Assembly: GCF_011765625.1 (NCBI RefSeq) | Contig: NZ_CP050313.1 | Location: 368,501-432,500 of the forward strand | Length of the DNA stretch: 64,000 nucleotides | From: Shewanella aestuarii | GTDB lineage: Bacteria > Pseudomonadota > Gammaproteobacteria > Enterobacterales > Shewanellaceae | Direction of reading: 5' to 3' | In this document: piece by piece, positions 1 to 64,000 of the stretch | How the letters are laid out: every line of letters starts with the position of its first letter | How positions within the stretch are numbered: the stretch's first letter is position 1 | The notes under the pieces: generated by a model | Seen by the model: the letters and a program-made list of their open reading frames with translations, nothing else | The model's database searches: none | Told to the model about the DNA's origin: nothing | Position numbers and translations under genes: made by a program

Positions 1-1
1 C

Positions 2-547
2 GCATTTGTTGGTCATCGAAACTTAGAAGAAACCATTTTTAATACCAATTTAGAAGCTACTCAAGCGATTGCTCGCCAGTTAAGGTTACGTAATCTGGGC
101 GGGATCATTATTATCGACTTTATCGATATGCAAAATAATGAGCATAAAACCCGCGTGCTTGAAAGCTTAAATGCCGCGTTATCCCTTGATCGAGTTAAAA
201 CCAATGTCAGCGGTTTTTCTGGTTTAGGCTTAGTGGAAATGACCCGTAAACGCACCCGCGAAAGTCTTGAGCATGTGGTGTGTAGCGAGTGCCCGGCTTG
301 TTTAGGGACCGGCACCATGAAAACCGTTGAAACGGTTTCCTATGAAATATTCCGTGAAATCATTCGCTTAGATAGAGCCTATAAAGCGGATGAATTTTTG
401 CTTTACTGTTCGCCTGCGGTGTATAACAGTCTAAGCGGTGATGAAGGACATTTATTAGCTGAGCTTGAAGTTTATATTGGTAAGCGTATCCGCCTGCAAA
501 ACGAAGCGATGTACGCGCAGAATAAATATGACGTGGTGATGATGTAG
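2..547 (+). CDS. rng: Ribonuclease G, C-terminal part (gene begins before the window)
   Basis: Open in frame from base 2, so only the C-terminal ~181 residues are visible. RNase G is a 5'-end-dependent endoribonuclease that matures 16S rRNA and degrades mRNA. The visible part has the RNase E/G catalytic-core signature NLEETIFNTNLEA, then RQLRLRNLGGIIIIDFIDM, which carries acidic metal-binding residues. A cysteine cluster CSECPAC follows, the position of the zinc-link in RNase E/G. No long C-terminal scaffold follows, which fits RNase G rather than RNase E. The stop codon overlaps the GTG start of the next gene by one base, so the two are probably co-transcribed and translationally coupled. 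The first in-frame ATG at 128 is internal and is not the start. Confidence 0.95.
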   Translation, partial: AFVGHRNLEETIFNTNLEATQAIARQLRLRNLGGIIIIDFIDMQNNEHKTRVLESLNAALSLDRVKTNVSGFSGLGLVEMTRKRTRESLEHVVCSECPACLGTGTMKTVETVSYEIFREIIRLDRAYKADEFLLYCSPAVYNSLSGDEGHLLAELEVYIGKRIRLQNEAMYAQNKYDVVMM

Positions 548-3500
548 TGTCAGGGCAACGTTTAGCCACTTTAGGGCGAATTATCTGGCAAATACTGGCA
601 ATATTGCTGGTGTTATTTGCCCTCGGTGTAAGCCTTATTCGAGGCTTACTACCGCATGTGCCTGAAGTGCGCCAAGAGTTGCTAAGCTATGTTCAGCAAA
701 ATTATGGCGTTAAACTGCAAATTGGTAGCTTGTCTGCTAAATGGCAAGCTTATGGGCCTGCGCTAACGGTTGAAAACTTGGTTTTGCCTGTGCAAGATAA
801 TCTGCCAATGACCTTGATCAGTAAGCAAGTGAGTATCAAGCTCGATTTTTGGCAGTCGTTACGCAACTTGTCTTTGCAAATTGAAAAAGTCAGCTTTGAT
901 AAAGTTGATATTGCCATTCATTTCGATAAATTTCCTGATGGGTCATCAACTAGTAATCAGCCACAGAGTAGTGATTGGTTATATGCGCTGTTGCTGGAGC
1001 AGTTAGAACACTTTGAAATAAACGATGTGACTATTCAGCTACTTAGTACCGAGTATGACTTTAGTCCTATTTATATACAAACCTTAAATTGGTTGAACCA
1101 AGACAATCTACATCGTGCGCAAGGACTGCTTTATATTGATAATGATGCCTCCGAAAATGAGTCTTTATCATTACGCATAGCATTAGAAGGAAATGGTTAT
1201 CAGCCCGAATCAATCGCTGGTCAAATTTATCTCAATGCTGCGGCCTTAGACATTGGCGAGTGGGCATCAAGACGAACAAACCCCATGATCAATCAAGATC
1301 AAATTGACTTTGAAGGCGTGGTCAATTTTGATGCGTGGCTCACCTTTGCCAATAGAAATATTCAAGATGGTTTATTGCAATTTAAGCCGAGTTGGCTGCA
1401 ATGGGCTGATAGCCCGCCTGTAACGGGTCAACCCAGTGTCATTTCACCTATCGATACGGCTAAGGCGAGTACGAGCTTTCAGCGCTTTGAAATACGATCT
1501 GGTGCATTAACTTGGCAAGATATTGCCAACGGCTGGCATATTCAAAGTCACGAGTTAGTGATTGAATCCAATCAGCAGCAGTTGCCGGAGTTAGACGTAT
1601 CATTTGGTTATCAAAATGAGCAACTTTTTGGGCGCATGAATCTTATTAATGCGCAAATGCTGCAACCCTTATTGCCACTAATACCTAATTTGGGGCGCAA
1701 GCAGGTACAGCTTTGGCATGATATTAACTTGCAAGGGGATATTGGGCCGCTGCAAGTTTACAAAGCAAGCCATAAACCTTGGCAAGCCCGCGTTGAAGTC
1801 AGTCAATTTCAATGGCGACCCATTCAACATGTTCCAGGTTTAAAACCCATTGATATGCAGTTAGCTTGGAATGGCCAACAAGCGATATTAACCTTGCCAG
1901 CACAAGAGTACCACATTGATTTTGCTGGTGGTTTTAAAGCACCATTACAATTAAGCGGTGAAGGAATGCAGCTGCAATATGATGTTGCTGATAGACAATT
2001 GATGGCGCCTCATATCGCTTTTGCCAATAGCGATATTCATTTACAAGCAGGATTAAATTTACGCTTTGTGCCTGACACTCACATGGCATTAGCGGCTAAT
2101 TTAAGTATTCAGGATGTGGCTAATGTGAGGGATTACTTTCCCCTTATGGCCATGTCGCCAAATTTGGTTGATTACCTAGAAGCTGGCCTGCAAGCTGGTC
2201 GTATTGATGATGCTAAAGTGGTGTGGAACGGGCTTTTTAAACGGTACCCTTATGTTGAGTCTGATGGTGTGTTTCAAGCTGACTTCATTATTAGTGAAGG
2301 TAAATTTCAGTTTCAGCCTGATTGGCCTGCTGTCACAAATTTAGATTTACATGCGTTATTTGAAAACAAGCTAATGGATTTAACCATTCTATCAGGCAAG
2401 CTTGGGCAAGTTGCTGTTGATGGGGCAAAGGTGGTTATTCCTGAACTTGGGGCTAAATCATTATTAAAAGTTGAGGCCGACCTTACCACAGATGCTAAAT
2501 ATGCCGTGCAGGTCATTAATGTCTCACCATTGAAAGACTCAGTGGGTGAAACACTCGCTGTGGTTAACATTAGCAAAACCATCAACACTCAACTTGATTT
2601 AGCCATTCCTTTATATGAAGGTGATAAGCCGTTATCAAAGGGGACGGTACGTTTTAATCAAAACCCTGTTTATATCACTAAACCCGGTGTTCAATTGAAC
2701 CAAGTTAGCGGTGAAATCAGCTTCATCAATAATCTCGTGTCTGGTCAAGATTTAACCGCAAAGCTATTTAAACAACCCCTATCATTTAGTTTTGCCACCA
2801 CCAACCGCAGTGGCCAATTGGCATTAGATGTTGATTTTGAGGGCCGTTGGGACATAGATAAGTTTCCCGCCAGCTTTACTACGCCACTGAGTGACTATTA
2901 TCAAGGGCAGTTTGATTGGACTGGGGAATTGATGATGATGTTTGGCGATCAAGGCTACAGTTTACGGGCTCAGGCCGAGTCAGAATTACAAGGGGTATCC
3001 TTAACCTTACCATTGCCTTATACCAAGCAAGCAAAAGATAAAAAACGCCTCACAGCCGAGTTAATCGGTGACAATAAAGCCTCGTCATTGAGCGTTAAAC
3101 TGGCCGATCAAGCCGAGTTTTGGGCTGGGTTTAGTCAAGACAGCGATCAGTTGTTTGAGTTTTATGAGCTAATGCTTGGACGTCATTTTAAGCTAGGTGA
3201 TCAACTCACTAAACAAGGTGGCCAAATTTACATTGATTTTGAGAAGGCCCATTTAGCAGATTGGCAGCCAATTATTAATCGTTTTACTGCCAAAGCGGCA
3301 GCAGAAATTAGTGCGGATCATGCAGAAACTGAAAATCGGTTGTTTCCCGATTTAGCGAAAATCAATGCCAAAATTGCTGAGTTTGAGCTACTAGGACAAC
3401 GCTTTAATAAGCTTAATTTAAGTGCGACACCACAAGAGCATGTTTGGCGCTTTGATGTGACTTCTGAGCAGTTTGATGGCCGAGTTGATTTCTATCCTAG

Positions 3501-4614
3501 TTGGCGTGAGCAAGGTTTAAAAGTAGTTGCAGATAAGCTGTATTTATCATTTGAACCCAAAAAGCCTAACGAAACTCAGTTTTCTCCAGCTGAAATCTTG
3601 CAAGGATTGCCGCCACTCGCGGTTGATGTTGATGATTTTAAATTCTATGGCAAGTCCTTAGGTCATTTGCAAATGCAAGCCAATCCAACGGATAAAGGCT
3701 ATCGATTTCAAACGGTTTCATTAACTCATCCAAACAGCAATATGAGTTTACAAGCTAACGGGACTTGGTTGACAGAGCAAGACGGTATGCAAACTCAGTT
3801 TGATATCAAGTTACACGCTGATAAGTTTAATGAGTTGTCGGATGTTTTAGGTATTAACCCTGGTTTACAAGATGCGCCTTTGGATTTAACTGGGCAAATA
3901 TCCTGGCAAAATAGCCCATATAATTTTTCATTAGAAACCCTTGACGGTGATTTGAAATTTGATTTTGGTAAGGGGCATTTATCCGAAATTAGTGACAAAG
4001 GAGCAAGACTGTTTTCACTGTTTAGTCTTGATTCTATTGTTCGTAAGCTGTCTTTTGATTTTTCAGACGTATTTGGTAAAGGGCTTTATTTTAATAGTTT
4101 CAAGGGTAGTTTAGTTATTGATAACGGCGTGGTGAAAACCACAGACACTGAAATGGACGCCCTTGCGGGTAGCATGAAAGTAAGAGGTTATACTGATCTT
4201 ACTACCCAAAGTCTCAATTACGATATTCGTTTTTTGCCGCAATTGGCCTCCAGTGTACCTACTGTGGTGCTACTAAGTACCAGTGCATGGACATTAGGCA
4301 TTGGCGCATTTGCCTTAACCAAAGTGCTTGAGCCTGTCATTGAAGTGATTTCAGAAATTCGTTTTCGACTTACTGGCACTATGGCTAATCCGCAAATGGA
4401 AGAGCTAGAGCGTAAGAGTAAAGAAATAGAAATACCGGAATCCATTTTACGTGAAAATGGTATTGAACCTTTGCCTAAAGAAGGATTACCGACAGAACCG
4501 TCAGCGCACGAAGAACCGTTAGTGGAAAAGAAGCCTTCAGTAGCTCCTCAGCCGACAATTCCAACGTCAGTTTCTGCCGATAGCAGCACAACTAATGTTG
4601 AATCACCAAACTAA
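547..4614 (+). CDS. yhdP: YhdP-family AsmA-like inter-membrane lipid transport protein
   Basis: A 1355-residue protein starting at a GTG that overlaps the rng stop. An N-terminal membrane anchor (about residues 10-33) precedes a long periplasmic beta-rich body of DUF3971/AsmA-like type; the conserved C-terminal AsmA_2 region lies around residues 1150-1300. The tail is Pro/Glu-rich low complexity. In E. coli, YhdP, with TamB and YdbH, moves phospholipids from inner to outer membrane; that role is inferred here from family and length (E. coli YhdP is ~1266 aa). The rng-yhdP-nitrilase-tldD order is conserved in many gammaproteobacteria and supports the call. No frame break is visible across 4 kb. 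Confidence 0.92.
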   Translation: MSGQRLATLGRIIWQILAILLVLFALGVSLIRGLLPHVPEVRQELLSYVQQNYGVKLQIGSLSAKWQAYGPALTVENLVLPVQDNLPMTLISKQVSIKLDFWQSLRNLSLQIEKVSFDKVDIAIHFDKFPDGSSTSNQPQSSDWLYALLLEQLEHFEINDVTIQLLSTEYDFSPIYIQTLNWLNQDNLHRAQGLLYIDNDASENESLSLRIALEGNGYQPESIAGQIYLNAAALDIGEWASRRTNPMINQDQIDFEGVVNFDAWLTFANRNIQDGLLQFKPSWLQWADSPPVTGQPSVISPIDTAKASTSFQRFEIRSGALTWQDIANGWHIQSHELVIESNQQQLPELDVSFGYQNEQLFGRMNLINAQMLQPLLPLIPNLGRKQVQLWHDINLQGDIGPLQVYKASHKPWQARVEVSQFQWRPIQHVPGLKPIDMQLAWNGQQAILTLPAQEYHIDFAGGFKAPLQLSGEGMQLQYDVADRQLMAPHIAFANSDIHLQAGLNLRFVPDTHMALAANLSIQDVANVRDYFPLMAMSPNLVDYLEAGLQAGRIDDAKVVWNGLFKRYPYVESDGVFQADFIISEGKFQFQPDWPAVTNLDLHALFENKLMDLTILSGKLGQVAVDGAKVVIPELGAKSLLKVEADLTTDAKYAVQVINVSPLKDSVGETLAVVNISKTINTQLDLAIPLYEGDKPLSKGTVRFNQNPVYITKPGVQLNQVSGEISFINNLVSGQDLTAKLFKQPLSFSFATTNRSGQLALDVDFEGRWDIDKFPASFTTPLSDYYQGQFDWTGELMMMFGDQGYSLRAQAESELQGVSLTLPLPYTKQAKDKKRLTAELIGDNKASSLSVKLADQAEFWAGFSQDSDQLFEFYELMLGRHFKLGDQLTKQGGQIYIDFEKAHLADWQPIINRFTAKAAAEISADHAETENRLFPDLAKINAKIAEFELLGQRFNKLNLSATPQEHVWRFDVTSEQFDGRVDFYPSWREQGLKVVADKLYLSFEPKKPNETQFSPAEILQGLPPLAVDVDDFKFYGKSLGHLQMQANPTDKGYRFQTVSLTHPNSNMSLQANGTWLTEQDGMQTQFDIKLHADKFNELSDVLGINPGLQDAPLDLTGQISWQNSPYNFSLETLDGDLKFDFGKGHLSEISDKGARLFSLFSLDSIVRKLSFDFSDVFGKGLYFNSFKGSLVIDNGVVKTTDTEMDALAGSMKVRGYTDLTTQSLNYDIRFLPQLASSVPTVVLLSTSAWTLGIGAFALTKVLEPVIEVISEIRFRLTGTMANPQMEELERKSKEIEIPESILRENGIEPLPKEGLPTEPSAHEEPLVEKKPSVAPQPTIPTSVSADSSTTNVESPN

Positions 4615-4650
4615 TCTGGTTATCACACACGTAAGTTAATAGGATGAAGC

Positions 4651-5505
4651 ATGCAAATCAGTTTATTACAGTGCCAAAGTAGTCGTGATGTTCAGGCCAA
4701 TTTGCAATTTATCAGTAGCCAACTTAGTGAATTACCCCGTCAATCAAATCAACCACAACTTGTGGTTCTCCCTGAATGCTGTTTGCTTTTTGGCGGGCAT
4801 GAATCACAGCAACTGCAATTTGCGGGTACAGATGATGATGGCGAGTTAAAGCAGGCACTCGCAGCTTTGGCTAAACAACATCAAGTGTATATGGTCGCCG
4901 GCACCATCCCAATGCGTGCAGATGATCAACGGGTTTACAGCCGCAGTTACTTATTTGATGATCAAGGTGAAACTTTAGGCTCATACGACAAGCTGCATCT
5001 GTTTGATGTTGATGTTGCCGATGGCACTAAAACTTACCGAGAAAGTGACACCTTTCATCCTGGTTCACGTATTACCGTTATCGATACCCCATTTGGTAAA
5101 GTAGGCTTAGCCATTTGTTACGACATTCGTTTTGCCGATTTATTTCGTGCGATACGCTTAGCGGGAGCTGATATTATCGCCCTGCCTTCGGCCTTTACTA
5201 AAGTGACCGGTGAAGCGCATTGGCAAGTGTTATTGCAAGCGCGAGCCATTGAAACCCAGTGCTATATGTTAGGAGCAGGCCAGTGGGGGCAGCATAATCA
5301 AGGTAGCCGAGAAACATGGGGCCACAGCATGATAGTTGACCCTTGGGGTAAGATTGTTGCTCAACTTGATGAGGGGTTAGGTTGGGTGCAAGCGGAAATA
5401 GATGTGGCCCAAATTGTAAAAATTCGCCAACAAATGCCCGTGTTAGGGCATAATCGTTTTATAGCCCCCGTACTGGCCGATACAAACACTCGCCAGACGG
5501 ACTAA
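4651..5505 (+). CDS. Carbon-nitrogen hydrolase (nitrilase superfamily), probable deaminated-glutathione amidase
   Basis: A 284-residue nitrilase-fold amidase. The catalytic Glu-Lys-Cys triad is visible: E42 in VVLPECC, K114 in SYDKLHLFDV, and C156 in GLAICYDIRFADLF. Length and the YDKLHLFDVDV block resemble the Nit1/YbeM branch, which removes deaminated glutathione as metabolite repair; this substrate is inference, since other omega-amidases look alike. It lies 36 bases after yhdP and 24 bases before tldD, in the same operon. ATG start preceded by AGGATGAAGC as a ribosome site. Cytoplasmic; no signal peptide. Confidence 0.88.
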   Translation: MQISLLQCQSSRDVQANLQFISSQLSELPRQSNQPQLVVLPECCLLFGGHESQQLQFAGTDDDGELKQALAALAKQHQVYMVAGTIPMRADDQRVYSRSYLFDDQGETLGSYDKLHLFDVDVADGTKTYRESDTFHPGSRITVIDTPFGKVGLAICYDIRFADLFRAIRLAGADIIALPSAFTKVTGEAHWQVLLQARAIETQCYMLGAGQWGQHNQGSRETWGHSMIVDPWGKIVAQLDEGLGWVQAEIDVAQIVKIRQQMPVLGHNRFIAPVLADTNTRQTD

Positions 5506-5529
5506 TTAGATTTAATAAAGAGAATTTGA

Positions 5530-6978
5530 ATGCCTTTTTTATCACAAGTTGAGCAAAGCTTATTACAAGGTGGATTAACCTTAGATGGTCTGCAAGACTA
5601 TTTAACCATTATTCATCAACACCAAATTGATTATTCTGATCTGTACTTTCAGGGCAGTCGTCATGAATCTTGGGTGTTAGAAGATGGCATTATCAAAGAA
5701 GGCAGCTTCCACATTGAGCGAGGCGTAGGTGTGCGAGCCATTACTGGCGAAAAAACCGGCTTTGCCTATGCAGATGAAATCACGCCACAGGCCCTTGATG
5801 CAGCCGCACGTGCTGCGAGAGGCATTGCCGTGGCAGGTGAACAACATAAAGTAAAAGCTTTTTCACGTACTCAAGCAACGCAGCTTTACACCAGTGATGA
5901 TCCTATCGCCGCCATGGATGAAGTGAAAAAAATTGACTTACTCAAGCAAGCTGATGCTTACATTCGCAGCCTAGATAGCCGAGTCATTCAAGTGGTGGTA
6001 AGCCTATCGGGTGTCCATGAAGAAATTTTAATTGCTGCCAGTGATGGCACTTTAGCTGCAGATGTGCGTCCGTTAGTGCGTTTTAATTGTAGCGTGATTT
6101 TGGAAGAAAACGGCAAGCGTGAACGTGGCAGTGCTGGTGGCGGTGGCCGACATGACTATAGCGTATTTTTAGCCACTGATGATGCTGGTTTACCGCTAAG
6201 TTTTGAGTTTGCCCGCGAAGCCGTGCGTCAAGCGCAAGTTAACATTCATGCCGTTGATGCGCCTGCTGGGGAAATGACCGTGGTGTTAGGTAATGGCTGG
6301 CCGGGTGTACTGCTTCATGAAGCGGTTGGTCATGGTTTAGAAGGTGACTTTAACCGCAAAGGCAGCAGTGCTTTTAGTGGCAAAGTAGGTCAACAAGTGG
6401 CGTCAAGTTTAGTTACTGTTGTCGATGATGGCACGATGCAAAATCGTCGAGGCTCATTAACGGTAGACGATGAAGGCGTTGCGGCTCAAAAGACCACTTT
6501 GATTGAAAATGGCATCTTAAAAGGTTACATGCAAGACAAGCTCAATGCACGGTTAATGGGACAAGCGCCAACGGGTAACGGTCGTCGTGAATCTTATGCG
6601 CATTTACCCATGCCGCGTATGACCAATACTTATATGGAAGCGGGTGAATCAGATCCTAGTGACATTATCAAATCAGTGAAGCAAGGTATCTATGCACCTA
6701 ACTTTGGTGGCGGCCAAGTGGATATTACTTCTGGTAAATTTGTGTTCTCGGCATCTGAAGCGTACTTGATTGAAAACGGTGAAGTGACTAAGGCCATCAA
6801 AGGTGCCACCCTAATTGGTAATGGCCCTGAAGCCATGAGCGAAATTTCCATGGTGGGTAATGATCTCGCGTTAGATAAAGGCGTCGGTGTTTGTGGTAAA
6901 GATGGTCAAAGTGTTCCTGTGGGCGTTGGTCAGCCAACATTAAAAATCGACAAATTGACGGTAGGCGGTACGGCCTAA
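5530..6978 (+). CDS. tldD: Metalloprotease TldD
   Basis: A 482-residue protein, the usual length of TldD. The zinc motif HEAVGH is visible (H263, E264, H268) within [20 protein letters not shown], which is diagnostic. TldD forms a heterodimer with PmbA/TldE that trims unfolded peptides; in enterobacteria it matures microcin B17 and degrades the CcdA antitoxin. The partner gene pmbA is also in this window (16751-18109), beside darP as in related genomes. Preceded by AAAGAGAA and a 24-base gap from the amidase gene. Last gene of the rng-yhdP-amidase-tldD set. Confidence 0.96.
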
Positions 6979-6989
6979 GAAAATCATCG

Positions 6990-7024
6990 GCTTAACCTCA
7001 ATCTATGATAGTTTGGGGTTAAGC
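6990..7024 (+). terminator. Stem-loop after tldD, possible weak terminator
   Basis: GCTTAACCTCAA (6990-7001) pairs with TTGGGGTTAAGC (7013-7024), a 12-base stem with one G-T wobble and an 11-base loop. No clean T-run follows, so intrinsic termination is uncertain. It sits 12 bases after the tldD stop. Confidence 0.45.
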
Positions 7025-7175
7025 TTAGCTTGAGATTAAGTGAATTATCACTGTGTGAGATTGAACTCATGACAATCTTATGTATTGATAACATAGACAT
7101 CTTTTCTGTTTATTCAGAGCCCAGTCAGTTACATTTTGCAAAATTAGGCTAAAGACCCTATTTATTGGTGGTGGC

Positions 7176-8678
7176 ATGCAATTATCGTTTTCACGACAGT
7201 TAGTTAATCCTTTAGTCCTGCGCACGACACGAGCGATGGTGTGTATGATGGCATCTATACCTATGGGTATGAGTTTACTCACACCTATTCAGGCTCATGC
7301 CACACCGCGCCCAGAGCAATATAGCCAAGCACAAACCGCATCGTTGACGTTTGCGCAGGCGTGGCAGCAGCTTCAACAAGTCAGTGATAAGCTAAAAGCT
7401 GAAACTCAGCAAGTTAACCGAGCTCAAGCCGAGCAAGATTCTGCCAAGTCATTGTATTATCCCGCCATTGATATTGGCGGTAGTTACACTCGGCTTGAAA
7501 AGCCCATAGAGCTAGATTTACGAGACTTAAACCCACTGGCTTCAATCGATCCTAGTGGTTTGCCGCCATTATTGGGCGAACTCGTTGGCGCTATTCCTGG
7601 GTCGGCTTTTATTACCCCATTTACTGAGCAAGATGTGTTTCGCGCCAGTTTACAAGCCATGTGGCCAATCTATACCGGAGGCAGAATTACTGCAGCCCAA
7701 GGTATTAAAGCTGCGCAAGTAGCAGAAAAGGAACAAGAGTTCGCCTTGGTTCAGCGTGATTTATTTTCGACATTGGTTGATAGGTATTATGCAGTTAGTG
7801 TCACAAAAGTGCTGGCTGAGACGCAGCAGCAACTTGTTGATTCGCTTGCCTTACATGTAAATCATGCCGAAAAACTTGAACGAGAAGGTCAAATAGCAAG
7901 CGTTGAGCGACTGAATGCACAGGTGGCACTGGAAAATGCCAAAGTGGCCCAGCGTAGCGCCCAAAGGCAGAACGAAATGGCCAGCATCGCCTTAAGTCGC
8001 ATGTTGAAATTCAGCCAAGTTGAACCTATTTCACCGCTATTTATGCTCAACAGCCAGCCTTCTTTGTCACAGTTAAGTCAGTTAACCATGAACGAACATC
8101 CTGCACTTAAGTTGCTAGAATCCAAAGAAGCTCAAGCCAATGGTTTAGTTGATTTAGAAAAAGGAGGTTATTACCCAACGGTATTTTTATACGGTAATTA
8201 CACCTTGTATGAAGACGATAGCTTGTTTTCGCAAATTGAACCCGATTGGATGGTTGGCGTGGGTGTTAAGGTGCCATTACTCAGTCGTGATGGCCATAGC
8301 GGGAAAGTGAAAGCGGCTAAAAGTGCCTTATTGCAAGCACGTCATACTAAAGCGCAAACCCAACAGGATTTAGGTTTGTTGGTTGAGCAACACTACCGAC
8401 AACTATTACAAGCCCATGAAGAAGTGGAAGCACTTAATACATCACTGGCTTTAGCAACCGAGAACCTACGCTTGCGTGAGTTAGCCTTCAATCAAGGTTT
8501 ATCAACATCGGTTGATCGTGTGGATGCAGAATTAAAACTTAATGCCGTTAAAACCCAGCAATTGGGGGCAAAATATCGCTATTTACAGACTTATGCCAAG
8601 TTGATGGCAATAAGTGGTCAGTTAGATGAATTTATTGGACGAACTCAGCAGCAGGAGATTTCACATGCGAGCAAATAA
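7176..8678 (+). CDS. TolC-family outer-membrane efflux protein
   Basis: A 500-residue protein with an N-terminal export signal (hydrophobic stretch about residues 20-40, then a probable cleavage near AHA-TPR). Two outer-membrane-efflux repeats rich in long Ala/Gln/Glu helices follow, the TolC alpha-barrel pattern. It should form the outer-membrane channel of the exporter encoded by the next three genes: its 3' end overlaps the HlyD-like gene by 14 bases. A TolC-type barrel dedicated to a HlyD plus ABC-2 permease set is common. The substrate cannot be read from the sequence. Start ATG at 7176 follows GGTGGTGGC; other nearby Met codons would shorten the signal peptide. Confidence 0.9.
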   Translation: MQLSFSRQLVNPLVLRTTRAMVCMMASIPMGMSLLTPIQAHATPRPEQYSQAQTASLTFAQAWQQLQQVSDKLKAETQQVNRAQAEQDSAKSLYYPAIDIGGSYTRLEKPIELDLRDLNPLASIDPSGLPPLLGELVGAIPGSAFITPFTEQDVFRASLQAMWPIYTGGRITAAQGIKAAQVAEKEQEFALVQRDLFSTLVDRYYAVSVTKVLAETQQQLVDSLALHVNHAEKLEREGQIASVERLNAQVALENAKVAQRSAQRQNEMASIALSRMLKFSQVEPISPLFMLNSQPSLSQLSQLTMNEHPALKLLESKEAQANGLVDLEKGGYYPTVFLYGNYTLYEDDSLFSQIEPDWMVGVGVKVPLLSRDGHSGKVKAAKSALLQARHTKAQTQQDLGLLVEQHYRQLLQAHEEVEALNTSLALATENLRLRELAFNQGLSTSVDRVDAELKLNAVKTQQLGAKYRYLQTYAKLMAISGQLDEFIGRTQQQEISHASK

Positions 8679-9645
8679 AATCTTAGCAGTGCTAGCACTG
8701 TTAATTTTAGTGGCGATTTTAGCTTATGGTGTGAAGTTAGCTTTTGCTCCCCAGCCAGTATTCTTACAAGGCCAAATAGAAGCCAGAGAATACAATATCT
8801 CCTCTAAAGTTCCCGGTAGAATTGAACAGGTCATGGTGCGTAAAGGCGATAAAGTCGCAATAGGAGACATCTTGTTTTCTATCGACAGCCCAGAGTTAGC
8901 TGCCAAGCTAATGCAAGCTGAAGGCGGCCGTGATGCAGCCAAAGCATTACAGTTAGAAGCGGATAACGGTGCCAGACAACAGCAAATTACCGCTGCCAAA
9001 GAGCAATGGCTAAAGGCAAAGGCGGCAACAGAGTTGATGCAAAAAACCTATCAACGCATTGAAAACTTATTTAACGAAGGTGTCGTGCCAAGACAAAAAC
9101 GGGATGAGGTTTATACTCAATGGCAAGCCGCTAAATATACCGATCAAGCCGCTTATGCCATGTATCAAATGGCGCAAGAGGGCGCGCGAGTAGAAACTAA
9201 AGCCGCAGCGGAAGGTAATGCACGCATGGCTGAGGGCGCAGTAAAAGAGGTCAGCTCAATTTTAGCAGACAGCCAAATGCGATCGCCTAAAAATGCCGAA
9301 GTGAGTGAAGTATTGCTTCAAGCTGGTGAGCTTGCCCCAAGCGGTTTTCCAGTGGTTAGCTTAATTGATATGAATGATGCATGGGCAGTGATGCAAATTC
9401 GTGAAGACCAATTAGCTCAGTTTAAGCAAGGTACAGTGGTTGCACTGCGCATTCCTGCTTTAGATCAAACCGTTGATTTTACAGTTGAATACGTTAGCGT
9501 AATGGGCAGTTTTGCCACATGGCGCTCAACCGAAAGTGGTCATGACTTTGATATGCGTACTTTTGAAGTGTTATTGCACCCTAACCAACCTATTGCAGAC
9601 TTACGTGTTGGTATGTCGGTTTTATATCAGCAAGCGGCAAAATAA
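8665..9645 (+). CDS. HlyD-family periplasmic adaptor (membrane fusion protein)
   Basis: A 326-residue adaptor with one N-terminal membrane helix (ILAVLALLILVAILAYGV). A biotinyl-lipoyl half-motif GRIEQVMVRKGDKVAIGDILF follows, then an alpha hairpin (about residues 80-200, Ala/Gln-rich) and a beta-barrel region. I chose ATG 8665 over the in-frame ATG at 8626 because CAGGAG lies 8 bases upstream and the anchor then starts at the usual place; the longer form would add 13 unlikely residues. It overlaps the TolC-like gene and ends 8 bases before the first permease. It should link the inner-membrane permeases to the outer-membrane channel. Confidence 0.88.
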   Translation: MRANKILAVLALLILVAILAYGVKLAFAPQPVFLQGQIEAREYNISSKVPGRIEQVMVRKGDKVAIGDILFSIDSPELAAKLMQAEGGRDAAKALQLEADNGARQQQITAAKEQWLKAKAATELMQKTYQRIENLFNEGVVPRQKRDEVYTQWQAAKYTDQAAYAMYQMAQEGARVETKAAAEGNARMAEGAVKEVSSILADSQMRSPKNAEVSEVLLQAGELAPSGFPVVSLIDMNDAWAVMQIREDQLAQFKQGTVVALRIPALDQTVDFTVEYVSVMGSFATWRSTESGHDFDMRTFEVLLHPNQPIADLRVGMSVLYQQAAK

Positions 9646-9653
9646 CTCTGCCT

Positions 9654-10811
9654 ATGAATATTAAGCAGCGCTGTTCATCTGAATTAAACCGTCTTTGGCG
9701 CTCACCTTGGCAGCTTGCAATGGTGAGTTACATCCCGTTAATTGGGATGTTGTGCTTATGGTGGTTATTTAGTGCGGGTTTGCCAAGACAGTTGCCGGTT
9801 GCCGTGGTGGATCAAGATAACAGTCAGGTATCGCGCATGTTGACGCGCAACCTGCAAGCCAATTCAGTTATTGCACCGCAATCTTATGCCAATTTAACCG
9901 ATGCTGAAGCGGATATGCGCCAAGCTAAAGTGTATGCCATGGTGGTGTTTCCCGTAGGCATGAATAAAGATTTGGTAACCAGTAAAAAGCCTATTATTGA
10001 TATTCGTTACAACGGCCAGTTTTTATTAGTGGGTAAGTTGTTATCCAGCCAACTGCAAATGAGCTTAGGCAGTGGTTTAATGACACTAGGGGCAAAAAAG
10101 CTATTACTTAATGGTACTCATAGTGCTCAAATCGCAGTGAGTTTATCGCCAGTCACCAGTCAAACAACGGCATTATTTAATCGAAATAATAACTATGTCG
10201 GCTTTTTAGTTCCGCCAGTGTTAGTTGCTCTGTGGCAATTATTAACGATTTTCGTGTTTATGAACTCACTCAACGATGAGTTAAAACCGCAAGAAGGTAA
10301 ACAAATTTTAGCCCATGACTTTTGGCAACAAGTGATGGCTAAAGTGATGGTGTTCACCCCTATTATGTTATTACATGGCTGTTTTATTTTAGTGTGGGTG
10401 TATCTTTTTATCGATTTACCTATGGCGGGCTCGATAGGATTACTGATCATTGCCCAAGCCGTAATGCTACTTGCCTTATGGTTAATCGCCTGCTTGGTAT
10501 TTTTAGTGTTACGTGACAAAGCCAGTTGTATTAGTGTCTGCACCGCATGGTTTGCCCCTGCCTTTGCCTTTATGGGGATTACTTTTCCGGTGAATGAAAT
10601 GCCATTATTGGCACAGTGGTGGCGGGTTATTATGCCATCGAGTCATTATATTGAGTCCCATGTTGGTATTGTCAGTTATGGTGAAACCTGGGCGCAGTTA
10701 CTCACGCAACTGACTGCTTACTGGGGCTTTTTATTACTCATTCCGGTTATTTATTTTGTTGGACGCTATGTTATTGAGCCTCAATCTCTATTAGTTGAGG
10801 AGGTTAAATGA
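9654..10811 (+). CDS. ABC-2 type transporter permease (first of two)
   Basis: A 385-residue membrane protein with an N-terminal helix, a large periplasmic domain (about residues 50-175, opening LPVAVVDQDNSQVSRM) and five to six C-terminal helices. This is the ABC2_membrane_3 layout of YhhJ/YbhS-like drug or metabolite exporters. VAVVDQDNS at the start of the extracytoplasmic domain is typical of the family. It overlaps the second permease by ATGA (10808-10811), so the two are coupled and probably form a heterodimer. No ATP-binding subunit lies in the operon; it must come from elsewhere if the pair is a true ABC transporter. Confidence 0.88.
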   Translation: MNIKQRCSSELNRLWRSPWQLAMVSYIPLIGMLCLWWLFSAGLPRQLPVAVVDQDNSQVSRMLTRNLQANSVIAPQSYANLTDAEADMRQAKVYAMVVFPVGMNKDLVTSKKPIIDIRYNGQFLLVGKLLSSQLQMSLGSGLMTLGAKKLLLNGTHSAQIAVSLSPVTSQTTALFNRNNNYVGFLVPPVLVALWQLLTIFVFMNSLNDELKPQEGKQILAHDFWQQVMAKVMVFTPIMLLHGCFILVWVYLFIDLPMAGSIGLLIIAQAVMLLALWLIACLVFLVLRDKASCISVCTAWFAPAFAFMGITFPVNEMPLLAQWWRVIMPSSHYIESHVGIVSYGETWAQLLTQLTAYWGFLLLIPVIYFVGRYVIEPQSLLVEEVK

Positions 10812-11953
10812 TGACGTTATGGCAAGTGATGTGGCGAGATTTTAAAGCGATATTAAGCGATAAAGATTTAGTGCTGACCATTTTTGGAGCCATGCTGTTT
10901 TACTCAGTGTTGTATCCATTACCTTATTTGAATCAAGTGCCGACAGAGCAAAATATTGTGGTGGTTGACCATGATAATTCATCCTTGAGTCGTCAGGTGA
11001 TCCGCCACGCAGATGCCAGTGCTAAAATTACGGTGACGGCTCAACTGCCCAGTGTTTATGAAGCTAAACAGTGGATAACCCGTGGTGACGCCCATGGTTT
11101 ATTGGTGATCCCTGAAGGTTTTAGACGGAATTTATTATTAGGTAAAGGCGCCACTTTAAGCTATGGCGGTGATGCGAGTTATTTTTTAATTTATTCAGCG
11201 GTTGTGGAAGGTTTAGTGGTTGCAGGTATGGATGCCAGCAAGCAAATTCAAATGGTGGGTTTACTTGCTCGTGGTGAAACTGCAGCCCAAGTTGAAAAGG
11301 CGTTAGACACAGTGACCATCAACTCAGTGCCAGCATTTAACCCCAGTTTGGGATATACCCCTTATGTTGTTCCGGGCTTGTTTTTGCTGCTGTTACACCA
11401 AACATTACTGATTGCCACTAGCATATTGGGAGCGGGTCAATGGCGCCAACCTGGCTACTGGCAACAGGTTTCACCATTGTTATTAGTGTCGGCTCGCATT
11501 CTGACATTTAGTACTATTTATGCTTTGTTTGCGGCACTTTATTTGGGTTATTGCTTTTACTTTTACAATGTTAGCGTATTAGCGACTATGGCTGAAGTTG
11601 GCTTATTTATGGTGCCGTTTATTCTGGCTACTGCAGCCTTAGGTGTGGCCGTGAGTAGCTTGTTTAATCGCCGCGATTTACCGACACAGTTTTTCTTGCT
11701 TATCTCAATGCCTATTTTGTTTGTGGCAGGCTTTGTGTGGCCGCTGGCGCTGATCCCTGAACCATTAGTGATGGCATCACAAGTTATTCCTGCCGTACCT
11801 GCTATTAGTGGCATGCTAAGTCTTAATCAGATGGGCGCTGATTGGGCCGTCATTTTTCCTCAATGGATGCAGTTATGGCTGATGCTTGTTGTGTTTGGAC
11901 TGTTAGCATGGCTTGGTATTAGCGTTAGGCAGCAACAAGTTAATTCGGATTAA
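10808..11953 (+). CDS. ABC-2 type transporter permease (second of two)
   Basis: A 381-residue paralogue of the preceding gene with the same plan: an N-terminal helix, an extracytoplasmic domain starting IVVVDHDNSSLSRQ, and C-terminal helices with PTQFFLLISMPILFVAGFVWPL. Starts inside the previous stop codon (ATGA overlap); an ATG at 10811 is an alternative start. Last gene of the TolC-HlyD-permease-permease operon, followed by a strong inverted repeat. Substrate unknown. Confidence 0.88.
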   Translation: MMTLWQVMWRDFKAILSDKDLVLTIFGAMLFYSVLYPLPYLNQVPTEQNIVVVDHDNSSLSRQVIRHADASAKITVTAQLPSVYEAKQWITRGDAHGLLVIPEGFRRNLLLGKGATLSYGGDASYFLIYSAVVEGLVVAGMDASKQIQMVGLLARGETAAQVEKALDTVTINSVPAFNPSLGYTPYVVPGLFLLLLHQTLLIATSILGAGQWRQPGYWQQVSPLLLVSARILTFSTIYALFAALYLGYCFYFYNVSVLATMAEVGLFMVPFILATAALGVAVSSLFNRRDLPTQFFLLISMPILFVAGFVWPLALIPEPLVMASQVIPAVPAISGMLSLNQMGADWAVIFPQWMQLWLMLVVFGLLAWLGISVRQQQVNSD

Positions 11954-11976
11954 CAAGCCAAAACGCAAGGCATAAA

Positions 11977-12008
11977 AATAGGCAGCATCGAGGAATCGGC
12001 TGCCTATT
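11977..12008. terminator. Terminator between convergent genes
   Basis: Perfect 10-bp stem: AATAGGCAGC (11977-11986) and GCTGCCTATT (11999-12008) with a 12-base loop, followed by GTATTTGTAT. It lies between the export operon and the convergent TPR gene and could serve both directions. Confidence 0.7.
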
Positions 12009-12096
12009 GTATTTGTATCTTCGATACGTAATTTATCACTTTAAAAATAGTGATAAGGGCTGAGTTAACGGTAACCGTTTGTTGGTCTGAGTCCAA

Positions 12097-12600
12097 TTAA
12101 AGTATTCCATTATCAGTACTGTTTAAAGCCGCTTCTAAGCGAGTTAGATTGTGCTGATAAATACTGTTGCTGGTCACTTTAGCGGCGCGACGAAAATCTT
12201 CTAACGCACCTAAGTTATCTTTAGCCATTAGTTTGGCGACGCCGCGGTTGTTATAAGCATAAGCACGCATTTCTCCCATAGTTGAATCAATACGAGCGCT
12301 TTTTACCGCTGCAGTACAGGCTTGTTCTGCTTTTTCAATTTCTGATAGCTTGGTGTAACCCACACATAAGTTGATGTTTCTTGAAAATGAATCGACTTCA
12401 AGTTTGCTGGCAGATAAGGTTTCATTTAAGCCTTCAATGATATTACCTGATTGCAATTCATTCACGCCGGGTACATCTTCAATTAATACCATTTTATAAG
12501 CTGTGTTATCTGCTACATCAGCCAGTGCTACCGTTGATGTGGTTAACAATACTAATGCGCTAGCTAGCTTAGTCACGCTTGTAAGTTTTGATGCTTTCAT
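12097..12600 (-). CDS. Exported tetratricopeptide-repeat protein
   Basis: A 167-residue protein with a clear signal peptide (hydrophobic LASALVLLTTSTVALA, cleavage probably after ALA). The C-terminal half shows TPR character: AYNNRGVAKLMAKDNLGALEDFRRA is a consensus-like repeat, preceded by a weaker one around residues 75-105. Two cysteines in the middle (NLCVGYT, EQACTAA) could form a periplasmic disulphide. TPRs bind proteins, so a scaffold role in the periplasm is likely; no partner is evident. Monocistronic, with GGAGCAAC before the ATG. Confidence 0.75.
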   Translation of the reverse strand: MKASKLTSVTKLASALVLLTTSTVALADVADNTAYKMVLIEDVPGVNELQSGNIIEGLNETLSASKLEVDSFSRNINLCVGYTKLSEIEKAEQACTAAVKSARIDSTMGEMRAYAYNNRGVAKLMAKDNLGALEDFRRAAKVTSNSIYQHNLTRLEAALNSTDNGIL

Positions 12601-12857
12601 GATGTTGCTCCTTCAATTTAGATGTAGCGTTTTTGCTACAGGGCAACTTTAGTTAAATCATTTATTGGCGACAAACGATAAAAAAAAATCTGTTGAGTGA
12701 ATTAAATTCATCTATATCAAAAGAGGTAGTTTGCCGGGGTATTCAGGCCATCTTGATGTCATTAGACCTTGAGGTTAACAAGCGTCACTTCACAGAAAAT
12801 TCAACAAAAATGGCCTAATATTAGCCATTGTCATTGTGAAATAACTCGATTGGACCT

Positions 12858-13412
12858 ATGAAATTATTTTTTGCCTCTGATATTCACGGCTGTTTATTTA
12901 GTGCTAAGCGAATGATAAACGCTTTTGAACAAAGCGCTGCTGATTACTTGTTATTGCTGGGGGATGTGCTTAACCACGGCCCTAGAAACCCACTACCCAA
13001 AGGGTATGCACCTATGGAAGTGGCTGAGTTACTTAATCAATATGCAGATAAGATCATCGCTGTCAGAGGTAATTGCGATAGTGAAGTTGATCAAGCGTTA
13101 TTGAGTTTTCCCATGATGGCAGATTATAACCTAGTGTTATTGCCGACAGGGCAGCGGATTTTTCTCACCCATGGTCATATTTACAATGGTGATAACCCGC
13201 CGCCATTACGTAAAGGCGATATCATTGCATCGGGACATACTCATTTGCCTGTGGCGCAATGGCAAGGGGACTATATTATTTTTAACCCCGGTTCAGTGGC
13301 GATTCCACGTAACGACTATCCTGCCAGTTTTGGTTTATTGCAAGACAATAGGTTAAGTGTTTTGAGCTTTACCAGTGACGAGCTTGCTATGTTAGATTTG
13401 TCTTTATGCTGA
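12858..13412 (+). CDS. yfcE: YfcE-type metallophosphodiesterase
   Basis: A 184-residue calcineurin-like phosphoesterase. Metal ligands are visible in order: D8 and H10 in FASDIHG, LLGDVLNHGP (second Asp), VRGNCDS (Asn), FLTHGHIY and SGHTHLP. E. coli YfcE (184 aa) is a manganese-dependent phosphodiesterase active on artificial substrates; its natural substrate is unknown. The protein ends with the family's NPGSVAIPR block. ATG start, 18 bases after an A/T-rich stretch; no strong Shine-Dalgarno sequence is visible. Divergent from the TPR gene. Confidence 0.92.
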   Translation: MKLFFASDIHGCLFSAKRMINAFEQSAADYLLLLGDVLNHGPRNPLPKGYAPMEVAELLNQYADKIIAVRGNCDSEVDQALLSFPMMADYNLVLLPTGQRIFLTHGHIYNGDNPPPLRKGDIIASGHTHLPVAQWQGDYIIFNPGSVAIPRNDYPASFGLLQDNRLSVLSFTSDELAMLDLSLC

Positions 13413-13437
13413 TCTATGTTGGCCGTTAGCGCTTGAG

Positions 13438-13460
13438 GCTCATTTATTCTGTGAGCTTTT
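13438..13460 (+). terminator. Possible weak terminator after yfcE
   Basis: GCTCA (13438-13442) and TGAGC (13452-13456) form a short 5-bp stem extended by wobble pairs, followed by TTTT. Small, so only a possible terminator. Confidence 0.35.
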
Positions 13461-13615
13461 TGAATGATTCAATCCTCCAAATGTGATTCGAAAAGTGACT
13501 TTGACTAAGCAATAATGTATTTCATATAAAACGCTCAGCACTGATTTGATTATCCCATCGCATCAACAGAGGATGTCAATGTGGCGCTAAAACTTATTCT
13601 GATTGGGGTTATTCT

Positions 13616-14785
13616 ATGTTGAAAAAAATATCAATTGCATTATTGCTGATGGCCTCAACACCGCTAATGGCGAACCCCTCTCATTTTATTGATGAGCAAG
13701 ATGGTCAATTTGATCTTGGCTATTACCTTGCTGAAAATGCATATGGCTTTTTACCCGTTCCTGTCATTATAACCGAGCCTGCGGTAGGTTATGGTGGTGG
13801 CTTGATGGGTTTGTTTTTACATGAAACCGAACAAGAAAAACAAGCACGCAAGAAAAAAGCATTGGAGTCAATTGATGGCGGCGCACAGCTAGTTCCTGCC
13901 GCAATGACCTTAGTGGGTGGTGGTGGCACTGAAAATGGCACTTGGTTTGCGTTTGCCGGCCACAGACATTCGTGGTTAAAGGATACTATCCGTTATACTG
14001 GTGCAGCTGGCGCGGCAAGAGGAAATCTTGATCTTTACACTAATTTGGGTGGTTTATTACCAGTTGATAACACCTTTAAATTTGATACCAGTACTCAAGC
14101 GTATTTTGCGTTTCAAAAAATCCAGTTTCGGGTTGCAAACACTCCGTTAATGCTTGGTATGCAGCAGCTTTGGGCTCAGTCAGAAATATCTTCATCTAAC
14201 TTAATTGTTGACCGAATTCTGCAAGCGTTATTGGGTGAAAATACTATGACTTCAGGACTCGGTTTAGTGGCAGAATATGACACCCGTGATAACCTGTTTT
14301 TTCCTAAAAATGGTTATAAGTTTTCAGCTGAATACATGGTTTATGATGACGCCATCGGTTCCGATACTAACTATGCGACCTTAGGCGCAAATGGTGAAGC
14401 GTATTTTCCTCTCAGTCATAAATGGACGTTTGCCGTAGCGGCAAGCTATGACGAAATCTATGAAAAAGATACTAAGCTTTCTCCAACGACTAAGCCTTAT
14501 GTTGAGCTGCGAGGTGTATCAGCGTTTCGATATCAAGGCGATCAAGTGGGTACATTACAAGCACAGTTAATGTATCACTTTGACCACCGTTGGACGGTAT
14601 CCACTTTTTACGGATATGGCCAAACTGATACTAAATCGATTAGCGACACAACCGATTCGGTGAATGCTTATGGCGTTGGATTTAGATATCAAATTGCCCG
14701 ACGTTACGGTATTCATATGGGAATTGATATTGCAAAAAGTGATGATGATAGCGCACTCTACTTTAAAGTAGGCTCAGGTTTTTAG
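13616..14785 (+). CDS. Omp85/BamA-superfamily surface-antigen barrel without POTRA domains
   Basis: A 389-residue exported protein: signal peptide MLKKISIALLLMASTPLMA, then a beta-rich body ending in aromatic F (DSALYFKVGSGF), typical of an outer-membrane barrel. Features such as VPVIITEPAVGYGGGLMGLF and the late AEYDTRDNLFFPKNGYKFSAE block match the bacterial surface antigen (D15) domain. At this length there is a 16-strand-size barrel but no room for periplasmic POTRA repeats, so it resembles the short BamA/TamA-like proteins of marine gammaproteobacteria. Function is unknown. Monocistronic, with a divergent-type leader and GGGGTTATTCT before the ATG. Confidence 0.82.
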   Translation: MLKKISIALLLMASTPLMANPSHFIDEQDGQFDLGYYLAENAYGFLPVPVIITEPAVGYGGGLMGLFLHETEQEKQARKKKALESIDGGAQLVPAAMTLVGGGGTENGTWFAFAGHRHSWLKDTIRYTGAAGAARGNLDLYTNLGGLLPVDNTFKFDTSTQAYFAFQKIQFRVANTPLMLGMQQLWAQSEISSSNLIVDRILQALLGENTMTSGLGLVAEYDTRDNLFFPKNGYKFSAEYMVYDDAIGSDTNYATLGANGEAYFPLSHKWTFAVAASYDEIYEKDTKLSPTTKPYVELRGVSAFRYQGDQVGTLQAQLMYHFDHRWTVSTFYGYGQTDTKSISDTTDSVNAYGVGFRYQIARRYGIHMGIDIAKSDDDSALYFKVGSGF

Positions 14786-14802
14786 TCTCGGTTTTCGCTA
14801 TC

Positions 14803-14845
14803 GGTTTAGCCATTTTTATACACCTTAGATGGCAATGGCTAAACC
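14803..14845. terminator. Inverted repeat between convergent genes
   Basis: GGTTTAGCCATT (14803-14814) pairs perfectly with AATGGCTAAACC (14834-14845), loop 19 bases. No strong T-run on either side. Position between the Omp85-like gene and the convergent LysR gene suggests a shared terminator. Confidence 0.5.
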
Positions 14846-14893
14846 TGAAGCTATTTCATTCGGGTTATTTTGTGTGCTAACGAATTAATCAAG

Positions 14894-15787
14894 CTACTGA
14901 CCTAGCTCTTCTTGAAAACTCTGCAAAATCCAATCTATCAGCAAGTTGACTTCAGGCCTATGTTGTTCATTAGTATGGCGCACTAAATAATAGCGATCAT
15001 GGCTATACAGTGGGTGCGAAAATAATGGAATTAACATGCCTTTATCAAACCAAGCTTGACTGATTGGCAGTGGAATTAACGCCACGCCTAATCCTTGCTC
15101 GGCTGCCCGAGCCACACTAAACATGCTATCAAGTTGAATAATTTGCTTGGGTTGAAATCCATCAAAGCCGACATTTTCAGCCCATTGATGCCAAGCATAA
15201 GGTCTAGCCTTGTGCAGTATTAAAGGCACTTGAGTTAAGGCTTTAAAACCTTGTGCAGCTAAGCGATTAAAAAGCTCAGGATTACAGGCCGGAATATAGG
15301 TAATAGGAAATAAGTCATACACATGACTATCTTGTTGCTGTTTGCCCGATAAAATGATCGATACATCAGTATGAGTCACGTGATCAGAGCGAGACTTAAT
15401 GGTCTCTAGTTTTATATTAATATTGGGGTATTTTGACGACCAACCAATTAATTTAGGCATAAACAGTTCGCTGGCAAAAAACTCTGGCATTGAAATGCTG
15501 ACTTCCTGCATGCGCTCAGCTTGATTGAACTCGCTAATCGTATTGACTAATTGTTGCATCACAGGCTCAACGGCTTGATAAAACCTCACGCCTACTTCAG
15601 TTAAGGCAATCGAGCGGGTTTGGCGCTCAAATAAGGTTTGATTTAAGGTTTCTTCTAACTGCTTAATTTGATGGCTTACCGCTGAAGGGGTTAAATAAAG
15701 CTTCTTGGCGGTTTCTTTAAAACTCAAGCACTCGGCCGCAACACAAAAGCATCGCAAACCGCGCATAGAGGTATGTAAGGGGATCAT
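14894..15787 (-). CDS. LysR-family transcriptional regulator (GcvA-like)
   Basis: A 297-residue LTTR. The N-terminal winged helix-turn-helix is clear (LRCFCVAAECLSFKETAKKL then LTPSAVSHQIKQLEE), followed by the linker helix and a periplasmic-binding-protein-like effector domain (about residues 92-295). The MIPLHTSMRGLRCFCVAAE opening resembles the GcvA branch. LTTRs often control a divergent neighbour, but upstream here lies only a 260-bp spacer and then darP on the same strand, so the target is not evident. Start ATG at 15787, with GGGGTAC-like sequence nearby. Confidence 0.93.
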   Translation of the reverse strand: MIPLHTSMRGLRCFCVAAECLSFKETAKKLYLTPSAVSHQIKQLEETLNQTLFERQTRSIALTEVGVRFYQAVEPVMQQLVNTISEFNQAERMQEVSISMPEFFASELFMPKLIGWSSKYPNINIKLETIKSRSDHVTHTDVSIILSGKQQQDSHVYDLFPITYIPACNPELFNRLAAQGFKALTQVPLILHKARPYAWHQWAENVGFDGFQPKQIIQLDSMFSVARAAEQGLGVALIPLPISQAWFDKGMLIPLFSHPLYSHDRYYLVRHTNEQHRPEVNLLIDWILQSFQEELGQ

Positions 15788-15924
15788 GGGGTACTCATAT
15801 CAAAAACTGCGAATGACAACTATTAGCAAGCAAACTACGAGCCAATAATTAATGTTTTTATAAAACAGCTACATATCGCGATTTACAATTGCATGGCGAG
15901 GATTTTATTGAACCTTTATGGCTT

Positions 15925-15945
15925 GTCGCACCATGGTGGTGCGAC
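15925..15945. other. Compact perfect hairpin downstream of darP
   Basis: GTCGCACCA and TGGTGCGAC form a 9-bp perfect GC-rich stem with a 3-base loop. No T-run on either strand beyond scattered T. It lies in the 260-base spacer between darP and the LysR gene, both on the minus strand. Could be a rho-independent attenuator lacking its tail, or a protein-binding dyad. Confidence 0.45.
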
Positions 15946-16047
15946 TGAAATGCCATTAAAGCCTGTTGTAACGATTTTGCCAAAGCGTCAGTATTGCCCC
16001 AAATGATGAAGGTAACTTCTTTAAAGGAAAGTGACGTAACGCGAGGA

Positions 16048-16581
16048 CTAATCTTTAATCTCACTGCGCAAATATTTGAACAGTTCTTTAGCGGATTTCG
16101 ACTCAGGCCCTTTGGCTAGCTCTTTATTGGCTTGGCGTACCAATTGACGCAGTTTTTGGCGATCCAACTGAGGATGTTCATCCAATAACGCTTGAATTTC
16201 ACTGTCACCATTGGCTAATAAACGCTCACGCATTTTTTCAAATATTTGTACTTGAGCCGCTTCATTATTGTTTTTATTCAGAACTTTATCCAGTGCCGCA
16301 ATAATTGGCTCGTGATCATAGCTACGCATTAACTTGCCGATATATTGTAAATGACGACGATAAGCCTCTGTTTTCTGCTTAATCAATTTACTTTTTAATA
16401 TGGCATCATACAAAAACTCATCTAGACCGACTTTATCTAGCTGTGTTTTGCTTAACGCAACTAATCGCAAACCTAAGGCTTGCGCTTGTTCACTTTCTTT
16501 TTTGAACTCGGTGCGACTGATGTAGTCGTCATCGTTATCGTACGGCTGCTGGAAGTGTTCTGAATCACCAACAATTTTCAT
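16048..16581 (-). CDS. darP: DarP (YjgA), DUF615 ribosome-associated protein
   Basis: A 177-residue highly charged protein matching YjgA along its length: SRTEFKKESEQAQALGLRLV, RRHLQYIGKLMR, and the C-terminal DRQKLRQLVRQANKE and SAKELFKYLRS blocks. In E. coli it is 183 aa and promotes 50S subunit maturation. I chose ATG 16581 rather than the in-frame ATG at 16620, because GAGG lies ten bases upstream and the family starts here. Divergent from pmbA, the arrangement usual in gammaproteobacteria. Confidence 0.93.
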   Translation of the reverse strand: MKIVGDSEHFQQPYDNDDDYISRTEFKKESEQAQALGLRLVALSKTQLDKVGLDEFLYDAILKSKLIKQKTEAYRRHLQYIGKLMRSYDHEPIIAALDKVLNKNNNEAAQVQIFEKMRERLLANGDSEIQALLDEHPQLDRQKLRQLVRQANKELAKGPESKSAKELFKYLRSEIKD

Positions 16582-16750
16582 AATCTTAAACCTCAAATAA
16601 ATATCCGCTAATGATAGCATTATTTAGCCTTATGTGAGCGCAGTTATCGCCATGAATTTGGTGTTAGTGATTTATGACACATTCGTGGTTATCAATAGCG
16701 AATTGAATTTGCTATGCTAACGCTAATTTAGACAATTTAAGAGTATATTT

Positions 16751-18109
16751 GTGACTTCTAATACTGCCGCTCCGGCCACAATAGACAGTGAACTTCCTGC
16801 ATTAAAACATGCCGTCAGTGTTGCCCTTGAATATGCCAAACAACTAGGCACTAGCGCCGCAGAAGTGGCGATTAGCAAGCAACAAGGTTTATCGGTTTCT
16901 ACCCGTAATAAAGAGGTTGAAACCGTTGAATTTAATAAAGACGGTGCATTAGGTATTACCGTGTTCCGTGATGGTTGCAAAGGTAATTCATCAACCTCAG
17001 ACTTAAGCCCTGAAGCCATCAGGCAAGCGGTAAAAGCAGCGAATGATATTGCCAAATATACTTCACAAGACCCTTTTAGTGGTTTAGCTGATGCCGAATT
17101 AATGGCGCAAACTATGCGTGATTTACAGCTTTATCACCCACAAGAGTTAGGTGCAGAAGAGTTAGCACAATTAGCGATTAGTGCTGAAGAGACTTGTTTA
17201 TCAAGTGATAGCCGAATTAAAAGTTCAGATGGCGCAACGGCAAATGCTCATACCTCTGCCAAAGTGTATGGCAACAGTCATGGTTTTCTACATGGCTACT
17301 GCAGCTCACGTTACAGCTTAAGTTGTGTGGCCATTGGTGAAGAGTCTGACGGCAATATGCAGCGTGATTATGATTACACTGTTGCACGTAAATATGCCGA
17401 TTTACTCAGTCCGCAAGCCGTTGGCGCGCAAGCGGCGAATAAAACCTTAAGTCGCTTAAATGCACGCAAAATTGCCACGGCAAAATTACCGGTATTATTT
17501 GCCCCAGAAATTGCCACTGGCTTAATGGGACATTTAATTGGTGCGATTAGTGGGAGTAGCCTTTACCGTAAATCAAGCTTTTTACTGGACTCAATTAATA
17601 CCCAGATTTTTCCTGAATGGTTTAGCATTGAAGAACAACCTCATTTACTCGGTGCGTTAGCTTCAGCAAACTACGATAGCGAAGGTGTGGCAACGCAAGA
17701 GCGTAAAATTATTGATAATGGCCACTTAGCAACCTACCTGTTAACCAGCTATTCAGCACGCAAGTTAGGCTTAACGAACACAGGCCATGCTGGAGGCATT
17801 TATAACTGGACGCTAAGTCATACTAATCAAACCTTTGATGATTTAATCAAGGCGATGGGAACAGGGTTAATTGTGACCGAAGTGATGGGACAAGGCGTCA
17901 ATGGCGTCACCGGTGACTATTCACGTGGTGCGGCAGGTTTTTACGTCGAGAATGGTGAAGTGTTATACCCAGTTGAAGAAATCACCATAGCGGGTAATTT
18001 AAAAGACATGTTTATGGGAATTCAAGGTGTGGGTAAAGATCGTGATTTGCGCTCATCGATCCGCACAGGCGGCATTTTATTGAGTGAGATGAAAATAGCA
18101 GGTAACTAA
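16751..18109 (+). CDS. pmbA: Metalloprotease subunit PmbA (TldE)
   Basis: A 452-residue TldD/PmbA-family protein with a GTG start. Unlike TldD it has no HEXXXH: the matching region reads FAPEIATGLMGHLIGAISGSS, as expected for the non-catalytic partner. C-terminal FYVENGEVLYPVEEITIAGNL is the family signature. It pairs with TldD (5530-6978 here) in peptide processing. Its stop codon lies immediately before a MITE-like element, which leaves the reading frame intact and supplies the 3' flank. Confidence 0.95.
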   Translation: MTSNTAAPATIDSELPALKHAVSVALEYAKQLGTSAAEVAISKQQGLSVSTRNKEVETVEFNKDGALGITVFRDGCKGNSSTSDLSPEAIRQAVKAANDIAKYTSQDPFSGLADAELMAQTMRDLQLYHPQELGAEELAQLAISAEETCLSSDSRIKSSDGATANAHTSAKVYGNSHGFLHGYCSSRYSLSCVAIGEESDGNMQRDYDYTVARKYADLLSPQAVGAQAANKTLSRLNARKIATAKLPVLFAPEIATGLMGHLIGAISGSSLYRKSSFLLDSINTQIFPEWFSIEEQPHLLGALASANYDSEGVATQERKIIDNGHLATYLLTSYSARKLGLTNTGHAGGIYNWTLSHTNQTFDDLIKAMGTGLIVTEVMGQGVNGVTGDYSRGAAGFYVENGEVLYPVEEITIAGNLKDMFMGIQGVGKDRDLRSSIRTGGILLSEMKIAGN

Positions 18110-18348
18110 CCTGAGCTGCGGATAACAACTTGCTTTCTAGAGGCTATTTTTACTGATAACTGCGTTAAATTTGTTTGCAATACGACCCCATGGATGGGGG
18201 AGGTAGAGCGACGTTGGAACCAAAGCCGAGGCCAGCTATTGACGCACAAATTTGCCTTGTTCTAAGCAAAAATATCTCTCTAGAAATCTTTCCTAAAGTA
18301 AATCTCAATAAATTAGTGTGTTAGCTAATCTCTTATCCGCAGCTCAGG
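18110..18348. mobile_element. MITE-like non-autonomous element, 239 bp
   Basis: Perfect 16-bp terminal inverted repeats: CCTGAGCTGCGGATAA (18110-18125) and its complement TTATCCGCAGCTCAGG (18333-18348). The flanks GTAACTAA (18102-18109) and TTAACTAA (18349-18356) agree at 7 of 8 bases, so an 8-bp target duplication is likely. The interior has no credible gene and holds further imperfect inverted repeats (TTTCTAGAG...TATTTTT near each end). An 8-bp duplication fits IS1595- or IS66-type transposases; the mobilising family is inference. Insertion just after the pmbA stop spared the gene. Confidence 0.8.
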
Positions 18349-18402
18349 TTAACTAAGCATTTTATTTGTTGTCTAAGGCAACGCTTAGTCAAGCAGATGT
18401 CA

Positions 18403-18440
18403 AACAAACAGGGGTAAGTGAAAACTTACCCCTGTTTGTT
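18403..18440. terminator. Strong bidirectional terminator
   Basis: AACAAACAGGGGTAAGT (18403-18419), loop GAAA, and the perfect complement ending 18440 form a 17-bp stem with a GNRA-type tetraloop, followed by TTTAT and with A-rich sequence on the other side. Lies between pmbA/MITE and the convergent galM. Confidence 0.9.
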
Positions 18441-18459
18441 TTTATCGATTGCAAAGCGT

Positions 18460-19488
18460 TCATTCTATTGAAAATTCATAACGTGAAATATGATGATAAA
18501 CTCCGCCCGCCATTAACCAGGCATCGCCCGGTAAATTGGGTTGATTGGGGGAGTCTGGTAGCATTTGGGGTTCAATACAAACCGCTTGGTGGTTAGCATA
18601 CACTTGCTGTTTTTTACCCACTGTACCTTGTAAAAAGTTAGCCCCATACAGCTGTACACCTGGCTGATTGGTGTAAACCGTCATGCTTATGCCGCTTTGC
18701 TTACTTGATAGTTTACCAAAGCGCTGCAATTCTCCGTCAGCATTGTCCATCACATAGCAATGGTCAAAACCATTGGTGGCAGCTAATGCTGGGCGTTCGG
18801 TTTGAACTGACATTGAGGTGGTGTTAGCCAAATCTAAGTCGCTCGCCGCCGAAGGTAGCATGGCCGTTGGGATGCCTACCTCGTTCATGGCTAAATAGTG
18901 TTTCGCATCCACTTGAATATCATGGCTAGTATTGCTGCTGCCAGCATCTAAATTGAAATAACTGTGTTGAGTTAAACTAATAGGGCAAGCTTTGTCGGTC
19001 GTGGCGAGCATTTCAACGTATAAGTTACTGCCCACTAAACGGTAATCTAACTGTACTTTACAGTTACCGGGAAAGCCCATGTCACCATCTGGGCTTAATA
19101 GGGTTAAGCGCACGCCATCATTTGTTGTACCTAATTGCCATTGTTTACGATGGAAGCCTTCAACGCCCCCATGTAAGCAGTTACTGGCTTGATTGACGCT
19201 AAGTTGATATTCAACACCGTCATGGCTGATTTTACCGTTAGCAATACGATTCGCATAACGCCCTGCAATTGCACCAAGGTAAGCGGGTTGTTCAAGATAA
19301 TCGGCGACGCTATCGCAGCCCAACACAATGTTGACTCGCTCACCCTTTGCATTCGGTACCCATAATGAGCGGATAATGCCGCCTAAACTTAACACCTCAA
19401 TTGCAATAGTACCATTGTCGATACGCACACGTTCAACTTCACCACCACGAGGATCTTGCCAAGGTTCAAGCACACTAAAACGTACCAT
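18460..19488 (-). CDS. galM: Aldose 1-epimerase (mutarotase)
   Basis: A 342-residue GalM. It interconverts alpha and beta anomers of galactose or glucose before GalK. Catalytic elements are visible: AIAGRYANRIANGKI, NCLHGG, the acid-base histidine in SLTQHSYFNLD, and the glutamate base in CIEPQMLPDSPN. It follows galK by 84 bases on the same strand, giving a galK-galM operon. galT and galE are not in the window. Ends 19 bases from a strong terminator. Confidence 0.95.
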   Translation of the reverse strand: MVRFSVLEPWQDPRGGEVERVRIDNGTIAIEVLSLGGIIRSLWVPNAKGERVNIVLGCDSVADYLEQPAYLGAIAGRYANRIANGKISHDGVEYQLSVNQASNCLHGGVEGFHRKQWQLGTTNDGVRLTLLSPDGDMGFPGNCKVQLDYRLVGSNLYVEMLATTDKACPISLTQHSYFNLDAGSSNTSHDIQVDAKHYLAMNEVGIPTAMLPSAASDLDLANTTSMSVQTERPALAATNGFDHCYVMDNADGELQRFGKLSSKQSGISMTVYTNQPGVQLYGANFLQGTVGKKQQVYANHQAVCIEPQMLPDSPNQPNLPGDAWLMAGGVYHHISRYEFSIE

Positions 19489-19572
19489 TAGGGCCTCTCT
19501 GTCAAAAGTATTGGAATGATTAACTGTAAAATAAGCGGCCTGTTTAATATCAGGCCAAGTTTAGGGTTAAGG

Positions 19573-20718
19573 TTACTTAGTAATTCTGCTTGCCCCGCCA
19601 CTGGCATGGCATAAATGGATGGTCGCCTCTAATCCTGTTTTAGCTTTATATTGCTGTTCAACAAGGTTAATTACAGCATCATTTAAATCATGATCAATTA
19701 ATGCCACGACACAACCATCACTCATGCGCACACCACCACGCTCACCCACGAGTTGGTGGATCATGTCTACCAAAATATCCACTTCAGCGGGGATCACATC
19801 GAAGTCTTCTCGAAGTGATTGGTGAGATTGCGCCATAAGCTGACTGAAACGAGGAATGTTATTTTCTTGTAAGGCACGGGCTGCTTTGCTGGCGCGGATA
19901 TTTTCAGTGACCACATGGCGACCGCGTCTAAGCTGCACATCAGATAAAATATTGCGGTATTGATCGATATAACTTAATGAAATGTCTTGCAATGAATCTA
20001 GCCCAAGTAACTCGGCCATAGCGGCGCATTCTTGTTTACGTTGTTCAAATTGATCAATAAAGGCTTTGCGATCAATTTTAGGGTCAATCACAATTAAACT
20101 TAATTGCTCTGGGATCAATACTGGTTCACTTTCGAGTTCAAAACAGTCAATTAGTAGGGCGTGATCTTCTTGGGCAAGCGCGCAGATCATTTGATCCATA
20201 ATGCCGCAATCTTGCTGCATATATTTGCTTTCACCGCGCTGGGCTAATTGGGCAATAGCAGATGGGGATAAGTGCAATTGGCTGGCGTAACTAATGGCGG
20301 TGCCAAAAGCCACTTCTAATGCCGCAGATGACGATAACCCTGCACCTAATGGCACATTGCCCACAATGGCTAAATCTAATCCCTTGGCTTGTAAGCCAGA
20401 GTGATGCATTGCCTTGGTGACACCTTTTAAGTAGTTGGCCCAATCATGGTTAGAGCTAATGTCACCTTCTTCGCCAAATTGCCATTGTTTAATTTGCCCA
20501 GGAAAAGCGTCGGTTACCGCACGAAATAAATGGTCGTCACGATGTTTAACGGCAATCACAGTATGAAAGTTAATGGCAACTGGCAGTACTAAGCCTTCGT
20601 TATAATCCGTATGTTCACCAATAATATTCACCCGCCCTGGTGCTTGGTATAAATCATCTGCTTTTGTGCCAAAAGTCTGCACAAATAATTTGGTTGCACG
20701 TTGAGCTGGGATCGACAT
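19573..20718 (-). CDS. galK: Galactokinase
   Basis: A 381-residue GHMP kinase, the same length class as E. coli GalK (382 aa). Motif 1 GRVNIIGEHTDYNEGLVLP binds galactose, motif 2 GNVPLGAGLSSSAALEVA is the ATP P-loop-like segment, and the C-terminal motif is CHASGGASRITK. The catalytic-base aspartate lies in QDCGIMDQ. Phosphorylates galactose to galactose-1-phosphate, first committed step of the Leloir pathway. Promoter region 20719-20840 was scanned; no clear operator was recognised. Confidence 0.97.
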   Translation of the reverse strand: MSIPAQRATKLFVQTFGTKADDLYQAPGRVNIIGEHTDYNEGLVLPVAINFHTVIAVKHRDDHLFRAVTDAFPGQIKQWQFGEEGDISSNHDWANYLKGVTKAMHHSGLQAKGLDLAIVGNVPLGAGLSSSAALEVAFGTAISYASQLHLSPSAIAQLAQRGESKYMQQDCGIMDQMICALAQEDHALLIDCFELESEPVLIPEQLSLIVIDPKIDRKAFIDQFEQRKQECAAMAELLGLDSLQDISLSYIDQYRNILSDVQLRRGRHVVTENIRASKAARALQENNIPRFSQLMAQSHQSLREDFDVIPAEVDILVDMIHQLVGERGGVRMSDGCVVALIDHDLNDAVINLVEQQYKAKTGLEATIHLCHASGGASRITK

Positions 20719-20841
20719 ACTTCAAAAAATTCCGACAAAGAGTGAGCTAGTTAATATTCTGATTTATAACATGACTTAGCTATGACTGTAACTGAGATTT
20801 TTGATGTTGAACAAAATTAAAAATGCGCCCACAGAAACAAC

Positions 20842-20867
20842 AACGCCTCGATGTTTATCGAGGCGTT
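20842..20867 (-). terminator. Terminator downstream of the CPA2 antiporter gene
   Basis: AACGCCTCGAT (20842-20852), loop GTTT, ATCGAGGCGTT (20857-20867): an 11-bp perfect stem. On the minus strand it is followed by GTTGTTGTTTC. It closes the antiporter transcript upstream of galK. Confidence 0.75.
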
Positions 20868-20902
20868 AATTATTTACCTAAGCCAAATTGATGATCGACA
20901 GT

Positions 20903-22549
20903 TTAGGCTGGCGGAGTTGCCTTTTGCTGGTGGAGTTTAACTTCTTGTTTCTCAGCGCTGGGGTCCTGCTCTGGTGTCAGTAATTTATTGACAACATGAT
21001 CAACAAAACCCGCACCCGCAGCTTGATAAAGATTGTAAGCACTATCAACACCAGCAGCGATTAACGCATCAGCATCTTCAGTGTATTGCACAATGGCACT
21101 GATTTTACCTTCATAGTTCAGCTTTTTAAGTTGCTCAACCGCAAACAGGTTACCCACGTGATTAGGGATAGCCAGTAACACCAATTCAAGATTGGGCGCT
21201 CGCTCAAGTTTTTCCCAAAAGTCGGTATCGCCAGCGTCACCAAGCACCACGTTTCGACCTTGACTGCGATGGTAATCGACTAATTCTTGTTTGTGTTCGA
21301 TACCTAAAATTTCCCCATCAAAGCGATTACGTAATTCATCGTAAGCTCCACTACCAATTCGGCCCATACCAAAAATCAAAAAGCGGGGATTGCCAATTTT
21401 GATTTGACGATCTTCAGGGTGTAATGGGTGCTTTTCTAACTTCATTAAATTGCGATGAAAGCGCTGATAAATGCGGCCAACATTGGCATTTAAAGGCGCA
21501 GCAAATAAAAAACTAATACTTAATGCGACAGCAATAATGATTAACCAAGACGAAGGTAGCCAGCCTTTATAAGCGGCAACCGAGGCAACAATCAAACCAA
21601 ACTCACTGTAGTTACCTAAATTGAACGAGGCCAGTAGCGAAGTACGCGAGCGTAACTTAAAGCGGGTTAGTAGGTAGATAAACATCGCTACTTTGACAGG
21701 AATGAGGACCACTAAAATACTGGCAAGACCAATATCAGACCATGTTGGTAAACCGTTTAAGCCAATAGTTAAGAAAAATGCGACTAAGAATAGCTCTTTA
21801 AAATAATAAATTGATTTAGCCAGTTCAGAGGCTTTAGCGTGGCCCGCTAATAAAATACCAATAATCAAGGCACCTAAATCGGGTTTTAAGCCCACAGTTT
21901 CAAATAACCATGCGCCAACCACTAATGCCATCACCAAACCAAATAACACCAGCATTTCGCTGTGGCCTACACGATCGAAAATTTTATAAATGAACGGTCT
22001 GGTAAACGGAAGCAATAATAGGCCTAACGCCCAAACTGATGGCATATCACCTTTGGAAATAGTTAAAAACACTACGGCGAAGATATCTTGCATAATCAAG
22101 ATACCAATGGCGACCCGGCCGTATAGCGACTTCATGTCGCCATTGTCTTCAATCACTTTCACTGCAAAAACCGTACTAGAGAAGCTGAGCGCGAATGCAA
22201 TTAATAAAAGTTGATTAAGGCTATAGCCGTCTAATTGCTCAATTCCTATCATGCCCAGCAGTTTTAAAATGGGTAAAAAGAACAGAATAGAGCCCACCAG
22301 ATGCAGGCTTGACGTTGCCCAAACCTCAGCTTTAAATAAGCTTTTCAGGTCTAGTTTTAAACCAATCGAAAACAATAATAAGGTGACACCTAAATCAGCC
22401 AGTTGTTGCAACAAAGGTAAGCTGTGATCTTCAATGCCAAAGGTAAACAGTACAAAGCCTGCTGCTAGGTAGCCAATTAATGGAGGTAACCCAATACGAC
22501 TAACTAACATGCCGCAAAGTAAGGTGATAATTAAAATGGCGGGTTCCAT
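20903..22549 (-). CDS. CPA2-family cation/proton antiporter with TrkA-N domain (YbaL/KefB-like)
   Basis: A 548-residue protein: about twelve transmembrane helices (residues 1-375, starting LIITLLCGMLVSRIGLPPLIGYLAAG), then a Rossmann RCK/TrkA-N domain (FLIFGMGRIGSGAYDELRN, about residues 390-510). The architecture matches monovalent cation:proton antiporter-2 proteins such as YbaL, KefB and KefC. The E. coli Kef-type glutathione-gated potassium efflux function is only one possibility; no KefF-like ancillary gene is adjacent. Monocistronic between terminators. Confidence 0.88.
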   Translation of the reverse strand: MEPAILIITLLCGMLVSRIGLPPLIGYLAAGFVLFTFGIEDHSLPLLQQLADLGVTLLLFSIGLKLDLKSLFKAEVWATSSLHLVGSILFFLPILKLLGMIGIEQLDGYSLNQLLLIAFALSFSSTVFAVKVIEDNGDMKSLYGRVAIGILIMQDIFAVVFLTISKGDMPSVWALGLLLLPFTRPFIYKIFDRVGHSEMLVLFGLVMALVVGAWLFETVGLKPDLGALIIGILLAGHAKASELAKSIYYFKELFLVAFFLTIGLNGLPTWSDIGLASILVVLIPVKVAMFIYLLTRFKLRSRTSLLASFNLGNYSEFGLIVASVAAYKGWLPSSWLIIIAVALSISFLFAAPLNANVGRIYQRFHRNLMKLEKHPLHPEDRQIKIGNPRFLIFGMGRIGSGAYDELRNRFDGEILGIEHKQELVDYHRSQGRNVVLGDAGDTDFWEKLERAPNLELVLLAIPNHVGNLFAVEQLKKLNYEGKISAIVQYTEDADALIAAGVDSAYNLYQAAGAGFVDHVVNKLLTPEQDPSAEKQEVKLHQQKATPPA

Positions 22550-22645
22550 GATACTCCTAGTAATGGTGCTAATTTAAAACAAGGTCAACTTAGCCATTGT
22601 ATAAGATAATCATGAGTTTTGTATGAAAATGACTGTTTATATAAA

Positions 22646-22681
22646 AAAACAAGCAACTTTTAAAAAAAAGTCGCTTGTTTT
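22646..22681 (-). terminator. Terminator after dsbD
   Basis: A 16-base stem with one mismatch, AAAACAAGCAACTTTT (22646-22661) against AAAAGTCGCTTGTTTT (22666-22681), loop AAAA. Reading on the minus strand, a T-rich run follows (TTTTTTTATATAAA), a good intrinsic terminator for dsbD. Confidence 0.85.
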
Positions 22682-22706
22682 CATGATTTAAGAAATTGCT
22701 AATAAA

Positions 22707-24554
22707 CTATTTGATCAGTAAATCTAAGTGATTAGCAAAATCTTTAGGTCCCATAAAACCCGTTACACGTAAATCTTTACGTTCAGTGCCATTTTCATCA
22801 AACATGATCAGTGTTGGTAAACCTAATACGCCGTAATGCTCAAGTAATTCGACATCAATTTTATCACTTTTGGTGACATCAGCTTGCAATAACACCATTT
22901 GATTTAAACGCTCAAGCACTTGGCTATCAGCAAAGGTAATGGCTTCAAACTCTTTACAGGCAACACACCAATCAGCATATAAATCTAGCATCACGGTTTT
23001 GCCGCTGATGCTGGCTTTATCTAGCTCAACTTCTAAATCTTCCAATGATTTAATTTTAATAAAATGGTGTGACTCAGCCGCGGCGTTTTGATTGTTAGTG
23101 CCGTTTACTGACATGGCTGGGGTTGCCATACCAAAGTGACTCATCACCGCTTGGAAGCCATAAGAGAAGCTGGCTAGCAGGGCTAAAATCAGTAACACAC
23201 TGCGTACAGTTTGTTTCCAGTTAAAGGTGGTTAACTTGTTTTGATGCATCAAGTAGCCCACTAAACAAATACCCCAAATTGACCACAACACATCAGATAC
23301 TAAACCCACCCAAATACGGCCAAGCATCATAATTGATACTGAAATTAGCAAGAAGCCGAAGATGGTTTTGATAATATCCATCCACGCACCTGCCCGAGGT
23401 AGAATTTTACCGCCAGAGGTTCCTATGATCAGTAACGGTACGCCCATGCCCATGCTTAATACATAAAGCGCTAAAAAGCCTTGCAGTAAGTCACCGCTTT
23501 GCGCCACATAGATTAATGCGCCTGATAAAGGTGCTGTGGTACAAGGTGAAGCCACTAATCCTGAAATCACCCCCATCAAGAATACGCCAATCAGGTTGCC
23601 GCCTTTTTGGTTGTTCGACAGTGAGTTCATTTTTTCTTGCCATTTTGATGGCAGTTTTAAATCGTACATGCCAAACATGGATAAACTTAACAGCACAAAC
23701 ATCACGGCTAAGAAAATCAAAATGGCAGGGTGTTGTAATGCCGCTTGAAACTTCATGCCTGCTGAGGCCACCACTAAGCCCAGCAATGAATAAGTAATGG
23801 CCATACCTTGCACGTACGCCATTGACAAGGTGAAGGCTTTGGCGGTTGACAGCTTTTGCCCTTGGCCAACAATAATGCCCGACAAAATAGGGTACATTGG
23901 AAACACACAAGGCGTTAAGGCAAGGCCTATACCTAAGCCAAAGAAAATCGCCAAGGTCCATAGTAAGCTATCGTTAGCTAACATTTGGCTTAGGGTATCT
24001 TGTTGTGTAATAGGCGCAGAACTGGCTTTGTTATCATCCGCTTGCGGTGCACCAATGACCTTTTTCGCTTTAGCAGACTCAGCCACTTTGCCATCATTGG
24101 CTGCCACTTCCGACAAAATCACTTCACGAGTGGTTGGCGGATAACACAGTTTGCCTTCAGCACAGCCCATAAAGGTCACTTTAAAGGTGCCTTCTTTGCT
24201 GGCTTCTTTTATTCCAATTGGAATTTCAACAAAGCTGTAAAACACTTCTTGCTCACCAAAATATTCATCTTGGTGGCTTTTGCCGCGAGGTAAATCAATA
24301 TCACCAATCACGGCGCCGTCAGCGCTAAATTGCAACTTATCGCGGTACATGTAATAGCCATCAGCAATCACCCAGCTGATTTTTAGCTGGTTATCTTGCT
24401 GACTAAAATCAAAATTAAATGCCTCATTAACGGGCATTAACTCTGGTTCATTACTTAAAAAGCTAAACTTACTATTACTGTGGGCACTTGGCGTAATGGC
24501 AATCGTGCCGACTAATAGCAAAGAGGTTAAAACAAGGGCGAATAGTTTTTTCAT
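22707..24554 (-). CDS. dsbD: Thiol:disulfide interchange protein DsbD
   Basis: A 615-residue DsbD with all three redox modules: an N-terminal periplasmic domain with the cysteine pair in GCAEGKLCYPPT, eight transmembrane helices with ALTPCVFPMYP and SPCTTAPLSGAL, and a C-terminal thioredoxin domain with CVAC in YADWCVACKEFE. It passes electrons from cytoplasmic thioredoxin to periplasmic DsbC, DsbG and CcmG. I chose ATG 24554 over 24578: it overlaps the cutA stop as ATGA and begins a normal signal peptide (MKKLFALVLTSLLLVGTIAI). Co-transcribed with cutA. Confidence 0.96.
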   Translation of the reverse strand: MKKLFALVLTSLLLVGTIAITPSAHSNSKFSFLSNEPELMPVNEAFNFDFSQQDNQLKISWVIADGYYMYRDKLQFSADGAVIGDIDLPRGKSHQDEYFGEQEVFYSFVEIPIGIKEASKEGTFKVTFMGCAEGKLCYPPTTREVILSEVAANDGKVAESAKAKKVIGAPQADDNKASSAPITQQDTLSQMLANDSLLWTLAIFFGLGIGLALTPCVFPMYPILSGIIVGQGQKLSTAKAFTLSMAYVQGMAITYSLLGLVVASAGMKFQAALQHPAILIFLAVMFVLLSLSMFGMYDLKLPSKWQEKMNSLSNNQKGGNLIGVFLMGVISGLVASPCTTAPLSGALIYVAQSGDLLQGFLALYVLSMGMGVPLLIIGTSGGKILPRAGAWMDIIKTIFGFLLISVSIMMLGRIWVGLVSDVLWSIWGICLVGYLMHQNKLTTFNWKQTVRSVLLILALLASFSYGFQAVMSHFGMATPAMSVNGTNNQNAAAESHHFIKIKSLEDLEVELDKASISGKTVMLDLYADWCVACKEFEAITFADSQVLERLNQMVLLQADVTKSDKIDVELLEHYGVLGLPTLIMFDENGTERKDLRVTGFMGPKDFANHLDLLIK

Positions 24555-24874
24555 GATTGAGTGGTTTCTTCTATCCATGTTAAATAAGGTGCAAACCCAT
24601 GGGTGACTGGCGTTGCGATTAACTCTGGTACTTCGTAAGGATGCAATTGGATCACCATTTGCTCAATTGCTTGATAGTGAACCGCAAGGGATTTAATCTG
24701 CAACTGTACCTCCTTCGACTGACATACTTGGTTATCCCACATATAAACTGACTCCACTGCTTGGCTTATTTGCACGCAAGCAGCCAATTTGGCATTCACT
24801 AACGCACGAGCAAGGGTATCGGCTACGGCTTTATCAGGGCATGTGGTGAAAATGATTAAATAGTTTGATGTCAT
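24551..24874 (-). CDS. cutA: Divalent-cation tolerance protein CutA
   Basis: A 107-residue CutA1: starts LIIFTTCPDKAVADTLARALV, contains LAACVQI and VYMWDNQVCQSKEVQLQIKS, and ends HPYEVPELIATPVTHGFAPYLTWIEE, which are the signature blocks. CutA forms stable trimers; its link to copper tolerance in E. coli is partly through the adjacent dsbD. The cutA-dsbD overlap (ATGA) is the standard arrangement. First gene of the operon. Confidence 0.95.
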   Translation of the reverse strand: MTSNYLIIFTTCPDKAVADTLARALVNAKLAACVQISQAVESVYMWDNQVCQSKEVQLQIKSLAVHYQAIEQMVIQLHPYEVPELIATPVTHGFAPYLTWIEETTQS

Positions 24875-25088
24875 TCTATGTTTGCGTTCTTAAAGTTAGC
24901 TTAAGCTAATAAAGTTAATATAGGTAACAGTTTACAACGGTGCCTACTGTACGATTTTTGGCAACAGATTTCACGGTTATGTTTGATATTCGTGAAGTGT
25001 CTTGAAATTAGACCGGACAATCCCCATATATAATTCATCGACCGTGGTGTTTATCTCTAGCCTGCGTCCTTGATTAACCGAGGTTTAC

Positions 25089-25658
25089 ATGTTTTTTATT
25101 TTATTTTTGCTGTTTATCATTGTACCTGCCATGGAACTGTCGGTATTAATTCAAGTGGGTGATGCGCTGGGCGTGTGGCCAACAATCGGCTTAGTGTTTT
25201 TTACCGCTATTGTTGGTGTGTCTTTAGTGCGAAGCCAAGGCCTGAATACCTTAATGAGTGTGCAACAAAAATTGGCTCGTGGTGAAGTGCCAGGCCAAGA
25301 GATTGTTGAAGGTATGATGCTCGCCGTTGCTGGGGTGTTGCTACTTATTCCCGGTTTTGTGACCGACTTTATTGGCTTGCTTTTACTTACGCCTATTACT
25401 CGCGCACCTATCGCCGCCTTTATGTATAAACGGATGCAAATGCGCGTAGTGGCAAATGGTAGCTTTGGTCAGCAAGGGCCGTTTAATCAGGGGCCCTTTA
25501 ATCAAAGTCCTTTTGGGCAAAACCCATTTGAAAACCGCGATAAAGATGGCAACGTATTTGAAGGGGATTTTGAGCACAAGCATGAGCCTCGTCCTGAAAC
25601 TCATCAAATTGAGGTTCCGCCACAAGATGATGTGCCACCTCGCGATAAAGACAAATAA
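25089..25658 (+). CDS. fxsA: Membrane protein FxsA
   Basis: A 189-residue protein with four predicted helices in the first ~120 residues (LFIIVPAMELSVLIQVGD; VGVSLVRSQGLNTL; GVLLLIPGFVTDFIGLLLL), the FxsA/YtxG family pattern. FxsA suppresses F-plasmid exclusion of phage T7 in E. coli when overproduced; its normal function is unknown. After the last helix comes a small repeat GPFNQGPFNQSPFGQNPF and a charged tail, longer than in E. coli. The location just upstream of groES is conserved in gammaproteobacteria, but here a PTS locus and a MATE gene are wedged between them. Confidence 0.92.
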   Translation: MFFILFLLFIIVPAMELSVLIQVGDALGVWPTIGLVFFTAIVGVSLVRSQGLNTLMSVQQKLARGEVPGQEIVEGMMLAVAGVLLLIPGFVTDFIGLLLLTPITRAPIAAFMYKRMQMRVVANGSFGQQGPFNQGPFNQSPFGQNPFENRDKDGNVFEGDFEHKHEPRPETHQIEVPPQDDVPPRDKDK

Positions 25659-25670
25659 ACTTTGATAATC

Positions 25671-25708
25671 AAAAAAAACGGCCTCAATTGTTGAGGTCGT
25701 TTTTTTTT
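25671..25708 (+). terminator. Strong terminator after fxsA
   Basis: A symmetric stem: A8CGGCCTCAA, loop TTG, TTGAGGTCGT8 (one G-T wobble), ending in eight T. Thirteen bases after the fxsA stop. Its A-run and T-run make it bidirectional in appearance. Confidence 0.9.
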
Positions 25709-25955
25709 ACAGCTATTAATAGACAAACGTATAAGGTTTGAACATGATTTTTTTTCTAGTCCGCAATGATTGCAATCGTATGCGTTAATGAAATGATTGG
25801 TACGTTAACTATTTCCCTCTATGGTATAACAGGGGAAAGATGAGCGAGGAGTTACTGTTTTAAACATCATAGTAACTATAAAACCAAAGCAATATCCTAA
25901 TCGACATTAGTAGGGCGTCAAAATATCTAACGGGTGCGCCAATTACGGAGTGGAA

Positions 25956-28528
25956 ATGAATAAAAATACAACCACAAATATTCAACTATTATCACCTTTT
26001 TCAGGCATTAGCTGTGCATTAGCTAAAGTGCCTGATGCCGCTTTTGCTAGCAAAATGGTGGGTGATGGTTATGCAGTAGACCCAATTGAATCAAAGTTAT
26101 ATGCACCTTGCGCTGCAAAAGTTACCCAAATTCATCCTTCGAGGCATGCTATTACACTCACAACGGCGATTGGTGTTGAAGTGTTGATCCACATTGGTGT
26201 CGACACGGTTAAATTAAAAGGTGAAGGATTTACTGCGCTTGTTAATGTAGGTGATGAAGTAAAAGCCAAAGATCCGCTTATCGAAATTGATTTAGACACT
26301 GTGGCGAATAAAGTTAAAAGCCTTCGCACCGTGGTGCTTATTACCGATCAAGACCGTATCGTTAAGTTAACGCCGACATCTGCTAACGTGTTAAATGCTG
26401 GCGACTTATTATTTGAAGCCGAGGTGACATCTTCAGCAAAAACTGTCGTCGCATCAGATGATATGATTTGCTCAGACCCTATTCGCATTATAAATCCTAC
26501 AGGTATACACGCGCGTCCAGCCGCAGCCATCGTGACCGCAATTAAAGGCTTAAATTGTGATGTGATGCTAGAAAAAGCGGGTGAAAAGGCGAACGCAAGA
26601 AGTGTTGTCGGCTTAATGGGGTTAAATATTGGCTTTGGTGATAACGTCACGATTTGGGCGCGTGGGGATGATCAGCAACAAGCTTTGGAGCAATTAACCC
26701 ACGCCATCAGTACCGGCTTAGGTGAAGAAGGCGCAAATGCCTCTACAACCACCCCAGTAACTGATGACTTTGACCCTTTTTCTGAAGCGTCATTGTTATT
26801 ACAAACCAGTCAAGACCCGCGTAAAGTGTCTGGCACTGAAGCCTCTCCAGGCCAGGTACAAGGTGTGTTATATGTTATCAACAGCGAAATACCTAAGTTT
26901 GAAACCTTTGCTCAAGACCCACAAGCAGAGCAACAAAAATTAGATGATGCCATTAGTGTGGCTAATGCCACCCTAGTACAATTAGTAAAAGATCTTCGTG
27001 ATAAAAACATGGGCCAAAAAGCGGATATTTTTATCGCCCACCAAGAGCTGTTAGCCGATCCTGAACTTTACGAAAAATGCCTTATTGAACTACAACAAGG
27101 CAAATCGGCACCGTATTCATGGAATAAATGTTTATGCCGTCAGTCAGATAAGCTTGCTGCAATGGATAACAAATTACTGGCAGGACGTGCCAGTGACTTA
27201 ATCGATGTGGGTAACCGCGTGTCGCGCATACTTGCTGGTTTATCACAAGACACCATTCCAACAGATTTACCGCCAAACACCATTTTAGTCTCTAAAGACT
27301 TATCGCCATCAGACACCGCCCAGCTCAATACTGATGTCGTTATTGGCATTTGTACGACCTTGGGGGTTCTTCAAGTCACAGTGCAATATTAGCCCGAGCC
27401 ATGGGCATTGCCGCTATGGCTGGTGTGGAAGACAAAGTGCTGAGTTTGCATGGACAATCAGCATTACTTGATACCAGCAAAGGCTACTTATTATTAGCGC
27501 CAACTGAGGAAGAAATCAGCGAGCTTGCACAGCAGCAACAAGCCAGTGACCAATTAGCTGCTTTGGCTATGGCAGCAAAAGATGAACATGCTGTCACCCT
27601 AGATGGCGTGCAGATAGAAATTGCAGGTAACATTGCTAAAGTCAAAGAGGCTGAAAAATTAGTGGCCATGGGCGGTGAGGCAGTCGGCTTATTACGCTCA
27701 GAGTTTTTATACCAAGACCAAGCCAGCGCCCCAAGTGAGGATGAACAAGAGCAAGCTTATCGCCAAGTACTGACAACCTTAGGTGAGCGACCACTGGTTG
27801 TGCGTACATTAGATGTAGGTGGCGATAAGCCATTGTCTTATTTACCATTACCTAAAGAAGATAACCCATTTTTAGGTGAACGCGGTATTCGAGTTGGCCT
27901 AGATAAACCAGCCGTTTTACGCCAACAGATTAGGGCGTTACTGAAAGCGGCTAATGCTGGGCGTTTACGCATTATGTTCCCGATGGTTGCATCATTATTT
28001 GAACTAAAGCTGGCCAAACAAGTATTGCGCGAAGAAGCTGAAAAACTGGCCATTGATATTAGTAGTATTGAAATCGGTATCATGATTGAGGTGCCGTCTG
28101 CGGCAGTTATGGCTGATGTATTGGCCGAACATGTGGACTTTTTCTCTATTGGTACCAATGACCTCACTCAGTACACCTTAGCCATAGACCGTGGCCATCC
28201 TAAATTGGCAGCGATTGCAGACGGATTACACCCAGCGGTATTACGCTTAATTGATATGACAACCAAAGCGGCTCATGCCAAAGGCAAGTGGGTTGGTGTG
28301 TGTGGTGGTTTAGCTGGAGAGAAAGACGCCGTGCCTATTTTAGTTGGCCTTGGTATTGATGAGTTATCGGTGAGTGTGCCAAGTATTCCACAGGTTAAAT
28401 ATCAGGTTCGTCAACTGAGTCAACAGGCTTGTAAGCAGGTTGCTGCTAAGGCAATGGCATGTGCTGACGCTAAAGATGTGCGCCACTTAATGCGTGATGA
28501 AAACACCTTGCTGGCGTTAAAAGGTTAA
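25956..28528 (+). pseudogene. Single-chain PTS EIIA(Glc)-HPr-Enzyme I, frameshifted as written
   Basis: Two abutting frames together give a three-domain phosphotransferase of ~857 residues: an EIIA-Glc domain (about residues 10-155, phospho-His in VLIHIGVD), HPr (about 165-255, phospho-His in TGIHARPA), and Enzyme I (about 285-857, phospho-His in GGSSSHSAILAR; PEP-domain blocks SIGTNDLTQYTLA and GVCGGLAGE). The first frame ends at 27392, the second is open to 28528. Adding one G to the G5 run at 27362-27366 joins them as CTTLGGSSSHS, so a single-base deletion is the simplest explanation. Start ATG 25956 follows GGAG at 25947-25950; an in-frame GTG at 25950 is less likely. Feeds phosphate to the EIICB downstream. 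The upstream leader has a loose dyad (TTTCCCT...AGGGGAAA, 25812-25838) that could be an operator. Confidence 0.9.
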
Positions 28529-28584
28529 TGCGGCTCAAGCTTGAAGACATAGCAGTCTCCTGAATTAGTAAAGGTTTAATAAAA

Positions 28585-30327
28585 ATGACAACAAAAGTAG
28601 ATCAACCAGCAGCGAAAAAAGCCATATTTAGTGGCGCATTTTCGTTATTACAAAAAGTGGGTAAATCGGTCATGTTACCTGTGTCGGTATTACCTGTCGC
28701 CGGTATTTTCCTTGGTGTAGGTAGCGCAGGTTTTAGCATTTTTCCAGATGTAGTCAATACCATTATGGTACAAGCGGGTGAAGCCGTATTTGGCAACATG
28801 GGGTTATTGTTTGCTATTGGTATCGCGCTCGGTTTTGCCAAAAATGACGGCGTGGCAGCCATGGCAGCCCTTGTGGGTTATGCCATTATGATTAAAACCT
28901 TGGGTGTTATGTCGCCTGGTACTGATGTGGGGGTATTCGGTGGCATGATAGCGGGGGCTATTGCGGCATACTCGTTTAATCGATTCTTTAAAATTCAGCT
29001 GCCATCATATTTAGGTTTCTTTTCTGGTAAGCGTAGTGTGCCCATTATTACCGGATTTGGGGCAATTTTTGCAGGTATTGCATTATCGTTTATTTGGCCA
29101 CCTATTGGAGCATTAATTGCTGATTTTTCTCATTGGGCTGCAAACCAAAACCCAACATTGGCGTTTGGTATTTATGGTGTGGTAGAGCGTTCGTTAATTC
29201 CAGCTGGGTTACACCATGTTTGGAACGTACCATTTTTCTTTGAGGCGGGTTCATGTGTCGACAGTACCGGTAAAGCCGCTAATGGCGTATTAACCTGTTA
29301 CTTACAAGCAGATCAAGTAAGCCGCGCTGCGGGTAATGGCTTTGGGCAACTCGCTGGTGGTTACTTATTTAAAATGTTTGGTTTACCTGCAGCGGCAATG
29401 GCTATTTGGCATTGTGCTCGCCCTGAAAACCGTGCCTTGGTTGGCGGTATTATGGTATCTGCCGCGTTAACCTCATTTTTAACTGGTATCACTGAACCGA
29501 TTGAATTTGCATTTATGTTTGTGGCGCCATTGTTATATGTCGTGCATGCACTAATGGCAGGTCTTGCTTATGTCATCGTCAATGCGCTTGGCGTAGTACA
29601 TGGCACATCATTCTCGCACGGTTTAATTGACTTTTTAGTCTTGTCTGGCAACTCACAAAAAATCGGTTTATTACTGGGTTTAGGGTTAGTTTATGCAGCG
29701 CTTTACTATGTTGTCTTTCGATTTTTGATTGTCAAATTTGACCTTAAAACACCTGGTCGCGCTGATGCTGAAGAAACAATTGCGGTAGGTGAGGGTACAG
29801 AGCGAGCGCGTCACTTTATTGAAGCATTTGGTGGCCCAGAGAACCTCGCTAATGTTGATTCATGTATTACGCGTTTACGCATGGACGTGGTTGATGCCAG
29901 TAAAGTGGATCAGGCAAGGTTAAAGCAGTTAGGTGCCAGTGGTGTATTAGTTTCTGGTAATGCGGTGCAAGCCATTGTGGGTACGATTGCCGAAGTGACC
30001 CGCACTGAAATTGATGAAATGCTTGCATCAGGTGGCTATGTTGCCCAACAAGCGTCATCAACCCAGCAAGTTGCGCCACAGAAGGTTGAGGCATCAGCTA
30101 ATGACAAAGCACTAGCCAAGCATCTTAAAGCGCTTGTTGCGAATGTTGAATCATGTCAGTCGGTTGCTGATAACCGCTTACGTTTACAGTTTACTCAAGC
30201 GCAAAAGTTGGATGTTGATGCTTTATCGGCAATTGGTGTTCAACATGTGATTGAGTTAGCACCTAATGTGGTACAGCTAATATTTGCAGATAATACCGCA
30301 GGCTTAGCAGCAGCGTTGACTGAATAA
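28585..30327 (+). CDS. PTS glucose-family EIICB permease (PtsG-like) with an extra EIIB-like domain
   Basis: A 580-residue sugar permease. The EIIC part (residues 1-~395) begins [25 protein letters not shown] and includes [21 protein letters not shown] and [12 protein letters not shown], closely following PtsG. The EIIB domain (about 410-490) carries the phospho-cysteine in [12 protein letters not shown]. coli PtsG is 477 aa; here ~75 more residues form a second EIIB-like module with [17 protein letters not shown]. Glucose is the likely substrate; N-acetylglucosamine cannot be excluded because NagE is related. It follows the EIIA-HPr-EI gene by 56 bases, together making a complete PTS. Confidence 0.9.
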
Positions 30328-30341
30328 GGTTAATGACAGTG

Positions 30342-30393
30342 CCCAATCAATTTGAAGGTGTGTGATTACATCATCCATCTTCAATTGATTGGG
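30342..30393 (+). terminator. Stem-loop after the PTS operon
   Basis: CCCAATCAAT (30342-30351) pairs with ATTGATTGGG (30384-30393), extended inward by GAAG/CTTC with a bulge. No T-run follows, so termination is only probable. It directly precedes a palindromic repeat. Confidence 0.5.
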
Positions 30394-30397
30394 AATG

Positions 30398-30500
30398 ATA
30401 CCAATTGTAATAAATAACTGATCACCCTAGCTTGTTAAAACACTTGATAATAGCGTTTTTCCTACGCTATTTTTGATCACTTACTTATCGTGATTGGTAT
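30398..30500. repeat. 103-bp palindromic intergenic repeat, copy 1
   Basis: Ends ATACCAAT and ATTGGTAT are exact complements and the next ~20 bases pair imperfectly (GTAATAAATAACTGATCA against TGATCACTTACTTATCG). The interior contains TAGCG...CCTACGCTA. A second copy at 47741-47850 shares long blocks such as ATCACCCTAGCTTGTTAAAA, and 45740-45797 is a partial third copy. Too small and gene-free to be autonomous; a REP/MITE-like family. Confidence 0.8.
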
Positions 30501-30531
30501 TACTTTTGAGCTTGTTTAGCCATCACCCAAG

Positions 30532-30891
30532 CTAGCACAATGCTAGCACAATGCTAGCAAGCCAATTAATCACAAATATCCACCCCACGACACTCGTCAA
30601 GGTTGATTCTGGTGCCTGACTAATTTCTGCATAAATAGCATCTAACGTTAATGCTACATCGCCTGCCAGTATTTTATCGGTAACAATTTGAGCCTGTTCG
30701 ATACTATATTTCACCAGCACAAAAAGACATATGGTTGCGACTGTAATAAATCCCATCGCTTGCCATTTTTTACCTAGCCACATTTGGCCGCTACCGGGGA
30801 ACACTAGCGCCGACATCAGCGATGCTTTAAATGCGCGAGATAAAGACGCTGGCTGATTATGTTGTGATGCGGGCTGTTTTTGCTTGTCCAT
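30532..30891 (-). CDS. Small two-helix membrane protein with a truncated C-terminus
   Basis: A 119-residue protein with a basic, Gln-rich N-terminus, GSGQMWLGKKWQAMGF (like the glycine-rich turn of TM2-type proteins), then helices around residues 45-62 and 98-118. Family not recognised with certainty. The last codons contain an 11-base tandem duplication (GCTAGCACAAT twice, 30531-30552 on the plus strand) that shifts frame into an immediate TAG. Removing one copy would restore a tail AWVMAKQAQK and a stop at 30500-30502, beside the palindromic repeat. So the gene looks recently truncated by a few residues. Downstream neighbour is the PTS locus; upstream is the MATE gene on the same strand. 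Confidence 0.7.
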   Translation of the reverse strand: MDKQKQPASQHNQPASLSRAFKASLMSALVFPGSGQMWLGKKWQAMGFITVATICLFVLVKYSIEQAQIVTDKILAGDVALTLDAIYAEISQAPESTLTSVVGWIFVINWLASIVLALC

Positions 30892-30953
30892 GAAACGCCT
30901 GTAGCCAATGTATTAAAATGATAATTGAGCAAAATATAGGGATATTTAAATCA

Positions 30954-32321
30954 CTAATCAACCACAACCGCAGACGTATAAGGTTTTAATTGAGGTTCTG
31001 ATATTTTGGTTGCAAGGTAATAACAAGCTATGCCCATTAAGGTATTAGTAATAGGCAATGCGAGCATTAATCCTTTTACCCCACCTAAATATGAGCCGAG
31101 TGCAGCTAGCGGCAACATTAACAACACTAAACGGCACAAGTTGATTATTAATGAGCTCATTGGGCGATGATAAGCGTTTAAGCTAGTGGCAAAAATAATC
31201 ACGATACCTAATGGGCCATAGGCAGCAGGTAAGGCAATAATATAAAAGGTTAACCAATCAAGGACCACAGGATCATTACTGAACAATTCAGCGAGCGGCT
31301 GGGCAAAAAAGTACATAGGAATATAAAGTAGCGTTTGAAATACCAATACAAACTTTAATGATTTCAATAATGCATCTTTGGCCCTTGGATGTTGTCCCGC
31401 ACCTAAGTTTTGCGCAATAAACGGCATTAAGCTGGAAGACAATGCCATCACCACAATTAATAGCACCGACTCAATACGCATACCAGCACCAAATGCTGCC
31501 ACACCTGCGTGGTCAATGCGTGCCAGCATTGCCATTAAAATACCATTAGCAACAGGGTTAATTAAATTCATTAATGCAGCTGGTCTAGCAATGTGCGCTA
31601 ATGCCCGCCAATTGGCGATAATACGTTTTTTTACCCATGCTGCGCGCTGTAACAATTTACGCTTAAACACCAGCAATCTAATTGATAAGCCAAAGGCGAT
31701 GAACCATGAGATGGCCGTGGCAATAGCGGCCCCTTGTACTTCTAAACGGGGAAACGGGCCTAAACCAAAAATCAGCAGTGGGTCGAGCACCAAGTTAACA
31801 ATGGCCGCCAGCATCATAATTTTAGCTGGCGAACGAGTATCGCCAGTTGCCCGCAGCGCTTGATTGCCCACCATTAACAGTACCAATGCCGGTGCGCCCA
31901 AGTACCAATACAACATGTAATCCTGAATGTACGGCAAGCTAGCATTATTGGCGCCCAGCAAGCTAAATAATGGGGCAATCGATACACTGCCTATTATCGA
32001 TAAGCTGACAATAATCAGACTGGTAAGTATTAAGGTATCAAACAAAAATACCTTGGCTTTGTCGGCATTGCCTGAGCCAATTAAGCGACCTAAATTGGTA
32101 GAGACGCCCGCACCAATGCCGATGCCAATACTGCTAATGACTAACGTCACCGGAAAGGTAAAACTGACTGCGGCAAGGGCTTGTGTACCCAACTGGCTAA
32201 TAAAATAGATATCTACAAGGCTGCCACCCAAAATGGTCATAATGCCAATTAGGTTAGGGAGTGTCATGCTTAACAGAACACGACCGATTGGCGCACTAAG
32301 CAACCCGTGTTTATCTTTCAT
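30954..32321 (-). CDS. MATE-family multidrug or metabolite efflux transporter
   Basis: A 455-residue polytopic protein with twelve predicted helices in two homologous halves. It begins APIGRVLLSMTLPNLIGIMTILGGSLVDIYFISQLGTQALAAVSFTFP in pattern, typical of MatE domains; the second half opens near HIARPAALMNLINPVANGILMAMLARI. These are sodium- or proton-driven antiporters. The substrate cannot be assigned. Divergent from groES, sharing a 229-bp spacer that holds the heat-shock promoter. Confidence 0.9.
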   Translation of the reverse strand: MKDKHGLLSAPIGRVLLSMTLPNLIGIMTILGGSLVDIYFISQLGTQALAAVSFTFPVTLVISSIGIGIGAGVSTNLGRLIGSGNADKAKVFLFDTLILTSLIIVSLSIIGSVSIAPLFSLLGANNASLPYIQDYMLYWYLGAPALVLLMVGNQALRATGDTRSPAKIMMLAAIVNLVLDPLLIFGLGPFPRLEVQGAAIATAISWFIAFGLSIRLLVFKRKLLQRAAWVKKRIIANWRALAHIARPAALMNLINPVANGILMAMLARIDHAGVAAFGAGMRIESVLLIVVMALSSSLMPFIAQNLGAGQHPRAKDALLKSLKFVLVFQTLLYIPMYFFAQPLAELFSNDPVVLDWLTFYIIALPAAYGPLGIVIIFATSLNAYHRPMSSLIINLCRLVLLMLPLAALGSYLGGVKGLMLALPITNTLMGIACYYLATKISEPQLKPYTSAVVVD

Positions 32322-32418
32322 GGCAACATCGTAAAGTGGAAAGGAGGCGAATTCTATCAGGAATTCAGTCCCCAGTAATAAAACCGTCTTAAAAAAACTG
32401 TAGATTTTTTTTCACTAG

Positions 32419-32450
32419 CCCTTGGAACTGTGATCAACCACCCCATATAT
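32419..32450 (+). promoter_or_regulatory. Sigma-32 heat-shock promoter of groESL
   Basis: CCCTTGGAA (32419-32427) and CCCCATATAT (32441-32450), 13 bases apart, match the sigma-32 consensus CTTGAAA / CCCCATNT with one deviation in the -35 box. About 100 bases upstream of groES, leaving a ~90-base leader. Confidence 0.85.
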
Positions 32451-32550
32451 CTAGCATCAAGGGCAAAAGCCCCCATCCTAAGGCAACTTAGGTAATTAAC
32501 TAAAATCCGCCTCGATTTTTTGGGCATCAAATCATTAGGAGAGTTCATAG

Positions 32551-32841
32551 ATGAATATTCGTCCATTACATGACCGCGTAATCGTTAAACGTTTAGAAGT
32601 TGAGTCAACTTCAGCAGGTGGCATTGTACTAACAGGAAGTGCAGCTGAAAAATCAACTCGCGGCGAAATCCTTGCAGTGGGCAACGGCCGTATTTTAGAA
32701 AATGGCACAGTTAAGCCACTTGATGTACAAGTGGGTGACGTGGTGATCTTCAACGAAGGTTACGGCGTGAAAAAAGAAAAAATTGACGGCGAAGAAGTAT
32801 TAATCCTGTCAGAAGCTGACCTGATGGCAGTAGTAGGCTAA
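32551..32841 (+). CDS. groES: Co-chaperonin GroES
   Basis: A 96-residue Gro[20 protein letters not shown] start, mobile loop ([17 protein letters not shown]) with the IVL contact to GroEL, and the roof/beta-barrel segment [19 protein letters not shown]. It forms the heptameric lid of the GroEL folding chamber. ATG is preceded by TAGGAG. The operon partner groEL starts 57 bases downstream. Promoter is the sigma-32 site about 100 bases upstream. Confidence 0.99.
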
Positions 32842-32871
32842 GCCTCACCCATCAATCGACTTTCCACTTAA

Positions 32872-34539
<1,668 letters not shown>

Positions 34540-34693
34540 TCTAACTGGTCTAAATCGGTGATAACTGGGTTGCTTCACCACTCGTTTATGAAAAGCTAAA
34601 CGTCGTGGTAAAGCGCCTTGTTCTAACCCGATTTATCCTGCGTTAGATGCTTATGTTGGTCTCTAGCCTAAAAGCTTAGACACTAAAAAATTG

Positions 34694-34726
34694 AAAGCCC
34701 CGATACCTAACGGTATCGGGGCTTTT
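34694..34726 (+). terminator. groEL terminator
   Basis: AAAGCCCCGATACC (34694-34707), loop TAAC, perfect complement to 34725, then further T: a 14-bp stem with U-tract. It lies 155 bases after the groEL stop and just before the IS66 left end. A near-copy ends the dcu gene at 44395-44428. Confidence 0.92.
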
Positions 34727-34833
34727 TGTTTGCCGTCATTATGGCGATGTACTGTAAGCGTCTGCCCAAAGGCACATACCGCTTACTATGCTGTTGATTT
34801 ATTTTGTTCCCATGTTTTATTGGGAGATACATA

Positions 34834-35160
34834 ATGAAAACCTTTCGTAATAAACAGCAGTGGCAAGAGCTCGTTCTTGCGCAGCAGCAAAGCGGCTTAA
34901 ATATCAGTGCTTATTGCCGCAAACATAAATTATCCACATCGAGCTTTTATGCCCACAAAAAGCGCTTGGCATCAACTGAGGGCGCTTTCGTCTGCGCCCA
35001 AATCTCACAACATAAAGTCATTGAGCATCAAGTGACTCAACTCGAACTCGCGCCGCCAAACGTTGCTATCACATTAGAACTCGCTCATGCCAAATTGCAC
35101 TTGCCTCACTCAGTCTCGCCGAGTTTTCTTGCGCAATTATTGCGAGAGCTTGCGCCATGA
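34834..35160 (+). CDS. tnpA: IS66 accessory protein TnpA
   Basis: A 108-residue IS66 Orf1-type protein with a small helix-turn-helix (LVLAQQQSGLNISAYCRKHKL then STSSFYAHKKRL). Required with TnpB for IS66 transposition by an unclear role. I chose ATG 34834, behind GGGAGATAC, rather than the in-frame ATG at 34804. It overlaps tnpB by four bases (ATGA), the normal coupling in these elements. Confidence 0.88.
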   Translation: MKTFRNKQQWQELVLAQQQSGLNISAYCRKHKLSTSSFYAHKKRLASTEGAFVCAQISQHKVIEHQVTQLELAPPNVAITLELAHAKLHLPHSVSPSFLAQLLRELAP

Positions 35161-35504
35161 AGATGTTTATCGACCCACCTGCCATTTATTTACATCGTGA
35201 TGCCGTTGATTTTCGTAAATCCATTGATGGCCTTGTGGCGATTGTTGAACAAGAATTCGCCCATGATGCTTATACTGGCGCACTATTCGTGTTTTGTAAT
35301 AAGGCTAAAAATAAACTCAAATTGCTGTATTGGGATAAAACGGGATTTGCCCTGTGGTATAAGCGCTTGGAGAAGCAAAGATTTAAATGGCCCAGTAAAG
35401 TTGACCGCCAAGCCTACAGCTTAACCGAGCAGCAGCTTTCATGGTTGTTATCAGGCTTTGATGTGATTGGGCATCAATCACTTAACTATCAATCTTTAGC
35501 TTAA
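35157..35504 (+). CDS. tnpB: IS66 accessory protein TnpB
   Basis: A 115-residue IS66 Orf2 protein: VDFRKSIDGLVAIVEQEF, GALFVFCNKAKNKLKLLYWDKTGFALWYKRLEK and the C-terminal LSWLLSGFD are the conserved blocks of the family. Starts inside the tnpA stop. Intact. The tnpC gene starts 111 bases further on. Confidence 0.95.
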   Translation: MKMFIDPPAIYLHRDAVDFRKSIDGLVAIVEQEFAHDAYTGALFVFCNKAKNKLKLLYWDKTGFALWYKRLEKQRFKWPSKVDRQAYSLTEQQLSWLLSGFDVIGHQSLNYQSLA

Positions 35505-35615
35505 ATGAGACAAATAAGGGCGATCGTTTTGCAGTGAAGGATCGTTGACACTACCCCTGACATGGATTAATGCTTAACCCCTTATTTGGCTTGCTATTTC
35601 TGATACACTGCGGGC

Positions 35616-37171
35616 ATGAAAACCTTGCCCCATGAATTACCTGACAACCCAGCACAACTCAAGCAAATGCTGCTTGAGTTGCAGCAAACGTTGGCCGAAA
35701 AAGATGCCCTGATTGCCGAGCAAAGTGCACAAATTCATGACTTACTAGTCCAATACAACGCTAAGCTCGCCAGAGAATTTGCTAAAAAATCAGAGAAACT
35801 GCCTGGCGCGGGGAAGTCTTTAATGAAGCAGAAGCTGAATTAGGTACAGAACAAGTCGATACCCTTGATGCGCAAGATAAAGCGCTACTTACTGAGCTAC
35901 CGACGCTTGATAAATCATTAGAGCAACCCAAGCGAAAGCCATTGCCAGTTGAACTTCCTCGTGAAGAGGTCGTTGTTGATATTGATGAAGCCGACAAATA
36001 CTGTGATTGTTGCCAAGGGGCGCTGCATCAAATGGGGCAAAGTTGTAGCGAGACGCTGGAATTTGTCCCCGCGCACATCAAGGTAATAAAAACCATTCGA
36101 CCGAAATATGCTTGTCGTCAATGTGAGCAGCAAGGTGTTAAGGTCGCGATAAAAACTGCGCCCATGCCTGCAACGCCTATCCCAAAAAGCATGGCAACGC
36201 CAAGTTTGCTTAGTCATATCATCACCTGCAAATATCAGTTTGGCTTGCCTTTATATCGCCAAGAAACCCTATTTTCTGATATTGGTGTTATGCTCAATCG
36301 CAAGACCATGTCGAGTTGGATGATACGCTGTGCCGATTTACTTGAGCCTTTATATCAACGCCTGAAAGTCAGTTTACTAGCGCAAGACATTATCCATGCG
36401 GATGAAACCCCGCTTAAGGTATTAAAAGCCGATAAACCGACTAGCTACATGTGGTTATATTGCTGTGGTGATGATGCTCCCAAGGGCAACACTAACATAG
36501 TACTCTATGATTATCACAACAGCCGTGCAGGCCAATGTGCCGTTGACTTTTTAGCAGGGTTTTCCGGTTATTTACAAGTGGATGGCTATCAAGCCTACGC
36601 CCAAACCGATGCGACCTTGGTAGCTTGTTTGGCGCATATTCGTCGTAAATTTATCGAAGCTAAAGGGAATAACAAAAAAACAGGCAAAGCTGATGTAGCA
36701 TTAAACCTTATCGGTAAACTTTATGGCATAGAGCAACAGATTAAAGGTAAATCTGCTGATGATAAATATGCCATAAGGCAGCAAAAATCCAAGATTATCA
36801 TCGATGAACTTCATCAATGGCTATTACAGCATCAAGATAAAATCCCCCCGAAAATGGCATTAGGTAAAGCCATCATTTATGCGCTGAATCAATTTGAAAA
36901 GTTCAGGCGCTACTTAGATGATGGCCGATTAAGTATCGACAACAACCGCGCCGAACGGGCGATAAAACCCTTTGTGATAGGTCGCAAGGCATGGCTATTT
37001 TCAAATACACCGCATGGTGCACGTGCCAGCGCAATCCTTTACAGTCTCATCGAAACAGCGAAGGCCAACGACCTAGTCGTACATGAGTATATCGCTAATT
37101 GCCTGCAAGGCTTGGCGGATAACCCAAGTGACGTTGAGTCTTTACTACCGTGGAATATCAAGCAAAGGTAA
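35616..37171 (+). pseudogene. tnpC: IS66 transposase TnpC, frameshifted as written
   Basis: The N-terminal leucine-rich coiled coil (MLLELQQTLAEKDALIAEQ) runs in one frame to 35843; from about 35814 the protein continues in another frame to 37171. It has the zinc-binding CDCCQGAL...CRQCE region, DDE transposase core (DIIHADETPLKVL, LQVDGYQAYA, CLAHIRRKF) and the C-terminal NNRAERAIKPFVIGRKAWLF signature. Inserting one G in the G4 run at 35810-35813 restores LPGAGEVFNEAE and a ~518-residue transposase. So one base is missing, either in the genome or in the assembly. The first ATG at 35616 is the start. Confidence 0.9.
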
Positions 37172-37213
37172 ATGGCTAGGTGTATTTGCCTAGACGTGTA
37201 TGGACTCCTCCTC

Positions 37214-37454
37214 TTTTGCAAGTAATTTGTTCAATAACTTTAGGTATGATTGCCAACGTGTATCCGGTTTCTTAATGATGCTTTTCTGTTATTGCATCGA
37301 ACCTCTATGGGCTATTCGCACACTTGCTCCTTAACGCTTACACGAGCTTTAAAGCTCTACGTCTAGGTAAGGTTTTTCAAGTGTCGGTCTTACCTGTTAG
37401 CCATCTCACATCTTACTTTGCAACTGGGATGAACATTTTTACTTATAAACTCGT
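37214..37454 (-). ncRNA. Candidate bridge RNA (seekRNA) region of the IS1111-group element
   Basis: A 241-base non-coding stretch between the transposase stop and the element end; in the IS1111 group the guide RNA is reported to lie downstream of the transposase. On the RNA strand it holds CCTAGACG (complement of 37360-37367) and GTAAGCGT (complement of 37334-37341), separated by a palindromic hairpin GAGCTTTAAAGCTC (37344-37357). The first is identical to target bases left of the insertion (37189-37196); the second is complementary to ACGCTTAC, which spans the rejoined insertion point. This is the paired-guide layout of a target loop. GTTCATCCCA (complement of 37425-37434) could pair with the element end TGGGATGGAC with one wobble. 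RNA ends are not defined. Confidence 0.65.
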
Positions 37455-38492
37455 CTATGCGCTTGCTATTAATTCTGGGTGATAACCTTCACTCTTATTT
37501 ACCATCGCCCAAGCTGCTCGTGCCGTTTTGTTTGCTAGTGCAACAATAACTATATTCACATGCTTGTAAGCGCACAGCTTTGCTATCCATTTGCTCAGAT
37601 TGTCATCATGTCGATGAGCATGCCTGATGACAGAGCGGGCCCCATGAACCAATAGTTTTCTCAAGTAGCCATCGCCTCGTTTACTGATACCTAGCAATCT
37701 TGGCTTGCCGCCTGTACTATGTTGTCTCGGCGTGAGCCCAATAGAAGCTGCAAAATCTCGTCCTTTCCTGTAACCTTTAGCATCTCCTATTGCACAAGAT
37801 AAAGCACTAGCACATAAAACTCCCACTCCTCTCAACTCAAGTAGTGAACGTGCAACTGGGTCGTTTTTAACTTCTTGCTGAATTAGATTGTCGAGTTTAT
37901 CTACCCGCTCTTGAAGTCGCCGTAAGTCATCAAACAAATCTAATAGCAACGAACGAAATAGTGCTGACAAACCATTTTCGACATCTTCAAGCCAAAGAGG
38001 GATCGCTTCTCTCAGCTTATTGATACCTACTGGCGCAACCAATCCATATTCACTGACCAAACCACGTATTTGATTTGCTTTGGAGGATTTTTGCACCATC
38101 AGTTTATCCCTGATCCGATGCATAGACTGAATGTCTTGTTGCCGATTTGATTTTACACATACAAATCGCATGTTCGGGCGGCTCATGGCTTCGCAAATTG
38201 CCTCTGCGTCAATCGCATCATTCTTATTGCTCTTTACATAAGGCTTAACAAACTGAGCATGTATAATTTTGACTTTATAACCCCGTTTTTGTAACTCTCT
38301 TCCCCAATAGTGCGACGAACCACACGCTTCCATCGCAACTTCTGCACCTTGAGGCACTTTGTCTGTGATGGCATTCAGCCACTTGGTTCGAGAGTATTTA
38401 CCTTTCCACTGCCGTTCTCCAAATCTATCAACTGCGTGGACATGAAAAACAGACTTTGCAATATCAACACCGACTCTAGTGATCTGACTCAT
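37455..38492 (-). CDS. IS110/IS1111-group transposase (DEDD recombinase)
   Basis: A 345-residue transposase. The N-terminal RuvC-like DEDD domain shows VGVDIAKSVFHVHAVD, EVAMEACGSSHYWGREL and KNDAIDAEAI; the C-terminal Transposase_20 domain has ELRGVGVLCASALSCAIGD, ASIGLTPRQHSTGGKPRLLGISKRGDGYLRKLL. The catalytic serine in this class lies near GARSVI-type sequence after that block. I chose ATG 38492, behind a GGAGAAGCCC ribosome site, over the ATG at 38537. Intact, so this copy could be active. Confidence 0.93.
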   Translation of the reverse strand: MSQITRVGVDIAKSVFHVHAVDRFGERQWKGKYSRTKWLNAITDKVPQGAEVAMEACGSSHYWGRELQKRGYKVKIIHAQFVKPYVKSNKNDAIDAEAICEAMSRPNMRFVCVKSNRQQDIQSMHRIRDKLMVQKSSKANQIRGLVSEYGLVAPVGINKLREAIPLWLEDVENGLSALFRSLLLDLFDDLRRLQERVDKLDNLIQQEVKNDPVARSLLELRGVGVLCASALSCAIGDAKGYRKGRDFAASIGLTPRQHSTGGKPRLLGISKRGDGYLRKLLVHGARSVIRHAHRHDDNLSKWIAKLCAYKHVNIVIVALANKTARAAWAMVNKSEGYHPELIASA

Positions 38493-38642
38493 GGGCTTCT
38501 CCTGATTTGAATATTGGTAACTCATCATATTGACCAAAAAAAGGTCAACAATTCAAGTTGAGGAGGAGTCCATCCCATTGCTTACGATGTACTGGGGCAG
38601 AATCTAGTTTTTAGTTAAGTTAATTCTGACTAGTAACTATAT

Positions 38643-39293
38643 TTAGACATCTGCGTCATTTACATTTTTATGCCTGAATTTTAAGATATTTCTTTCTAAA
38701 AAAGACATATTTAATATTTTTAGTGCTGAAATAATATTTTTTAGTGCTTCTTGATGGCGTTCAATTAAATGACCATCATACTCTACTAAGAGGCTTGAAA
38801 GTTCACTTTCAATAGTTGAATTAGATTCACCTCTAATTTTTATTTGTAATGTTTGACGAGATTGAATCATAGCAGTTAACTGATTATTAATAGCGTCAAT
38901 ACTTGATAAATTACCCCATAAATATTCAACTTCAAATCTCGAAAGTTTACTGTTTGAAAAAATTAACTCAGCACCTGAACCTCTAAATCTAAATAAAGGA
39001 TTTATCGTAAATCGCCTTCTTTCATTCATCCCTTCTATTTCATTTTTCAGTATCCCTAAGTTACTCTCGCACATGAGTTTGTTGTTTTCTAAAGATGAAC
39101 GAATAACACTTCTTAGCTTGTTATCGATCTCTATTTTTCTTAACCATGATGAAATGAAATTAATAAGTAATGTCACTGCTCCAGCAGAAATTGCACCAAT
39201 TAATGCACCGGATAAGACAGGTATCATTTCGGGAGTATTCAGAAAGGATAGTGTTGAACTTGAAAGTTCTTTAAACTTAAAAAGTAGAGTCAA
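38643..39293 (-). CDS. Hypothetical membrane-anchored coiled-coil protein
   Basis: A 216-residue protein of unrecognised family. One strong hydrophobic helix near the N-terminus (VLSGALIGAISAGAVTLLINFI, about residues 26-50) is followed by a largely helical, charged cytoplasmic part that may form coiled coils. The coding sequence is noticeably AT-richer than the neighbouring core genes, which suggests acquisition with the surrounding mobile DNA. It lies 50 bases beyond the IS66 right target duplication, in an accessory block. An immunity or defence role is conceivable but not supported by any motif. Confidence 0.6.
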   Translation of the reverse strand: MTLLFKFKELSSSTLSFLNTPEMIPVLSGALIGAISAGAVTLLINFISSWLRKIEIDNKLRSVIRSSLENNKLMCESNLGILKNEIEGMNERRRFTINPLFRFRGSGAELIFSNSKLSRFEVEYLWGNLSSIDAINNQLTAMIQSRQTLQIKIRGESNSTIESELSSLLVEYDGHLIERHQEALKNIISALKILNMSFLERNILKFRHKNVNDADV

Positions 39294-39390
39294 TTTTTAG
39301 TCCATTAAAAAATAGCAAGTAAGATTTTTAGTCTAAACAACCATCTATACAAATGGCAAGTCGTGAAAAATGTGGCAGCGTAAACTTCAG

Positions 39391-39633
39391 TACTTCCTCA
39401 ATCAAACACTTAAACACAGCCATAATCTTGCTGTTCAGGGGCTTTGTGCTGACTGACGTTGGTATTTTTGCTGAAAGTCTTAAAAGGCTGTGGTTTAGAC
39501 TGATACCCAAGAGGTGAACCATGAGTATTTGCGAGACGACCGTTCATCCCATGGACGGGATGTTCGAGCCCTCATGGATGAGTTTACGGCCTGTCGGTGA
39601 GTGAATACCATGGTGAGCTGATACAAATCAATT
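39391..39633. repeat. ~245-bp direct repeat, copy 1
   Basis: From TACTTCCTCAATCAAACACT to ATACAAATCAATT, ~90% identical to 41370-41619 in the same orientation, by eye. Internal small dyads include CATCCCATGGACGGGATG and CTCATGGATGAG. It overlaps the last codons of the cold-shock/Excalibur gene. It encodes no conserved protein: a 64-codon minus-strand frame in this copy is not preserved in the other. Together the repeats bracket the CSD-Excalibur and NERD genes. Confidence 0.85.
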
Positions 39634-40218
39634 ACACAGCTGTCTTTCGCACGGAACACCATCACCATCTCCATCCATTTTGGTATTTGGGCAATTTCTA
39701 ATGTAAAAGGTAGCTTCTTCGCAAGAGCGCATCTGGCTACAGTGTGTTTTTCCTGCTTCGCAGCGAAATGATGGCGTGGTTATCGAGTTGATTGGGCTTG
39801 CTGTAGGTTGCCACTGCATGTTTTCAATATCTTCATTTGTCAGAACGGGCGTCTCATTGAGTTGCTGGTACTTTGAATAACCAAACACTGCGGTAACAAC
39901 CAGCGCAAGTGGGATAAGCTTTGAAAGAAATGAACGAGGCTGGCGGCTCTTATATGCTTGGTTGCTACTACTAGTACGAGTGGGTTTGGCACTTGCAACA
40001 ATAGCAACACCTTCAATACTGGCTTTGATGGCTTTCACTTTGCCGTCGGGTTGCTGCTCACGTAGAAATAGAATTTCATCACCGACTTTGGGTTTCCTTG
40101 CCATGTGTTTTAGTTCTGAAATATGAATAAACACATCCGTTTTATCACTGTTCATTGTGGGTTTGATAAATCCAAACCCTTTGTCATCGTTCCAGCGTAC
40201 AAGATTGCCTTTTTCCAT
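39628..40218 (-). CDS. Cold-shock domain protein with membrane helix and C-terminal Excalibur domain
   Basis: A 196-residue protein of three parts. Residues 1-~68 are a cold-shock (OB-fold) domain with the RNA-binding motifs KGFGFIKP and DVFIHISEL. A transmembrane helix (LSKLIPLALVVTAVFGYS, about 97-115) follows. The last ~45 residues are an Excalibur calcium-binding domain with cysteines CEAGKTHCSQM and the Asp-rich loop DGDGDGVPCE. The nucleic-acid-binding part would be cytoplasmic and the Excalibur part periplasmic. Similar CSD-TM-Excalibur or CSD-DUF1294 proteins occur in marine gammaproteobacteria; function unknown. It follows the NERD gene by 54 bases, probably one operon. Confidence 0.82.
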   Translation of the reverse strand: MEKGNLVRWNDDKGFGFIKPTMNSDKTDVFIHISELKHMARKPKVGDEILFLREQQPDGKVKAIKASIEGVAIVASAKPTRTSSSNQAYKSRQPRSFLSKLIPLALVVTAVFGYSKYQQLNETPVLTNEDIENMQWQPTASPINSITTPSFRCEAGKTHCSQMRSCEEATFYIRNCPNTKMDGDGDGVPCERQLCN

Positions 40219-40272
40219 GAATTCCGTTTCCTTAGTGTGTCTTTCTAAAAATCTAATCGAATTTGCTGTCTG

Positions 40273-41250
40273 CTAAATCAACTGACTTTCTACGCTGCAA
40301 TCTTGGCAGTGTAGGGTGTAAGTCTCTTTGCGCTTTTGTACTTTGGTATTTTTACTTTGGCACTGCGGGCAATTTTGTTTCATGGGCGTATTTTTGCTGC
40401 AGTGATTACACTTAATGTAGTAACCAAACTTACCGTACATTGGGGTGTAATTTGTTGATTCAACACAATTTTTGCAGCTTAGATTCGCTTGAGCTGTTGG
40501 TTGCGTCTCGGCTATAGGAACACTGTTGTTACTTGTTGTATTAGTTTGCGAATGCTGTATCGGCTCTGGCGCTTTGTTGACTTCTTCACTTATTTGGCGA
40601 TTGCCATCGATATGTTGACTGAGGATGAAGTCTCCTATTGAGTCGAGTTCTTGTTGGTTGAAGTAAGGTCTGGTGTCATATACATTAACTTTGCGTAAAA
40701 GCTTATTTCCTAGCTTCATTATTTTATGAAGCTTATCGACTAAAAACTCAGATTTTACCAACTTGTCGGATACCGCTTTCGGCATAGTGTTTCTATCAAT
40801 AACGGTATCGCTTGATACCACGCAGATATGATCCCAACAACGTCCACCGAATCCTTGTTTAATACCCAAGAATTTACCTAAAATTTCCTGTCTATGGTGG
40901 GCTAATAAGTTTTTAAGCAAGGCTTGCTGTAACTCAACTTGTTTAATGGGCGATGGCATGCCTGACCATTGGTTGTTATAGCTTCGAGTCCATTCACCTT
41001 GTTGATTCACTTTTATATGGCCTTTAATACTTTTTGATTCAAGTAACACAAAGCCATAGGGATAAACGATTAAATGATCGATTTGCGCCGTTTCATCATT
41101 GAAAGTGAATTTGAAATCATTGATCACCAGTATTTCAGGGTTGTCTTTAAATGCGCGACGTAAGAAGAAAGCCACGTTTTGCTCTTGTTTTTGACCTGCG
41201 GAGGCTTGCGGTGAAGTGGGGTTTTGCAGTGTTTTGCCTTTAAGAATCAT
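40273..41250 (-). CDS. NERD-domain (nuclease-related) protein with C-terminal zinc ribbons
   Basis: A 325-residue protein. Residues ~20-140 form a NERD domain, a restriction-endonuclease-like fold: GQKQEQNVAFFLRRAF, then DETAQIDHLIVYPYGFVLLESKSIKG, where the D...ESK arrangement matches the PD-(D/E)XK catalytic pattern. The C-terminal ~75 residues hold CXXC pairs (CKNC, CNHC, CPQC, CQDC), probably two zinc ribbons. This suggests a DNA- or RNA-directed nuclease, but the family's function is largely uncharacterised. Upstream of the CSD-Excalibur gene in the repeat-bounded unit. Confidence 0.85.
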   Translation of the reverse strand: MILKGKTLQNPTSPQASAGQKQEQNVAFFLRRAFKDNPEILVINDFKFTFNDETAQIDHLIVYPYGFVLLESKSIKGHIKVNQQGEWTRSYNNQWSGMPSPIKQVELQQALLKNLLAHHRQEILGKFLGIKQGFGGRCWDHICVVSSDTVIDRNTMPKAVSDKLVKSEFLVDKLHKIMKLGNKLLRKVNVYDTRPYFNQQELDSIGDFILSQHIDGNRQISEEVNKAPEPIQHSQTNTTSNNSVPIAETQPTAQANLSCKNCVESTNYTPMYGKFGYYIKCNHCSKNTPMKQNCPQCQSKNTKVQKRKETYTLHCQDCSVESQLI

Positions 41251-41369
41251 TTATCAACAGCATCCATTCATAATTTGATAAAAATCAACCTCATAATATC
41301 TATTATGCAGATAAAAAAGCCAGTGTTAATTTTATAAAGCTGGAAAATTGGGTCAGAGTAAATTTTCTA

Positions 41370-41619
41370 TACTTCCTCAATCAAACACTTAAATACAGCC
41401 ATAATCTTGGCTGTTCAGGTCAGGGGCTTTGTGCTTACTGACTTTGGTATTTTTGCTGAAAGTGTTAAAAGGCTGTGGGGTAGACTGATACTCAACAGGT
41501 GAACCATGAGTATTAGCGAGACGACCGTTCATCCCATGGACGGGATGTTCGAGCCCTCATGGATGAGTTTACGGCGTGTCGGTGAGTAAATGCCATGGTG
41601 AGCAGATACAAATCAATTT
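41370..41619. repeat. ~245-bp direct repeat, copy 2
   Basis: Second copy of the 39391-39633 sequence, lying in the 619-base gap between the NERD gene and the XRE gene. It differs by a few substitutions and a small insertion (CAGGTCAGGGG against CAGGGG). The rest of the gap (41251-41369, 41620-41869) is AT-rich and holds no gene I can support. Confidence 0.85.
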
Positions 41620-41869
41620 AATTGTATTTGTCTCAACTTTTTAAACCATATCAAATCGGGTTACTGATTAAATTCATTCCTCTGGTGTTTTCCCTCAATC
41701 AGCAAAATTGATGTGCTAATGTAGCGATTAAATATAAAAAATAGCCAAATTATGGCTTAATAATCCATATCGCAACTGCTGGTTGACAGATTAACAAGCT
41801 GGCTTGCTAGTGAGCAACTGGCTGATTTCTTATGCTTGCTGCTCAATTATTAATTAAAGGGATTCACTA

Positions 41870-42849
41870 ATGATACTTGCAGAAAAGATTATTAGATTAA
41901 GGAAAAAACTGGGCTGGTCGCAAGAAGAATTGGCGGAGAAAATGAATGTTTCTCGTCAGTCTGTTTCCAAGTGGGAAGGGGCCAATAGCATTCCTGATTT
42001 GAATAAAATCATTATGCTTTCACAGATTTTTGATGTGTCTACCGACTTCTTATTAAAGGATGATCATGAGGAGTTTGCGACTGTTCATGAAGCCAAAGAA
42101 CCAGGTATTAATCATATCAGCCTAGAGCAAGCAACTGAGTATGTTGAGCATAAAATCGCCATGACCAATGACATCACAAAAGGCGTGGTTTTGTGTGTGT
42201 GTTCAGTGATGCCGTTATTTTTCTTTATGGCGATGGCGGAAACGAATCGATTTAATATGACGGGTGATATTGCTGCGGTGCTGGGGATTGTCTGTATTTT
42301 GATTTTTGTGGCAATTGGGGTGAGTTTTTTTATTAAAACAAACCAGTATCAAGATGAAATATCAACGATTGAAGAGGCTCCATTTGAACTAGCCTATGGG
42401 GTTCACAGTGTGTTTCATGAAAAACGTCAACAGTTTAGACCGACTTATAATCTACGCCTATCTGTGGGTATTTTTTGTTTTATTGTGAGCTTTTTCCGCT
42501 GATGTGTGTGAGTATTTTATCTTTTGAGCAAGACATTGTTTTATTAATGATCGATGTACTGCTTTTTATGATTGCCACAGGTTTATTCATTATTTTGCCG
42601 GTGTCAGCAAAATATGATGCCTATAGCAATGTCTTAAAAGAAGCCGTTAAAGAGACAGAAACCAGCAGACGAGCTAAACGAGCCGAGAAATTGGCTGAGT
42701 TTTATTGGCCCTTGTTAACCGCTATTTATCTTGGTTGGAGCTTTTGGACAATGGCGTGGGATATCACTTGGATTGTTTGGCCTGTTGGCGCAGTACTGTT
42801 TGGCGCATTAGTGGGGTTGATGGAATTACTTCATAAAGACACCCCCTAA
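41870..42849 (+). pseudogene. XRE-family regulator with C-terminal membrane segments, frameshifted as written
   Basis: The N-terminal helix-turn-helix is clear (LRKKLGWSQEELAEKMNVSRQSVSKWEG, about residues 9-37), followed by four or more transmembrane helices. The first frame ends at 42502 after VSFFR; the second runs on to 42849 and supplies PLMCVSIL, FMIATGLFIILPVSAKYDAYS and a final YLGWSFWTMAWDITWIVWPVG membrane pair. Similar HTH-membrane proteins are single ~320-residue chains, so this is one gene. One T added to the T5 run at 42491-42495 gives VSFFPLMC and repairs it. Membrane-bound XRE regulators often sense envelope stress; target unknown. Confidence 0.8.
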
Positions 42850-43002
42850 TGTTAGGCCTGTAACATCTGTGGATAATGAAACCTGTTCAAGTTAACAATT
42901 ATGGATTTCTCTTCTGTAAATTGATCTTTTATTGATTTAATCATCTATTGCTTATATTGGTTTTGCAGTAAAGTGCGCCGCAATTAAGGCTTTGGAGGAT
43001 TT

Positions 43003-44304
43003 ATGGTATCAATTGAGTTACTGGTGGTATTGGTTGCCATCTTTATCGGTGCACGAATTGGCGGCATTGGAATTGGCTTTGCTGGTGGCTTTGGTGTGTT
43101 GGTGTTAACGCTTGGCTTAGGGATGACACCGGGCACCATTCCAATTGATGTGATCCTGATCATCATGTCTGTTATTGCAGCTATTGCGGCCATGCAAGTG
43201 GCTGGTGGCTTGCAGTTTTTGGTCAATATTGCAGAACGTGTTTTGCGTAAAAACCCAAAGCAGGTAACTTTTTTAGCGCCGATTGTCACTTATACCATGA
43301 CATTGTTTGCCGGTACGGGACACACTGCGTTTTCTACCTTACCCGTTATTGCTGAGGTGGCCAAAGAGCAAGGGATTCGTCCCTCGCGCCCATTAAGTAT
43401 TGCGGTTGTTGCCTCTCAAATTGCGATTACAGCCTCACCTATTTCAGCTGCGGTGGTGCTAATGAGCGGCATGCTTGAAAGCAAAGGCGTGGGCTATATC
43501 AGTTTATTGATGATTTGTATTCCCGCTACTTTTATTGCTTGTATGATTGGTGCGTTTGTTGCCCAATTTATGGGCAAAGAGTTGCAAGATGATCCTGTTT
43601 ATCAAGACCGTTTAGCCCACGGGTTAGTAAGCAAGCGCGACAGCACTAACACTGAGTTACCTGCAGGGGCTAAGCGCTCGGTGATAGTGTTTTTGGTGGC
43701 GATTGTGGCGGTGGTGTTTTATGCAACCGCGATAAGTGATGCTGTCGGCCTGATTGATAATCCAACATTGCCACGCAATGAAGCCATTATGGTGTTTATG
43801 TTAACGGCAGCAACGGCGATTACCCTGTTTTGTAAGATTGATACAGCCGAGGTGCTTAATGCCGCGACGTTTAAGTCGGGGATGAGTGCCTGTATTTGTG
43901 TCTTGGGCGTAGCCTGGCTAGGTGACACTTTTGTTGCAGGTCATTTAGAAGAAATTAAAGCGTTATCGGGTGGTTTGCTAGAAGAGCACTCGTGGATGTT
44001 GGCGATTATTTTGTTTTTAGCAAGCATGTTGCTGTATTCACAAGCAGCAACGACCGCGGCGTTAATGCCATCGGCCTTTATGCTTGGGGTGAGTCCTGAG
44101 GCGGCTATAGCATCTTTTGCTGCGGTTAGTGCTTTATTTGTATTGCCAACTTACCCCACCTTGCTGGCGGCAGTTGAAATGGATGACACAGGATCAACCC
44201 GTATTGGCCATTGGGTATTTAATCATCCTTTTGTGATACCCGGTGTGGTGTCGATTGTGAGCTCAGTGATAATCGGATTTGTGCTGGCTGAGATGATTTT
44301 GTAA
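43003..44304 (+). CDS. Anaerobic C4-dicarboxylate transporter, Dcu family (DcuA/DcuB-like)
   Basis: A 433-residue polytopic carrier. The sequence VAIFIGARIGGIGIGFAGG, IVTYTMTLFAGTGHTAFSTLPVIAEVAKEQGIRP and VASQIAITASPISAAVV are the Dcu signatures; the N-terminus resembles DcuA more than DcuB. These exchange fumarate, malate, aspartate and succinate, usually for anaerobic fumarate respiration. GGAGG precedes the ATG. Upstream, TGATTTAATCA (42933-42943) resembles half-sites of the CRP/FNR class but is not a full match. A strong terminator follows. Confidence 0.92.
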   Translation: MVSIELLVVLVAIFIGARIGGIGIGFAGGFGVLVLTLGLGMTPGTIPIDVILIIMSVIAAIAAMQVAGGLQFLVNIAERVLRKNPKQVTFLAPIVTYTMTLFAGTGHTAFSTLPVIAEVAKEQGIRPSRPLSIAVVASQIAITASPISAAVVLMSGMLESKGVGYISLLMICIPATFIACMIGAFVAQFMGKELQDDPVYQDRLAHGLVSKRDSTNTELPAGAKRSVIVFLVAIVAVVFYATAISDAVGLIDNPTLPRNEAIMVFMLTAATAITLFCKIDTAEVLNAATFKSGMSACICVLGVAWLGDTFVAGHLEEIKALSGGLLEEHSWMLAIILFLASMLLYSQAATTAALMPSAFMLGVSPEAAIASFAAVSALFVLPTYPTLLAAVEMDDTGSTRIGHWVFNHPFVIPGVVSIVSSVIIGFVLAEMIL

Positions 44305-44394
44305 CTGTCATTATCTGCTAGCTATGGTTTGCTTTGAGGCTAGAGTACAAGCTGTTTTGTAGAGCTGGTTAATGTCTACATGCTAGCAAATAAA

Positions 44395-44428
44395 AAAAGC
44401 CCCGATACTTAATGGTATTGGGGCTTTT
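44395..44428 (+). terminator. Terminator after the dcu gene
   Basis: AGCCCCGATAC (44398-44408) pairs with GTATTGGGGCT (44415-44425) with one G-T wobble, flanked by A and T runs. Same design as the groEL terminator at 34694, with only three substitutions in the core. Confidence 0.88.
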
Positions 44429-44467
44429 ATTTAGATTGTTAAGTCAACTTAACAGGTATAAGCATTG

Positions 44468-44959
44468 CTATTTTGTGCGGCTAATTTTATCCAAGTAGCC
44501 CATCGCAAAGGCTGATAATACAAAGGTGATGTGGATAAGTAAGTACCACATGATTTTGTCGTTATCGATATTTTCGGCATTCATAAACACTTTAAGTAGA
44601 TGAATTGACGATATGGCCACAATGGACGCTGCCACCTTGTTTTTTAATGAACCAGAATCCATTTTGCCTAGCCAGCTGAGTTTTTCATTGTCTTCACCCA
44701 CATCAAGCTGTGAGACGAAGTTTTCATAGCCTGAAAACATCACCATCACCAAAAGACCACCCACTAACGTAATATCGATTAGTGATAAGGTAATAAGGAT
44801 CAGGTCAACTTCTTTCATTTCTAGGATCATGGGTAGGATGTGAAAAATCTCTTGAAAGAATTTGATACCTAGCGCCAATAAGACAAGGCTTAGGCCTAAA
44901 TAAATAGGTGCCATGATCCAGCGTGATGCATACATTAATTTTTCAAACACTTGTTCCAT
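44468..44959 (-). CDS. yqhA: UPF0114 family membrane protein YqhA
   Basis: A 163-residue protein with four helices. It matches Yqh[31 protein letters not shown], then [28 protein letters not shown] and [28 protein letters not shown]. Close homologues are ~164 aa and of unknown function. ATG at 44959 without a strong Shine-Dalgarno sequence nearby. Convergent with the dcu gene. Confidence 0.9.
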
Positions 44960-45185
44960 AAAAATAGTTAACCTTTAAATTAAATACGCTAAAAACAAAA
45001 CAGGCTGATGTTCGCCAAACCAAAACAGCATGCACTTTAACTGTGCTAACGTTGACTGGCAAGTAGGTTGATGGCTGACGGATTCATTTTTGGGTATATT
45101 AGCGTCATTTTTAATCTCGGCCTCAGGTTTGTTCATTACACTCGTATAATTGATTTATATTTCAACAGGTAAAAAGAGACTCATT

Positions 45186-45590
45186 ATGGATACACCTCAA
45201 TCAAGCTCGGCTCGTAAATTGCCCTTGGCTGCTATCAGTGTTATTGCCATTATAGTGGCAGTGATTGGCTTAGTTGTGATGGTTATGCCAAAGGGCTTTA
45301 AAACCACTCATGAAGACATAGGTAAAGGTAAGCCTGCGGTTGTATTTGTTTATGATGCAGGGCTTGCGGTGAGCAATAGTCAAACTGAACAAATGAATGA
45401 GGCGCGCGCACACCTTGGTGATAACGTGTTGTTTTTGCTTGCTAGAGCCGGAACGCCTGATGGCGACAAGCTAATTGCTAACTATCGCGCCAGCTCTGCC
45501 GAACTATTGCTGTTTGATCCTTCAGGCAAGTTGATTAAAAGAAAATTTGCCGTCAGTGATGCTAATGAGCTTATGCGCTGGGTGCGCTAG
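45186..45590 (+). CDS. Membrane-anchored thioredoxin-fold-like protein lacking CXXC
   Basis: A 134-residue protein: N-terminal helix (LAAISVIAIIVAVIGLVVMVM) followed by an extracytoplasmic domain with KPAVVFVYDAGLAVSNSQTEQM and SSAELLLFDPSGKLIKRKFAVSDANELMRWVR. The beta-alpha pattern and FDPSGKLIKRKF are reminiscent of thioredoxin-like domains (thioredoxins typically have LFDENGKEVARFVG there), but the active-site cysteines are absent. Redox activity is therefore unlikely; function unknown. I chose ATG 45186, behind AAAGAGAC, over the in-frame ATT/ATG-like start at 45150. Confidence 0.6.
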   Translation: MDTPQSSSARKLPLAAISVIAIIVAVIGLVVMVMPKGFKTTHEDIGKGKPAVVFVYDAGLAVSNSQTEQMNEARAHLGDNVLFLLARAGTPDGDKLIANYRASSAELLLFDPSGKLIKRKFAVSDANELMRWVR

Positions 45591-45656
45591 ATTACTGAGG
45601 TTCAGTTAATCGCAACCTTGGTTAGTTGATCTTTGGCTTATCACCACTCACCTTTG

Positions 45657-45694
45657 ACCTGTTAATAATCGGTTTCTTGTGATTATTAACAGGT
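45657..45694 (+). terminator. Inverted repeat, probable terminator
   Basis: ACCTGTTAATAATC (45657-45670) and GATTATTAACAGGT (45681-45694), a perfect 14-bp stem with a 10-base loop, followed by ATTTTGG. Located 67 bases after the preceding stop. Confidence 0.7.
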
Positions 45695-45739
45695 ATTTTG
45701 GTTCTCTAAACCCTTCTTTAGTTTTAGTTATGGTTATCG

Positions 45740-45797
45740 CAATCGTAATAAATAACTGTTCATTCTCGCTTGAGGAAAGACTCGATAACAGCGTTTG
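45740..45797. repeat. Partial copy of the palindromic intergenic repeat
   Basis: CAATCGTAATAAATAACTG, then CTCGATAACAGCGTTT, match the left half of the repeats at 30398 and 47741, with an altered middle (TTCATTCTCGCTTGAGGAAAGA). The right half is decayed or absent. Confidence 0.6.
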
Positions 45798-46290
45798 ATT
45801 TTTAGATTGTAGAATAACGACTTATCATAAAAATCTACCTTGTGATCATGTATTTTACTTCGTAATTTTTTCATCGCTTATTTACTGTCATTGAGACTAT
45901 TTTAGGGGATGAACTAGCTACCTGCTGGTGGTGTCGGGCATCGTCTTGGTGTTTCATGCTTGTTGAGTATGCACAGCTTTAATTGCTTACTGAATCATTG
46001 GGAATTGACTCTTACGTAAATAATCAGAAGAGTAAACATGGTCTATTAAAGCTTTGGCTTTTAAAGTTAGCTTGAGTTGCTAATATTGGCAGTTAACTCT
46101 GCATTTTATGGCTGATTTATGTAAGTTAAGTGTAATTTTTTATTCATGTAAAAAGACATGAACTCATTTTTTAGAGGTTTTATTTTTTATTTATTGCTGT
46201 AAATATGGCCTGTAAATTTGATCTATTCTGCATTTTTGATTTATTTTACGCCAATTATGGGCTTTTGCTCCTATTTTCGCTTTACTTAAT
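45798..46290. other. Gene-free AT-rich stretch
   Basis: Nearly 500 bases with no reading frame I can support. No tRNA, CRISPR or clear riboswitch was recognised. It should contain the promoter of the MFS gene that follows; an unusually long leader or a decayed gene cannot be excluded. Confidence 0.5.
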
Positions 46291-47565
46291 TTGTGGTCAA
46301 TATTACATTCGCCGCCGAAAGTCTTTGGGGATTTTAGCCTCTTAGCCGACAAGCGCATATCAACCCGTCAAAATTTCAATTTAAGTTGTCTGAAATTGTC
46401 AAATATCACCTCTGAAAGTGCACTAAGCAGTATTGCTACGCCAGTTATTGGCTTAACTTTTTTTGCTGTAGCCTCTGGCTTTTTAATGAGCCTTATTCCG
46501 TTATCTTTAGCTTATTTTGCTATTAGTGAGTCATTAGCACCTTGGTTAGCCAGCGTGTTTTATTTTGGCCTGTTAATTGGTGCAACTTGTATTCAACGGG
46601 TAATAAAGCTTATGGGGCATCGACGGGCATTTATTTTGTTTTTAACTCTGGTGGCGTTAACCGTTGTTGTCATGCTGTTATTGCCTAATGGTCTTATATG
46701 GTTGGCGGCTAGATTTGTTGCGGGTTTAGCCATTGCTGGGGTTTTTGTGGTGGTAGAGTCGTGGTTGTTAATGGCCGATTGCCCTAAAAAGCGTGCCAAG
46801 CGTCTTGGACTTTATATGATCGCGCTTTATGGCGGCAGTGCTGCAGGACAGCTGGCTATTTCAGTGTTTGGCACCCAAGGCATGGTGCCGTATATGGCAG
46901 TATTAATGTTGTTATTTTTAGCGACATTAGCGCCTTTATTGCTAAAAGGCGGCCAACCCATTAGTCATGAATTACAAACCATTAATCGTAAAGAGCTTAA
47001 GCTGATTAATCGTCCAGCGATTATGGGCTGTGTTGTATCAGGGTTATTATTAGGTCCTATTTACGGGCTTTTACCCTTGTATTTATCGCAAGCCACGGCC
47101 TTTTCTCAACACACAGGGCTATTGATGGCCAGTGTGATTTTAGGGGGGATGGCTGTGCAACCATTTGCAAGTGCGCTTTCAACCCGCATGAGTAAAAGCT
47201 TGTTAATGGCGGTTTTTTGTTTGCTGGGATGTGTGGCGGTAGTGGGCTTGCTTGAGTCATCAAGCTTAATGTTAATGGCGCTGAGTTTATTGCTGTTAGG
47301 TGCCAGCAGTTTTGCTCTGTATCCGGTCGCCATAACCTTGGCTTCAGATACTATGCCTGTCGAAAAAATGGTGTCAGTGACCGAGCTTATGCTGTTGTGT
47401 TATAGCGTTGGCTCGGTATTAGGGCCATTAATGGCAACCTCATTTAGCGATGCCAGTGATGCGCTGGTGGTTTATCTAGGTGTGTGTTTAACCGCAACCA
47501 GTATTTATATGCTGATAAAAAGTGCAGCGTCTATTTCTTCAGGACAAAAGCCTATTACGGGTTAA
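46291..47565 (+). CDS. Major facilitator superfamily transporter (YcaD-like)
   Basis: A polytopic protein of up to 424 residues with twelve helices starting at IATPVIGLTFFAVASGFLM. FVAGLAIAGVFVVVESWLLMADCPKKRAKRLGLYMIALYGG is a YcaD-type signature (compare ...WVVVESALM in E. coli YcaD). The frame opens at TTG 46291; the ~40 residues before the first helix do not look conserved. A TTG near 46396 (before SNITSESALSSI) is a plausible real start. No strong ribosome site settles it. Substrate unknown. Confidence 0.82.
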   Translation: MWSILHSPPKVFGDFSLLADKRISTRQNFNLSCLKLSNITSESALSSIATPVIGLTFFAVASGFLMSLIPLSLAYFAISESLAPWLASVFYFGLLIGATCIQRVIKLMGHRRAFILFLTLVALTVVVMLLLPNGLIWLAARFVAGLAIAGVFVVVESWLLMADCPKKRAKRLGLYMIALYGGSAAGQLAISVFGTQGMVPYMAVLMLLFLATLAPLLLKGGQPISHELQTINRKELKLINRPAIMGCVVSGLLLGPIYGLLPLYLSQATAFSQHTGLLMASVILGGMAVQPFASALSTRMSKSLLMAVFCLLGCVAVVGLLESSSLMLMALSLLLLGASSFALYPVAITLASDTMPVEKMVSVTELMLLCYSVGSVLGPLMATSFSDASDALVVYLGVCLTATSIYMLIKSAASISSGQKPITG

Positions 47566-47740
47566 TCGCTCAGTGCTGTTATGGTTTTTTGGTAAATCAA
47601 TGCTATTAAGTCATCGATGTTAATAGATTTGATATTTATCCCTTTTACCTTCATCGCTGAGTGTAGTGAGTTATCCCACTACGCCATAAGTGCCTATAAC
47701 CTCGTTATCATCATTATGATGGCGGTAAAATTCTTGTATA

Positions 47741-47850
47741 GTTAATACCAATCGTAATAAATAACTGATCACCCTAGCTTGTTAAAACACTCGATAACAG
47801 CGTTATTCCTACGCTATTCTTGATCACTTACTTATCGTGATTGGTTTAAC
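47741..47850. repeat. Palindromic intergenic repeat, copy 2
   Basis: GTTAATACCAATC at one end is matched by GATTGGTTTAAC at the other, with imperfect pairing inward. It shares long identical blocks with 30398-30500 (ATAAATAACTGATCACCCTA, then CTTGTTAAAACACT). Fills most of the 314-base gap between the MFS gene and the hydrate-repair gene, ending 30 bases before the latter. Confidence 0.8.
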
Positions 47851-47879
47851 TCTTAAGTTAGGTATCAAGGACAGCATTT

Positions 47880-49421
47880 ATGGCGACTTATCCAGCGGTT
47901 TTATCAGCAAAGACGGTTCGAGAAGCTGAACAGCTGTGGGCGTTAACCCATGGTGGTAGCACTTGGCCGCTGATGGTTAGTGCTGCCACTAGTTTTGTGC
48001 ATCGCTATCAAGCCGCCTTTAATATCAGGCAGCCGATCCTTGTTGTCGCTGGTCAGGGCAATAATGGCGGCGATGGGTATTATATTGCTAAATTATTGCA
48101 ACAAGCGGGTAAGCCAGTCTTAGTTTTTGCTCCTTTTGGCCTGCCCAAACAAGGCTTAGATGCTGCTCAAGCTATGCATGAGTACCTTGCTGAGGGTGGC
48201 AAGATATATGCTACTCAAGCTGAGTTAACTCAGGCTTTTGTTGGTTTACAGACTCTTTCTTATCAGTTTTCCCCTACAGCCAAAATAACCTACCCAGTGG
48301 TTATTGATGCACTATTAGGTAGTGGTTTAGCCCGACCGTTGTCGCAGGCGGGTATCGACATAATCAATTTTATTAACTCGAATGCTCAGCAGGTGTATGC
48401 CGTTGATGTCCCCAGTGGCTTAGATGCCGATACGGGGCAGCCAATGCCTGTTTGCGTGAAAGCCACTGCAACCCATAGTTTTATTGCCTACAAACCCGGT
48501 TTACTGACGGCAAATGGCCCTGCAAATTGCGGTGAATTGTCGTTAGATAGTTTAGGGGTTGAGACCGATGTTGTTTTGGCTACTGACGATAAAGCAAGTA
48601 GTGCTGCGCCGAAGACAAGCCGTTGGCAATATGATCCCAGTTTTACTCGTCTGCCTTGTCGTTTTGGCAATACCCATAAAAGTTGCCATGGCAATGTCAG
48701 TGTTATTGCGGGAATAGGCAATATGGCGGGCGCGGCGATAATTGCTAGCCGAGCGGCCCTGCATGCGGGAGCAGGACGGGTGTATTTGCAATGTGACCCC
48801 AGTCATTTTGCTGCGTCTTTAGCCCAATCGCCTGAGATTATGTTTGCTGACAACATTCATAGTGTATTAGCGAGTAAGGCGGTTTTGGTAGTGGGGCCGG
48901 GCCTTGGGCGTAGCGAACATGCGCGAAGGGTGATGACAAGCATACTTGATCCTATGCACTGCAATCGGCAAGGTTTAGGTGTGTTAGATGCCGACGCATT
49001 GCGTTATCTGGCTAAGCACCAGCAAACCGTTGCCAATTGGGTAATCACCCCACATGAAGCTGAAGCGGCTGATTTATTAGGCATTTCCGCTGCCGAAGTG
49101 ACGGCTAATCGGCTTGTGGCTGCGCTGGCGTTATATGAAAAATATCAAGCTGTGGTGGTGTTAAAAGGCGCAGGCACCATAGTGGCGCATCAAGCGGGCG
49201 TTAACTTTTGTCATGCGGGAACACCTGCTATGGCAACACCGGGAATGGGCGATTGTTTAGCTGGCATGATTGCGGCACTGATTGCCCAAGGTTTGTCAGC
49301 TGTCGACGCTGCGATTACCGCTGTTAATTGGCATGCATCAGTGGGTTATCAACTTGCGCAAACTCAGCGGGTTGTACTGGCGAGTGATATTTGCCAGCAA
49401 CTGAAACTCACCCCACTTTAA
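47880..49421 (+). CDS. nnr: Bifunctional NAD(P)H-hydrate repair enzyme
   Basis: A 513-residue fusion. The N-terminal YjeF_N domain (residues ~1-225) is the NAD(P)HX epimerase, with VVAGQGNNGGDGYYIAKLL and ALLGSGLARPL. The C-terminal YjeF/ribokinase-fold domain (~240-510) is the ADP/ATP-dependent dehydratase, with VLVVGPGLGRSE, PHEAEAADLLG and the nucleotide loop ATPGMGDCLAGMIAAL. It repairs damaged NAD(P)H hydrates. In many gammaproteobacteria nnr sits beside tsaE; here it stands alone after a palindromic repeat, which may mean a second copy elsewhere. Confidence 0.94.
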   Translation: MATYPAVLSAKTVREAEQLWALTHGGSTWPLMVSAATSFVHRYQAAFNIRQPILVVAGQGNNGGDGYYIAKLLQQAGKPVLVFAPFGLPKQGLDAAQAMHEYLAEGGKIYATQAELTQAFVGLQTLSYQFSPTAKITYPVVIDALLGSGLARPLSQAGIDIINFINSNAQQVYAVDVPSGLDADTGQPMPVCVKATATHSFIAYKPGLLTANGPANCGELSLDSLGVETDVVLATDDKASSAAPKTSRWQYDPSFTRLPCRFGNTHKSCHGNVSVIAGIGNMAGAAIIASRAALHAGAGRVYLQCDPSHFAASLAQSPEIMFADNIHSVLASKAVLVVGPGLGRSEHARRVMTSILDPMHCNRQGLGVLDADALRYLAKHQQTVANWVITPHEAEAADLLGISAAEVTANRLVAALALYEKYQAVVVLKGAGTIVAHQAGVNFCHAGTPAMATPGMGDCLAGMIAALIAQGLSAVDAAITAVNWHASVGYQLAQTQRVVLASDICQQLKLTPL

Positions 49422-49474
49422 GAGGGTGTGCTTGCTAGAAAGGCGGGTTAACAAGAGGGGGTTATAGCAACTTT

Positions 49475-49510
49475 CAGCAGACCATAGTATTAACATACTA
49501 TGGTCTGCTG
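49475..49510. terminator. Bidirectional terminator
   Basis: CAGCAGACCATAGTAT (49475-49490), loop TAAC, and perfect complement to 49510: a 16-bp stem followed by TTTTATT. Separates nnr from the convergent sulP gene. Confidence 0.9.
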
Positions 49511-49538
49511 TTTTATTGATTATGCTGTGCTACTCGGT

Positions 49539-51209
49539 TCAGGTTAGCAGGTTTGATTCGGTTTTAGTGTTAACGTGCTTAAGTGCGGCTTGCAATGCTT
49601 CATAACGGAACAAAAAGGTGTTCTCTATGGGTAATGAATCTATCACATGAAACTTTTGCAGTTGCTCTTTTGTGTGTAGATTCGGGCAAAGTAAAAACAC
49701 TTCACAATTAGCATCTTGGGCATCTTTAATGGCATTTTCTAGTGCTAATCCTACAGTGACATCAATCATAGGCACGTCGGTTAAGTCGAGGATCATTGCT
49801 TCATAATCGGCAATACTGGTGTGTTGGCGTGAAATGGCTTTCGACACACTAAAAATCATCGGCCCAGATAGATAGAAAAACAACACTTTGCCATTAGCTT
49901 GATCGAGTAAGCCGCGTTCGCTTTGCGTTAACGGAACTACGTTTTGGTCTGTGTCACTGATGGCTTTGACCTGTCGAGCTTGTTCTCGACTCAAGCGTTC
50001 AATAATCAAGATGTTAGAAATAAACACCCCAAGGCCTACTGCGATAATTAAATCAACAAATACTGTTAATATCATTACTCCATACATAACGGCCATAGCT
50101 TGAACACTGACTTTATGAGCCCGTTGGATAAAGCTCCAGTCAAGAATGTTAAAGCCGACATAAACCGCAATACCCGCTAATACCGCCATTGGGATGGGTT
50201 CGGTTAAGCCTCCGGCAACAAGCACCACTAACGCCAGTACCACTGCGCGGGTAATACCTGATACAGGTGATCGAGCCCCTACCTGAATATTGGTGACTGT
50301 ACCCATAGTGGCACCAGCACCCGGAAGCGCACCAAATAAACCTGAAATCATGTTAGCTATCCCCTGACCACGTAACTCTTTATCTGAGTCATGTTCTTTA
50401 CGGGTGAGAGAGTCGCCAATTACCGCAGTAAGGAGGGTGTCGATACAACCTAGGGTGCCTAATACGAGTGCGTCAATCACCATGGTCATAAAGATGTCAG
50501 CGTTAATATGAGGAATCACCAGAGACGGTAAGCCCGCAGGAATTTCACCTATGCGGCGAATGCTTTCTGTGTCGAAAAAAATGACCGAGATAAGAGTGAT
50601 TGCCACTAAGGCAACAAGCTGAGCAGGTACATATTTACGGTATTTTTTTGGAAATAAAAACAAGGTGGCTAAGGTGAGCAAACCCAATAATAGCTCACTC
50701 AATTTAATGTTTGTCAGAAGATCTGGTAGGGCAGATAAGGTGCCGATGACCCCACCTGAGGGCGCGGCATGGCCTAATAGTGGTGATAGCTGCAAGATGA
50801 TTAAAATCACCCCGATACCAGACATAAAACCTGATACCACACTGTATGGCATTAAAGTGACATATTTTCCTAACTTTAAGGTGCCAATTAAAAACTGGAA
50901 GCCACCGGCCATCATGACAACGGTAAAGGATATCGCCATACCAGACTCAGGGTATTTAGCTACCATGGTGGTTAAAATGGCGGTCATGATCACTGTCATC
51001 GGCCCGGTAGGCTCAGAGATCAAGGTAGATGAGCCACCAAATAAAGCCGCAAAAAAACCAACTAAAATAGCACCCCAGAGACCAGCTTCTGCACCGGCAC
51101 CAGAGGCAACACCAAATGCCAGAGCCAAAGGTAAGGAAATAATTGCGGTGGTGACACCCCCAAACAAATCTCCTTTGAGATTGACATCCTTAAAGCGTTC
51201 TTTGAACAA
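49539..51209 (-). CDS. SulP/SLC26 family anion transporter with STAS domain
   Basis: A 556-residue transporter. The membrane part has about twelve helices, with the family motif GGVTTAIISLPLALAFGVASGAGAEAGLWGAI near the start and LISEPTGPMTVIM. The C-terminal STAS domain (about residues 430-545) reads VLFFYLSGPMIFSVSKAI and AMILDLTDVPMIDVT. SulP proteins carry sulphate, bicarbonate or dicarboxylates; no carbonic anhydrase lies next to it, so the substrate is open. Divergent from amt with a 393-bp spacer. Confidence 0.92.
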   Translation of the reverse strand: MFKERFKDVNLKGDLFGGVTTAIISLPLALAFGVASGAGAEAGLWGAILVGFFAALFGGSSTLISEPTGPMTVIMTAILTTMVAKYPESGMAISFTVVMMAGGFQFLIGTLKLGKYVTLMPYSVVSGFMSGIGVILIILQLSPLLGHAAPSGGVIGTLSALPDLLTNIKLSELLLGLLTLATLFLFPKKYRKYVPAQLVALVAITLISVIFFDTESIRRIGEIPAGLPSLVIPHINADIFMTMVIDALVLGTLGCIDTLLTAVIGDSLTRKEHDSDKELRGQGIANMISGLFGALPGAGATMGTVTNIQVGARSPVSGITRAVVLALVVLVAGGLTEPIPMAVLAGIAVYVGFNILDWSFIQRAHKVSVQAMAVMYGVMILTVFVDLIIAVGLGVFISNILIIERLSREQARQVKAISDTDQNVVPLTQSERGLLDQANGKVLFFYLSGPMIFSVSKAISRQHTSIADYEAMILDLTDVPMIDVTVGLALENAIKDAQDANCEVFLLCPNLHTKEQLQKFHVIDSLPIENTFLFRYEALQAALKHVNTKTESNLLT

Positions 51210-51382
51210 AGTAATCCCCTCCCAAATTAAATTTGGCGTGACTTTAGCAAATATTTAACAGTTTTGTACAGGAATGCTTATTCAGTGACAATATTTGTAA
51301 CAATCCCATGGTGGCAGATTGGCGAACACAACAAATTTAGCCGTTATAGGCGCGCACCATTTGAAGGCGTGATATGAAGCAG

Positions 51383-51399
51383 TGGATCAAAATGGTGCA
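51383..51399 (+). promoter_or_regulatory. Candidate NtrC site, distal, upstream of amt
   Basis: TGGATCAAAATGGTGCA has one exact half of the NtrC consensus (TGGTGCA) and a degenerate other half, with correct spacing. About 170 bases upstream of the expected start of transcription. Confidence 0.5.
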
Positions 51400-51498
51400 G
51401 TAAAAGCACGCTAATGGTTTTTTATAGCCAGTTTATCGCCTTCCTTTTCCCGCATTTGGCTGTTTTGCTAAAAAAATTCATCATAACCATCAATCCCT

Positions 51499-51515
51499 TG
51501 CACCAATCTGGTACA
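51499..51515 (+). promoter_or_regulatory. Candidate NtrC site, proximal, upstream of amt
   Basis: TGCACCAATCTGGTACA agrees with the NtrC dyad TGCACCANNNTGGTGCA at all but one defined base. It lies 25 bases upstream of a sigma-54-type promoter. Confidence 0.7.
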
Positions 51516-51540
51516 AAAAACGATAAATTATTTTAACAAA

Positions 51541-51554
51541 GGAATAATTCTTGC
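51541..51554 (+). promoter_or_regulatory. Sigma-54 (-24/-12) promoter of amt
   Basis: GGAATAATTCTTGC places the invariant GG and GC exactly ten bases apart and has the -12 TTGC followed by T-rich sequence. The -24 box is weaker (GGAATA against TGGCAC). About 50 bases upstream of the amt ATG. Confidence 0.65.
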
Positions 51555-51602
51555 TTTTATAAGGTACTGAATTAAATGAAAGAATAATTTTCGGGGACAG
51601 GC

Positions 51603-52805
51603 ATGAACAACATTAGTGATGCAATTGGTGTGATTGCACAAAGTGCGGACACCTTGTTTATCTTACTTGGTGCAATTATGGTGCTGGCAATGCATGCCGG
51701 TTTTGCATTTTTAGAAGTGGGGACAGTAAGGCATAAAAACCAAGTCAATGCGCTGGTGAAAATTCTAACGGATTTTGCCTTTTCGGCGGTGGCCTATTTT
51801 GTGATTGGTTACCAAATCGCGTATGGCAGCCATTTCTTCCTTAGTGCCGAAGCGTTAACGGCTAATCATGGCTACGACTTAGTGAAGTTTTTCTTTTTGC
51901 TCACCTTTGCCGCTGCGATTCCTGCCATTGTGTCTGGTGGTATCGCTGAACGCGGTAGCTTTAGACCATTCTTGTTTGCATCAGCCTTAATTGTTGCCTT
52001 TGTTTATCCGTTTTTTGAAGGGATGATTTGGAATGGCAACTTTGGTTTTCAGGCCTGGTTAAATGAGAGTTTTGGCGCTGAGTTCCATGATTTTGCTGGC
52101 TCAGTTGTAGTGCATGGTATGGGTGGTTGGTTAGCGCTGGTGGCCATTTATTTGTTGGGTTCTCGCCGTGGTCGTAAACCGGGAGTCGCGTTTGCGCCAT
52201 CTAACATTCCATTTTTGGCGCTAGGGTCATGGGTGCTAATTGTTGGTTGGTTTGGTTTTAATGTAATGTCAGCGCAAACTCTTGATGGTATTAGTGGTTT
52301 AGTGGCAGTAAACAGTTTAATGGCGATGGTTGGCGGTACGATTATTGCTTTGATTGTCGGCAAAAATGACCCCGGATTTATTCATAACGGCCCGCTTGCT
52401 GGCTTAGTGGCGGTATGTGCTGGCTCTGATTTAATGCACCCTGTTGGGGCATTTGTGGTTGGCGCGGTAGCAGGGGGCTTATTTGTGTTTGTGTTTACCC
52501 AATTACAACGTAATAGCAAAATTGATGATGTGTTAGGTGTGTGGCCACTGCATGGTTTATGTGGTGTGTGGGGCGGAATCGCTGCCGGTATTTTTGGTCA
52601 ACAAACACTGGGCGGTTTAGGTGGCGTTAGTTTAATGTCGCAAGTGGTTGGCACTGTTGCTGGTGTTGCTGTGGCACTGATTGGTGGCATTATTGTTTAT
52701 GGTGTGGTGAATAAAATTGCCAGTTTACGCTTGGGCCAAGAGGAAGAGTTTATTGGTGCCGATTTGTCCATCCATAAAATTGGCTCAACTAACTCAGATA
52801 AATAA
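51603..52805 (+). CDS. amt: Ammonium transporter Amt
   Basis: A 400-residue Amt/Rh channel protein with eleven helices. Conserved segments include LGAIMVLAMHAGFAFLEVG, the PAIVSGGIAERGSFRPF block, and the twin pore histidines in VVHGMGGWLAL and WPLHGLCGVWGG. It conducts ammonium/ammonia during nitrogen limitation. No glnK is adjacent, which is less usual for amt, so its PII partner must be elsewhere. The upstream NtrC and sigma-54 sites indicate nitrogen control. Confidence 0.95.
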   Translation: MNNISDAIGVIAQSADTLFILLGAIMVLAMHAGFAFLEVGTVRHKNQVNALVKILTDFAFSAVAYFVIGYQIAYGSHFFLSAEALTANHGYDLVKFFFLLTFAAAIPAIVSGGIAERGSFRPFLFASALIVAFVYPFFEGMIWNGNFGFQAWLNESFGAEFHDFAGSVVVHGMGGWLALVAIYLLGSRRGRKPGVAFAPSNIPFLALGSWVLIVGWFGFNVMSAQTLDGISGLVAVNSLMAMVGGTIIALIVGKNDPGFIHNGPLAGLVAVCAGSDLMHPVGAFVVGAVAGGLFVFVFTQLQRNSKIDDVLGVWPLHGLCGVWGGIAAGIFGQQTLGGLGGVSLMSQVVGTVAGVAVALIGGIIVYGVVNKIASLRLGQEEEFIGADLSIHKIGSTNSDK

Positions 52806-52881
52806 CATCCTGTGATCACGGCATGTTATGGATGAGATTTGTTACTGAATGAAAAAGTGACTTAGATAAATACTATTTACC

Positions 52882-52913
52882 AATGGGCAAGCAGGCAATT
52901 CTGTTTGCCCATT
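52882..52913 (+). terminator. amt terminator
   Basis: AATGGGCAA (52882-52890) pairs with TTGCCCATT (52905-52913), extended inward by CAG/CTG, followed by TTTATT. 77 bases past the amt stop. Confidence 0.85.
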
Positions 52914-53009
52914 TTTATTGCTGACCTCGTTTTTATTTTTAATCGCAATCATCTTTAATGCCCAATTAATATAAATTATGCAATTTTTGTGATCTCCTTT
53001 ACAAATGTA

Positions 53010-53028
53010 AATAATAATAGTTATCATT
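53010..53028 (+). promoter_or_regulatory. Candidate Fur box before the TonB receptor
   Basis: AATAATAATAGTTATCATT matches the 19-base Fur consensus (GATAATGATAATCATTATC) at 13 positions. It lies about 75 bases upstream of the receptor start, within the likely promoter. Confidence 0.65.
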
Positions 53029-53101
53029 TACGCGATCTAAATCTTTTTGTTAGGATTTGCCTGTACTTTACTAGGCTCTAATAAAAAGGATTATTTACCC
53101 A

Positions 53102-55423
53102 ATGAAATCTCGTCAACCCATTCCATTCTCTTTGGGCGCAACAGCCGTCGCGACAGCATTAGCGCTAAGTGCTCCTTTGTATGCTGCCGATGCCAACACT
53201 GAGGTCTGTACTAAAAGTGAAAATGTCGAATGTAAGAAAGATAAGTCTCAAGAGGCCATCGAGCGAATCGCCGTACATGGTGTAAAAAGCTCAGTCTACT
53301 TTTATGACAAATCCGGTGATAAGCGCCGAGTGGCAGAGCTAGTCGATACTCCGCAGATGATCACCGTTCTGACGCAAGATCAAATTCAAGAATCTGGTTT
53401 AACCGACCTTAAAGACATTCTGTCCTCTCAAGCGGGTGTGACTTTGGGGACGGGTGAAAACGGTAATGCCTTCGGTGATCGCTATATTATTCGTGGCCAT
53501 GAAGCGCGTAGCGATGTGTTTGTTGATGGTCTTCGTGATCCTGGCATGACCACTCGCGAGAGTTTTGCAACTGAACAAGTTGAAATTACCAAAGGCCCAA
53601 GTTCAACTTTTGCGGGACGTGGTTCATCGGGTGGTGCGGTCAACAGTGTAACCAAAAAAGCCTCAACATCTTATGACTTTGGCCGTGTTGATGCCGCAGT
53701 CGGCACTGACGATCACACCCGCTTTACCATAGATTATAACGTGCCTCTAGCTGAGGATGTGGCCTTGCGTGTTAATGGCCTTTTGGCAGATGAAGATAAG
53801 CCGGGTCGTGAGGGCATTAGCGCAGAGAGAAAAGGTGCACAATTATCTTTGGTGTATGAGCCATCTGATGTGTTGTCATTTATTTTTGATGGTTACTACA
53901 TGAAAGCCGATGATGTGGCGGACTTAGGTAGCTACTTTGACCAAGACACCCGTAAACCAATCGAAGATATTCCGGTTTATGCCCAAGACTCTGACTTTTT
54001 AAGCTCAGATGTACGCACCTTTACTTTGCGTACCGAATACCAGATTTCAGATAGTTTAACCTTATACAATGCCACTCGTGTGGGGCGTACTGAGAATGGC
54101 TACATCACCACGGGTATGAGTGGTGCCACCCGCGCAGAGACTGACCCAGAAGTGCCTGGCATTAAAACCCTGAGGCTGAGTACCCACAATGGTCGTCAAG
54201 ATGTTGAATACTGGAACACACAATTTAACCTGTTTTGGAATGTGAATATTCTAGGAATGGAAAATAAATGGGTGTTTGGCGTTGAATATACCGATGAATC
54301 AGTGGATAACGGCGTTTATGATATCGTCAATAATAACGCCACTAACTGTATCATCAATGGCCGGCGTGGCGAGTCACCCGCTTATTGTATTCTGGATGGA
54401 AATGGTGAAGCGATTGATAATATTGACAAACTGATGGGCCGTACTTATTCCAAAGGGCCGTCAGACGCCATTTATGACATCGAAACCATCTCGTCTTACT
54501 TTATGGATACTGTCAATCTTACTGATAATTTGGAGCTATTTTTTGGCTTTAGATACGACAGCTTCGACTACAGTAACGACACCTCAAGTAGCCGCAATGG
54601 CGATGTGCTATATGAATATTCTGACAGCATGTACAACGGCCACGTAGGCTTAGTGTATAGCTTGACTGAATCGGGCAACCTATATGCAAGTTACAGTACC
54701 GCGACTAACATTAACGGCGGTGAGTCAGACCTTGGCGCAAGCTGTGGCTATGGTGGACTTTGTGGCACACCAGAGCAAGTACTGGCAGCAGATCCCGAGT
54801 TGGTTGAAAATATTGAACTTGGCACCAAATGGATGTTGTTTGATGACAGCGTAATGTTTTCGGCCTCGGTGTTCCAAATTACCAAAAATGATGTGATGGA
54901 AAGTGTCGGTGACAGCTATTCAACCTTAGGCAGTCTCAATACCGGTAAGAACCGAGTTGAGGGGATTGAAATTGGTATGGTGGGTAATATCACTGATGCC
55001 TTTAGTATTCAGCTTTCAGCGTCATTAATGGACTCAGAAATTCTGGCTTCATTTAATGAGGACTATATTGGTAAAAAATTGAGTAACTTTGCTGACGAAA
55101 GTGCTTACTTACAACTTCGTTATCAGATTAATGACATGTTTGTCATCGGCGGCGGTTACACCTACCAAGGTGAAATGTACGGTGGACAACCTGATACTGC
55201 AGCAGGTTATGATAATGAAAATGACCGTTACAGTGTAGTGGTGCCAGCTTACCAAGTGGTGAGTTTATTCGCGAACTACAATGCCACAGAAGCCTTAACC
55301 TTCCGCTTGAATGTGGGTAACGTACTTGATGAAGAATACTGGACAGCAGCTTATCGTTCAGGCTCATTTATGTATTTAGGCGATGCGAGAAACGCTAATT
55401 TAACGGCAACATTTGAATTTTAA
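53102..55423 (+). CDS. TonB-dependent catecholate-siderophore receptor (Fiu/PiuA-like)
   Basis: A 773-residue outer-membrane receptor. Signal peptide to about LSAPLYA; plug domain with TPQMITVLTQDQIQESG, DRYIIRGHEARSDVFVDGLRD and VEITKGPSSTFAGRGSSGGAVN; 22-strand barrel ending NLTATFEF with terminal Phe. These blocks match the Fiu group that imports iron-bound catechols. It is followed by ybiX after 14 bases, the pairing seen for fiu-ybiX and piuA-piuC. A probable Fur box lies upstream, so iron limitation should induce it. Confidence 0.94.
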   Translation: MKSRQPIPFSLGATAVATALALSAPLYAADANTEVCTKSENVECKKDKSQEAIERIAVHGVKSSVYFYDKSGDKRRVAELVDTPQMITVLTQDQIQESGLTDLKDILSSQAGVTLGTGENGNAFGDRYIIRGHEARSDVFVDGLRDPGMTTRESFATEQVEITKGPSSTFAGRGSSGGAVNSVTKKASTSYDFGRVDAAVGTDDHTRFTIDYNVPLAEDVALRVNGLLADEDKPGREGISAERKGAQLSLVYEPSDVLSFIFDGYYMKADDVADLGSYFDQDTRKPIEDIPVYAQDSDFLSSDVRTFTLRTEYQISDSLTLYNATRVGRTENGYITTGMSGATRAETDPEVPGIKTLRLSTHNGRQDVEYWNTQFNLFWNVNILGMENKWVFGVEYTDESVDNGVYDIVNNNATNCIINGRRGESPAYCILDGNGEAIDNIDKLMGRTYSKGPSDAIYDIETISSYFMDTVNLTDNLELFFGFRYDSFDYSNDTSSSRNGDVLYEYSDSMYNGHVGLVYSLTESGNLYASYSTATNINGGESDLGASCGYGGLCGTPEQVLAADPELVENIELGTKWMLFDDSVMFSASVFQITKNDVMESVGDSYSTLGSLNTGKNRVEGIEIGMVGNITDAFSIQLSASLMDSEILASFNEDYIGKKLSNFADESAYLQLRYQINDMFVIGGGYTYQGEMYGGQPDTAAGYDNENDRYSVVVPAYQVVSLFANYNATEALTFRLNVGNVLDEEYWTAAYRSGSFMYLGDARNANLTATFEF

Positions 55424-55437
55424 TTAAAGGGTTTATC

Positions 55438-56118
55438 ATGATTGTTATTGAGAGAATATTGACTACTGAAGAAGTGAGTTTATTCAGGAAGCAATTAGCT
55501 GACGCACCTTGGTTAGATGGTAAACAAACTGCCATGGGCATGGCGGCGTCAGTTAAAAATAACAATCAAGCTGATGCTAATGATGATGTGGTGCGCCAAC
55601 TGGCTAATACTTTATTAGCTAAGTTTGGTAGCACCCCAAAGGTCGTTTCGGCGGCCTTACCCCATAAAATTTTTCCGCCTTGCTTTAATCGCTATGGTAT
55701 ATCTGAAGAATATGGTTTTCACGTAGATGCCGCAGTGATGCGCATTCCGGGTACCAATGAGGTGCTAAGAAGTGATATGTCGATGACCACGTTTTTAAGT
55801 GAGCCAGATGAGTATGACGGCGGCGAGTTAATTATTGCTACCGAGTTTGGCGAGCAGCAAATTAAGCTGCCTGCGGGTTACGCGGTATTGTATCCCTCTA
55901 GCAGTTTGCACAAGGTGACGGCAGTGACCCGTGGCGAACGAGTCGCAGCCATTACTTGGATGCAAAGCATGGTGGCTGATGGCAGTTTAAGGCAAAATCT
56001 GTATCAACTGGATCAAACCATTCAAAAACTGATTAGCCAAGGTAACACCGCGCGTAGCGAGTTAGATCAACTGCATAATGTGTATCATAACTTGATCCGT
56101 CAATTCACTCAGCTATAA
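55438..56118 (+). CDS. ybiX: Fe(II)/2-oxoglutarate PKHD-type hydroxylase YbiX (PiuC)
   Basis: A 226-residue prolyl-4-hydroxylase-like dioxygenase. The metal triad is visible: H and D in YGFHVDAAVMR and the distal H in SSSLHKVTAVTRGER, whose arginine should bind the oxoglutarate. FLSEPDEYDGGELII is the conserved family block. It commonly accompanies Fiu-type receptors and may modify a siderophore or the receptor pathway; substrate unproven. Co-transcribed with the receptor. Confidence 0.95.
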   Translation: MIVIERILTTEEVSLFRKQLADAPWLDGKQTAMGMAASVKNNNQADANDDVVRQLANTLLAKFGSTPKVVSAALPHKIFPPCFNRYGISEEYGFHVDAAVMRIPGTNEVLRSDMSMTTFLSEPDEYDGGELIIATEFGEQQIKLPAGYAVLYPSSSLHKVTAVTRGERVAAITWMQSMVADGSLRQNLYQLDQTIQKLISQGNTARSELDQLHNVYHNLIRQFTQL

Positions 56119-56163
56119 GCTGAGTTGTTGGCGTAATCACGATACAAATGTGTCATTACTATA

Positions 56164-56188
56164 GGCGTCAATCTTTAAGATTGGCGTC
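56164..56188 (+). terminator. Terminator after ybiX
   Basis: GGCGTCAATC (56164-56173) pairs with GATTGGCGTC (56179-56188) with two G-T wobbles, followed by TTGTTTTT. 45 bases after the ybiX stop. Confidence 0.8.
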
Positions 56189-56339
56189 TTGTTTTTATTT
56201 AGCCTATCTAGTTCTCGTTTAAGTTTTATTTAAGTGTTAACCCCGATGATGGGGATTAGATCAAAATGATGCCTGTCATTGAAGCGAAACACCTGTCATT
56301 GAAGCAAAACCAATAATTATAAAGTTAAGGAGACGACCT

Positions 56340-58370
56340 GTGAAAAAAGTCGGCATTATACTGCTGTGTATGATTATGCCAGTTGCAACTGCATTTGCTG
56401 AACAAGCTAAAACTTTGTCAGTGGATGTATTGTGGCAACTGAGCCGTATAGGTAACCCCACTATTTCGCCAAATGGCGATTACATTATTGCCCCTGTAAC
56501 CACCTATGATGTGCCTGAAGACAAAGGTTCAACTCAATTATGGTTATTTGATAAAGAGGGCAACAGCCAGCGCCCGATAACCGCCCAAGGTATGCGAGTG
56601 AGTGAGCCAACATTCTCACCAGACAGCAATACTTTGGCCTTTATTAGTAAGCGTGATAAAGACGAAGCGGGCCAAGTGTATTTATTACCGATGAACGGCC
56701 CAGGTGAAGCGCAGCGCTTAACGGATGTGCCAAGTGGCGCTTTTGGGCTAAAGTGGGTAGGCGAGCACATTTACTTTATCAGCTCTGTATTTCCGGGCAA
56801 AAACTGGGATGAAATAGCCGAGCAGCTAAAAGCAGATAAAGACAATAAAGTGTCAGCACATCAATGGAATGCACTGCCTTATTCAAGCTTTGACCATTGG
56901 TTAGATGAAGACCGTGAAGCTCATGTATTTCGTATTCCAGCTAAAGGTGGCGACATTGAGCCAATCACTCAGCCACTAAACAAGCAGTTACCACGTTCAT
57001 CGCAAAGTGCATCTAGTTATGACATCGATCCTGCTGAGCGTTTTATTGCTTTTAATAGCAATGGTTGGGATAACCAAGTTGATGCCAAAATTGATATCTT
57101 TTTCGCAAAAATTGGTAGTGGCAAGGTTGAAAACTTAACCCCAAACAATCAAGCGCCAGATGCAAACCCAACCTTTAGCCCAGACGGTAAAACCTTGGCC
57201 TTTACCCGCCAAAGTATTCAAGGTTTTTATGCTGACACAGCCAAATTAATCTTGCTTGATGTGAATAAGCGCAGTGAAAAAGTTATCGCCAAAGATTGGG
57301 ATCGCAGCGTATCGCGTTTTGTATGGACACCCGATAGCAAAGGTTTTTACGCTGCCATTGATGATGCAGCAACAAGCCGTATTTTTCATATCGATGCTAA
57401 AAATGGCAAAGTGAAAGCTATAACCAAAGAGACTAACTTTGGCAAGCCAGCATTAGCTAATGATGGCACCTTAGTTGCAGCGAATGACAGTTTTACTTAC
57501 CCAGCACGCTTGGTAAAAATCAATTCACGCAATGGCAGTAGCACTCGTTTAGATAGCTTTAATGATGAGATTTTAGCGGATATCGACATGGGCACCTATG
57601 AGTCGGTGACGTATAAAGGGTATAACGATCAAGACATTCAAATGTGGGTTCATTATCCACCGGGTTTTGATCGCAGTAAAAAATACCCATTAATGATGCT
57701 AATCCACGGCGGTCCTCATAATGCGATTTCTAATGGATTTCATTACCGCTGGAATGCGCAAACCTTTGCGTCTTGGGGTTATGTGACGGCGTGGCCGAAC
57801 TTTCATGGCTCAAACAGCTTTGGTCAAGACTTCGCTGATAGCATCAATCCAGACTGGAAAAACAAGTCATTGGAAGATGTCTTTAAAGCGACTGAATGGT
57901 TTAAGCAAAAAGATTGGATTGATAACGAGCGTTTAGTGGCGGGTGGCGCGAGCTATGGTGGCTACTTAACCTCGATTATTTTAGGTCAAAAAGAGCAGCC
58001 ATTTAATGCATTATTTATCCACGCTGCGGTATATAACATGTACTCGCAAATGGCGGCTGATTTCTCGGTTCACAGCCCACGGTTTGGTAACTACTGGGAT
58101 AACCCTGAAATCTATCAGTCTATTTCACCGCATTATTATGCTGAAAACTTTAACACTCCAACCTTAGTGGTTCATGGTCAGCTTGATTACCGTGTGCCTG
58201 TTGGTCAAGGGTTTGAGCTATTTCGTACCCTACAAACCCGTGGTGTAGAGTCGAAGATGATTTACTTCCCTGATGAAAACCACTGGATCATGAAGCCGAA
58301 CAACTCAATTTATTGGTATAACCAAGTTGAGCAATGGATGACGCGCTTTGCAGAGCCTGGAGCGAAGTAA
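56340..58370 (+). CDS. Exported S9-family prolyl oligopeptidase-like peptidase
   Basis: A 676-residue protein with a GTG start, signal peptide (KVGIILLCMIMPVATAFA) and two domains. An N-terminal beta-propeller (about residues 30-420) contains WD40-like PD40 repeats (GNPTISPNGDYIIAP, NPTFSPDGKTLAF). The C-terminal alpha/beta-hydrolase is peptidase S9: nucleophile Ser in GGASYGGYLTS, Asp in GQLDYRVP and His in PDENHWIM. Likely a periplasmic dipeptidyl or acylaminoacyl peptidase involved in peptide catabolism. RBS AAGGAGACGACC supports the start. Monocistronic. Confidence 0.93.
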   Translation: MKKVGIILLCMIMPVATAFAEQAKTLSVDVLWQLSRIGNPTISPNGDYIIAPVTTYDVPEDKGSTQLWLFDKEGNSQRPITAQGMRVSEPTFSPDSNTLAFISKRDKDEAGQVYLLPMNGPGEAQRLTDVPSGAFGLKWVGEHIYFISSVFPGKNWDEIAEQLKADKDNKVSAHQWNALPYSSFDHWLDEDREAHVFRIPAKGGDIEPITQPLNKQLPRSSQSASSYDIDPAERFIAFNSNGWDNQVDAKIDIFFAKIGSGKVENLTPNNQAPDANPTFSPDGKTLAFTRQSIQGFYADTAKLILLDVNKRSEKVIAKDWDRSVSRFVWTPDSKGFYAAIDDAATSRIFHIDAKNGKVKAITKETNFGKPALANDGTLVAANDSFTYPARLVKINSRNGSSTRLDSFNDEILADIDMGTYESVTYKGYNDQDIQMWVHYPPGFDRSKKYPLMMLIHGGPHNAISNGFHYRWNAQTFASWGYVTAWPNFHGSNSFGQDFADSINPDWKNKSLEDVFKATEWFKQKDWIDNERLVAGGASYGGYLTSIILGQKEQPFNALFIHAAVYNMYSQMAADFSVHSPRFGNYWDNPEIYQSISPHYYAENFNTPTLVVHGQLDYRVPVGQGFELFRTLQTRGVESKMIYFPDENHWIMKPNNSIYWYNQVEQWMTRFAEPGAK

Positions 58371-58401
58371 CGGCTTACTGAAAACTAAGTTTAGCCATTA
58401 A

Positions 58402-58437
58402 AAAAGGCGGTTGCAGAGTACTCTGCAACCGCCTTTT
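58402..58437. terminator. Strong terminator, 36-base perfect palindrome
   Basis: AAAAGGCGGTTGCAGAGT followed immediately by its complement gives an 18-bp dyad ending in TTTTATT. Serves the S9 peptidase gene and the convergent DUF2999 gene. Confidence 0.92.
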
Positions 58438-58489
58438 ATTGTTATCAGCGTGGATAAACCATCGCATCAAATAGGCAATTTCAATTGCC

Positions 58490-58741
58490 TTATTGCTGCA
58501 ATTGCGCTTTTGCTGCTTCCACTTTAGCGAAATCTAAACCAAGCTCTGTTACCGCTTCTTTAATCAATGCAGGGTTTTGCATTACGATCGCCATCAACTG
58601 TTGTAACTTGTCAGCTGGGATACCAAGTTGAGTGATAACGTTCATCGCCATTAACGGATTTTCTGTTAATGTTTGAAATAGCTCATTGATTTTTGCGTCA
58701 CTAATATTGTGTTCTTTTAAGATGGCAAGAATAGGGTTCAT
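58490..58741 (-). CDS. DUF2999 family small protein
   Basis: An 83-residue, largely helical protein: NPILAILKEHNISDAKINEL and TENPLMAMNVITQLGIP followed by LQQLMAIVMQNPALIKEAVTELGLD. I recall this as DUF2999, found in Shewanella and Vibrio; function unknown. Low in aromatic residues; cytoplasmic. No upstream operon partner within 60 bases other than the lipoprotein gene on the same strand. Confidence 0.82.
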   Translation of the reverse strand: MNPILAILKEHNISDAKINELFQTLTENPLMAMNVITQLGIPADKLQQLMAIVMQNPALIKEAVTELGLDFAKVEAAKAQLQQ

Positions 58742-58808
58742 TGCGATACCTTAATGGTTGAGTGAAAGATAATTGGCGCTGATTTTACCACAAAAACTGA
58801 AATCAGAT

Positions 58809-59222
58809 TTAAATACGTGGATCGCCTTTGCTTTCAACTTGGCCAATCACTTCAATATCACTTAGGTTTGATAGCGTGCCCCATTGCTGAATTGACATCA
58901 TGTCTGTTTCTGGGCTGGCTTTAAAGCTGATGCGTAAACCATCTTTCTTATATTCGGCAGCCAAATTTGTTGGCAAAATCTGTTGGCCGTTATCAGCTTC
59001 AATGCCCCAGAATCCACCTTCAAAACTCATATATCTAACTGTACCTTGAAGCATAGTGCTCTCTTGTTGCGGTGAAACTTCAGGCTTAGCAGCCTCCACT
59101 TTGGGTGCCTGTACTGCGGGTTTAACCGCTGGAGCAGGCTCACTTACCGGGGCTTGTTCATTACAGCCTTGCACTAATAATAAAGTGACTAGTGAAGCCG
59201 CTAGGGTTAATGATGTGCGCAT
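58809..59222 (-). CDS. Putative lipoprotein
   Basis: A 137-residue protein with a lipoprotein signal: hydrophobic SLTLAASLVTLLL and lipobox LVQGC, so Cys20 would be lipidated. A Pro/Ala/Glu-rich linker (about residues 22-55) leads to a small domain containing GTVRYMSFEGGFWGIEADNGQQILPTNL. The domain pattern (Y-x5-G-FWGI) resembles small beta-barrel domains described in periplasmic proteins of Shewanella; family not identified. Its end lies 67 bases from DUF2999. Confidence 0.75.
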   Translation of the reverse strand: MRTSLTLAASLVTLLLVQGCNEQAPVSEPAPAVKPAVQAPKVEAAKPEVSPQQESTMLQGTVRYMSFEGGFWGIEADNGQQILPTNLAAEYKKDGLRISFKASPETDMMSIQQWGTLSNLSDIEVIGQVESKGDPRI

Positions 59223-59466
59223 GGGGATTCCTTAAACTTATAGAATGAATCACAATATTTTAGCAGAGTTAAGCGTGAGAGGATCAGTTTTAAACATGAT
59301 TTAATCTCGGACAACCATTAACCTTAAAAACTTCTTCCTTGCTCCAGCGATTGCACCATAAGTTTACTATTGTTTTGCGATTTTGAATTCGGTTAATGTC
59401 AGCCTCCTAAACTGCTGAGAGAAAATAATCAGTGAGATAGGGCGGCGATTCTGGCTTAATTAACGC

Positions 59467-59913
59467 CTAGTCTAATTGGCCAATTTTTTTACGCCATAAA
59501 GCCCGTTGTTGGATTTCATTGAGATGAACCTTGCCAAGGTACAAGGCAATAATAAAGCTGACAGGTAGCGTTGATATGGCAAGCATATTTAATGGAAAGA
59601 TATAAATGATGCCAACTAAATGGACAAGGCTGGCAAGACAACCACAAAAAATGGCATATTTAGTTTGATAACTGCGGCCTAATAAGCGTGATAACCCGCC
59701 CACTAATGCGGCTGGCGCAAACAGCATCCATGTGGAAGTTATATTGTGTTCATTTAGATAATAGAAAGTCACTAGCCCTAATGCCGCCCCAAGTAACGCG
59801 CCAATAATTGCTTTTTTTGTGCATTGTTTTCGCACCAACTCTTCATAAGCAAGCCGAGATTGTTGCTCCATAAACTGGCGATAAGCAGGACGATGTTTGT
59901 TGTTGCGTACCAT
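59467..59913 (-). CDS. Small polytopic membrane protein of unknown function
   Basis: A 148-residue protein: a basic, Gln/Arg-rich cytoplasmic N-terminus (residues 1-32), four hydrophobic helices (KKAIIGALLGAALGLVTFYYL; WMLFAPAALVGGLSRLLG; YAIFCGCLASLVHLVGIIYIF; ISTLPVSFIIALYLG) and a charged C-terminal tail ending WRKKIGQLD. No family recognised. Divergent from dgt across 174 bases. The 244-base gap beyond its stop (59223-59466) shows nothing I can name. Confidence 0.65.
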   Translation of the reverse strand: MVRNNKHRPAYRQFMEQQSRLAYEELVRKQCTKKAIIGALLGAALGLVTFYYLNEHNITSTWMLFAPAALVGGLSRLLGRSYQTKYAIFCGCLASLVHLVGIIYIFPLNMLAISTLPVSFIIALYLGKVHLNEIQQRALWRKKIGQLD

Positions 59914-60087
59914 GGCTAAACGGGTTTCCGTAAATGACTTAAGACGATTGATATTATCGACAAATATATAGTAAAGGCTAGTTTATATCTCTAGCGGATT
60001 GATTATGAAAAGTTTTAGTTGATAATTATCAAATGTTTTGTGGGGAATAACTCTAACTAATTGAAATATAGTTGTTAGCTAGGTAGA

Positions 60088-61626
60088 GTGAATAATTCAT
60101 TTGCCGAACAGGCTAAATACGGTAACGCTATGCTCCGCAATCATAAAATACACTTCAACACTAAAATCAAAACCGATAGACCTTTTAGCTATGGCTCGCC
60201 CACGAGTCAGTTATTAAGGCAGTTTGAAAGTGATCGAGGGCGTATTATCAATTCGGCGGCCATCAGGCGACTGCAACAGAAAACCCAAGTGTTCCCGCTT
60301 GAGCGCAATGCCGCGGTGCGCAGCCGCTTAACCCATTCATTAGAAGTGCAGCAAGTTGGCCGTTATATTTGCCAGTTAATTTGTGATGACTTGGCTAAGT
60401 ATGATGCTGATACACAACATTTTGGCCTAAAAACCTTGGCCAGAGAGCTTGAAACCATCGTTGAAATGTCATGTTTAATGCACGATGTTGGTAACCCGCC
60501 TTTTGGCCATTTTGGTGAGGCAGCTTTAATCGACTGGTTGCAAAATAATCTTAATAAAATATATCAACTACATCAGGGCAAAGATTTACCTGAGGATGTG
60601 GCTCGAGACTTAATTCATTTTGAAGGCAATGCTCAAGGTATTAGATTAATTCATACGCTACTCAAGCTAAATCTTACCTATTCGCAAGCTTCAGGCATTA
60701 TGAAATACACCCGCTGTGGTACTCAATTAAAACCGGCTAAGCACAGTGGCGATCCTCATAGCTATTTAAAGAAAAAGGTCGGCTTTTATCTGAGTGAAGT
60801 TGACTACATAAACGATCTGAGACAAGCGCTAAGTATTGATGAATTTTGCCGCTCGCCATTTTCTTACATAATGGAAGCCGCTGATGATATCTCTTACGGC
60901 ATTGCTGATTTAGAAGATGCCGTTGAAAAGGGCGTATTAACCATTGAGCAAATGAAGCAGGCTTTATTAGATAAGTTTGCTTTACTGTCAGCGGGGTTAA
61001 GCACTCAAGATCAAACGGTTATGTCTGCTATTTTAGATCGAGCGAGCAAAAGCGCTAAAGGCAATGACAGTATGTTTTTCGTTTTTTTACGGGTAGGCGT
61101 AAATGGCCGCTTGCCGCAGCATGCTCAGAAACGTTTTATTGATAATATTGAAGCCGTGTTTAATGGCAGCTTTAATAGTGCCTTAATTGAAGATAACAGC
61201 GTGAATCACATGATAGTGGAAACCTTCAAGTTGGTGGCGCTTGAGCAAGCATTTTGTCACCCTGAAGTTGAAGCGCGCGAATTACAAGGTTATCGAGTAA
61301 TAAGTGGGTTAATGGAATGCTATAAACCTTTGCTTGAGCTTAGCTCGGCTCAATTTGAAGTTTTGTTGCATGGCGCAACCACTCCAGCCCAACAGCAAAT
61401 TGCAATCCCTATATACCCTAAAAGATTATTTAAAAAGCTGTCATCAAAGCATTTAGCAGCTTATCAGCAGGCAATGGAAAGTCAGCAATTAGCTAAGTAT
61501 TTTAATGATGAAACTTGTCGAGAATTTTATTTTAGATCGCGGCTGATGATTGATTATATCAGCGGTATGACAGATCAATTTGCTTATGACGAGTACCGTG
61601 CATTTCATGTAATCGATGAGTTTTAA
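60088..61626 (+). CDS. dgt: Deoxyguanosinetriphosphate triphosphohydrolase (dNTPase)
   Basis: A 512-residue HD-domain dNTPase. Core: ESDRGRIINSAAIRRLQQKTQ, LERNAAVRSRLTHSLEVQQVGRYI, the HD pair in CLMHDVGNPPFGHFGE and EAADDISYGIADLEDAVEKG. Length and blocks follow E. coli Dgt (505 aa). It hydrolyses dGTP to deoxyguanosine and tripolyphosphate and can restrict phages by depleting dNTPs. The start is GTG 60088, weakly supported by TAGGTAGA; ATG 60130 would give the same core with a length nearer E. coli. Confidence 0.93.
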   Translation: MNNSFAEQAKYGNAMLRNHKIHFNTKIKTDRPFSYGSPTSQLLRQFESDRGRIINSAAIRRLQQKTQVFPLERNAAVRSRLTHSLEVQQVGRYICQLICDDLAKYDADTQHFGLKTLARELETIVEMSCLMHDVGNPPFGHFGEAALIDWLQNNLNKIYQLHQGKDLPEDVARDLIHFEGNAQGIRLIHTLLKLNLTYSQASGIMKYTRCGTQLKPAKHSGDPHSYLKKKVGFYLSEVDYINDLRQALSIDEFCRSPFSYIMEAADDISYGIADLEDAVEKGVLTIEQMKQALLDKFALLSAGLSTQDQTVMSAILDRASKSAKGNDSMFFVFLRVGVNGRLPQHAQKRFIDNIEAVFNGSFNSALIEDNSVNHMIVETFKLVALEQAFCHPEVEARELQGYRVISGLMECYKPLLELSSAQFEVLLHGATTPAQQQIAIPIYPKRLFKKLSSKHLAAYQQAMESQQLAKYFNDETCREFYFRSRLMIDYISGMTDQFAYDEYRAFHVIDEF

Positions 61627-61640
61627 TTAACGCATTAAAC

Positions 61641-62372
61641 TCACTCCAACAAGAGTTTAAGCCCGACAATAATCATCAACCATAAGATAATTTGCTTAAA
61701 TAATTTCTCATTGATATTAGCTTGCAAACGCAAACCAAGTTTGACGCCAAACCACGCAATTGGGGCGAGCATGGCTGAAAGCATTAAGTTACTGGTGTTG
61801 ATTTGTCCTAGCAGACTATAAGGAATTAATTTAACCGCATTAATTACCGCAAAAAATACCACCGCAGTTCCTAAAAATTCTGACTTCGCCAACTTAAGCG
61901 GGATCAAATAGGCATTTAATGGTGGGCCGCCAGCATGGGCTACAAAGCTAGTAAAACCGGCTATTGCCCCGCAAATTTGGCCAATGAGTGTGTTGGGGGT
62001 GGCTGTTGACGTTTGACCTAAGGTTAAGCCATACACACCAAAACCAAGTGAAATCGTCCCCAAAATTGCGCGAACATATTGCTCATTTAATTGATCAAAT
62101 AGCAGATAACCCACCACAATACCGATAATGGCTGCCGGTAATAAAATCCACAGTTGACGAGAATTATGTTGTCCCCACCAAGATCTTACACTCAGGTAAT
62201 CCATATAAATCAGTAGCGGCAACATAATTGCCGCAGCAGCAATAGGGCTAATCACTAATGCCAGTAACGGCACTGTAATACCACCTGCGCCGCCAGCAAA
62301 ACCCGATTTAGAAATGCCAGTCATTAACACTGCTGGAATGGCAACAAGCCAAAATAAAGGATCAGTTAACAC
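61641..62372 (-). CDS. TauE/SafE family (DUF81) membrane transporter
   Basis: A ~243-residue protein with seven to eight helices in two repeats: LVAIPAVLMTGISKSGFAGGAGG and the second-half GAIAGFTSFVAHAGGPPLNAYLIP. Family members move sulphonates or sulphite, or are uncharacterised. I chose GTG 62372 (begins VLTDPLFWLVAIP) because the first 38 residues of the longer frame (from 62486) are polar and unlike the family. Convergent with dgt, 14 bases from its stop. Confidence 0.83.
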   Translation of the reverse strand: MLTDPLFWLVAIPAVLMTGISKSGFAGGAGGITVPLLALVISPIAAAAIMLPLLIYMDYLSVRSWWGQHNSRQLWILLPAAIIGIVVGYLLFDQLNEQYVRAILGTISLGFGVYGLTLGQTSTATPNTLIGQICGAIAGFTSFVAHAGGPPLNAYLIPLKLAKSEFLGTAVVFFAVINAVKLIPYSLLGQINTSNLMLSAMLAPIAWFGVKLGLRLQANINEKLFKQIILWLMIIVGLKLLLE

Positions 62373-62524
62373 GCAAAGCCTGAACGTTTTAGGTGAGTGA
62401 CAAACTAAAATATCAGACTTAGCCTGTTTGGTTAAGAAACTATTTCTTTTGTTATATATTTGTGTGGTAGCCTTATTTTGTTGCAATCATGATGACTAAC
62501 ACAAAGTAAAATAAAGGAATATTT

Positions 62525-64000
62525 ATGCAGTTATTTCATAAAGGTTTATGTATACCAGTGATTATTACCGCTAGCTTAGGGCTTAGTGCATGTGGCGGTT
62601 CTGATTCTAGTGGTGATAAAACTCAGCAGCCAATAACAGGGACACCAACCCTTAAATGGACCCAAGGTCAATTTGACGATTACGCATCGTTTGCTAATCA
62701 ATGTGCTGCCGATCAAACTGGTTCTGCCTTAGCTGAAAAGCTGTGGTTGCGCTCATGGAGCAATGATACTTACCTGTGGTATGACGAAATATTTGATCGT
62801 GATCCTGCGCCTTATTCTGTGGCCGACTATTTTGAGTTACTGCGCACCGAGGAATTATCAGACACAGGCAATCCTAAAGATCAGTACCATTTTCAAATGT
62901 CGACAGTTGAATGGGAGCAGTTGAGTGAGTCTGGTGCTTCAGTCGGTTATGGCTTTAACCTGCATCTTCGTAACGCGGCACCTGGGGTTTCACGTCAAGT
63001 TACTATCGCCTATACCGATCCTAACACCCCTGCGAGTTATGCAAACATTAGCCGTGGTGCCATTATTGTGGCGATTGACGGTGTGAATGTGGCCAATGCC
63101 AATGATAGTGCCAGTATTGATGTATTAAATAATGGCTTATTTCCAAGTGCTGCGGGCACGCCAGTGACTTTTACTATTCGAGATTTAAATGCTGCAACGG
63201 ATAGAGAAGTCACGTTAACCGCCAAAACAGTGGTTTCTACCCCAGTACAAAACACTAAGGTCATTGATACCGCAAACGGTAAAGTTGGCTATTTACAATT
63301 TAACTCGCATATTGCGACGGCTGAACGTGGCTTGTTTGATGCGATGACTAGCTTGAGTGAAGCGGGAATTGACGATTTAGTATTAGATTTACGCTACAAC
63401 GGTGGTGGGCTATTAGCGTTAGCAAGTCAGTTAGGTTATATGATTGCCGGTGCTGATGCGACCAATAATAAAGTATTTGAACGCACCAGTTTTAATGATA
63501 AATACCCAAATACTAACCCGGTTACAGGTGAAGCATTAACGCCGATGCCGTTTATTCCTGAGTCTATTGGTTTTAACCCAAGTCTGCTTAGTGCTGGCAT
63601 GGCATTACCGACTTTGAATTTAGATAGAGTGTATGTGTTAACCACAGACAATACTTGCTCAGCCAGCGAAGCATTAATGAATAGTTTACGCGGCATTGAT
63701 ATTGAGGTTATTCAATTAGGCTCGACAACTTGCGGTAAACCTTATGGTTTTTACCCAACGCCAAACTGCGACATGACCTATTTTACGATTCAATTTAAAG
63801 GTGTAAATGATAAAGGCTTTGGAGATTATTCTGATGGTTTTGTACCTAGCTTTAACCCAACCTTAGACAGTGAAATAATGGGTTGTCAGCTAGAAGATGA
63901 CTTTAACCATGCTTTAGGTGATAGTAACGAGCGTTTGTTAAGTGCGGCTTTATATTATCGTGATAATAATCAATGCCCAGCGGTTGCCATGGCATCAAGC
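62525..64000 (+). CDS. S41-family (C-terminal processing-like) peptidase lipoprotein, truncated by window end
   Basis: Open in frame from ATG 62525 to the last base; 492 residues visible, no stop. Signal peptide with lipobox LSACGG (lipidated Cys ~22), so an envelope lipoprotein. A Trp/Tyr-rich N-terminal region (WSNDTYLWYDEIFD) precedes a PDZ-like domain (GAIIVAIDGVNVANAN) and the S41 fold: VGYLQFNSH, VLDLRYNGGGL, nucleophile Ser in TDNTCSASEALMNSLRG and the Lys in TTCGKPYGF. S41 members act on unstructured or tagged periplasmic proteins. GGAATATTT precedes the ATG. Confidence 0.88.
   Translation, partial: MQLFHKGLCIPVIITASLGLSACGGSDSSGDKTQQPITGTPTLKWTQGQFDDYASFANQCAADQTGSALAEKLWLRSWSNDTYLWYDEIFDRDPAPYSVADYFELLRTEELSDTGNPKDQYHFQMSTVEWEQLSESGASVGYGFNLHLRNAAPGVSRQVTIAYTDPNTPASYANISRGAIIVAIDGVNVANANDSASIDVLNNGLFPSAAGTPVTFTIRDLNAATDREVTLTAKTVVSTPVQNTKVIDTANGKVGYLQFNSHIATAERGLFDAMTSLSEAGIDDLVLDLRYNGGGLLALASQLGYMIAGADATNNKVFERTSFNDKYPNTNPVTGEALTPMPFIPESIGFNPSLLSAGMALPTLNLDRVYVLTTDNTCSASEALMNSLRGIDIEVIQLGSTTCGKPYGFYPTPNCDMTYFTIQFKGVNDKGFGDYSDGFVPSFNPTLDSEIMGCQLEDDFNHALGDSNERLLSAALYYRDNNQCPAVAMASS

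Follow-up and report, generated by a model that had tools for sequence, protein, structure and literature searches.

The window analysed here, a stretch of 64,000 nucleotides from Shewanella aestuarii, contains an IS66 element whose right terminal repeat is split by a second insertion sequence, and the question raised by this locus is how the latter chose that precise base. In the original prediction, an IS1111-group element was proposed to carry, in a 241-base non-coding region after its transposase gene, guide-like segments matching the site where it is inserted. The letters and positions given in that prediction were correct, the element proper being 1384 bp long, and so was the count of 241 bases, which runs from the transposase stop to the right subterminal repeat; the distance to the end of the element is 258 nt. 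The features of the locus are collected in Table 1.

Table 1. Positions in the window of the features of the IS1111-group element, its putative RNA and the IS66 target.
Feature	Position	Strand	Basis
IS66 8-bp target duplication, GATGTACT	left 34746..34753, right 38586-38593	+	sequence
IS66 body (TnpA, TnpB, TnpC), right terminal repeat interrupted	34754..37196	+	NCBIfam IS66 models; other genome copies
Outer 5 bp of IS66 right end, CTTAC, severed by insertion	38581..38585	+	sequence; intact IS66 copies
IS1111-group insertion sequence, complete	37197..38580	-	ends from rejoined IS66 target, 14-bp subterminal repeats, 7/3-bp extensions
Left-end 7-bp extension, CAATGGG (minus-strand reading)	38574..38580	-	sequence; same letters in 63/71 elements
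Left subterminal inverted repeat, 14 bp	38560..38573	-	sequence
DEDD transposase/recombinase ORF, 360 aa from TTG	37455..38537	-	Pfam PF01548 + PF02371
Downstream non-coding region, putative seekRNA/bridge RNA source	37197..37454	-	position 3' of transposase gene; covarying structure kept in 45 elements
Target-loop outer stem, 5' arm	37378..37385	-	window RNA fold; alignment columns 45-51
Target guide 1 (T), CCTAGACG, complementary to IS66 side of target	37360..37367	-	8/8 to own target; homologue tracking
Target-loop inner hairpin, GAGCTTTAAAGCTC	37344..37357	-	window RNA fold; alignment covariation
Target guide 2 (B), GTAAGCGT, identical to target's other side plus CGT	37334..37341	-	homologue tracking
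Target-loop outer stem, 3' arm	37319..37326	-	window RNA fold; alignment columns 106-112
Left donor guide, CCCAT, complementary to left end ATGGG	37307..37311	-	tracking, 68/71 elements
Right donor guide, ATACAC (right end ATACA + left-end C)	37258..37263	-	68/71 elements
Right subterminal inverted repeat, 14 bp, perfect	37200..37213	-	sequence
Right-end 3-bp extension, ACA (minus strand)	37197..37199	-	sequence

The DEDD transposase carried both domains found in the IS1111 group (PF01548 and PF02371) and matched the NCBIfam model of IS110 family RNA-guided transposases, NF033542, with 315 bits against a cut-off of 140. The subterminal inverted repeats, usually of 11-13 bp in the group, were of 14 bp and perfect, and beyond them lay extensions of 7 bp on the left and 3 bp on the right, an arrangement of ends described in PMC11187229. 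The long non-coding region was located downstream of the gene, and insertion had occurred without target duplication, the flanks rejoining to the intact IS66 end seen in two other copies (L005 and L006). The true start of the transposase is probably 15 codons further in than the TTG, because the database entry P0001, 100% identical to it, has 345 aa instead of 360. The database entries P0002-P0004 are 91-93% identical transposases. A search of positions 36500-39500 with Rfam gave nothing above threshold, the sole match being isrF at 14.5 bits (cut-off 40), inside the transposase gene. When 37197-37230 is joined to 38550-38580, as in a circle, the junction would read by eye TTGCAA-17 bp-CACAAT, a possible promoter; a promoter at the circle junction of ISEc11 is described in PMC11187229.

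Two segments of the RNA strand, T and B, flank the inner hairpin and match both strands of the target, the complement of the top strand coming first, which is the order reported for the target matches of IS1111 seekRNAs in PMC11187229. Both 8-nt matches of the original prediction are real and lie at the places where they had been put. The bases immediately left of the element (37189-37196) read CCTAGACG and those to its right (38581-38585) read CTTAC. In order to estimate chance, a joint exact match of at least 16 letters was counted, with T before B and a gap of 5-60 between them. With overlapping 24-mers of the window as pseudo-targets, the element being excluded, 428 of 124,966 attained it (0.34%); after dinucleotide shuffling of the region, 33 of 50,000 sequences did (0.07%). 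Pseudo-targets drawn also from inside the element, a set superseded by the element-free one, had reached 16 in 785 of 200,000 cases. The guide match in this single sequence, at about 0.0007-0.003 by chance, is only moderately unlikely and hence suggestive; such certainty as the guides have comes from comparison with homologous sequences and not from this match.

Homologues were obtained in one scan of genome contigs, and the best 80 of 457 loci (L040-L119; transposases 53-89% identical) were compared with the window, leaving aside the loci of the genus (L011-L039) and two distant relatives from viral contigs. Searches in the family and the order found no nearer complete copy of the element. 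Ten of the resulting 81 elements had no recognisable second end and five had too little flank, which left 66 for the target guides; the donor guides were counted in the 71 with both ends recognisable. Across the 66 elements (the window plus those retained from the best 80 of 457 loci), the guide columns agreed with their own target at a mean of 12.70 of 15 positions, against 9.29 (SD 0.16) when the targets were shuffled. None of 10,000 shuffles reached the observed match, either for both guides together or for T and B alone, and the same was true (0 of 10,000) of the 56 distinct guide pairs with G:U pairs allowed. In the 18 nearest elements the mean was 12.94 against 8.79 for shuffled targets, and the own target was the best or tied in 17 of them. 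The figure fell to 36 of 66 overall, because many elements of a sister clade share one target type, and was 19 of 48 outside the nearest 18. In that clade (L063-L118, from Pseudomonas, Dyella, Duganella and others), many elements shared a short target like CCAAAAG^CGGACGTT (^ marks the junction).

The comparison of insertion sites that had been proposed as a check thus showed a loop that tracks its target overall, with exceptions, and the prediction is upheld for the target loop, for both of its guides and the order in which they come, and for IS66 as the target. The proposal that the overlapping bases ACG could include the core also fits, as a candidate: in the transposase orientation, the first target base right of the junction was C in 62 and the next one G in 57 of the same 66 elements (the window and the best 80 of 457 loci, filtered), and the left end of the element itself started with C in 70 of 71 drawn from the same set. 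Regarding the exceptions, T matched at five or fewer of 8 positions in 12 of the 66 elements and B at five or fewer of 7 in 13; L046 and L097 were weak on both guides, and L053, L054 and L060 matched only 4 of the 7 positions of B. A 66% identical relative on the Citrobacter freundii IncC plasmid pKHM-1 (L120, match 4001-5405) was off its guides, which predict GTAAG^CGTAACA, the actual site being CATACC^CACATG by eye. In one genome (G854) three insertions (L129, L131 and L132) were at CTTACC^CGCGCTAC, and by eye their guides suit this site. Another (G241) held five identical copies (L124-L128), all at GTAAG^CG, with the right half fully fitting in one only, as judged by eye; as the right halves differ from copy to copy, matching seems to be required more strictly on the B side than on the T side. 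The five copies were also considered as insertions into IS66 ends and this was rejected, since the IS66 nearby lies about 0.7 kb away from one copy, and the two other copies of that IS66 had no such end in the stretches examined.

The RNA itself was predicted to be structured. Folded alone, the window RNA scored z = -2.1, that is, 2.1 SD better than its shuffles. When the regions of 45 homologous IS1111 elements were aligned and folded together, the consensus contained 34 pairs, and in 15 of these both sides had changed, counts which lean towards this structure since it was predicted from the same rows. Covariation was strongest in the outer stem of the target loop, where columns 45-51 pair with 106-112 and six of seven pairs changed on both sides, and in a stem of the second loop, where column 131 pairs with 166 (U-A in 23 and C-G in 22). 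A conserved, covarying fold is therefore present at this position in the 45 elements, as the original prediction had supposed.

The second loop bears on the donor guides, about which that prediction had been less certain. ATACAC stood, and GTTCATCCCA did not, being unconserved in the homologues; its place is taken by CCCAT. In 68 of the 71 elements (window plus best 80 of 457 loci; the misses were L043, L114 and L115) the complement of bases 3-7 of the left end was present in the left guide, and variants of the left end were followed by the guide in three CAATGAG/CTCAT and three CAATGGT/ACCAT cases. The right guide, likewise in 68 of 71, was the same as the bases of the right end followed by C (57 ATATAC and 11 ATACAC; misses L046, L095 and L097), the end forms ATA and ACA tracking ATATAC and ATACAC, respectively. 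A donor loop complementary to the joined ends, as in bridge RNAs, is thus indicated by tracking among homologues, with few independent changes. In a quick tree of 64 transposases (80 elements less 15 near-copies removed by hand and one skipped for stops; the character states of L124 were set by hand), the switch of the right end took three changes and the switch of the RNA three, and two independent pairs on well-supported branches agreed, too few for a sign test to reach 0.05.

These guides are short, 5-6 nt, and the element could instead use a target loop only, as the short seekRNA of ISEc11 does, the donor-like matches then reflecting the RNA's own fold. An 82-nt seekRNA was enough for ISEc11 transposition according to PMC11187229, and in the consensus fold the CCAT of the left guide has a pairing partner, GATGG, within the RNA itself, both changing together, so that part of the left-guide signal could come from this internal pairing. 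We nevertheless consider a target loop without donor guides unlikely, because the DNA ends change together with the RNA on both sides, in the left-end and the right-end variants alike, and a pairing confined to the RNA would give no reason for such a link to the ends.

The host genome provided occupied and empty sites of the same kind. It contained four full IS66 copies like that of the window, plus one short 71% match. The right end was intact and empty in two of them (L005 and L006) and the rejoined flanks of the window element restore exactly this end, so the claim that the element splits an IS66 terminal repeat was borne out. The other two right ends, those of the window and L007, held the IS1111 element, which was found only these two times in the genome. 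In L007 (G000:C1 near 2036453) the element was shortened to 629 bp by the lack of about 755 bp of its right side, and it joined the IS66 end at the same base; since its right end was lost, this junction was judged from the other side. The L007 joint shares ACG, the bases common to both target guides, and the missing part may have been lost by deletion at a microhomology or by mis-recombination that was guided. The exact 13-bp target, GTAAGCGTCTAGG, was intact in the genome only at the two empty IS66 right ends. Near-matches comprised 7 sites with one mismatch and 51 with two, one of the latter being the element's own guide; in total the target had 60 sites and the reversed pattern used as control 51. 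IS66 ends commonly begin with GTAA, and the left end of this IS66 differed from the right-end target at three bases by eye. The L005 copy had no matching 8-bp duplication, which suggests a rearrangement.

Two separate insertions are the simplest reading of the occupied copies and are favoured by comparison of their sequences, because the IS66 bodies (21 differences in about 2444 columns, partly clustered) and the 8-bp duplications differ, whereas the 629 bp of the IS1111 element present in both show no difference. A single insertion, in which an IS66 already carrying the element in its end moved or was copied to a second locus, would account for the identical junction in both; it seems improbable in view of duplications that differ outside the same 5-bp CTTAC and of 21 differences in the IS66 body against 0 of 629 in the IS1111 part, and a split end should, besides, block the movement of IS66.

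Two relatives were located exactly at the ends of other IS66 elements, whose TnpC proteins were 55% (L050) and 43% (L058) identical to that of the window over the aligned parts; the nearest IS66 protein match lay 75 bp and 52 bp away, respectively. Their T guides, TGTTACG in L050 and TTAGGCGCT in L058, each fit their own IS66 end. For the IS66 at L050 no far end was found, and the L058 IS66 had two ends without a matching duplication. L041, with an 89% identical transposase, had GTAAG on its left and no recognised right end, and the B guide GTAAGCG was common in the nearest clade. L050, from Idiomarina loihiensis, and L052, from I. zobellii, have non-coding regions that differ at 10 of 285 columns, and two of these columns fall within the 8-nt T guide. 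At the first of these each guide fits its own target; at the second the L052 guide fits and the L050 guide does not; a third difference between the targets was not followed by the guide and would be a G:U pair in L052. Recognition of IS66 ends by the protein alone or by DNA structure, with the RNA matches as by-products, agrees with the GTAAGCG start of several IS66 ends seen and with the chance rate of 0.07-0.34% for the single-sequence match, but is very hard to reconcile with guide columns that track targets across 66 elements and with L050 and L052, which are closely placed on the tree and have near-identical non-coding regions, different targets and guides altered to match.

We considered whether the lineage as a whole had specialised on IS66 and rejected the idea; the majority of its members lie outside IS66. 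In the loci queried with IS66 proteins, IS66 genes were at the target only in the window, L050 and L058. None of the 10 open reading frame products scanned in the neighbourhoods of L043, L044, L045, L052 and L055 was an IS66 protein (three had no family and one had a match under the cut-off), and the lineage as a whole is therefore not tied to IS66. The reverse nesting was observed at L057, where the right end of an IS1111 element contains an IS66 end that begins GTAAGCGCCC (3634-4330).

The ends, the target, the tracking of target and donor guides, the covarying fold, and the two occupied and two empty sites were all established by comparison of sequences, and together they make RNA-guided insertion of this IS1111 element into the IS66 end, with both target and donor guides, a very probable explanation. 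Downstream of the gene for its DEDD recombinase, the element would encode a structured RNA that belongs with the seekRNAs and bridge RNAs. The two guides of the target loop (37334-37367) would pair with opposite strands of GTAAG^CGTCTAGG, the resident IS66 right end, and the short guides CCCAT and ATACAC of the second loop with the joined ends of the element itself. Using both loops, the recombinase may then insert the circular element without target duplication, in one orientation, at a single base of the IS66 end. Transcription and processing of the RNA, its binding by the protein, circle formation and strand pairing would be expected by analogy with related systems, and splitting of the end would presumably disable the IS66 copy. 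As a tentative possibility, the element may be an RNA-programmed parasite of IS66, its guides tuned to the inner part of the right and not the left IS66 end, which lodged at least twice in one genome, disabling copies, and whose relatives were re-tuned to other IS66 ends as the donor loop kept pace with their own ends.

The RNA-guided principle is already known for this family, as PMC11187229 and PMC11208160 make clear. ISEc11, ISKpn4, ISPst6 and ISPa11 share with the window element, according to PMC11187229, the downstream non-coding region, the 7/3-bp extensions, the subterminal repeats, the top-strand complement before the bottom-strand match and the lack of target duplication; the element described here differs from them in having an IS66 terminal repeat as target, in evidence that is comparative only and in the added tracking of the donor loop. 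The same text describes natural reprogramming between the relatives ISEc11 and ISXne4, as seen among the homologues of the window element. In seekRNA-guided elements, the transposase is purified together with an essential RNA (about 70-100 and 145-170 nt), and a circular intermediate has abutted ends. The bridge RNAs of the IS621 type and those predicted for the IS1111 group likewise have target and donor guides in two loops, and donor nucleotides of many IS1111 RNAs were predicted from structures to lie in a multi-loop, according to PMC11208160. Compared with the IS621 type as described there, the window RNA lies downstream and not upstream of the gene, the guide order is reversed, the subterminal repeats are long, and the system is recognised from sequence comparison in place of biochemistry. 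IS4321 and IS5075, which we know from the title of a reference in PMC11208160, are IS1111-group elements that also lodge in a transposon terminal repeat; the host transposon there is of the Tn21 family instead of IS66, and the likeness seen here is one of insertion habit.

A search of titles and openings of abstracts, outside ISfinder and for the most part outside subscription papers, found no report of an IS1111-group element in an IS66 end. The locus offers a further, independent example from nature of how RNA guides target choice in the IS1111 group; a single genome supplies both occupied and empty sites, and IS66 joins the transposon families whose ends are hit by elements of this group. 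According to PMC11187229, the domain that binds the element ends is not known; the co-variation of donor guides and element ends allows a direct test of whether it is through the RNA that IS1111 elements recognise their own ends, and pairs such as L050 and L052 are ready-made reprogramming controls.

Beyond the element, positions 39628-40218 of the window encode a protein that combines a cold-shock domain with an Excalibur calcium-binding domain and is adjoined by a NERD-domain protein at 40273-41250.
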